From Runella sp. (GTDB lineage: Bacteria > Bacteroidota > Bacteroidia > Cytophagales > Spirosomataceae): a DNA stretch of 37,801 bases. The position numbers and the translations under genes were made by a program. This document shows positions 1-37,801 of the stretch, in pieces (positions within the stretch are counted from its first letter, which is position 1; every line of letters begins with the position of its first letter). The stretch covers positions 1 to 37,801 of the forward strand of contig JAIXPV010000439.1 in the NCBI GenBank assembly GCA_027486105.1, written 5' to 3'. The notes under the pieces were generated by a model. That model was not told where the DNA came from. It saw nothing but the letters and a program-made list of their open reading frames with translations, and made no database searches.

Positions 1-64
1 CAGGGGCAAATCTCTGCAAAAGATTTTTGCCGCGCCTCAACCCTAGGGTGAATTTTTCTCCACC

Positions 65-370
65 CTAGAGGCGATAATGGGCCATTTCCAACAAAAATTT
101 GTGAAAACCATCCTTCCCTGCTACCCCCAATTTTGAAATAAGGTTGTTTTTGTGGGTCTTAATGGTGGCGATGCTTACCCCCAGAGCCGTTGCTATGTCG
201 GCATTGGTGCGGCGTTGGATGGCATAATAGAGCACTTTCAGCTCCTGCGGCGTGAACGTAACCGACCTGCGTTGCAGGAAGGCATTCAGTTGTTTCAGTT
301 TTTCCAACTCCTCGGCAGGGAAGTCAGCGGCTGTTTTCTTTGGCATTCGAGATGTAGTTAAATAGCTCAT
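65..370 (-). CDS. Small stand-alone LuxR-type HTH regulator (101 aa)
   Basis: TPQELKVLYYAIQRRTNADIATALGVSIATIKTHKNNLISKLGV is a LuxR/GerE HTH; no receiver domain. Confidence 0.8.
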   Translation of the reverse strand: MSYLTTSRMPKKTAADFPAEELEKLKQLNAFLQRRSVTFTPQELKVLYYAIQRRTNADIATALGVSIATIKTHKNNLISKLGVAGKDGFHKFLLEMAHYRL

Positions 371-485
371 TTATAAACCATTACTTGCACAGATTATCTC
401 TAAGCAGGCACGGCATTGATTAAAATGAGTTTTTCTAAACGTTGAAAAAAAAGGGTAATACTGCTTATCAGCACCAACGCTTGAA

Positions 486-767
486 CTACCAAATAGTGGG
501 AATATTTTGGGCGGCATGAAACAAAAATTGCTGCAAGCCCGCCTTCCCTTCCACACCGAGCTTAGCGATGAGGTTGTTTTTGTGCTTCTTCACCGTACAG
601 ATGGCCGTTCCCAATTGGTCGGCTATTTCGCGGTTGTTCCGGCCTTCTTTGGCCCAATACAGCACATTGAGTTCCTGAGGGGAGAGAAAAATAGATTGGC
701 GGAGCAGAAAAATGCCTAACCTGTTCAATGGGTCGAAATGGTCTGGTTGCGGGCACTGGGCTGTCAT
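486..767 (-). CDS. Small stand-alone LuxR-type HTH regulator (93 aa), paralog of 65..370
   Basis: SPQELNVLYWAKEGRNNREIADQLGTAICTVKKHKNNLIAKLGVEGKAG, clearly related to the adjacent ORF. Confidence 0.78.
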   Translation of the reverse strand: MTAQCPQPDHFDPLNRLGIFLLRQSIFLSPQELNVLYWAKEGRNNREIADQLGTAICTVKKHKNNLIAKLGVEGKAGLQQFLFHAAQNIPTIW

Positions 768-804
768 CTTCTTTGATTTTTAGATACTTAAACACTTTCT
801 GAGG

Positions 805-870
<66 letters not shown>

Positions 871-1219
871 GCCTTTCGGCACGGGCTGTCAATGATTCGT
901 TCATCAAGAAGCAGGGTAGAAGAACTGTACGCCCAAAGCGCACAGCGAGCCAAAAACAAACTGGTTTTTTTGAGAAAGACAAATAATAGTTATCAAACGG
1001 TGTATGAGGGTTGATAGCAGCCTTTTGCCCTCTAATACAAGTCAAATTGCCCCGTGACTTATGGGTATAAAAGCTGCGCAAATTGTTTTTTTTAGGATAA
1101 AATTATCTTTACTTCCTTTTCCGTTTTTACTTTGTAAATAAACGACCCATTCAAAGCGTACTGAAGCACTTAGCATTTTCTAAATACCCCAATCAAAACC
1201 TTTTTAGCCATTCGCAAGT

Positions 1220-1966
1220 ATGAAAAAACGAGAAAAATTAGCGATAATAAGAAATTATTATCCCAATGCCGTCACCACGATTGACAGTGTAAACAAACTC
1301 ATCGACTTTCTGGAAGAGCATTTAGATTTAGAGCCTGGCCAAATCATGCTGGCCGACAGTATTTGCAGCGACGATGTAAACGCCATTCAGTATCCATCCA
1401 GAGCGCACGAGTTTTTGGGGCCTTTCAAAATGGGCGGCTTGGATGGGTATCCTTTTACGGGCCTTACGGGCATGGGGGCCTTTGCCAGCCACGTACCCGA
1501 CGAAGGCGCCGTCTTTATCTATTACGGCCCCCACATCGGCATCACCAAAGAAGGGGTCATCGGGGAGATTAAGCGCGTGGGGCAGGCCAAAAATTCGGGA
1601 TGTTGCGGAGCCGCCAAAGGGGCGCTCAATAAACTGGTGAACAATCAAATTGTGGAAGGCAACGTGACCGAAATGGACTTCCAAATGAACACCATTGAGC
1701 AAATACTGCTCCGCCAAAAAGACCGAATTCTCAGCGCGGCAGTACCACTTTATGAGGCAACCGAAGTAATTTATGAGGCCATCGACCAACGTATTCATGA
1801 ATTGGTCGAAAAAACAAACTACCACTGCAAGTATGTAATATTGTTTGGCACCATCCTGATCAACAGCGATTCTGACATGGGGTCTTACACCAGCGCAAAA
1901 CGCTTCGACATTATTGACTTGGCCACCAACGAAAAAAGGAGCGTCTTGGATTACTACGACAATTAA
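1220..1966 (+). CDS. LCIB/C-like (theta-class-like) carbonic anhydrase family protein
   Basis: 248 aa; SICSDDVN, GYPFTGLTGMGAFASHVPDEGAVFIYYGPHIGITKEGVIGEIKRVGQAKNSGCCGA resembles the LCIB pattern with Cys/His/Cys zinc ligands (C49, H91, C128/129). Confidence 0.72.
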   Translation: MKKREKLAIIRNYYPNAVTTIDSVNKLIDFLEEHLDLEPGQIMLADSICSDDVNAIQYPSRAHEFLGPFKMGGLDGYPFTGLTGMGAFASHVPDEGAVFIYYGPHIGITKEGVIGEIKRVGQAKNSGCCGAAKGALNKLVNNQIVEGNVTEMDFQMNTIEQILLRQKDRILSAAVPLYEATEVIYEAIDQRIHELVEKTNYHCKYVILFGTILINSDSDMGSYTSAKRFDIIDLATNEKRSVLDYYDN

Positions 1967-1988
1967 ACAATAACCAAGAGATTGAACG

Positions 1989-2034
1989 GGGCCGTCGAAA
2001 GCGTACAATTGTGCGCTCGACGGCCCTATATTTT
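1989..2034 (+). terminator. Rho-independent terminator-like hairpin after the LCIB-like gene
   Basis: GGGCCGTCGA ... TCGACGGCCC followed by TATATTTTT. Confidence 0.75.
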
Positions 2035-2367
2035 TGAAAGGCTTGCGTCGTGCAGCCAAATGAACTTCCTCAAAGGGGCTATCTTTTCTTCTTCTTCTGG
2101 GTCGCACTTGGCCATTATTGAACGCTAGTCAATATCACTTTTCTCAACCTCGTCCTCTGCAATGGAGTGTACCAAAATGAGCGTTTGGCGTATACTTTTT
2201 CTTTATCAACAGACCATTAAGGCAGAAAATCGCAAAAATCAGAAAAATAAAGACCTTTTTAGGATAAAAATACCGGAATTCCAGTATTGCGCCTTGCCTA
2301 ATCTTGTATGAAATTTGGGTACTCAAATCTTTACCCTACTATATTAAAAACTTTAACATTGATTATT

Positions 2368-2718
2368 ATGAATCCACAACTATTCATTTCTGAAAATTTG
2401 GGCCATCAGCATTTCTTTTCATTCGATTTGGAAAGTGTGGTGCGTTTGGAAGGGGTTAGAAATTACACCCGCTTTATCCCAGCAAAAGGACAACCAGTTA
2501 TTACCTGTCGATCGTTGGGTCTTTATCTTGAACAACTACCGCAGCAGTTTGTGCGAGTCCACAAAAGTTATGTTATCAACTGTCGATATATTTTAGGAAT
2601 AGACCAGCGCAATCATTCTATTATGATGACCGACGGCACGTCCATTCCTATTTCGAGACGAAAGAGAACAACTATCATGCGCCTTTTGGGGAAGTCCCGT
2701 TTAAAATCAACGACTTAG
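2368..2718 (+). CDS. LytTR DNA-binding domain protein without receiver domain
   Basis: FSFDLESVVRLEGVRNYTRF...QFVRVHKSYVINCRYI is LytTR-like; ATG at 2368 preferred over 2308. Confidence 0.78.
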   Translation: MNPQLFISENLGHQHFFSFDLESVVRLEGVRNYTRFIPAKGQPVITCRSLGLYLEQLPQQFVRVHKSYVINCRYILGIDQRNHSIMMTDGTSIPISRRKRTTIMRLLGKSRLKSTT

Positions 2719-2798
2719 CTATAATCAAATTTATTTTAAAGGATCAATTTGACTTTATATCCAAAAAGATTCTATATTTTCAGGAAAAGTCCCTTCCT

Positions 2799-3443
2799 AT
2801 GCGCGTATTGTTGGCAGATGACCACCTGATTTTGCTTGAAAGTTTGGCAGCTCTCTTAGAAAAAAAAGAAGGGGTTCAGATTGTTGCCAAAGCCACGAAT
2901 GGCTTGGAAGCACTCCAGCTCCTGGAAGAGATACCTATAGATATAGTCGTTTCTGACCTCAATATGCCTCTTTTGGGGGGTATTGAGTTTACAATGCGTG
3001 TAAAGGAACGATTCCCTCACATAAAGGTAATTTTGCTCACTATGGTAGAAGATGCCTCCCAGATTCGGGAAGCTATTCAGGCAGGTGCATGTGGATATAT
3101 TCTAAAAAGTGCCTCCCCCGACGAATTGCGGAAGGCTTTGACCGAAGTGAGCGAAGGAAGGCGATACTTTAGCCGCGACATTGAAAAGCAATTGGCTTCT
3201 ATTCCCAATCCACACGTCCCCAATGGCCACGAAATCGTGGATGGGGTTCCGCATTTAACCAAGCGTGAAATCGAAATTATTCGGTTTATTGTACATGATT
3301 TTTCCAGTGAAGCTATTGCCAAGCAATTGAATGTCAGCATCAATACTATTGAAACCCACCGTCGAAATATCTTCAAAAAACTACGCCTGAACACAGTAGT
3401 AGGACTGGTACGATTCGCGATTAAATATAAGTTAGTTGACTAA
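2799..3443 (+). CDS. NarL/FixJ-family response regulator (REC + LuxR HTH)
   Basis: MRVLLADDHLILLESLAALL...VVSDLNMPLLGG...; C-terminal LTKREIEIIRFIVHDFSSEAIAKQLNVSINTIETHRRNIFKKL. Confidence 0.92.
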   Translation: MRVLLADDHLILLESLAALLEKKEGVQIVAKATNGLEALQLLEEIPIDIVVSDLNMPLLGGIEFTMRVKERFPHIKVILLTMVEDASQIREAIQAGACGYILKSASPDELRKALTEVSEGRRYFSRDIEKQLASIPNPHVPNGHEIVDGVPHLTKREIEIIRFIVHDFSSEAIAKQLNVSINTIETHRRNIFKKLRLNTVVGLVRFAIKYKLVD

Positions 3444-3476
3444 AAATCAACGACACAAACTTAGTCTACACGCTTA

Positions 3477-4454
3477 TCAATTCTTTATCGTAGGTCTTAT
3501 CAATCTTGCGAGAAACTCCTGATGCAAGGCATTGCAATAGGGTGATTCGGGAAAATCTTCTTTAAACCGTTCCAACAACTTGCCCGCAACGGTGTATTCT
3601 TTCTCGGGTGAAAAGTACGCCAACGAAAACGCCCTCTGTACGGTTTTGGCAAGCATCAGTTCGCGGGTTTGGGGGGATTTGCGCAGTCCGTCATATATTG
3701 AATTATACCATCCTTCCCACACCGTGCTGTCGAGCTGCAGCACCATATTTCGATTCATAAAAGGTCCTGGCAGAAAACCTAGCCACCGCGAATACAAAGC
3801 CTCGCGGTAAATATCCGAGATAAGGGCTTCGTCGTTCATCATTTGTAGGCTAATTGACTCATTTTTAGCCGCTTCTCCCAGGCTCCGAAGGTAGGTTTGT
3901 TTGCGTAAATATTTTTGTCCTTCCAACGACGCCAAAACGTACGCATTTATCTGATGGTTTGTGGTATCCTGCTCACGTTGAAAACGTTCGGCCGACTGGG
4001 TAGCAAGATCGTTGATAACAAACGAATAATCTTCCATCGACATGTGCTGAAACAGGGGTTTGCGCCGGAGAGAATCCTGCCCAAACAGCAAGCTTCCGTA
4101 CAAAAACTGGTGTAAACGAGCCGTTGGGCCTTTTACGACTGGGAAAGACGACCGGCTAGGGTTGACGAAATAAAGGGTGTCGTTGGGTTTAAGTAAAAAA
4201 TCGACGCGGTACCCCAAACATTCAACCGTTACTTTTTGGGGCGACTCAAGACACAAATCAGCTTTAAAACAGCCACTTTCGTCGGTGCGCTCTTTCAACA
4301 CAGCTTCGGGGTCGTACGGAGAAAATCCCAAAGGGTTATCCAAAAAAATTTGATACTGCGAAGAAGGAAACCCCTCAAAATAGCCTTGAATATGCACATT
4401 TGGCTGGGCAAAACTCCGCAAACAGCAAACAAGCAAAAGGAGTAAATACCGCAT
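3477..4454 (-). CDS. Hypothetical exported protein, possibly DUF4369-like N-terminus
   Basis: Signal peptide MRYLLLLLVCCLRSFA; beta-rich N-terminus (VHIQGYFEGFPSSQYQIFLDN); no thioredoxin CxxC motif. Confidence 0.6.
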   Translation of the reverse strand: MRYLLLLLVCCLRSFAQPNVHIQGYFEGFPSSQYQIFLDNPLGFSPYDPEAVLKERTDESGCFKADLCLESPQKVTVECLGYRVDFLLKPNDTLYFVNPSRSSFPVVKGPTARLHQFLYGSLLFGQDSLRRKPLFQHMSMEDYSFVINDLATQSAERFQREQDTTNHQINAYVLASLEGQKYLRKQTYLRSLGEAAKNESISLQMMNDEALISDIYREALYSRWLGFLPGPFMNRNMVLQLDSTVWEGWYNSIYDGLRKSPQTRELMLAKTVQRAFSLAYFSPEKEYTVAGKLLERFKEDFPESPYCNALHQEFLARLIRPTIKN

Positions 4455-4466
4455 AATCCTGTCTGT

Positions 4467-7373
4467 TTAAGTACGTAATGCTTCCCACAAAATCTCAATC
4501 GGATGTTTGGCTTTTCGCCCCGTACCATCTTTGATTTGATGACGGCAACTCGTGCCTGGCGCGGCAATAATGACCTCTTCTGGCTGTTGACGCACCGTAG
4601 GAAAAAGCACCAATTCACCCACTTGCATCGACAACTCATAATGCTCCTCTTCGTAGCCAAAAGACCCGGCCATGCCGCAGCAACCCGAAGGAATCAATTG
4701 AACGGTATAATTTTCGGGTAACGACAGCATCTTTTTGCTCGGAGTCAGCGACGACAACGCTTTTTGGTGACAATGCCCGTGCAATTTAATGGTTTTTTGT
4801 TCATTCGTAAACTGTTGACGATGAATACGTTTTGCATCTATCTCGCGCCCAATAAACTCTTCAAACTGCAAGGCATTTTTGGCTAATTTTTGAGCTACCT
4901 CCTGAAGTTCGTTAGGAACTAAATCGAGGTATTCGTCCCGAAAAGTCAAAATAGCCGAAGGTTCGATGCCAATCAAATGGGCATGGTCAGAGATGACATC
5001 CTTGAGCATTTCTACATTCTGAATCGCTATTTTCTTTGCCTCTTTCACCAAGCCCTTTGAAAGATACGTTCGGCCGCTTTCGGAGTGCTTGGGAATGATG
5101 ACTTCATAGCCTAGTTTTTCGAGCAATAAAATCGCTTTCTGGCCTATTTCAACGTCGTTGTAGTTCGTAAATTCATCACAGAAAAGATACACCCGCTTAC
5201 CTCCGCTCTGTGGTCGGGCCTTGTGCCAATCTGTAAGGGTTGTTTTTGACAACATTGGCATGGTTCGGTCGGGGTGAAAGCCTACCATTTTGTTGGCAAT
5301 GCGCCGCAGTGACTCATTGCCAAAAATAGAATTATACGCCCAGGGTGCAATACTCGCCAAACGCATCTGTTGGGAGAAGTTAGCAATTAACCGCGCCCGA
5401 AACGGCACCCCGTTTTTATCATAATAGCTTTGCAAAAACTCCGCTTTCATCTTGGAGATATCCACGCTCGACGGGCACTCCGACTTGCAACCTTTACAGG
5501 ATAGACAAAGGTCCAAAATCTCCTTGGTTTCTTCGGCACTGGCATCGACCGAGGACGATTCGGTATAAAAATGACGCAGCATATTGGCACGGGCGCGAGT
5601 GGTGTCGCGCTCACGCCGCGTTGCCATGTAGCTTGGGCACATGGTACCGCCAGTAATGTGGGTTTTACGACAATCGCCCGAACCACTGCATTTTTCGGCC
5701 AATCTTAACAAGCTTTCTTGTTTTGAAAAATCAAAAACTGTTTCGATGGGAGGGGCTTTTTGGTCGGGCTGATAACGCAAAAACTCGTTCATCGGCGGTG
5801 TATCCACAATTTTCCCCCGGTTGAACACCCCGTACGGGTCAAACATTTTTTTTACTTCCCGAAACAGCCCATACACTTCCTCTCCCATCATAAACGGAAT
5901 AAACTCACCGCGCAGGCGCCCATCGCCATGCTCGCCCGAGAGCGAACCATTGTATTTTTTGAGCAACACGGCCGTATCTGCCAAGATATTCCGAAACTTG
6001 GCCTTGCCTTCCGAAGTTTTTAGGTTGACCATTGGCTCTACGTGCAGCTCACCTGCTCCCGCATGGGCATAATACGATGCGTGCACTTGGTGTTTCTTGA
6101 GCACTTCGCCCAAATCTTCGATATAATTCGGTAAGTCTTCCACCGCCACGGCACAATCTTCAATGAGGTTGACGGGCTGCAAATCGCCGGGTAAGTTTCG
6201 AATCAGGCCCAAACCTGCTTTGCGCACATCCCAAGCTTTTTTGGATTCATCACCAAATAGCAACGGATACGCATATCCTAAGCCGTTTAGCTTCAGTTCA
6301 GCCACCAATTTCGCCGCCGTTGTTTCAACGTCTGCGCGGGTTTCGGCCCCAAATTCCACCATGAGCATCGCCGCGGGATCACCTTCAATAAAAAAGCGAT
6401 TGTGACGGTATTCGTTGTGCTCTTTGGTAAAATCCATGATGTATTTATCCACCAACTCCGACGCCAACGGATTGTGTTTCATAGCAATACCGTTTGCCAG
6501 CAGTGATTCATGCAGCGACTGGCAATGCACACACAACAACCCGAGCTCGGCGGGGGGCAAGGGTAAAAGGTTGAGTTTGGCTTCAGTAATAAAACACAGG
6601 GTCCCTTCTGAGCCAGCGATAAGTTTGGGTAGATTCAAGCCGTTCGGTAAGTCAAGCAGGGCGTCAAGCGCGTAGCCTGAATTACGGCGTGTGACCGTTT
6701 TTTTAGGAAATTTCTCTCGAATAAGTTTTTGATTACCAGCATCTGACAAAAGTGATATAAGGCCCTGTTCAATACGCTCCCGCAGAGAGTTTGCCTGATT
6801 TGAAACCGACTTTTGGCCAAAAACGGCCTCGCTCCCATCGCTCAATAAAGCTTTAACTTCCAATAAATGGTCGCGGGTAGCGCCCCAACTGATGGAGTGG
6901 AGTCCGCACGAGTTGTTACCAATCATCCCGCCAATCATCGCACGGTTAGCAGTAGACGTTTCGGGTCCAAACATCAATCCATACGGCCTCAAAACCACGT
7001 TGAGGTCGTCACGAATCACACCCGGCTGTACTCGTACCCAACGTTCATCGGCATTTATTTCGAGGATTTTGTCAAAGTATTTAGAAATATCTACCACAAT
7101 TCCCTCACCTACCACTTGGCCCGCGAGGGAGGTGCCAGCCGCGCGCGGAATCAGCGTGAGGCCATGCTCCACGGCAAACAAAATGAGTTTTTGAATATCA
7201 CCGACCGTTTTGGGCAAAGCAACCGCCAGCGGGATTTCTTGGTACACCGAAGCATCGGTTGAATACAACCGTCGAATGGCCTGGTGAGTAACCGAATCGT
7301 CAAAAAAGAATTCTCCCTCAAAATCAAGGGTTAATTGGTGAAAAGGAAGTTTAGTAGGTGCAGCGTAAAACAT
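4467..7373 (-). CDS. FAD-binding and (Fe-S)-binding oxidoreductase (D-lactate dehydrogenase/GlcD-like fused to GlpC-like CCG module)
   Basis: LIPRAAGTSLAGQVVGEGIVVDISKYF (FAD_binding_4); CLSCKGCKSECPSSVDI (4Fe-4S); HGHCHQKAL and PSGCCGMAGSFGYE (CCG). ATG at 7373 preferred. Confidence 0.9.
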   Translation of the reverse strand: MFYAAPTKLPFHQLTLDFEGEFFFDDSVTHQAIRRLYSTDASVYQEIPLAVALPKTVGDIQKLILFAVEHGLTLIPRAAGTSLAGQVVGEGIVVDISKYFDKILEINADERWVRVQPGVIRDDLNVVLRPYGLMFGPETSTANRAMIGGMIGNNSCGLHSISWGATRDHLLEVKALLSDGSEAVFGQKSVSNQANSLRERIEQGLISLLSDAGNQKLIREKFPKKTVTRRNSGYALDALLDLPNGLNLPKLIAGSEGTLCFITEAKLNLLPLPPAELGLLCVHCQSLHESLLANGIAMKHNPLASELVDKYIMDFTKEHNEYRHNRFFIEGDPAAMLMVEFGAETRADVETTAAKLVAELKLNGLGYAYPLLFGDESKKAWDVRKAGLGLIRNLPGDLQPVNLIEDCAVAVEDLPNYIEDLGEVLKKHQVHASYYAHAGAGELHVEPMVNLKTSEGKAKFRNILADTAVLLKKYNGSLSGEHGDGRLRGEFIPFMMGEEVYGLFREVKKMFDPYGVFNRGKIVDTPPMNEFLRYQPDQKAPPIETVFDFSKQESLLRLAEKCSGSGDCRKTHITGGTMCPSYMATRRERDTTRARANMLRHFYTESSSVDASAEETKEILDLCLSCKGCKSECPSSVDISKMKAEFLQSYYDKNGVPFRARLIANFSQQMRLASIAPWAYNSIFGNESLRRIANKMVGFHPDRTMPMLSKTTLTDWHKARPQSGGKRVYLFCDEFTNYNDVEIGQKAILLLEKLGYEVIIPKHSESGRTYLSKGLVKEAKKIAIQNVEMLKDVISDHAHLIGIEPSAILTFRDEYLDLVPNELQEVAQKLAKNALQFEEFIGREIDAKRIHRQQFTNEQKTIKLHGHCHQKALSSLTPSKKMLSLPENYTVQLIPSGCCGMAGSFGYEEEHYELSMQVGELVLFPTVRQQPEEVIIAAPGTSCRHQIKDGTGRKAKHPIEILWEALRT

Positions 7374-7501
7374 TGGAACGAATGATTTGTGCAAATGTAA
7401 TTTAAAAACAGATTGGGCGTACCTTTGTCTCCCTTTGACGATTAACATTCAACCTCAAGATAGACTTTAAATTATTTACCAAAAACAAGAATTTTACCAA
7501 A

Positions 7502-8335
7502 ATGCCTGCTACTTATATTGAAACACGCCTAACGCTCAATCCCGACTATAACGAAATTTTAATGGCCGAATTGGCCGAGATTGGCTACGAATCCTTTGTC
7601 GAGTCCAGCGACGGCCTCTCGGCATATATTATCGACACAAGCTTTGACTTAGAGGCGCTTCAGCAAATCATTGAGCGGTATCAATCCATGACCGCCATTA
7701 CGTTTGAATCCCAACAACTCGAAACCAAAAACTGGAACGAAGAATGGGAACGCAATTATCAGCCGATTGAGGTGGCGGGCAGAATTCGGGTACGGGCTTC
7801 TTATCACACGCCCGACCCCGCGTTTGAGTACGACATCGTGATTGACCCCAAAATGTCGTTTGGAACGGGGCATCATGAAACCACTACGCTGGTGATGGAA
7901 CAGCAGCTTTTGCTCAATCATCAAGGAAAATCGGTGTTGGACGTAGGAAGCGGCACGGGAATTTTAGCTATTTTGGCGGAGAAACTCGGCGCTAACCGCC
8001 TTACCGCCTTTGACATTGAAGAATGGGCCTACCTCAATGCCGTAGAAAATTCGGCCCTGAACGGCTGCACGCACATCCACGTTTTTCAAGGAACGATTGC
8101 CGATTGCCCCGCTGCTACATATGATATTGTATTGGCCAACATCAACCGAAATATTTTATTGCAGGAAATCCCTACCTATACCGAATTTTTGGTCGATGGC
8201 GGAACGATGATAGTCAGTGGGTTTTATGAATTTGACATTGCCGATATTGTTCAAAAAGCCGAAGAAGTAAGTCTTCGATTAGTAGCCCAAAAAACACTTA
8301 ATCAATGGGCTGTTTTAAGATTTGAAAAACCATGA
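7502..8335 (+). CDS. prmA: Ribosomal protein L11 methyltransferase
   Basis: KNWNEEWERNYQPIEV, IDPKMSFGTGHHETTTLVME, VLDVGSGTGILAILAEKLGA, LANINRNIL. Confidence 0.93.
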   Translation: MPATYIETRLTLNPDYNEILMAELAEIGYESFVESSDGLSAYIIDTSFDLEALQQIIERYQSMTAITFESQQLETKNWNEEWERNYQPIEVAGRIRVRASYHTPDPAFEYDIVIDPKMSFGTGHHETTTLVMEQQLLLNHQGKSVLDVGSGTGILAILAEKLGANRLTAFDIEEWAYLNAVENSALNGCTHIHVFQGTIADCPAATYDIVLANINRNILLQEIPTYTEFLVDGGTMIVSGFYEFDIADIVQKAEEVSLRLVAQKTLNQWAVLRFEKP

Positions 8336-9150
8336 AAATAAGCATTTTAGGATGTGGCTGGCTGGGGCTTCCGCTGGCCGCACAACTTGCCAGAGAGGGG
8401 CACAAGGTAAAAGGAAGCACGACGAGTGTCGAAAAATTGGCCGTTTTGCGCGCCCTTGAGATTGAACCTCTATGGCTCCAACTTACGCCCGACCCCAAAG
8501 GCATCGGTTGGGATTATTTGATGGATTGCGACGTTCTGGTTGTCAATATTCCTCCACGACTGGAGCGCGCGGGGCCTGATTTTCATTCGGCCCAAATGCG
8601 CCACTTGGTAGAACTGGTAAAAGAAAGCCCCGCCCAACGGGTAATCTACATCAGTTCAACCTCCGTCTATCCTGAGCTCAACCGAGAATTAAAGGAAGAG
8701 GATGTGATTTATCCTAGCCAATCAGCGGCACCCACCTTGGCCGAAGCAGAACTATTGATTCAATCCCTACCCCAAGCATGGGTTGTATTGCGTTGCGGAG
8801 GTTTGATGGGCTACGAACGCATACCCGCAAAATATGTTTCAGGCAAAAAAAACATTACTACTGGTGAAGTTCCCGTCAATTACATCCACCGGGACGATGT
8901 CATCGGGGTCATCAAGGCTTTTTTACAAAACCTATCGGTATGGAATGAGACTTACAACGTAGTGGCACCCCTCCACCCTACCCGTAGAGAAGTGTACCTT
9001 GCAAGTTGTACTCCTTTTGGCTATCAGCCACCCACGTTTAGTTCCGCCGAAATCAATCCCTTTAAAATTATCTCTTCTCAAAAATTGGTGTCTAAACTCA
9101 ACTATCCATTTCTGTATCCCAATCCCCTCCAATTTCTGTATCAGCTGTAG
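8332..9150 (+). CDS. SDR-type NAD(P)-binding epimerase family (YeeZ-like)
   Basis: MKISILGCGWLGLPLAAQLAREGHKVKGSTTS; ATGA overlap with prmA. Confidence 0.82.
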   Translation: MKISILGCGWLGLPLAAQLAREGHKVKGSTTSVEKLAVLRALEIEPLWLQLTPDPKGIGWDYLMDCDVLVVNIPPRLERAGPDFHSAQMRHLVELVKESPAQRVIYISSTSVYPELNRELKEEDVIYPSQSAAPTLAEAELLIQSLPQAWVVLRCGGLMGYERIPAKYVSGKKNITTGEVPVNYIHRDDVIGVIKAFLQNLSVWNETYNVVAPLHPTRREVYLASCTPFGYQPPTFSSAEINPFKIISSQKLVSKLNYPFLYPNPLQFLYQL

Positions 9151-9153
9151 ATT

Positions 9154-9425
9154 TTTGTTTAATTAACCATCAACAAAAGTCAAACACTTATTTTTATTTA
9201 AATTTTGTTTAACGTTAATCGCCATAAGTTAAACAAAGTAAATTTTTTGAACTTTTTAAAGACAAAAACCCAAAAAAGACCTTTAAATAATACTATAATA
9301 TAACTAAACCAATACAAAAAATAGATTTTTAGTCCAAAAAACTGCTCTATAAATTTAATTTTTAAAAATTTATTCAATAATGATTTGGATGTTTGTTTAA
9401 TGTTTCATTAAATTTGTTCAACAAA
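9154..9425 (+). promoter_or_regulatory. Leader region with repeated TTTGTTTAA motifs and an inverted repeat, upstream of the sigma factor
   Basis: TTTGTTTAA at 9154, 9204 and 9392; IR TTTGTTTAAC (9204-9213)/GTTAAACAAA (9228-9237); near-palindrome AATTTGTTCAACAAACT. Confidence 0.5.
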
Positions 9426-9456
9426 CTGAAACCAAAAACATTCAAACAAGCCCACA

Positions 9457-9969
9457 ATGACAGCTATCGAGTTCACTTACCACATCGCTAAAGTGTCAAA
9501 GTCACTTAAGCCCTTTGCGATGCGTTTAACAAAAGACAGCGAAGATGCTAACGATTTGTTGCAGGATACGCTGTTGAAGGCTTTTACTAATCGTGACAAA
9601 TACGCCGACGGCACAAACCTCAAGGCATGGTTGTATACCATCATGAAAAATACCTTCATCACCAACTACCAGCGTATGGTGCGGAAGAATACCTTTATCG
9701 ACACAAGCGACAACTTACACTACATCAATTCTTTTGAAAACAGCACCGAGAACGAAGCCGCTGGCAAATTTGCCATGGACGACATCAACAAAGCCGTTAA
9801 TTCACTAGAGGAAGCTTATCGTACCCCTTTTATGATGTATTATCGGGGGTTCAAGTACCACGAAATTGCTGACCGCTTACGCATTCCTATCGGAACGGTC
9901 AAAAACAGAATTCACATTGCGCGGAAAGAGCTTAAAGACAAGTTGTATGTCTATGCGCATCCATTTTGA
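9457..9969 (+). CDS. ECF-type sigma-70 family RNA polymerase sigma factor
   Basis: DANDLLQDTLLKAFTNRDKYADGTNLKAWLYTIMKNTFI; FKYHEIADRLRIPIGTVKNRIHIARKELK. Confidence 0.93.
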   Translation: MTAIEFTYHIAKVSKSLKPFAMRLTKDSEDANDLLQDTLLKAFTNRDKYADGTNLKAWLYTIMKNTFITNYQRMVRKNTFIDTSDNLHYINSFENSTENEAAGKFAMDDINKAVNSLEEAYRTPFMMYYRGFKYHEIADRLRIPIGTVKNRIHIARKELKDKLYVYAHPF

Positions 9970-10050
9970 GTAGGGATAATGAGACATTGGCGGCTTAGCT
10001 ATCTTAACGGATAAAGCGAAGCTGCCAGTTTAAAAAGAGGAAGGTTTCGA

Positions 10051-10082
10051 AAAGTTGATCGGTATCCGGTCAACTTTTTTGT
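10051..10082 (+). terminator. Terminator hairpin after the sigma factor
   Basis: AAAGTTGATCGG-tat-CCGGTCAACTTTTTT. Confidence 0.8.
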
Positions 10083-10083
10083 T

Positions 10084-11103
10084 TTAGACAAAATTGACTT
10101 CAGTATGCAAACGAATCCCGAATTGCTCCTCCACAGAAGACTGGATTTTTTCGGCTAACTGCTTGATTTCATTTCCTTTACCGCCACCATAATTGACCAA
10201 CACGAGCGCCTGACGAGTGTGTACTCCAATACTCCCGAAGCGTTTCCCTTTCCAGCCACATTGTTCGATCAACCATCCAGCGGGCACCTTTACAACCTCG
10301 CTACTGATGACGTAGCCTGGTATCTCAGGATAAATCAATTTAAGATGCTCGTATTGCATCACCGAAATTTCGGGGTTCTTAAAGAAACTACCAGCGTTAC
10401 CGATTTCGACGGGGTCAGGCAATTTACTACGCCTGATTTTAATGACGGCATCGCTGATAGCCTTGATACTCAACTCACTTACGCCCATTTCGTCGAGCGT
10501 TTTTTGAATATCACCGTACGAAACATGAAATACGGGTGTTTTTTGCAACTTGAACTGCACGCTGCAAATAATGTACTGCCCCTTCAATTCATTTTTGAAC
10601 ACGCTGTCGCGGTAGCCAAAACGACATTCTTCATTGGTAAAAACCCGTTTTTGACCAGTCAGGATATGAACAGCTTCGAGCCGGTCAAAAGTATCCTTTA
10701 TTTCAACCCCGTAAGCCCCTATATTCTGCATAGGAGCGGCTCCGACGGTGCCCGGAATAAGGGATAGATTTTCAAGACCCGCCAAGCCTCGTTCTACGCA
10801 GTAAAGTACAAATTCATGCCAATTTTCGCCAGCTCCCACGCGTACCCACACATTCTCCTGATCTTCTTTGACCGTCCGAATGCCCTTGATGTTGATTTTG
10901 ACCACCAGCCCGTTGAAATCTTGCGTTAGAAGAAGATTACTGCCTCCGCCCAAAATAAGTTTTGGCAACGTCTGCACGTCAGGAAGCTGGAGTAATGTCT
11001 GAATATCTTCGTCATTATCCACTTCTACCAAATAGCGAGCCGTAGCATCTATGCCGAAGGTATTGTATGATTTAAGAGAAACGTTGCTTTGGATGGTAAG
11101 CAT
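10084..11103 (-). CDS. murB: UDP-N-acetylenolpyruvoylglucosamine reductase
   Basis: NVSLKSYNTFGIDATARYLVEV, LGGGSNLLLTQDF, IPGTVGAAPMQNIGAYGVEIKD, GNAGSFFKNP, LIEQCGWKGKRFGSIGVH. Confidence 0.95.
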   Translation of the reverse strand: MLTIQSNVSLKSYNTFGIDATARYLVEVDNDEDIQTLLQLPDVQTLPKLILGGGSNLLLTQDFNGLVVKINIKGIRTVKEDQENVWVRVGAGENWHEFVLYCVERGLAGLENLSLIPGTVGAAPMQNIGAYGVEIKDTFDRLEAVHILTGQKRVFTNEECRFGYRDSVFKNELKGQYIICSVQFKLQKTPVFHVSYGDIQKTLDEMGVSELSIKAISDAVIKIRRSKLPDPVEIGNAGSFFKNPEISVMQYEHLKLIYPEIPGYVISSEVVKVPAGWLIEQCGWKGKRFGSIGVHTRQALVLVNYGGGKGNEIKQLAEKIQSSVEEQFGIRLHTEVNFV

Positions 11104-11149
11104 TTTACCGTAGTAGATTCTGGTGCAAAGAACGTAAAAAATGGTTGTT

Positions 11150-12346
11150 TCACAAAGGTTTCGTCAAACAAGCCATGTAAAACCCATCGAATCCGTCGCG
11201 CGCGGGCGAGGTCCGAGCTTCTTCCAAAAGCTGCCATTTTGTACCCTGTTCGGCCAAAAAACGCTTTACCTGCTCTTCGCTTTCAGACGGCAGAATGCTG
11301 CACGTAGCATATACCAACTTTCCGCCAGGTTTCACCATTTGCGAATAATTTGTCAGAATTTCATACTGCGTTTGGCGAATTTGGGTCAGAAAATCAGGTT
11401 TCATTTTCCACTTAGAATCCGGATTACGACGCAATACACCCAATCCTGAACAGGGCACATCCAACAACACGCGGTCGGCGGTATCGCGGAGGCGTTTGAT
11501 GGTTTTGGGTTCAATAAGGCGCGTTTCTACATTGCTGACCCCATTTCGTCGGGCCCTACGGCGCAGTTCCTCTAGTTTCCAACCTTCCACATCCATTGCA
11601 ATGAGTCGCCCTTGATTCTGCATCAAAGCCGCCAAATGCAGGGTTTTTCCACCCGCGCCCGCACAGGCATCAATGACCCGCATCCCTGGATGGGCATCCA
11701 ACATAGGCGCGATGCGCTGCGAACCAGCATCCTGCACTTCAAACTGCCCGTTTTGGAAGTTATCGGTCTGAAAAACGTTCTTTTTTTCGCGCAATTTCAA
11801 GGCATCAGGCAAGCTGGGAAGGGTTTCGGTATAGATGTCTCTGCTCGCCAAGGCTTCTTTCAGTACTGTGACCGTCGTTTTGAGGGTATTGACTCTCAGC
11901 ACCACAGGAGCTGTTTGATTTAGGGCATGAAGTTCATCGTCCCAAGAGGTGCCCAATTCTGCCGCACCGATTTCGTCCAGCCAATCGGGAATCGACTCCC
12001 TAATTTTGCGGCTTTTTTTGGCTTCTTCGTAGGCTTGGCGAATGGCGTTGGGTTTGATATGCGCAAATTCAGTCCACAGCGGCAGTTCGTTGCCTTTCAA
12101 AATTTGCCACGCGGCAAAAAAATCAAGATAAGAAGGACTGCCTGAATGGGCAGTGACAAAATCCAACATTCGCCACCAACGGACAATTTCGTAGGTATTT
12201 TCGGCAATAAAGCCTCGGTCGCGCGCGCCCCATTTACGGTTGGATTTGAGCACCTGCTCAATCACTTTATCGGCCTGACGCCCTTTTTCAAATATTTCGG
12301 TCAGCGAAAAGACAATCGCTTCCACTAAAACGCGGTGATATTTCAT
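11150..12346 (-). CDS. RsmB/NOP family class I SAM-dependent RNA m5C methyltransferase
   Basis: VIDACAGAGGKTLHLAALM, VLLDVPCSGLGVLRRNPDSKWKM, LVYATCSILPSESEEQV. Confidence 0.92.
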   Translation of the reverse strand: MKYHRVLVEAIVFSLTEIFEKGRQADKVIEQVLKSNRKWGARDRGFIAENTYEIVRWWRMLDFVTAHSGSPSYLDFFAAWQILKGNELPLWTEFAHIKPNAIRQAYEEAKKSRKIRESIPDWLDEIGAAELGTSWDDELHALNQTAPVVLRVNTLKTTVTVLKEALASRDIYTETLPSLPDALKLREKKNVFQTDNFQNGQFEVQDAGSQRIAPMLDAHPGMRVIDACAGAGGKTLHLAALMQNQGRLIAMDVEGWKLEELRRRARRNGVSNVETRLIEPKTIKRLRDTADRVLLDVPCSGLGVLRRNPDSKWKMKPDFLTQIRQTQYEILTNYSQMVKPGGKLVYATCSILPSESEEQVKRFLAEQGTKWQLLEEARTSPARDGFDGFYMACLTKPL

Positions 12347-12404
12347 TGTTTTTAGATCAAAAGGGGCAATGACGGATCAATTTCAAAAGTTGTGGAGCAA
12401 ATAT

Positions 12405-12440
12405 CAACAAAAAAGCACTTAACATTTCTGTTAAGTGCTT
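12405..12440 (-). terminator. Terminator hairpin downstream of tRNA-Asn
   Basis: Minus strand AAGCACTTAAC-AGAAAT-GTTAAGTGCTT then TTTT; 11-bp perfect stem. Confidence 0.85.
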
Positions 12441-12450
12441 GATTTTGAAG

Positions 12451-12524
12451 CTCCCGAGGCTGGGCTCGAACCAGCGACCCTCTGATTAACAGTCAGATGC
12501 TCTAACCGACTGAGCTACTCGGGA
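12451..12524 (-). tRNA. tRNA-Asn (anticodon GTT)
   Basis: Minus strand TCCCGAGTAGCTCAGTCGGTTAGAGCATCTGACTGTTAATCAGAGGGTCGCTGGTTCGAGCCCAGCCTCGGGAG; anticodon loop CTGTTAA; CCA not encoded. Confidence 0.96.
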
Positions 12525-12707
12525 ATTTGGACGCCTAGGTCGTTTCCGATTTTGGTGGTGCAAAAGTAAGTAGTTCAGTATTTTAATGCAAGAACTTTTT
12601 CAAAAACTTTACTCCTTTTTCGCTTATTGCCTGACAATCTATGGGTTAAACCTATTAAAAATAACAAACAAATAAATCACGCATCGGAAGGGGGAGGCAA
12701 AAAATTC

Positions 12708-12983
12708 CTAAACTCGTTCCAAAATAAGCGCCTTAATACGCTGCGCATCGCTTTTTGTAAAATTTTCAATGACAATTTCGGGCCTTGCGCGGGGAATAAC
12801 GCGGATGGTCGCAAAGAACATGCCACTGTCAATTTCTACGCCAGAGATATCGCTATAAAACACAAATTGCTCGGTACCACCGATGAGTTTTTTCATTTTA
12901 AAGCTTACCCCTTTGTCGGTCAACTGAACCTCATTCGGCCTAACTGGGTCTTTTATACTGCTCGATTTGAATACTTCGTTCAT
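12708..12983 (-). CDS. Hypothetical small protein (91 aa), possibly PH-like fold
   Basis: Open frame with beta-rich sequence; no motif firmly recognised. Confidence 0.5.
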   Translation of the reverse strand: MNEVFKSSSIKDPVRPNEVQLTDKGVSFKMKKLIGGTEQFVFYSDISGVEIDSGMFFATIRVIPRARPEIVIENFTKSDAQRIKALILERV

Positions 12984-13015
12984 GAGTTTAAAATTTAACG
13001 TATAATAGTAGGATA

Positions 13016-13648
13016 CTATCCTATGGGTATATAAACTATTTTTTTTGTTTCAAAGAATTCTTCTTCAAAGAAATCCTGGAGGTCAAAGATACGGCTTTTA
13101 CGTTTTAATTCGGCCAACTCTTCATCCAAATCGCCTCCCTTCAGTGCTAAAATACCGTTTGTGATGGGATGAACATGGTTGCGGCTGATTTTACTACGTA
13201 CCCAACTATACAGCGGAGCAATGCGCGTAACCGCCCGTGTAACCACAAAGTCGTAGTCTCCATCGGCCTGTTCGGCCCGGCAATGTTCGGCTCGAACATT
13301 TTTTAAATCTAGAGCATTAGCGATTTCTTGCACAACTTTGATTTTCTTCCCAATACTATCTACAAGGTGAAACTCCGACTCAGGAAATAGAATTGCCAAC
13401 GGAATCCCGGGAAATCCACCGCCAGTACCTACATCTAAAATATTGGAAAACTCTCTGAATTTTACCACTTTAGCAATGCTCAGCGAGTGTAAGACGTGGC
13501 GCTCGTAAAGATTTTCCACATCTTGCCGCGAAATAACGTTAATCTGTGCGTTCCAGAAAGCATAAAGCTCTTGTAATTGTCCAAACTGTGCTTTCTGCTG
13601 AGGCGATAATTTTGGAAAATATTTTTCTACTATTTGCATATCGTTCAT
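13016..13648 (-). CDS. rsmG: 16S rRNA (guanine-N7) methyltransferase
   Basis: YAFWNAQINVISRQDVENLYERHVLHSLSIAKV, ILDVGTGGGFPGIPLAILFPESEFHLVDSIGKKIKVV. Confidence 0.94.
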   Translation of the reverse strand: MNDMQIVEKYFPKLSPQQKAQFGQLQELYAFWNAQINVISRQDVENLYERHVLHSLSIAKVVKFREFSNILDVGTGGGFPGIPLAILFPESEFHLVDSIGKKIKVVQEIANALDLKNVRAEHCRAEQADGDYDFVVTRAVTRIAPLYSWVRSKISRNHVHPITNGILALKGGDLDEELAELKRKSRIFDLQDFFEEEFFETKKIVYIPIG

Positions 13649-13670
13649 GTTTTACTGATTCATTTGGGTA

Positions 13671-14843
13671 TTATCTCCATCTTACTTTTTTACGTCGATT
13701 GTACCACATTACAAACGACATTGTAAAATAATAGACAAAGAGCGTCAAGTCCATCACTGGAACGGCAAACCAACTTACCGATTTATAAAGTTTGCGAGAT
13801 GCAAGGCCCAATACAACCCATTGTGCCAAAAGACGTATACTAAAAAGCACGCCTATGACAATGATGTAGGCCAGTAAAGCAGGATAATTCCATAAGCAAC
13901 CTAAAAGCAAGCCTAAAAATAACATCCACGACAGTACGTGCGTGCCTGATAATACGGCCAAACGAACTTTATTGCTCGTTTTATAATATTTACTAACCGA
14001 CAAATGTCGCTTTTTTTGGTGATACCAGTCTTTCCACGTTGTTTTTGGAAGGGAAACCATAAATGTATCAGCATTGAGGCAAACGGTCGTATTTTGTCCA
14101 GTGGCAATTTCATTCATCAACAAATCATCATCACCGCCCGTAACCCGCAAATGCGTATAGAAGCCTTTATTCTGGGTAAAAAGCGACTTGCTGTACATTA
14201 AATTCCTGCCTACTGCCATGTAGGGCTTTCCTACCAAGGCTAAGGATAAGTATTGAATAGCCACGTAAAATGTTTCAAAACGAATCAAGCGGTTGAGAAA
14301 TCCGTCAAGTTTTTGATAAGGAGAAAATCCCAGCACAATCTGTTTCTCCTCTGTAAGACAAGCCGCCATTCCTTTAATCCACTGATCGGTTGTTGGACGG
14401 CAATCTGCATCAGTCAATAATATTACATCATGCTTCGCACCTCGCACTGCGGTAGTAACGGCATATTTCTTGGGCGTAACGTGGTCGTATTCTTGCCTGA
14501 TATGAACAAAACGAATCTTAGTCCAAGCTCTGGCTTCTTCTTCGGCAAATTCTTCGGTTCCATCCCATGAACGATCATTCATTACAACTACCTCATAATC
14601 AGGATAGTCTTGTTCATTGAGCATAGGAAGCAACTCGCGCAAATTTTCCAATTCATTGTGCGCACAAACCACAACCGTTACCGCAGGCCAGTGTTTTTTT
14701 TCAACAGAGGCTTGTTGGACAAGGAGCTTCGCAAATACGAACAGGATGTAATACAATTGAACTAAGACAATTACGGCAAACAGGCCTAGTAAAATGTTCA
14801 ACAAAGGATAAAGTAACCAATTGGTCGAGTAGAATATATCCAT
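13671..14843 (-). CDS. Family 2 glycosyltransferase with C-terminal membrane helices
   Basis: AVTVVVCAHNELENLRELLPMLNEQDYPDYEVVVMNDRSWDGT...LLTDADCRP; hydrophobic C-terminus; ATG at 14843 preferred. Confidence 0.88.
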   Translation of the reverse strand: MDIFYSTNWLLYPLLNILLGLFAVIVLVQLYYILFVFAKLLVQQASVEKKHWPAVTVVVCAHNELENLRELLPMLNEQDYPDYEVVVMNDRSWDGTEEFAEEEARAWTKIRFVHIRQEYDHVTPKKYAVTTAVRGAKHDVILLTDADCRPTTDQWIKGMAACLTEEKQIVLGFSPYQKLDGFLNRLIRFETFYVAIQYLSLALVGKPYMAVGRNLMYSKSLFTQNKGFYTHLRVTGGDDDLLMNEIATGQNTTVCLNADTFMVSLPKTTWKDWYHQKKRHLSVSKYYKTSNKVRLAVLSGTHVLSWMLFLGLLLGCLWNYPALLAYIIVIGVLFSIRLLAQWVVLGLASRKLYKSVSWFAVPVMDLTLFVYYFTMSFVMWYNRRKKVRWR

Positions 14844-14924
14844 GCGGTAGTAAAAAGTCCGCAAATATAACTGGGGTTGGTCAGATGCTAAAGACCTAAT
14901 GATAGATTAAATGATATAGTATTC

Positions 14925-14932
14925 TAATTTTG
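14925..14932 (+). promoter_or_regulatory. Candidate Bacteroidota -7 element (TAATTTTG) upstream of tgt
   Basis: Matches TAnnTTTG 25 bp before the ATG. Confidence 0.4.
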
Positions 14933-14956
14933 TGCCTCAAAAGTTAATTCACCTTC

Positions 14957-16090
14957 ATGAAATTCGATATTATTCATAAAGATTCTAGCACCAAGGCCCG
15001 GACTGGAGTGATTCATACCGACCATGGTACCATTCAAACCCCCATTTTTATGCCCGTTGGTACCGCTGGTACTGTTAAGGCAGTGCATCAGCGTGAATTA
15101 CGAGATGATATAAAGGCGCAGATTATTTTAGGAAATACCTATCACCTTTATTTACGTCCTGGGTTGGATATTTTAGAAAAAGCGGGCGGGTTACATCGGT
15201 TTAATGGCTGGGATAAACCTATTTTGACGGATAGCGGAGGGTATCAAGTCTATTCTTTGGCAAAAACAGGACGTAAAATCAGTGAAGAAGGCGTAAAATT
15301 TAAATCGCATATCGACGGCTCTACCCACTTTTTTACTCCTGAGGGCGTCATGGATATTCAACGCCGAATCGGTGCAGACATTATTATGGCTTTTGACGAA
15401 TGTACGCCTTACCCTTGTGACTTTTCATACGCAAGGACGTCTATGGATATGACACACCGCTGGTTGAAGCGCTGTTGCAATCGATTTGACACCACAGAGT
15501 CTTTTTATGGTTACCAACAAACCCTATTCCCAATAGTTCAGGGAAGCGTTTATAAAGACCTAAGAAGACAATCAGCTGAGTTTATTGCCAGCATGGAGCG
15601 AGAAGGCAATGCCATTGGAGGATTATCGGTGGGGGAGCCAGCCGAAGATATGTACGAAATGACTGAGTTAGTTTGTGGTATTTTGCCCGCCGATAAGCCT
15701 CGTTACCTGATGGGTGTAGGCACCCCAGAAAATATTTTGGAGAGCATTGCATTAGGTATCGACATGTTTGATTGTGTAATGCCCACCCGGAATGCCCGGC
15801 ATGGTATTTTATACACTACCGAAGGCGTAATAAATATTAAAAATGAGAGGTGGAAAGACGATTTTAGCCCTATTGATGAGCGTTTAGGGGGTTACGTAAG
15901 CACTTCTTACACAAAAGGGTACTTAAGGCACCTCATCAAGTCAGAAGAAATCCTGGGTGCACAGATTGCAAGTGTACATAATTTAAGTTTTTATTTATGG
16001 CTTGTAGGGCAGGCACGGGAGCAAATTGCAGCAGGAACATTTCCTCTTTGGAAGGCTGAAATTTTGAGAAAATTAACGTGCAGACTTTGA
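14957..16090 (+). CDS. tgt: tRNA-guanine transglycosylase (queuine tRNA-ribosyltransferase)
   Basis: ILGNTYHLYLRPGLDILEKAGGLHRFNGWDKPILTDSGGYQVYSLA, GGLSVGEPAEDMYEM, YLMGVGTPENILE, MPTRNARHG. Confidence 0.97.
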   Translation: MKFDIIHKDSSTKARTGVIHTDHGTIQTPIFMPVGTAGTVKAVHQRELRDDIKAQIILGNTYHLYLRPGLDILEKAGGLHRFNGWDKPILTDSGGYQVYSLAKTGRKISEEGVKFKSHIDGSTHFFTPEGVMDIQRRIGADIIMAFDECTPYPCDFSYARTSMDMTHRWLKRCCNRFDTTESFYGYQQTLFPIVQGSVYKDLRRQSAEFIASMEREGNAIGGLSVGEPAEDMYEMTELVCGILPADKPRYLMGVGTPENILESIALGIDMFDCVMPTRNARHGILYTTEGVINIKNERWKDDFSPIDERLGGYVSTSYTKGYLRHLIKSEEILGAQIASVHNLSFYLWLVGQAREQIAAGTFPLWKAEILRKLTCRL

Positions 16091-16132
16091 AAGCTGGTAA
16101 AAAAGAATTTTCTTTAGAGTATTAAAATATTT

Positions 16133-16162
16133 TTTGAAATAAAAATTGAATCCATACTTTTG
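16133..16162 (+). promoter_or_regulatory. Candidate Bacteroidota promoter (TTTG-N18-TACTTTTG) for the OmpA-family gene
   Basis: TTTG 16133-16136, TACTTTTG 16155-16162; fits -33 TTTG / -7 TAnnTTTG. Confidence 0.5.
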
Positions 16163-16255
16163 TTGGCGAATCTGGTCAGGAAAGACTATTTTTGCGATAG
16201 TAGAATTTATAGGTATAGTGAAACGTATCCCCCTTATTCAACAAAAAGGTTTATT

Positions 16256-17767
16256 ATGAAAAAAGTATCTCTGCTTGTCACATTCGTATTGTTGGGATTC
16301 TGTTTGCTTGAAACTCAAGCGCAGTACAATCCAAAGGCTCCTTACGAAGGCCCCTACAAGCTGAACACTTGGTCTTTAAGTGCTTATCTAGGTCCAAGTC
16401 AATTTTACGGCGATTTACGTGAATATGACTTCTTCCCTGTAGGTACTAACAATTTTGACAGCCGTTCAGAACGTGGAACCATGCATTTTGGTGTATCTCT
16501 TGGAAAACAACTCACCTACCTCTTTGGGGCAAGATTGGACGTTGGTGCAGGAAATTTGAAAGGGATGAAACGCCGTATCTACCAATCTTATTTTAACGCC
16601 AATTATTTTCAAGCCGATGTCGCAGCCACTGTAAACATTAAAGGTCTTCTTTTTGGCCCCACAAAATTGAAACGCTGGAAAATGGATGTGTACGCTGGTG
16701 CGGGTCAAGTTTGGTTTAAATCTACCGCTTATCAGCTAGGTTCTGGGCGTTTGCAGCGCCGCTCTGATGATTCACCTACTTTGCGTAACAATACAACTGA
16801 ACTCAATAAAAAGGCTTCTTCTTATACTCAAGAATGGGTTATCCCTGTTGGATTCAGTACATCATACGAACTAACAAAGTCGCTTGATTTAGGCATTGAT
16901 TTTCGTTTGAACAACGTAAATACTGAAAAGTTGGATGCAACCGTAGGCGGTGACGCTTCTTCTATCTACGATGGCCCAACGGGTGGTCGCTTGTATGAAG
17001 GTGGCGATGCAAACAATTTCTTAGGAACTCCTAAAGGAAGCTCAGCGCTTGATAAATATGGCTACCTTGCTGTAACATTGACGTACAAACTGGGTAAAAA
17101 CCCATTACGTGTTGAGAAGAAAAACGGCAAATGGGCGTATGATTTTAACGCACTTGATGCTGGAAAAGGTTTTTACCACTTGCGTTATACCGATCCTAAA
17201 TTGCTCGTAAAACCACCGAGAATTCTCTCATTGGCTGAAATTGATTCAATTGCGAAAGCCAATAAGCCTAAAGAAATTGATCCTCGTTTGCTACAGGATA
17301 CAGATAACGACGGTGTCTCTGACTACTTCGATAAAGAGCCTAACACTCCCGCAGGAAGTATCGTAACGGGTGCTGGTCAGAAAATCGACTTTGATAAATA
17401 TGTAAGAGACGCTCTTCCAGGAATGGCTTGCAATGAAATATTTGCCAACATATTGTTTGATACCGATAAAGCCATCATCAAACCAGAGTTTTATGACTTG
17501 CTTAACAAAGTGGTTGAGTTGATGAACAAAACACAATGCCGCTTACAAATGGCTGGTCACGCTGACCGCCGTGCTTCAGACCGCTACAACGTAGCTCTTT
17601 CTGAACGCCGCGTGAATGCCGTGAAACAGTACCTTGCGCAGGCAGGCTTGAAAGATCCGAACCGCATCGTTGTCGACGCCTATGGTTCGTTCAAACCAAT
17701 TGCTGACAACGGAACGGTAGACGGCTTGAAGAAAAACCGTCGCGTAGAATTGAAATTGATGCCTTAA
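16256..17767 (+). CDS. OmpA-family outer membrane protein with TSP3-like linker
   Basis: Signal peptide MKKVSLLVTFVLLGFCLLETQA; DTDNDGVSDYFDKEPNTP; ANILFDTDKAIIKPEFYDLLNKVVELM...GHADRRASDRYNVALSERRVNAVKQYL. Confidence 0.93.
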   Translation: MKKVSLLVTFVLLGFCLLETQAQYNPKAPYEGPYKLNTWSLSAYLGPSQFYGDLREYDFFPVGTNNFDSRSERGTMHFGVSLGKQLTYLFGARLDVGAGNLKGMKRRIYQSYFNANYFQADVAATVNIKGLLFGPTKLKRWKMDVYAGAGQVWFKSTAYQLGSGRLQRRSDDSPTLRNNTTELNKKASSYTQEWVIPVGFSTSYELTKSLDLGIDFRLNNVNTEKLDATVGGDASSIYDGPTGGRLYEGGDANNFLGTPKGSSALDKYGYLAVTLTYKLGKNPLRVEKKNGKWAYDFNALDAGKGFYHLRYTDPKLLVKPPRILSLAEIDSIAKANKPKEIDPRLLQDTDNDGVSDYFDKEPNTPAGSIVTGAGQKIDFDKYVRDALPGMACNEIFANILFDTDKAIIKPEFYDLLNKVVELMNKTQCRLQMAGHADRRASDRYNVALSERRVNAVKQYLAQAGLKDPNRIVVDAYGSFKPIADNGTVDGLKKNRRVELKLMP

Positions 17768-17787
17768 TATCTAAAGGCCCCTGATAG

Positions 17788-17817
17788 AAAAGACCTTGGC
17801 AAACGTCAAGGTCTTTT
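17788..17817 (+). terminator. Terminator hairpin after the OmpA-family gene
   Basis: AAAAGACCTTG ... CAAGGTCTTTT, 11-bp perfect stem. Confidence 0.85.
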
Positions 17818-17872
17818 CATTTGGTACTAATCACACGCGTATCGTATCTTTACGGTCAGATTAATAAACAAA

Positions 17873-19162
17873 ATGTATCAGCAACTCCTCCAGAAAGAGA
17901 AACAAATAGCAATTATTGGCCTTGGATATGTAGGACTCCCCATTGCTCTAGAATTTGCCAAGTATTTTCGAGTCATTGGATTTGATATTAATCAACATCG
18001 TATTGATATGATGAGGGCGGGTCAAGACCCTTCTAATGAATTGGATTCAACCGTTTTTGAGGATAAAGACATCTTCTTTACGGCCAATCCCGACGATTTA
18101 CAACAAGCACATTTTTTTATTGTGGCCGTTCCTACTCCCGTTGATGATTACAAAGTACCTGATTTAAAACCGCTCATCGGGGCGTCGCACGCGATTGGCA
18201 AAGCACTAAAAAAAGGTGATTACGTTATTTATGAGTCAACCGTCTATCCTGGTTGTACCGAAGAAGATTGTTTGCCTATTTTGGAGGCGGAGTCTGGTCT
18301 GACATTAGGAGAAGATTTCAAAATCGGTTACTCGCCAGAAAGAATTAACCCTGGAGATAAAGAACGAACCATTGATAAAATCCTGAAGATAGTTTCGGGG
18401 AGTGATGCCGAAGCCTTGGAAGAAATTGCCCAAGTCTATGGCAAAATCATCACCGCAGGCATATACAAAGCCCCTACCATCAAAGTAGCCGAAGCCGCCA
18501 AAGTAATCGAAAACACCCAACGTGATCTCAATATCTCATTGATGAATGAGTTAGCTATTATTTTTGACATGATGGGCATTGATACCAAAGATGTGATTGA
18601 AGCTGCGGGTACCAAATGGAATTTTATTAAACTATACCCTGGCTTAGTAGGAGGGCATTGCATCGGTGTAGACCCGTATTATCTGCTTTATAAGGCTAAA
18701 AAATTAGGCTACGACCCGCAAGTAATCCACAGCGGGCGCCGTATCAATGACGGTATGCCCGGATTTATCGCTAAACGGTTGGTGCAGATGTTAATACAAA
18801 AAGGGAAAAGCCCTCAGAATGCCAAAGTACTGATGATGGGAATTACCTTCAAAGAAAATGTCTCGGATATTCGTAATTCAAAAGTAGCGGATTTGGTCAA
18901 AGAACTAATGAGCTTTTCCATCAATGTTCACCTTGTTGACCCATATGCTTCTCCCAATGAAGTAGCCCATGAATATGGGTTGACGCTGATTGATAAGCCT
19001 TCCAAAGACTATGATGCAGTTATTGTTTCGGTAGGACATGAGGGATATAAAACACTGGATATTAACTATTTCAAATCTATCATGAATAAAGAACCGATTT
19101 TGATGGATTTGAAAGGAATGTATAAAAATACGGAGGAAAATATAACGTATTGGAGATTGTAA
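17873..19162 (+). CDS. Nucleotide sugar dehydrogenase (UDP-N-acetyl-galactosamine/glucosamine dehydrogenase-like)
   Basis: IAIIGLGYVGLPIALEFAKYFRVIGFDIN, GYSPERINPGDKERTI, KLYPGLVGGHCIGVDPYYL, GITFKENVSDIRNSKV. Confidence 0.93.
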   Translation: MYQQLLQKEKQIAIIGLGYVGLPIALEFAKYFRVIGFDINQHRIDMMRAGQDPSNELDSTVFEDKDIFFTANPDDLQQAHFFIVAVPTPVDDYKVPDLKPLIGASHAIGKALKKGDYVIYESTVYPGCTEEDCLPILEAESGLTLGEDFKIGYSPERINPGDKERTIDKILKIVSGSDAEALEEIAQVYGKIITAGIYKAPTIKVAEAAKVIENTQRDLNISLMNELAIIFDMMGIDTKDVIEAAGTKWNFIKLYPGLVGGHCIGVDPYYLLYKAKKLGYDPQVIHSGRRINDGMPGFIAKRLVQMLIQKGKSPQNAKVLMMGITFKENVSDIRNSKVADLVKELMSFSINVHLVDPYASPNEVAHEYGLTLIDKPSKDYDAVIVSVGHEGYKTLDINYFKSIMNKEPILMDLKGMYKNTEENITYWRL

Positions 19163-19255
19163 CCATTACTTATAAATGATAATTCTCTGCCTGAAATAAA
19201 TTTTTAGATAGCCCAAAATGAAAGGCGATAACCATTGGGCCATAAACAAAAAACT

Positions 19256-20356
19256 ATGTACGATTATCTTATTGTAGGTGCGGGGCTATTTGGAAATATA
19301 TGGGCGCACGAAGCCACCAAAAGAGGAAAAAGATGCTTAGTGATAGACCGTCGGAATCACATTGGGGGGAATACTTACTGTGAAAATGTAGAAGGAATTA
19401 ATGTTCACTACTACGGTGCGCACATTTTTCACACCAACGACAAAGACATTTGGGATTATGTCAACTCATTTGTAGAATTTAACCGTTATACCAATTCGCC
19501 CGTGGCAAATTATTACGGTGAGCTTTATAATTTGCCTTTCAATATGAACACTTTCTACCAAATGTGGAAGGTGCTTACTCCTGACGAAGCAAAAGCAAAA
19601 ATTCAAGAACAGATTGAAGCCGCCAATATCAAGGAGCCTAAAAATCTGGAAGAACAGGCCATCTCATTGGTAGGAACCGACATCTACGAAAAACTCATTA
19701 AAAGTTACACCGAAAAACAATGGGGACGTAAGTGTGTTGATTTGCCCGCTTTTATTATCAAGCGTTTGCCAGTGCGGTTTACGTTTGACAATAACTATTT
19801 TAACGACCGTTATCAGGGGATTCCGATTGGGGGCTATAATAAACTCAACGAGGCCTTATTGGAAGGAATTGATGTACGTTTGGGCGTAGATTACTTCAAA
19901 AACCGGGCGGAATTGGATGCGTCGGCCAAGCAAATTGTCTATACTGGTCAACTGGATGAGTATTTCGATTTTAAACTCGGATATCTAGAATACCGCAGCC
20001 TGCGTTTTGAGCACCAAACGTTGGATAAGCCCAACTATCAAGGTAATGCAGTAGTTAACTATACCGACGGCGAAACAGCTTATACGCGAATCATTGAACA
20101 TAAGCATTTTGAGTTTGGGACGCAAGACAAAACGGTCATTACGCACGAATATCCGCAAGAATGGACGCCAGGCCAGGAACCTTATTACCCTGTAAATGAC
20201 GACAAAAACGATAAGCTATTACGGGAATATCGTAAACTAGTCGACGCAGAAACGAATGTGATTTTTGGTGGGCGCTTGGCCGAATACCGTTATTATGACA
20301 TGCACCAAGTGATTGGGTCGGCCCTTGCAAAAGTTCGAAAACATTTTGGAGAATAA
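19256..20356 (+). CDS. glf: UDP-galactopyranose mutase
   Basis: YDYLIVGAGLFGNIWAHEATKRGKRCLVIDRRNHIGGN, NVHYYGAHIFHTNDKDIWDYVN, KSYTEKQWGRKCVDLPAFIIKRLPVR. Confidence 0.95.
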   Translation: MYDYLIVGAGLFGNIWAHEATKRGKRCLVIDRRNHIGGNTYCENVEGINVHYYGAHIFHTNDKDIWDYVNSFVEFNRYTNSPVANYYGELYNLPFNMNTFYQMWKVLTPDEAKAKIQEQIEAANIKEPKNLEEQAISLVGTDIYEKLIKSYTEKQWGRKCVDLPAFIIKRLPVRFTFDNNYFNDRYQGIPIGGYNKLNEALLEGIDVRLGVDYFKNRAELDASAKQIVYTGQLDEYFDFKLGYLEYRSLRFEHQTLDKPNYQGNAVVNYTDGETAYTRIIEHKHFEFGTQDKTVITHEYPQEWTPGQEPYYPVNDDKNDKLLREYRKLVDAETNVIFGGRLAEYRYYDMHQVIGSALAKVRKHFGE

Positions 20357-20601
20357 AAAAAAAAGAATTATATTCGTACAGTTCTTTGCGTAAGTGTTTC
20401 TTTTCGTTCAGTGCTTTTATTTTTGGAATTAGGAAATAAAACAGTGAGTAAGAAACGCCAAAAGCGTCTCCAATGCTGAAAAGCAGTCACAAAGTGGTTT
20501 AAGCAAGTTAAAAATCAGTGTTCAATTGAATACTTGATGATTAGTTTCCTTAAAAATTTTGGTGAACTAAGGTGCAAACAAGAAACTTACTCAAAGAACT
20601 A

Positions 20602-20634
20602 AAAAAAACGGGGCAGGTAACTGTCCCGTTTTTG
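20602..20634. terminator. Bidirectional terminator between glf (+) and the Fe-S gene (-)
   Basis: AAAAACGGGGCAG-gtaa-CTGTCCCGTTTTT. Confidence 0.85.
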
Positions 20635-20715
20635 CGTTTTATAGGTTCTTGTGTATTTTCTTTTTACAAACCGTTAAAATAAATATCCATAAGCTCCAAA
20701 GGTATGTTTCACTCA

Positions 20716-22050
20716 TTAGCTTTTGAGATTATCTGCCCAGTTGAAACGGTCATCGGGAGAGAATTTCCACGGTGCTTGGTTGGTTTCAAGGTTGTTAAAC
20801 ATAGCATTCCACGAACCTGGGGCCTGTGCCTCATCCATGATTTTATAGCGGCGCAATTGCAGAATAATTTCTAACGGATTAATTAGCACGGGGCATTCTT
20901 GCACGCAAGCGTTACAGGTAGTACACGCCAAAATTTCTTCTTCCGAAATATAATCCCCCAATAGGCTTTTTCCGTCGTCTTTAAACTCTCCACCGTTGGC
21001 CAGCATGTTTTTACCAACATCTTCTAAACGGTCGCGGGTGTCCATCATGATTTTGCGCGGAGAAAGTTTTTTGCCCGTTATGTTTGCCGGACAGGCCGAC
21101 GTACAGCGTCCGCACTCGGTGCATGAGTACGCATCCATGAGGTTTTTCCAGCTTAAATCAGCCACGTCTTTGGCCCCAAAACGCCCGATTTCGGCAGGGA
21201 CTTCGTTAGGATCAGGTTGTTCAAGCCCCAACATGATTTTGACTTCTTTGGTGATGTCTGGCATGTTTGACATCTCACCTTTGGGAGTCAAATTGGTAAA
21301 ATAGGTATTGGGAAACGCCAAAAAAATGTGCAAATGCTTGGAATAAGTTACATACAACGCGAAACCAAAGATGCCCAAAATGTGCGCCCACCACGCAATG
21401 CGCTCCACCGCCACCAAAGCACCATCCGAAAGATTTTTAAAAATTGGTTGCAAGAATCCGCTAAAGAAGAAACCTCCTACCAATGGATAATGCTCCACAC
21501 CACGTTCTTGTAATAAGCTATCGGCAGCATTCATGCTCAAAATCGCAAGCATCAGCACAATTTCAATGCCTAAAATGGTATTGGCATCCAGTACTGGCCA
21601 GCCGTTCAGCTCACGGTGGCGGGTAGGTTGAAGGCGCTCTACTTTGGTGATGTTGCGTCGAATCAGAAAAATGACGCAGACGGCGAGTACCCCAACGGCC
21701 AGAAACTCAAAGAAATTGATGAGGATTGGGTAAAAATCGCCCAATAATGGGGCAAACAACCGGTGAGTGCCCAATACCCCGTCTAAGACGATTTCGAGCA
21801 CTTCAACATTGATGAGCAAAAAGCCCGCGTAAATCACAAAATGCATCAGGCCCACGAGGGGGCGGTCAAACATCTTTTTTTGCGCAAACGCCACCCGCAG
21901 CATGGTAGACAATCGTTCGGCGGGGCGGTCGGTCCGATGTACGGCTTTACCGAGTTGAATCGTCTTTTTAATAATCCCGATACGTTTGCTAATCAGCCAA
22001 GACGTTAGACCGAATGCTACGACAAAAAGAAGTTGTTGAACAATTTGCAT
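20716..22050 (-). CDS. Membrane (Fe-S)-binding oxidoreductase subunit (HdrC/NarI-like)
   Basis: N-terminal helices; two ferredoxin motifs CTECGRCTSACPANITGKKLSPRKI and CTTCNACVQECPVLINP; ATG at 22050. Confidence 0.85.
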   Translation of the reverse strand: MQIVQQLLFVVAFGLTSWLISKRIGIIKKTIQLGKAVHRTDRPAERLSTMLRVAFAQKKMFDRPLVGLMHFVIYAGFLLINVEVLEIVLDGVLGTHRLFAPLLGDFYPILINFFEFLAVGVLAVCVIFLIRRNITKVERLQPTRHRELNGWPVLDANTILGIEIVLMLAILSMNAADSLLQERGVEHYPLVGGFFFSGFLQPIFKNLSDGALVAVERIAWWAHILGIFGFALYVTYSKHLHIFLAFPNTYFTNLTPKGEMSNMPDITKEVKIMLGLEQPDPNEVPAEIGRFGAKDVADLSWKNLMDAYSCTECGRCTSACPANITGKKLSPRKIMMDTRDRLEDVGKNMLANGGEFKDDGKSLLGDYISEEEILACTTCNACVQECPVLINPLEIILQLRRYKIMDEAQAPGSWNAMFNNLETNQAPWKFSPDDRFNWADNLKS

Positions 22051-22257
22051 AATGGTTCTCAATGGTTGATTTATTCTGCAAGCAGAGTATGAACAAATAT
22101 CGGAAAAATGAAATAGGTAGCAAATGAACAAGGTAAAAAACTGCTCGCCAATCTCTAAACTTCCTTAAAGTTCTTAACTTTCGGAAAGCGATGCAAAACT
22201 ATTCTATGCTTTGGGCTGTTACACAAACATACCCAAACTAACCAATTTTCGACAACT

Positions 22258-23775
22258 ATGACCTATCGTGAGTTGAAGTCTAAACAGCTTCTCAAAATCC
22301 ACACGCTTGGAGAGTTAAAAGCGGCGGGTTATCAGCCAAAGTCCATTAAACAGGAATTAAGAGATAATCTTATTGAAAAATTACGGGCCAAAGAATCAGT
22401 TTTTCCAGGTATTTGGGGATATGAAGATACCGTTATTCCTGATGTGGAACGGGCGATTTTATCCATGCACCATATCAACCTGTTGGGTTTGAGAGGGCAG
22501 GCCAAAACACGTATTGCACGATTAATGGTCAATTTGTTGGATGAGTACATCCCTGTGGTGGCTGGCTCAGACCTCAATGACGACCCCTTGGAGCCGCTTT
22601 CGCGGTTTGCGCGGGACATTATCCACGAAAAAGGAGACGATACCCCCGTGGCATGGATGCACCGCGACGACCGCTACGCAGAAAAACTCGCAACGCCCGA
22701 CGTTTCTATCGCTGACCTAATTGGAGATGTTGACCCCATCAAAGCCGCTACGCTCAAACTCCCTTATTCGGATGAGCGCGTTATCCACTTTGGGCTTATT
22801 CCACGTTCGCACCGTTGTATCTTTGTAATCAACGAGTTACCAGATTTACAGGCACGTATTCAGGTTTCTTTGTTCAATATTTTGCAAGAAGGAGATATTC
22901 AGATTCGTGGTTTTAAACTTCGTTTGCCGCTGGATATTCAATTTGTATTTACCGCCAACCCAGAAGACTACACCAATCGCGGAAGCATTGTGACTCCTCT
23001 GAAAGACCGGATTGATAGCCAAATTGTTACGCACTATCCTAAGTCGCTGGAAATTGGCCGGAAGATTACGCAGCAAGAAGCAATTGTTAAAACGGAACAA
23101 AAAGGCATGATTAAAACCAATGAAATCATCAAGGATTTGATTGAGCAAATTGCCTTTGAGGCCCGCGAAAGCGAATACGTTGATTCAAAAAGCGGGGTAT
23201 CGGCCCGCCTAACGATTGCGGCTTACGAAAACCTACTTTCTGCCGCGGAACGGCGCGTACTTCTCAACGGTGAAAAAGAAACCTACGTACGTATTTCTGA
23301 CCTTTATGGCGTAGTGCCCGCTATCTGTGGAAAAGTGGAACTGGTCTATGAAGGCGAAGTAGAAGGACCCGTAATAGTGGCTCAAAACCTGATTGGAAAA
23401 GCCATTCGTACCCAATTCCTGAATTATTTTATCAATCCTGAATCCCTGAAGAAGAAAAAGGGAGCTAAAAACCCTTTCCAAAAAATTCAGGACTGGTTTG
23501 GTGAAAATGAAATGGATATTTTGAGCGACCTCACCAACCGTGAATACGAAGCGCGTTTGCGTACCATTGAAGGTCTGGACGACTTGGTGGATGATTTCCA
23601 CCGGGGATTGAGTCGCGAAGAAAAATTGTTCTTAATGGAATTTGCCCTGCACGGAATGGCCGAATACTCGCTCGTGGGTAAGCAGGCGATGGATAATGGG
23701 CTTCATTTTAAAGATTTGCTCAGCAGCATGTTTTCAGGCCCCGATGCTGATGACGACGACGATGACGTGTTTTAA
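22258..23775 (+). CDS. Magnesium chelatase ChlI/MoxR-like AAA+ ATPase
   Basis: PGIWGYEDTVIPDVERAILSMHHINLLGLRGQAKTRIARLMV; ELPDLQARIQVSLFNILQEGDIQIRGFKLRLPLDIQFVFTANPEDYTNRG; acidic tail DADDDDDDVF. Confidence 0.85.
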   Translation: MTYRELKSKQLLKIHTLGELKAAGYQPKSIKQELRDNLIEKLRAKESVFPGIWGYEDTVIPDVERAILSMHHINLLGLRGQAKTRIARLMVNLLDEYIPVVAGSDLNDDPLEPLSRFARDIIHEKGDDTPVAWMHRDDRYAEKLATPDVSIADLIGDVDPIKAATLKLPYSDERVIHFGLIPRSHRCIFVINELPDLQARIQVSLFNILQEGDIQIRGFKLRLPLDIQFVFTANPEDYTNRGSIVTPLKDRIDSQIVTHYPKSLEIGRKITQQEAIVKTEQKGMIKTNEIIKDLIEQIAFEARESEYVDSKSGVSARLTIAAYENLLSAAERRVLLNGEKETYVRISDLYGVVPAICGKVELVYEGEVEGPVIVAQNLIGKAIRTQFLNYFINPESLKKKKGAKNPFQKIQDWFGENEMDILSDLTNREYEARLRTIEGLDDLVDDFHRGLSREEKLFLMEFALHGMAEYSLVGKQAMDNGLHFKDLLSSMFSGPDADDDDDDVF

Positions 23776-23791
23776 TTTTAAATACTAAAGC

Positions 23792-23839
23792 GCCTAACCT
23801 AAATGCCCAGCCAAATTTGACTGGGCATTTAGGTTAGGC
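23792..23839. terminator. 19-bp perfect hairpin between convergent genes
   Basis: GCCTAACCTAAATGCCCAG (23792-23810)/CTGGGCATTTAGGTTAGGC (23821-23839), 10-nt loop; weak U tracts. Confidence 0.6.
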
Positions 23840-24838
23840 AGCTAGTCGTCGATTGGGGCGGAGAGAATCCAAGAGCGGTCGGGTGTTTTGTTCTAAGCGC
23901 TGTTTTACAAATCCATCGCGCAAATAAGCGGGAAGCGCATCAATCCACTGCGTATATTGGTCTATTCCTACTGCTTTTGCTACATAACATTCATGAACAA
24001 AATTGAGGTACTTCACGATGTTGAGCAATGAATGGTGGAATTGAGAAATATCAATGTCTGCTTCAACAAAGCGCTCCAATTCGCGCTGGCTGCCCGATAC
24101 TTTTAGTCTTGCCATCATGTCGAAATAGGTCGTAACTCCCATACTTTTGGCAATTTGTTCCCAATTACGCGCCCCAAACTTTGTCAATATCTTTCCCGTC
24201 TTGGTACGGAGTGCCTTTTCGGGATTGGCCTGCAAACGCTGACGAAACGCCCTCGCCGATAAGGTACGGGTAGTTTTCAGAAATTGAGCCACGTGTGCTT
24301 CCGCTTGCTTAGGCGTTTGAATAGGCAATAAAAGGGCTTGCTCTTCGCTATCAAGGAAATGATGAAGGGTATAATGCCCAACTGGGCCCTCGGCATAAAA
24401 ACTCACCGATTTGGGATACCAGCCTTTGACCACATACCCGTTGATAATCTGCCTGATAATGGCTTCGGCATTCACATTAATCCCCTGAATGGCCAGAAAA
24501 GCCTTAGCGCTATACAACACGCTATAGTACGCCTGAGGAAAGGTGGAATGAAGGGCATATTTGAGAAAATTCTCGTCAGGATTGGCGGCGGTGGTTCTCA
24601 ATGTAAACTCTGCATTCCACGCGTTGAGAAGCCATTTTTTGGTGAGCGTTAGGCGTTCAGCTTCCTGCTTTGGACGAAACCTCCGCAACCCTGCCAAATG
24701 CCCGATTTTGTTCAATCCTGCCAAATGACGAATGTGGTAATCAATCCCTCTAAAGTGATTTAAAAACACCTGTGCAGGAATAGATTTTTTCCATTGCTCA
24801 TCAGCATTTATTAATTGATTTTCTGGCTGCTTTATCAT
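23834..24838 (-). CDS. Hypothetical protein (334 aa) with a HEPN-like segment
   Basis: Long open frame; PQAYYSVLYSAKAFLAIQGINVN resembles HEPN helices; remainder unrecognised. Confidence 0.6.
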   Translation of the reverse strand: MIKQPENQLINADEQWKKSIPAQVFLNHFRGIDYHIRHLAGLNKIGHLAGLRRFRPKQEAERLTLTKKWLLNAWNAEFTLRTTAANPDENFLKYALHSTFPQAYYSVLYSAKAFLAIQGINVNAEAIIRQIINGYVVKGWYPKSVSFYAEGPVGHYTLHHFLDSEEQALLLPIQTPKQAEAHVAQFLKTTRTLSARAFRQRLQANPEKALRTKTGKILTKFGARNWEQIAKSMGVTTYFDMMARLKVSGSQRELERFVEADIDISQFHHSLLNIVKYLNFVHECYVAKAVGIDQYTQWIDALPAYLRDGFVKQRLEQNTRPLLDSLRPNRRLAA

Positions 24839-25106
24839 TGTTTTTGGTATTATTTTTATAAAACATCGTTGTAATCAAACAACGAAAAACAGCCTTAAAA
24901 AATTCATTTAAAAATATATCATATACACTTAATTATCATGTAGTTAATTAAATAAAATTAGACCTAAAATTGGCAACTTATTAAGCCTTAAAAAGAAAGC
25001 TACTTGCGTATGATTTTTCCAATAAACAAAGTTTGAATTAAAAAAAATAGTTTCGGTAAAACCTCCGAGGAAGGCATTATCTTTGTGACTTCAATATTGA
25101 CTGTTT

Positions 25107-26189
25107 ATGGCCACATTTCTCTTCAAAAAAGCACCCACCCCACAAACCCTTATCCAATTCATTTTTTCGGGTTACGTTATTATTTTGTCCTTGTTTACAT
25201 TGGTTCTCACGGCTTGTTCTGACCAAAGTCAGAGTGAAGCAGCGCAATTTTTTTTAAAGGGAAATCTTGCATTGGAGCAAAAAGAATACACCAACGCCAT
25301 TCGCTACTACAACGAGGCATTGGAGAAAAAGAAGGATTTTGCGGATGTTCACAGCAATCGCGGGATTGCTTATTTGCGGATAGGTGAGTTTGACAAAGCC
25401 TTGGAGGATTTCAATCAGGCCCTTGAGATTGATAAAGACTTCGCCGAGGCCTATTTCAACCGGGCGGGTGTGTTGATTGATAAAAGTGAGTTTTCAATGG
25501 CAGCGGCCGATTTAGAGCAAATTCGTAAAGTGTACCAAGATTCCTCCAATTATTATTTAAAATGGGGCGATTTAAAATCCCAACAGGGTTATTACGAACA
25601 GGCCCTTTCCGAATACGACCGGGCGCTTGCATTGCAGGCGGGCAACGTGCAGGCGCGGGTAAACCGAGGAGTTGTTTATTTTGCGAAGAAAAATTTTAAA
25701 GAAGCACAAAAGGATTTCGAAAGCGCCCTCAAGCTTAATCCGCAGCAGGAATTGGCTTATAATAACTTGGCCTTGATTTTTGCCCGCAATAACCAACCCG
25801 AGAAAGCCCTGCAATTCATCAATCGGGCCTTAGATTTTGACGTAGTCAACCCTATTTATTTAAACAATAAAGGTTATGTACTACTGCTGCAGAATCAGTT
25901 GGAGGAAGCCAAAAAACTGATTGATCAGTCGCTGGCCAAATCGCCTAAAAACAGTTATGGGCACCGCAATGTTGGTCTTTATTTTCTCCGTAAAGGACAA
26001 AAAGTCGAGGCTTTGGAGGCACTTCAAAAGGCGTATACTCTCGACCCTTCCACCGACCAAATTCACGCTTGGCTCGGCGAAGCGCTTTTGGTAAATAATC
26101 AAAAAGAAAAAGCCTGTAAAATGTGGCGACAGGGACAATCTTTGGGCGACGAGGCGTCTTCTGCTCAATACAATCAACACTGCAAATAA
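25107..26189 (+). CDS. TPR-repeat protein, probable lipoprotein
   Basis: LTAC lipobox-like site; repeated YNEALEKKKDFADVHSNRGIAYLRIGEFDKALEDFNQALEIDKDFAEAYFNRA units. Confidence 0.9.
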   Translation: MATFLFKKAPTPQTLIQFIFSGYVIILSLFTLVLTACSDQSQSEAAQFFLKGNLALEQKEYTNAIRYYNEALEKKKDFADVHSNRGIAYLRIGEFDKALEDFNQALEIDKDFAEAYFNRAGVLIDKSEFSMAAADLEQIRKVYQDSSNYYLKWGDLKSQQGYYEQALSEYDRALALQAGNVQARVNRGVVYFAKKNFKEAQKDFESALKLNPQQELAYNNLALIFARNNQPEKALQFINRALDFDVVNPIYLNNKGYVLLLQNQLEEAKKLIDQSLAKSPKNSYGHRNVGLYFLRKGQKVEALEALQKAYTLDPSTDQIHAWLGEALLVNNQKEKACKMWRQGQSLGDEASSAQYNQHCK

Positions 26190-26245
26190 TACTTTTGCGC
26201 GATAATGATAACCTTTTACTCACTTTATAACTCACCTCTACTTTC

Positions 26246-27112
26246 TTGAAAAATATTGTCATTGGCTTATTTTTTGCGGCTTTGTGGGCGTCGGCTTCGG
26301 TAGCCACTAAATTTGGCATTAGATCCGCCGACCCGCTCATTCTGGCCAATGTACGTTTTTTGATTGCGGGCGGTTTGATGCTCGGCTTCGCTTACGTGGT
26401 GCAAGGGCGTAAAAACCCGCTACCCAAGGGCAAAGAATGGGGCCAACTTCTCATTTTTGCCTTTCTCAATACAACCTTGTATTTGAGTGCCTTTGTGATT
26501 TCAATGCGCGAGGTGGCGGCGGGTATCGGTAGTCTTTCTACTGCCACCGGCCCCCTTTTCGTGATTATCATTTCAGCCTTTTGGCTCCAGCGTCGATTAC
26601 GCTGGTACGAGGCCGTTGGTGTAGTACTTGGACTGTCGGGGGCAGCAATGGCTACTTGGCCATTGCTGCAAAACAGTTACGCCAGCGCAAGAGGATTATC
26701 CATTCTGATGGCGGGGATTGTGGCCGTATCGGCAGCCAGTGTTTATTATTCCAAAGTAAAATGGCAATTGTCCAACCTATTGATTAACGGTTGGCAAGTG
26801 ATGCTCGGCGGGCTTATGCTGTTACCATTTACCATCTATTTTGCTGATTGGCAACGTGCACAATGGGATATTCAATTTTGGGCTTCCGTGGCGTGGCTGA
26901 TTATTCCAGTATCGGTCATTTCGCTGCAACTTTGGTTTTATTTATTGCGTCTTGATGCGGTAAAGGCTTCGCTTTGGCTGTTTTTGTGTCCCGTTTTTGG
27001 ATTTACCTATTCCAATATCCTACTCAATGAGCCGCTCTCTTGGCATACTTTTGCAGGAACAGCCTTGGTGATTTTGGGCCTTTATGTAGCCCAACGCGAT
27101 AAATTTTCGTAA
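26246..27112 (+). CDS. DMT superfamily (EamA) transporter, TTG start
   Basis: Multiple hydrophobic helices; LFFAALWASASVATKFGIRSADPLILANVRFLIAGG and C-terminal EPLSWHTFAGTALVILGLYVAQR. Confidence 0.9.
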   Translation: MKNIVIGLFFAALWASASVATKFGIRSADPLILANVRFLIAGGLMLGFAYVVQGRKNPLPKGKEWGQLLIFAFLNTTLYLSAFVISMREVAAGIGSLSTATGPLFVIIISAFWLQRRLRWYEAVGVVLGLSGAAMATWPLLQNSYASARGLSILMAGIVAVSAASVYYSKVKWQLSNLLINGWQVMLGGLMLLPFTIYFADWQRAQWDIQFWASVAWLIIPVSVISLQLWFYLLRLDAVKASLWLFLCPVFGFTYSNILLNEPLSWHTFAGTALVILGLYVAQRDKFS

Positions 27113-27115
27113 TTT

Positions 27116-27676
27116 TTAAAATACCTTCTTCAAACTAAGGCCAAACGCTACTGCGTTGTTAGGTAAGGGTTCGGCCGAAAGCCCAATGCGAGGGCGGCCC
27201 AGGCGGGAATTGTAGATATTGACGGCTCTCCGCAACTGAGCATTTGCGATGAGATTGGAAGTCAATGAAACACCAATGGCACCAAAATACGTAATCCAGA
27301 ACGTTTGACGACTCACGCTTCTTCCACCCACCGAACGCGAGGTAACCAAGAAGTAGAGACCTGGCAAAGCCGATATCACCGAGCCAACCGCGCGTATGGT
27401 GCGCGCCCTACTAAAATAACGATTTACCTCTGGGTCATCCATTTCACCAAAAGGAATTTCTAACGAATATTGATTACGGAGGCGTTGCCCACCGTAATAA
27501 TACCGTCCGTTGCTGCCAATGACAATGGGTTTTAAATGAACGTTTTCCAGCAGAGGTTGAAAAAAAGCCGTGTCTCTTCGAGGGCTCGGGGGTTGTTGGG
27601 CAAGCAACGACGAAGTGGCATAACACCCAATAAAAACCGCGATAAGCACTTGATTGATAAAGTTATTGTTCTTCAT
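27116..27676 (-). CDS. Hypothetical exported/membrane protein
   Basis: Signal peptide MKNNNFINQVLIAVFIGCYATSSLLAQ; hydrophobic segments; ATG at 27676 preferred. Confidence 0.6.
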   Translation of the reverse strand: MKNNNFINQVLIAVFIGCYATSSLLAQQPPSPRRDTAFFQPLLENVHLKPIVIGSNGRYYYGGQRLRNQYSLEIPFGEMDDPEVNRYFSRARTIRAVGSVISALPGLYFLVTSRSVGGRSVSRQTFWITYFGAIGVSLTSNLIANAQLRRAVNIYNSRLGRPRIGLSAEPLPNNAVAFGLSLKKVF

Positions 27677-28139
27677 TATAAATAACGTATTTAAATGGGC
27701 TGTTGAAAGCAATGGCGTGAAAACGATTTAAAGGGCATAAGATACTATAAAAATGACAATCTACTTTTGAATTTTCAGAGAGGAGGCTAGAAACCCCCAA
27801 AAATATTAAAAATCAATACATTAAAATAGGATTAAAAAAAGATGCCACAATTTTAACCTTTAAGTCTATTTTTTTATTTTCAAAGCCAAAATAATAACAT
27901 TAATAATTTAATAATCAGACAATTAATACAATTTGTCTTTAATTTTATCTTACAACAAAGCAAAGTATTTGTGTTGGAAAATAAAGTACTATTTCTATTT
28001 TAATGGCAAATTAATCTCTCGAAATTCTTATCAGCGTAGATTTGAATATTCTTTAGCAAAAAACGGCAATGCCCGGTTGCTCAACTGCCGTTACTCAAAA
28101 CTGTCTACCGAGTTAATAGTAAACACCACTGTTAAGTAC

Positions 28140-30635
28140 ATGAAAACACATGATTCATTGTTCGATGAACACGAAGTACTTCACGATTTGAAGCACTTCT
28201 TACCTGCTCAGGCGCCCCTCAAAGACTTTATTCACCACAATACCCTACACGCATTTCAGACGGACAAATTCTACGAAGCTACTCAAAAAGCATCTGAATT
28301 GTTTGGGTATAAAGTCTCGCTTTCGCTAGATGAATTCCGTGAATTATATAAATTGGAGCGCATCACAAAAGAGGTGCTTGACAAAATCATTGTCGAAAAG
28401 AAAGGAGCGAAAGCCCTTAAGGAATGGCAAAACAACCTTATTTCGAAAACATACGCTCCTGCGGCCTTACCGAGAGTTGGCGCATTGCGAGCCAACTGGA
28501 AAAAGCATTATCGTATCGATTTGGACTCTCTGGTACACCCGATTCTTTTCAGAGTGCTTTGCAGTTATCTAGACCAAGGAATTTCGATTTGGAATTTCCC
28601 CATTAAAGACAAAACGTTTCTTGCTTCCATGCGGGAGCTAGAAAAAAATAGTTTTTCTAGCATTTTTAGGTCTTCACGCGCCAAGGATTTGCTTTTAAAC
28701 GGCAATTGCGAAATCAGCTCGTTGTTGAAAATTCTGGTGGGCAAAAAAGAATTATATCAGCAATACCTCTACGATCAGCAATTCGCGCATCAGGGATGGT
28801 CGGGGATGGTATCGGCCATTGAAGACCAACCGCAAACATTGCTCGACCGCCGCAAAATATCACTCCATGATGTGATTGTGTTTGAACTTTTATTGGAAAT
28901 CGACGCCCTCGACTTTCACTGTGGCGGAGATTGGCCACCGCTAAAAGATCGCATGATTCAAGTACCGACACCGCTCTTTGCTCCCGTCGAAAAAACTGAG
29001 CTGAACGAAGTGCTTGCGCTATGGCAGGAGGCTTTTGAATGGAGTTATTATGACCAAGTACTGACGGGACTTCAAAACAAAAAGAAAGAGAGCGTTGATA
29101 GCTCTCGCAAAAGCTTTCAGGCCATGTTTTGTATCGACGACCGTGAATGCTCGCTGCGCCGCTATCTGGAAGAATTTGACCCCGCCTGTGCAACATTTGG
29201 TACGCCTGGTTTTTTTGGGGTGGAGTTTTTTTATCAACCCGAAGACGGGAAATTTTATACCAAAGTTTGTCCTGCTCCCGTAACGCCCAAATACTTAATT
29301 AAAGAAATAGGCAATAAACATCGACGCAAAAAAGATGTGCATTTCAGCAAACACTCCCACTCTTTTTACGGAGGTTGGCTGATTTCTCAAACGCTGGGAT
29401 TTTGGTCGGCCGCTAAGCTGTTCATCAATATTTTTCGGCCTTCGATGAGTCCAGCTACGGCGTCTTCATTCAAACACATGGACCGTTTTTCGACGCTTAC
29501 CATCGAAAACAAACATGCCAGTCACCACGAAAACGATCTTCAAATTGGATTCACGATTGACGAAATGGCCATTCGTGTCGAAAACCTGCTGAAAAGTATA
29601 GGTTTGGTGGATAATTTTGCGCCTATTATGTACGTGATAGGGCACGGAGCAAGTAGCGTAAACAACCCTCACTACGCCGCCTACGACTGCGGCGCCTGCG
29701 CGGGTCGGGCTGGCTCGGTCAACTCACGGGTGATTTCATTTATGGCCAACCACCCCAAAGTCAGGGCTATTTTGAGCGACCGAGGCATCGTGATTCCGGC
29801 CGACACCCAGTTTATAGGTGGCCTTCATGATACCACCCGCGACGAAATTGTGTACTTTGACGAAAACGCGCTCTCGCCCCAAAATCAGGAAAGGCACAAC
29901 AAGAATGAAAGAATTTTTGAGAAAGCACTGGATTATAATGCCAAAGAACGCTCTCGGCGATTTGAATCGATTGACACCACACTGAGCCCTCAAAAAATCC
30001 ACGAAAAGATAAGAACCCGCTCAGTATCGTTGTTTGAGCCTCGGCCTGAGCTCAACCACGCCACCAATGCCCTTTGTATTATTGGACGGCGGAGCTTGTC
30101 GAGAGATGTGTTTCTAGATCGAAGAGCGTTTTTAAATTCGTTTGACTACCAAGTAGATCCCGAAGGAAAGTACCTACTCAATATTCTTAACGCCGCCGCT
30201 CCCGTATGCGGAGGCATTAATCTGGAGTACTTTTTCTCGCGGGTCGACAATCAGAAATTGGGGGCTGGAACCAAATTGCCGCACAATGTGATGGGGCTTT
30301 TTGGAGTTGCCAACGGAATCGACGGCGATTTGCGTCCTGGACTACCGAGCCAGATGATCGAAGTACACGACCCCGTACGCCTTCTGATGATTGTAGAGCA
30401 CTTTCCCGATGTGGTCTTGCAAACGATTCAGAAAAATCCCGCTACGTATGAGTGGTTTATCAATGAATGGGTCAATTTGGCCGTGATAAACCCCGAAACA
30501 CAGGAAATTTCGGTGTTTAAAAACGGGGAGTTTGTGCCTTACAATCCTTTGGTAAGTCACGTAGATACGGTCAACAACATGACGTCTTTGTTGGAAACTC
30601 ACCATGAAAACCTTCCCGTTTACTCACTTAGCTAG
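28140..30635 (+). CDS. dabA: DabA-type (DUF2309) inorganic carbon transporter subunit, beta-CA-like
   Basis: LKHFLPAQAPLKDFIHHNTLHAFQ; FQAMFCIDDRECSLRRYLEE (Cys/Asp/Arg); YVIGHGASSVNNPHYAAYDCGACAGRAG (His/Cys); ATG at 28140 preferred over 27933. Confidence 0.9.
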   Translation: MKTHDSLFDEHEVLHDLKHFLPAQAPLKDFIHHNTLHAFQTDKFYEATQKASELFGYKVSLSLDEFRELYKLERITKEVLDKIIVEKKGAKALKEWQNNLISKTYAPAALPRVGALRANWKKHYRIDLDSLVHPILFRVLCSYLDQGISIWNFPIKDKTFLASMRELEKNSFSSIFRSSRAKDLLLNGNCEISSLLKILVGKKELYQQYLYDQQFAHQGWSGMVSAIEDQPQTLLDRRKISLHDVIVFELLLEIDALDFHCGGDWPPLKDRMIQVPTPLFAPVEKTELNEVLALWQEAFEWSYYDQVLTGLQNKKKESVDSSRKSFQAMFCIDDRECSLRRYLEEFDPACATFGTPGFFGVEFFYQPEDGKFYTKVCPAPVTPKYLIKEIGNKHRRKKDVHFSKHSHSFYGGWLISQTLGFWSAAKLFINIFRPSMSPATASSFKHMDRFSTLTIENKHASHHENDLQIGFTIDEMAIRVENLLKSIGLVDNFAPIMYVIGHGASSVNNPHYAAYDCGACAGRAGSVNSRVISFMANHPKVRAILSDRGIVIPADTQFIGGLHDTTRDEIVYFDENALSPQNQERHNKNERIFEKALDYNAKERSRRFESIDTTLSPQKIHEKIRTRSVSLFEPRPELNHATNALCIIGRRSLSRDVFLDRRAFLNSFDYQVDPEGKYLLNILNAAAPVCGGINLEYFFSRVDNQKLGAGTKLPHNVMGLFGVANGIDGDLRPGLPSQMIEVHDPVRLLMIVEHFPDVVLQTIQKNPATYEWFINEWVNLAVINPETQEISVFKNGEFVPYNPLVSHVDTVNNMTSLLETHHENLPVYSLS

Positions 30636-30643
30636 TTATTGTC

Positions 30644-32512
30644 ATGACCTTGTTCCTTCATATTTTTATTCTGCTCCCCGTTTTTGGCTTTATCATCAGT
30701 TTACTGGTACCAGCGCCCAAAGAAGGTGTTATTTCGGGGGTTGCTTTTGGTACTGTTGGCTTACATTTGGCTTCAACCCTCGGCTTTATTGGGTATTGGT
30801 TATTGAATGGCCGTCCCATTCTGAACATTAAAGACATTGTTCTTTTTAAAGCCACTGGATACGAGTTTTTTATTGATTTTTGTTTTGACGAAATCGCGGC
30901 TACGTACCTTTTTGTTGGCTCGTTTCTGACTTTCTTGGTCACCATCTACAGCCGATATTATCTCCACCGCGAGCGTGGCTACAAGCGGTTTTTCAACACG
31001 ATTCTGTTCTTTTATGTAGGCTACAACATCATCATTCTCTCTGGCAACCTCGAAACCCTTTTTATAGGCTGGGAGATTTTGGGGATTTCTTCATTTCTGT
31101 TAATTGCCTTCTACAGAGACCGTTACCTTCCAGTTAAAAACGCCGTCAAAGTATTTTCCATTTATCGAATTGGCGATGTGGGCCTGATATTGGCCATGTG
31201 GATGAGCCACCATTTGTTTCACGAAAACATTACTTTCCTGAAATTAAATAATTATGAACTCGTGCACGAACACCTCCAGAACCATACGTGGATTGGGGTT
31301 TTTATCTCGATTATGATTTTGATTTCGGCGGCGGCCAAATCGGCTCAGCTCCCGTTTTCTTCGTGGCTACCACGCGCCATGGAAGGGCCTACGCCCTCGA
31401 CGGCCATTTTTTACGGCTCACTTTCGGTGCATTTGGGCGTGTTTTTGTTATTAAGAACCTATCCTTTCTGGGAACACCAGCTTTCGGTCCGAATTTTGAT
31501 TGCGGTATTGGGTCTATTTACTGCCGTGATTACGACGGGAATTGCCCGGGTTCAGTCGTCGGTAAAAAGTCAAATTGCGTACGCGTCCATTGCGCAAATC
31601 GGGTTGATATTTATTGAAGTGGCGGCGGGTTTGGAGATGTTGGCGATGTTTCACTTTGCTGGAAACGCTTTCTTGAGAACGTATCAGCTGCTGGTTTCAC
31701 CGTCGGTGGTAAGTTATTTGATTCGCGAACAATTCTACAACTTCTCACCTCGTGCACGTTCCATCGAACATTTCTTTCCCAAAAAGCTAGAATATACGCT
31801 CTACCTGTTGAGCATTAAGGAATGGAATCTAGATTCGTTGATGTACCGGTATTTGTGGAACCCGCTGAAATGGGCTGGCAACAAAATGAATTTCCTGGCC
31901 GTCAATCGGTTGTTGATTTTTTTTATTCCTACCTATGTCATTGGATTGGTTTGTCTTTACAATGAAGAGCTTATTCCCACCAAGATCCACGCCTATCTGC
32001 CGATTGTGTTTTCGCTGATTGGGCTGTTGATGGTATTGAAATCTTTCACAGAACGCCGAAAAGCACCTATGAGTTGGATATTGGTCATTATGAATCACTT
32101 CTGGATTGCCCTGGCGATTTCGTTCAACGAACATTTCAAAAACGACCAGACAATCTTGTACCTCAGTGGCATCATTGCGTCGGGGGTTTTAGGCTATTTC
32201 TGTCTTACCAAACTTAAATCACTCGAAGGTAGCATTGACCTAAACCAATTCCATGGACATTCCTATAAACATCCCAAGCTTGCATTTATTTTTCTAATGG
32301 CATGTTTGGGGGTTTCGGGTTTTCCCATTACACCGACTTTTATCGGAGAGGATTTGATTTTCAGCCATATCCACGAAAACCAGGCTATTTTGGCATTATC
32401 GGTTTCGTTGAGTTTTATCATTGACGGACTAGCCATCATCCGGATTTATGCCCGGATTTTCTTAGGGCCACACGTAAAATCCGTGTACGAAACTGCCTAT
32501 CGTTCCTCTTAG
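30644..32512 (+). CDS. dabB: DabB-type NuoL-like proton-conducting membrane subunit
   Basis: LFIGWEILGISSFLLIAFYRDRYLPVKNAVKVFSIYRIGDVGLILAMW; AKSAQLPFSSWLPRAMEGPTPSTAIFYGSLSVHLGVFLLLRT; 8 bp after dabA. Confidence 0.88.
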   Translation: MTLFLHIFILLPVFGFIISLLVPAPKEGVISGVAFGTVGLHLASTLGFIGYWLLNGRPILNIKDIVLFKATGYEFFIDFCFDEIAATYLFVGSFLTFLVTIYSRYYLHRERGYKRFFNTILFFYVGYNIIILSGNLETLFIGWEILGISSFLLIAFYRDRYLPVKNAVKVFSIYRIGDVGLILAMWMSHHLFHENITFLKLNNYELVHEHLQNHTWIGVFISIMILISAAAKSAQLPFSSWLPRAMEGPTPSTAIFYGSLSVHLGVFLLLRTYPFWEHQLSVRILIAVLGLFTAVITTGIARVQSSVKSQIAYASIAQIGLIFIEVAAGLEMLAMFHFAGNAFLRTYQLLVSPSVVSYLIREQFYNFSPRARSIEHFFPKKLEYTLYLLSIKEWNLDSLMYRYLWNPLKWAGNKMNFLAVNRLLIFFIPTYVIGLVCLYNEELIPTKIHAYLPIVFSLIGLLMVLKSFTERRKAPMSWILVIMNHFWIALAISFNEHFKNDQTILYLSGIIASGVLGYFCLTKLKSLEGSIDLNQFHGHSYKHPKLAFIFLMACLGVSGFPITPTFIGEDLIFSHIHENQAILALSVSLSFIIDGLAIIRIYARIFLGPHVKSVYETAYRSS

Positions 32513-32559
32513 ATTCAATTTGTCTGTAGTTTATTTGTTTAGTGTTAGTAGTGATATCG

Positions 32560-32592
32560 AAAGAGGCTGTCTAGGAAGGCAGTCTCTTTTTT
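32560..32592 (+). terminator. Terminator hairpin after dabB
   Basis: AAAGAGGCTG ... CAGTCTCTTTTTT (one G-U pair). Confidence 0.75.
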
Positions 32593-32689
32593 ATATAGCT
32601 TAAAAGAGAATGAATGGGGTATTTTTCGGGTTTGAATTGATGATTCGATTATCTTTGTTTACGATTTTCCCCTTTAACTCCGTTGGACT

Positions 32690-33478
32690 GTGCGCGTTTT
32701 TAACTACTTTTTATTGTTATTTTTAGGGCATGCTGCTGTGGTTTCTAGCTATGGTCAGAAGTCAAAACCCGCCCCTATTAAGCTGAAAGTAATGACTTTC
32801 AACATTCACCACGGCGAAAATAACTTGGGCAAAACCAACCTGACCCGCGTGGCAGATTTAATCAAAATGCACAAGCCCGACTTTGTGGCGCTGCAAGAAA
32901 TTGACAGCGGAGCCACGCGCTCGGGGAAGTTGAACCAAATGCGAATTTTATCGCTGTTGACGGGTTACGAGGAGGCTTTTGGAAAAACAATTGATTTGCA
33001 GGGCGGAAAATACGGCTTGGGTATCTTGTCGACCCGCCCGATAGAAGCTGTTCAGCGGCTCAAACTCCCCAATCCAGATTCCACTGAGCCGCGCCTCCTG
33101 ATGTGCGCTTTGGTGGATCTTGGCGTCAATAAATACGTCCGGTTTTGCACAACGCACCTAGACCATCGGTCGCCACTGAATCGGGGGCTGCAAGCGGCGG
33201 TCATTAACGAAAACTTACAAAATAGTCTATATCCCGTCATTGTAGGCGGAGATTTTAACGCAACCGCCGATGAGCATACGCTCGAAGCCATGACCAAATA
33301 CTGGAACGACGCGGGCGCCAATACCGAAGGGGCCACTTATCCAGGCAACGGCAAGCGAATTGATTACTTTTGGACGCACAAAGAAAGCCCGTTTAAGGTG
33401 CTTGATTATCGCGTCTTGTACGAGCCCACCACCTCCGATCATCTTCCCGTGGTTGTTACTTACTCTTTCGGCAAATGA
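32690..33478 (+). CDS. Endonuclease/exonuclease/phosphatase family protein, exported, GTG start
   Basis: Signal peptide; KVMTFNIHHGENNLGKTNL, FVALQEID, VIVGGDFNAT, SDHLPVVVTY. Confidence 0.92.
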   Translation: MRVFNYFLLLFLGHAAVVSSYGQKSKPAPIKLKVMTFNIHHGENNLGKTNLTRVADLIKMHKPDFVALQEIDSGATRSGKLNQMRILSLLTGYEEAFGKTIDLQGGKYGLGILSTRPIEAVQRLKLPNPDSTEPRLLMCALVDLGVNKYVRFCTTHLDHRSPLNRGLQAAVINENLQNSLYPVIVGGDFNATADEHTLEAMTKYWNDAGANTEGATYPGNGKRIDYFWTHKESPFKVLDYRVLYEPTTSDHLPVVVTYSFGK

Positions 33479-34338
33479 AAGCACTGCTTTTTCGCGTCCC
33501 CACCGTTGATGACCGCTCGTTTCGGGTGCAGGTAGATCACGACAAACACTTTTACCAGCGTCTTCATTTTCACCCCGAATTTCAGTTGACCTTGATTAAA
33601 GAAGGCACCGGAACATTGGTGGTTGGTGACCGCATTGATCGTTTTCAGCCTTATGATTTAGTGCTTTTGGGGGCCAATGTGCCGCACGTGATGCTCAACG
33701 ATGCCGACTATTTTCTGCCCGATTCGCCACGCCGGGTAATGGCGTATTCGTTCTTTTTTAAAGAATCTATTCTGGGAGATATTTTCATCACATCACCCGA
33801 ATTGATGCACATTGCTGAATTGCTGCGGGAAGCCACGCACGGTGTACGGATTCAGTTTTCTGGGCCCAACTCGCTCACGGATAGATTAGAACAACTCAAT
33901 GAACTGCGCCCTTTTGAGCAATTGATGCTGCTTCTAAACACCCTTGACACCCTTACGCTCTCGCCCGACTGCGAACGCCTATCGGGGACATCCTACAAAA
34001 ACCCCAACAAACCCGTTGACCATCAGCGGTTGGAAAATGTATTTAACTTTATTCTGACCAATTACGCCAACCCCATAACCCTCGACGATATTGCGGGCGT
34101 AGCCAATTTGACTCCTCACGCATTTTGTCGGTTTTTGCGCGTTCATACCCGTAAAACCTTCTCTCAACTCCTCAATGAAGTGCGGATTGAGCACGCTTGC
34201 CGGTTGTTGAAAGACTCCACCCAGAGTGTCAGCCAAATTGCCTTTTCTTGTGGCTACGCAAATTTATCCAATTTCAATCGACAGTTTAAACAGGTAACTG
34301 GTATGCCGCCCCGCGACTACCTAAAAAAAGCCAATTGA
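33475..34338 (+). CDS. AraC family transcriptional regulator with cupin-like N-terminus
   Basis: HFHPEFQLTLIKEGTGTLVVGDR; ITLDDIAGVANLTPHAFCRFLRVHTRKTFSQLLNEVRIEHACRLL...FSCGYANLSNFNRQFKQVTGMPPRDYLKK. Confidence 0.93.
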   Translation: MKALLFRVPTVDDRSFRVQVDHDKHFYQRLHFHPEFQLTLIKEGTGTLVVGDRIDRFQPYDLVLLGANVPHVMLNDADYFLPDSPRRVMAYSFFFKESILGDIFITSPELMHIAELLREATHGVRIQFSGPNSLTDRLEQLNELRPFEQLMLLLNTLDTLTLSPDCERLSGTSYKNPNKPVDHQRLENVFNFILTNYANPITLDDIAGVANLTPHAFCRFLRVHTRKTFSQLLNEVRIEHACRLLKDSTQSVSQIAFSCGYANLSNFNRQFKQVTGMPPRDYLKKAN

Positions 34339-34510
34339 CGCAAAGTGATAGTTCTTTACCCATTTAAAAAGGGATGAGTCTCATTTTTGAATAAAATACT
34401 ATTAGAATCAGTCAACTAGCGAAAAGTTTGGCAAGCTCTGGCACGTTAATTTTGTATCGTATAAATTAGTTAACATCTACGTTTCTGCATAATCTCAAAA
34501 CTTTCCTCAT

Positions 34511-35416
34511 ATGAAGCCAAATTGGATAGGCGTATATCCCGCCGTGACGACAAAATTTTTTGAAGACGAAACCCTCGATCTCAAAACGTTTGCCTATAAC
34601 ATTGACGAACAAATCAAAGCTGGCGTACACGGCATCATCATCTGTGGTTCGCTTGGTGAAAACAGTACGCTGACCTATACTGAGAAGCTGGAGCTTTTGA
34701 CGGCCGCCCGTGAAACCATCGCCGACCGCGTACCATTGATTATTGGTATTGCCGAAAACATCACCCGCATGGCGGTTTCGTTCGTAAAAGAAGCGGCTGA
34801 TGCGGGCGCCGACGGCTTTATGCTATTACCACCGATGCGTTATCCTTCCGATGAGCGCGAAACCTTGCATTATATGCACACCGTGGCAGATGCAACTGAT
34901 TTGCCCGTGATGATTTACAACAATCCCGTGGCTTACAAGACGTTGGTAACTATTCCGATGTTCAAAGATTTGGCCCAAAATGCCCACTTTGAGTCCATGA
35001 AAGAGTCGACGGGCGATATTCGCTACATGACTGACATTATCAATGAACTCGGTGGACGCTTCAAAATCCTTTCGGGCGTGGATGATATGGCGTTGGAGAG
35101 CCTCCTCATGGGAGCCGACGGCTGGATTGCGGGTCTGGTAGATGCCTTCCCGCGCGAAACGGTCGTAATCTACGAATTGGCCAAGCAAGGCCGGATTGAA
35201 GAAGCCCGCGAAATTTACCGTTGGTTCTATCCGCTGCTGCATTTGGACGTATCGACCAAATTTGTACAAAACATCAAACTGGCCGAAGTGGCCACTGGCT
35301 TAGGAACAGAATATGTGCGTCAGCCGCGTCTGCCGTTGATTGGAGCCGAGCGCGAGCACGTGTTGAAAGTGATTAACGATTCTTTGGCAAAACGACCCGT
35401 TTTACCAGCGATTTAA
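34511..35416 (+). CDS. Dihydrodipicolinate synthase/N-acetylneuraminate lyase family aldolase
   Basis: GIIICGSLGENSTLTYTEKLELL, MIYNNPVAYKTLV, MKESTGDIRYMTDI, KILSGVDDMALESLLMGADGWIAG. Confidence 0.92.
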   Translation: MKPNWIGVYPAVTTKFFEDETLDLKTFAYNIDEQIKAGVHGIIICGSLGENSTLTYTEKLELLTAARETIADRVPLIIGIAENITRMAVSFVKEAADAGADGFMLLPPMRYPSDERETLHYMHTVADATDLPVMIYNNPVAYKTLVTIPMFKDLAQNAHFESMKESTGDIRYMTDIINELGGRFKILSGVDDMALESLLMGADGWIAGLVDAFPRETVVIYELAKQGRIEEAREIYRWFYPLLHLDVSTKFVQNIKLAEVATGLGTEYVRQPRLPLIGAEREHVLKVINDSLAKRPVLPAI

Positions 35417-35422
35417 TATCTT

Positions 35423-35510
35423 CAACCGCAAAGTACGCTAAGAAGAATACGATGGGCACTAAGAATTTTCTTCGTGTGCTTTGTGCCCTTCTCTGCGCAC
35501 TTTGCGGTTG
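35423..35510. repeat. Imperfect 88-bp palindromic intergenic element (CGCAAAGT-type ends)
   Basis: CAACCGCAAAGTACGCTAAGAAG ... CTTCTCTGCGCACTTTGCGGTTG; 20/23 matched terminal arms. Confidence 0.8.
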
Positions 35511-35892
35511 ATAATTACTTTTAGTATTCTTGAATATCTTCATACTGCTTCGCACCTGCGTTGAGCCGCTGTTGGTGCGTGCTCAGCACCTGCCCAAATC
35601 TTCGCTTTTTTTGCCCTTACGATTGGAACTAACCGTTACACCGATTATATTTTTGCAAAACTCTTCTGGTGCATATTTTCTTCTTTTCGGGAAGTTTTTC
35701 AACTTGGGTGAAATGGAAAACTAAATCATTATCAACGAGCCTTGTGAAGTCTTTGAAAAACTCAATGGATTTTATATTGGCATGATGGCGAGTCATTTAT
35801 AACTTAGCGCGGATCGTTTTCGAGCAAACAGGCGATGGGGGATAATGACAAAATTGGTGCTTTGAAACTAACTTAACAATAAACAAGTTCTC

Positions 35893-36792
35893 ATGGGGAA
35901 TTTAGGGGCTATGAAAAAAGTAATTTTACTACGAGGCTTGCCCGCGAGTGGAAAATCCACCCTCGCCCGACAGTTGTTGGATGAAAATAAAGGCACGTAC
36001 AAGCGACTGAACAAAGACGAACTCCGTGCCATGCTCGACAACAGCGAGCACTCCAAAAACAATGAGAAATTTGTGGAACGTGTCCGTGATTTGATGTTGA
36101 TAGAAGCCCTTCGGGAGGGCAAAAACGTCATTATTGATGATACTAATTTATCGGACCGACCCATAGAGCGCATTCGTCAAGTGGTAGAAAAATATACCAA
36201 AGACACTGGTGAGCAGGTAAAAATTGAGATTCGGGAAATGAATACTTCACTGGAAGAAAGCTTGGCGCGGGATGAAGTGCGGGAGAAAAAAGTAGGCCGC
36301 GACGTGATTTTGCGCATGTACAAAACCCACGTGTTGGGCAATGAGCGCGGACCGCATTATCAGCCCCAAGACCCCAGTTTACCGCCTGCTGTTCTGTGTG
36401 ACTTGGACGGCACTTTGGCAATTTTGAGCAACCGAAGCCCTTATGATGCTATGTCGTGTGAATTAGATGACCTCAATCAGCCCATTGCCGAAATCATCAA
36501 AAATTATCACACCTTGGGCACTAACATTATTTTGCTGTCGGGCCGAGAAGAGAAAGCGCGGACGCCGACGCTCAATTGGCTGAAATACAACAATATCCCT
36601 TACCATGCGCTCTATATGCGTACGACTGGCGATATGCGCAAAGATGCTATTGTCAAAAAAGAGCTTTACGAAGCGCATATAAAAGGGCAGTATTTCGTAC
36701 AGTTTGTGCTCGATGACCGCAACCAAGTCGTGGATTTGTGGCGTTTGGAGCTGGGCTTGCCGTGTTTGCAGGTGAACTACGGTGATTTTTAA
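35893..36792 (+). CDS. T4 Pnk-like 5'-kinase/3'-phosphatase (P-loop kinase + HAD)
   Basis: ILLRGLPASGKSTLARQLL; VIIDDTNLS; VLCDLDGTLAILSNRSPYDAMSCELDDLNQPI; LLSGREEKARTPTLNWL; VLDDRNQVVDLWR...LQVNYGDF. Alternative start 35911. Confidence 0.9.
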   Translation: MGNLGAMKKVILLRGLPASGKSTLARQLLDENKGTYKRLNKDELRAMLDNSEHSKNNEKFVERVRDLMLIEALREGKNVIIDDTNLSDRPIERIRQVVEKYTKDTGEQVKIEIREMNTSLEESLARDEVREKKVGRDVILRMYKTHVLGNERGPHYQPQDPSLPPAVLCDLDGTLAILSNRSPYDAMSCELDDLNQPIAEIIKNYHTLGTNIILLSGREEKARTPTLNWLKYNNIPYHALYMRTTGDMRKDAIVKKELYEAHIKGQYFVQFVLDDRNQVVDLWRLELGLPCLQVNYGDF

Positions 36793-36803
36793 TCGTGCGG
36801 AAG

Positions 36804-36851
36804 GTCAGACGATAATCAGACCAGGCAGGTCGTCTGACACTCCAGTCTGAC
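36804..36851. repeat. REP-like cluster of GTCAGAC/GTCTGAC inverted repeats
   Basis: GTCAGACGA 36804-36812 and TCGTCTGAC 36830-36838; further GTCTGAC at 36845-36851. Confidence 0.65.
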
Positions 36852-36978
36852 TTTCACGTAAGAAATCAACTCATTTACCCCGTGAGGGGCTTCTTTTATT
36901 TCCTATACAGTTCATTCATTTAGTAGTTGGTTGCCTAAAAATGCTTTTTAAAGGCAGAAATAAACCAACGGCTCCTCC

Positions 36979-37801
36979 ATGATTCGGAACATATCTTTAT
37001 TGCTCTGTTTTCTGCTTTATCAGTCAGTCTACGCCCAATCGCCCAAACCCAATATTCTCTTTCTCTTCGCTGACGACCTCCGCGCCGATGCCTTGGGTTG
37101 TTACGGAAATCCATATGTACAAACACCCAATCTCGACCAATTGGCGCGTAATGGCACATTATTCAGCGAGGCGCATATTTTGGGGGGCAACCACGGGGCC
37201 GTTTGTGCACCGAGCCGGGCGATGTTGATGAGCGGGAAAGGGTTTTTTAGAGTAACAGACAAACTAAATGGCGTCACTACGTGGCCAATGCTACTGCGCC
37301 AAAATGGCTATTCCACTTTTATGACGGGCAAATGGCACAACGAACCTGCGGCAGTGGGAGCGAGTTTTATGGAGGCCAAAAACGTAATGCTCGGCGGAAT
37401 GGCCGATCATTATCAAACCCCGATGAGTGATTTAAAACCCGACGGAACCTTTACGACCCCCATCAAAAAAGGATTCTCTACCGATCATTTTGCCGAAACA
37501 GCCATTGAGTTTTTAGACAAACAAACGGCCAATAAACCTTTTGTCACCTACGTAGCATTCACCGCCCCGCACGACCCGCGTTCGCCTTTGCCTGAGTACC
37601 TCAAACGCTACGGAACTGCTCCGCTACCGCCAAACTTTATGCCCGCTCACCCCTTCAATTTTGGCAGTGATATGACCGTGCGCGACGAAATGCTGGCCGC
37701 CTATCCGCGTACCGCCGACGTCATCAAATCGCAGCTCACGGAGTATTACGCCATGATTACGCACTTAGACGAAGCCATTGGGAAGATTCTGGCAAAGCTG
37801 A
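36979..37801 (+). CDS. Sulfatase family protein (3' truncated by window end)
   Basis: MIRNISLLLCFLLYQSVYAQSPKPNILFLFADDLRADALGCYGNPYVQTPNLDQLARNGTLF...CAPSRAMLMSGK; C-x-P-S-R formylglycine motif. Confidence 0.94.
   Translation, partial: MIRNISLLLCFLLYQSVYAQSPKPNILFLFADDLRADALGCYGNPYVQTPNLDQLARNGTLFSEAHILGGNHGAVCAPSRAMLMSGKGFFRVTDKLNGVTTWPMLLRQNGYSTFMTGKWHNEPAAVGASFMEAKNVMLGGMADHYQTPMSDLKPDGTFTTPIKKGFSTDHFAETAIEFLDKQTANKPFVTYVAFTAPHDPRSPLPEYLKRYGTAPLPPNFMPAHPFNFGSDMTVRDEMLAAYPRTADVIKSQLTEYYAMITHLDEAIGKILAKL

Follow-up and report, generated by a model that had tools for sequence, protein, structure and literature searches.

The open reading frame at positions 1220–1966 of the Runella DNA analysed here (a stretch of 37,801 nucleotides, hereafter the window) very probably encodes a cytosolic, zinc-dependent carbonic anhydrase (CA) of the LCIB/LCIC (theta) type, on the competent, PtLCIB4-like side of this family and with a bestrophin-linked job in its relatives. 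LCIB is a carbonic-anhydrase-like protein of algal carbon-concentrating systems, and the window protein is an additional member of the already known LCIB/C family.

The LCIB/C gene and its neighbourhood

The frame starts with ATG and ends with TAA (Table 1). Homologues over its full length with 60–97% identity were found in dozens of Bacteroidota genomes, which bore out the Bacteroidota host named in an earlier, sequence-only reading of this DNA. A chance open reading frame was ruled out by these homologues and by a full-length Pfam match (E = 9e-78). The window protein is 97% identical to its counterpart in R. aurantiaca YX9, which identified the source genome as Runella. The genome search revealed one PF18599 gene and no second copy.

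Table 1. Features of the LCIB/C gene region in the window
Feature	Position	Strand	Evidence
Second small LuxR/GerE-type HTH ORF, 101 aa	65..370	-	PF00196, E = 2.2e-11
Small LuxR/GerE-type HTH ORF, 93 aa, upstream neighbour	486..767	-	PF00196, E = 1.4e-12
Predicted LCIB_C_CA (theta-type) carbonic anhydrase gene, 248 aa, active-type Ser50	1220..1966	+	PF18599, PDB homologues, invariant columns, AF2/Foldseek
Rho-independent terminator hairpin, followed by the T-rich sequence TATATTTTTG	1988..2027	+	-31.6 kcal/mol, z = -6.7 against shuffles
LytTR DNA-binding protein, 136 aa, downstream past the terminator	2308..2718	+	PF04397, E = 2.3e-14
Response regulator (receiver and LuxR HTH), downstream neighbour	2799..3443	+	PF00072, PF00196

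The gene had been described as standing alone next to small regulators and as having a strong terminator of its own, and both descriptions held: the two upstream frames, both of LuxR/GerE type, run in the opposite direction, a LytTR gene and then a response regulator gene follow downstream, and the LCIB gene is closed by a stable hairpin with a T-rich tract. The nearer LuxR/GerE-type frame occupies the same place in R. aurantiaca. A simple terminator scan did not call the hairpin, whose stem contains a two-base bulge that such a scan probably does not tolerate. No match to the Bacteroidetes -33/-7 promoter pattern was found upstream of the LCIB gene, and a sigma-70 scan gave chance level only. 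A short GATA tandem repeat of about eight copies is located between the LCIB gene and the LuxR-type frames (825–857).

Family and fold of the window protein

The assignment to the LCIB/C (theta) family, proposed from motif spacing, was confirmed by the HMM search that had been suggested for it. The match to LCIB_C_CA (PF18599) scored 261 bits, the cut-off being 25, and covered profile positions 2–223 of 223. PF18599 was the only Pfam family reported, with no match to the beta-CA family Pro_CA (PF00484). Sequence matches in the PDB were exclusively LCIB-family chains, namely 6kfs (E = 1.6e-30), 9vzj (3e-29), PtLCIB4 (3e-24) and Chlamydomonas LCIB (CrLCIB, 3e-9).

The protein was modelled as a monomer by AF2 from an input alignment of 72 bacterial homologues (mean pLDDT 95, pTM 0.92). 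The sole ten-residue block below 90 comprised residues 51–60 (pLDDT 71). Superposition of the model, which the sequence-only reading had also proposed, agreed with the family assignment: in Foldseek, PtLCIB4 (E = 1.5e-18) and 6kfs ranked first with TM scores of about 0.8 (range 0.80–0.84). The best eight entries all belonged to the LCIB family, CrLCIB and LCIC following PtLCIB4 and 6kfs, and beta-CAs came after them with weak scores.

Active site residues

A Cys-His-Cys zinc site and an Asp-Arg dyad had been read from the motifs SICSDDVN (C49/D51), GMGAFASHVPDEG (H91) and GQAKNSGCCGAAKG (C128/C129) together with R61, and these motifs were found at the quoted residues. Alignment of 72 bacterial members revealed S47, C49, D51, F69, G76, G81, G84, A87, H91, P93, P104, H105, R119, C129, G130 and D153 as invariant. 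When 25 homologues from viral contigs were included, the invariant polar residues were C49, D51, H91, H105, R119 and C129. Thus the proposed zinc site stands with C49, H91 and C129, whereas C128 is dispensable, being replaced by S, T or N in relatives (T or N in the 25 viral-contig homologues). Zinc is probably coordinated by C49, H91 and C129, the last being preferred to C128 as third ligand since it is invariant and C128 is not.

The proposed dyad had to be revised in one of its two members. D51 is invariant, but R61 is S or A in all 25 viral-contig homologues and is absent beyond the close Bacteroidia clade. Given this lack of conservation and its position next to the least confident part of the model, R61 probably does not serve as the dyad arginine. 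The better candidate is R119, an invariant residue that corresponds to Arg194 of CrLCIB in the alignment, which argues for a D51–R119 dyad with a predicted spatial contact. H91 aligns with CrLCIB His162 and with PtLCIB4 H88, and S50 with PtLCIB4 S47. The aligned His and Arg of the CrLCIB chain are exactly 32 residues apart, the spacing of His162 and Arg194 as numbered in a review (PMC5876011).

A bestrophin operon in related Bacteroidia

Eighty Bacteroidota loci, not statistically independent of each other, were gathered by similarity to the window protein, and in 51 of them a bestrophin gene (PF25539, checked for two representatives) adjoined the LCIB gene on the same strand. The bestrophin gene was located upstream in 47 linked loci (46 with gaps of 2–96 bp and one with an overlap of 4 bp; median 15) and downstream in four. 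Directly upstream of the bestrophin, 24 of the 51 loci carried an Ion_trans_2 potassium-channel-like gene. The pairing was found in Spirosomataceae, Flavobacteriaceae, Weeksellaceae, Sphingobacteriaceae, Chitinophagaceae, Cyclobacteriaceae and others. Since it occurs in both gene orders and in several families, it is not one inherited block.

Among 59 near relatives of the window genome, a bestrophin was located within 3 kb for 8 of the 13 LCIB genes, compared with only 5 of the 81 beta-CA genes; four of these five beta-CA genes were immediate neighbours. Bestrophin–beta-CA gene pairs were also observed in other Cytophagales (loci L159, L160, L161 and L162), in parallel to the bestrophin–LCIB pairs. 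At the window locus and in its closest relatives, the R. aurantiaca group, no bestrophin adjoins the LCIB gene. R. aurantiaca has a bestrophin of the linked type elsewhere in its genome, following a TMEM175 potassium-channel gene, and the matching contig of the window genome stops short of this place. The non-Bacteroidia relatives examined (families f42 and f65) had no bestrophin within about 1.5 kb of LCIB.

In algae, BST1 and BST3 are interaction partners of LCIB/C (PMC6708349), and bestrophins can conduct bicarbonate (Qu and Hartzell, 2008, as cited in PMC11142338). The bestrophin link in Bacteroidia, the bestrophin–beta-CA pairs and the algal interaction together suggest a membrane-associated role in the handling of bicarbonate or pH. 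We tentatively propose, at somewhat less than even chances, that in heterotrophic Bacteroidia the conserved operon of bestrophin and LCIB, with or without the potassium channel, encodes a functional channel–CA complex, a RuBisCO-free bacterial counterpart of BST–LCIB in which the CA slot is filled by LCIB or by a beta-CA. The literature search found no paper on a bacterial bestrophin–LCIB operon; most subscription papers lay outside this search and a prior description is possible.

Distribution and viral homologues

A survey of CAs from 2026 regarded theta-CA as mostly confined to diatoms and protozoa (PMC13098186), and the sequence-only reading had implied that such an enzyme is rare in Bacteroidota. 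This rarity was contradicted by genome sampling: the PF18599 family was present in 12 of the 59 near relatives and in 35 of 396 genomes sampled across Bacteroidota, most of the latter belonging to one family (f42) of another class. LCIB-type CA is therefore widespread in Bacteroidota and not unusual there. Replacement of beta-CA by LCIB was considered and rejected, as every LCIB-bearing relative sampled has a beta-CA too. No homologue was found in the plasmids searched. In the family tree, 37 of 75 inner branches lacked support, too poor a resolution for dating the operon; from this tree we took only that the window protein pairs with a Runella copy linked to bestrophin (97).

Two deviating genes were observed. 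The LCIB gene of Spirosoma lacussanchae (L051, 6001–6768) is apparently split into two frames of 101 and 100 aa, by a frameshift or as a pseudogene. A different, Chlamydomonas-type LCIB is encoded in another genome of Cytophagales, the order of the window genome (L013, 1465–2184). It matches CrLCIB with E = 2e-39 and, like inactive LCIB, has Arg in place of Ser50.

LCIB-domain proteins are also encoded by 26 viral contigs of IMG/VR (L127–L152, up to 217 kb). They are mostly 358–399 aa long with an N-terminal extension; all catalytic residues were retained in the 25 homologues examined, and the five stretches checked were all above the Pfam cut-off. The gene of L131 adjoins tail sheath and tail tube genes, L129 carries a tandem pair of LCIB-like genes (3740–4861 and 4870–5802), and the model of the L137 protein (pLDDT 77) matched the fold of PtLCIB4 and 6kfs. 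A phage-contig homologue used as query gave no match among INPHARED phages, and no paper on viral LCIB-domain proteins was found.

Predicted function

The window protein is most likely a working zinc carbonic anhydrase, both metal and activity being predicted from the conserved residues. Zinc on C49, H91 and C129 would bind hydroxide for attack on CO2, while the D51–R119 pair may open the fourth zinc position and steer bicarbonate. Ser50 would occupy the site where inactive Chlamydomonas LCIB has Arg. The likely job is to convert CO2 to HCO3- and back next to an HCO3-/anion channel in the membrane, that is, inorganic-carbon or pH handling and not the feeding of RuBisCO. This role is suggested because related Bacteroidia make the enzyme from a bestrophin operon, often together with a potassium-channel-like protein; the direction of flux and a physical contact with the channel are presumed. 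In the clade of the window the LCIB gene forms a separate, self-terminated unit. The window genome contains two beta-CA genes, each adjoining a SulP permease, so the LCIB enzyme may be redundant.

Membership of the family does not guarantee catalysis: Chlamydomonas LCIB and LCIC keep the zinc site, and yet they are reported to have shown no CA activity (PMC5876011). The window protein might likewise be catalytically dead and serve another protein, such as a bestrophin, in a structural or regulatory way, as proposed for the Chlamydomonas proteins, and the linkage to channels would suit a regulatory subunit. We regard this as unlikely, as the window protein has Ser where CrLCIB has Arg, resembles PtLCIB4 and 6kfs far more than CrLCIB, and belongs to a family with invariant H91 and R119. 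Moreover, the pairing of bestrophins with beta-CAs as well points to CA chemistry as the linked function. A role as hydrolase of COS, CS2 or a similar small molecule on a beta-CA/LCIB fold is very improbable: COS is hydrolysed by some beta-CA clades (PMC13098186) and carbon disulfide hydrolase gave a weak Foldseek match (3teo, E = 0.69), but LCIB-family proteins were the best matches, and the neighbours are free of sulfur metabolism, the linkage being to anion and potassium channels. Finally, a part in an autotrophic CO2-concentrating mechanism supplying RuBisCO, as the family name and the algal role would have it, can practically be set aside, since RuBisCO_large was detected neither in the window genome (84% complete) nor in the LCIB-sharing R. 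aurantiaca group, and the RuBisCO_large-family proteins of 5 of 12 other Runella genomes are open frames of about 420 aa, possibly RuBisCO-like proteins.

LCIB-type CAs are ordinary enzymes of a heterotrophic phylum. How LCIB and bestrophin channels act together in algal carbon concentration is unsettled, and LCIB of Chlamydomonas is inactive when purified. A bacterial operon of two or three genes with both parts would allow the channel–CA link to be tested directly, and hosts of the operon (Runella, Chryseobacterium, Dyadobacter and Pedobacter) are culturable.

Comparison with known systems

PtLCIB4 of the diatom Phaeodactylum tricornutum (PDB 5b5y) and 6kfs share with the window protein the fold, the zinc-site residues, the Ser between Cys and Asp and the Arg aligned with R119, at about 25–28% identity in the structural alignment. 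In contrast, their Arg following 'DEVN/T' is Ala in the window protein and Ser in most Bacteroidia relatives. Chlamydomonas LCIB/LCIC (5k5w, 5b5x) belong to the same Pfam family and fold, and His162 and Arg194 have their counterparts in H91 and R119; however, LCIB shows about 17% identity, differs at the Ser50 position, is reported as inactive and is matched far better by the Cytophagales L013 protein than by the window protein. Classical beta-CAs (PF00484) resemble the window protein in Cys-His-Cys zinc chemistry and weakly in fold (TM about 0.4) and, like LCIB of relatives, sometimes lie next to bestrophin, but they constitute separate genes in the same genome. The clade of the window differs from the algal module and from related Bacteroidia in lacking the adjacent bestrophin. 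The related Bacteroidia, like the algal CCM module of LCIB and BST1–3, combine an LCIB-family CA with a bestrophin, here in an operon; the bacterial version is without RuBisCO or pyrenoid and is presumably located at the plasma membrane.
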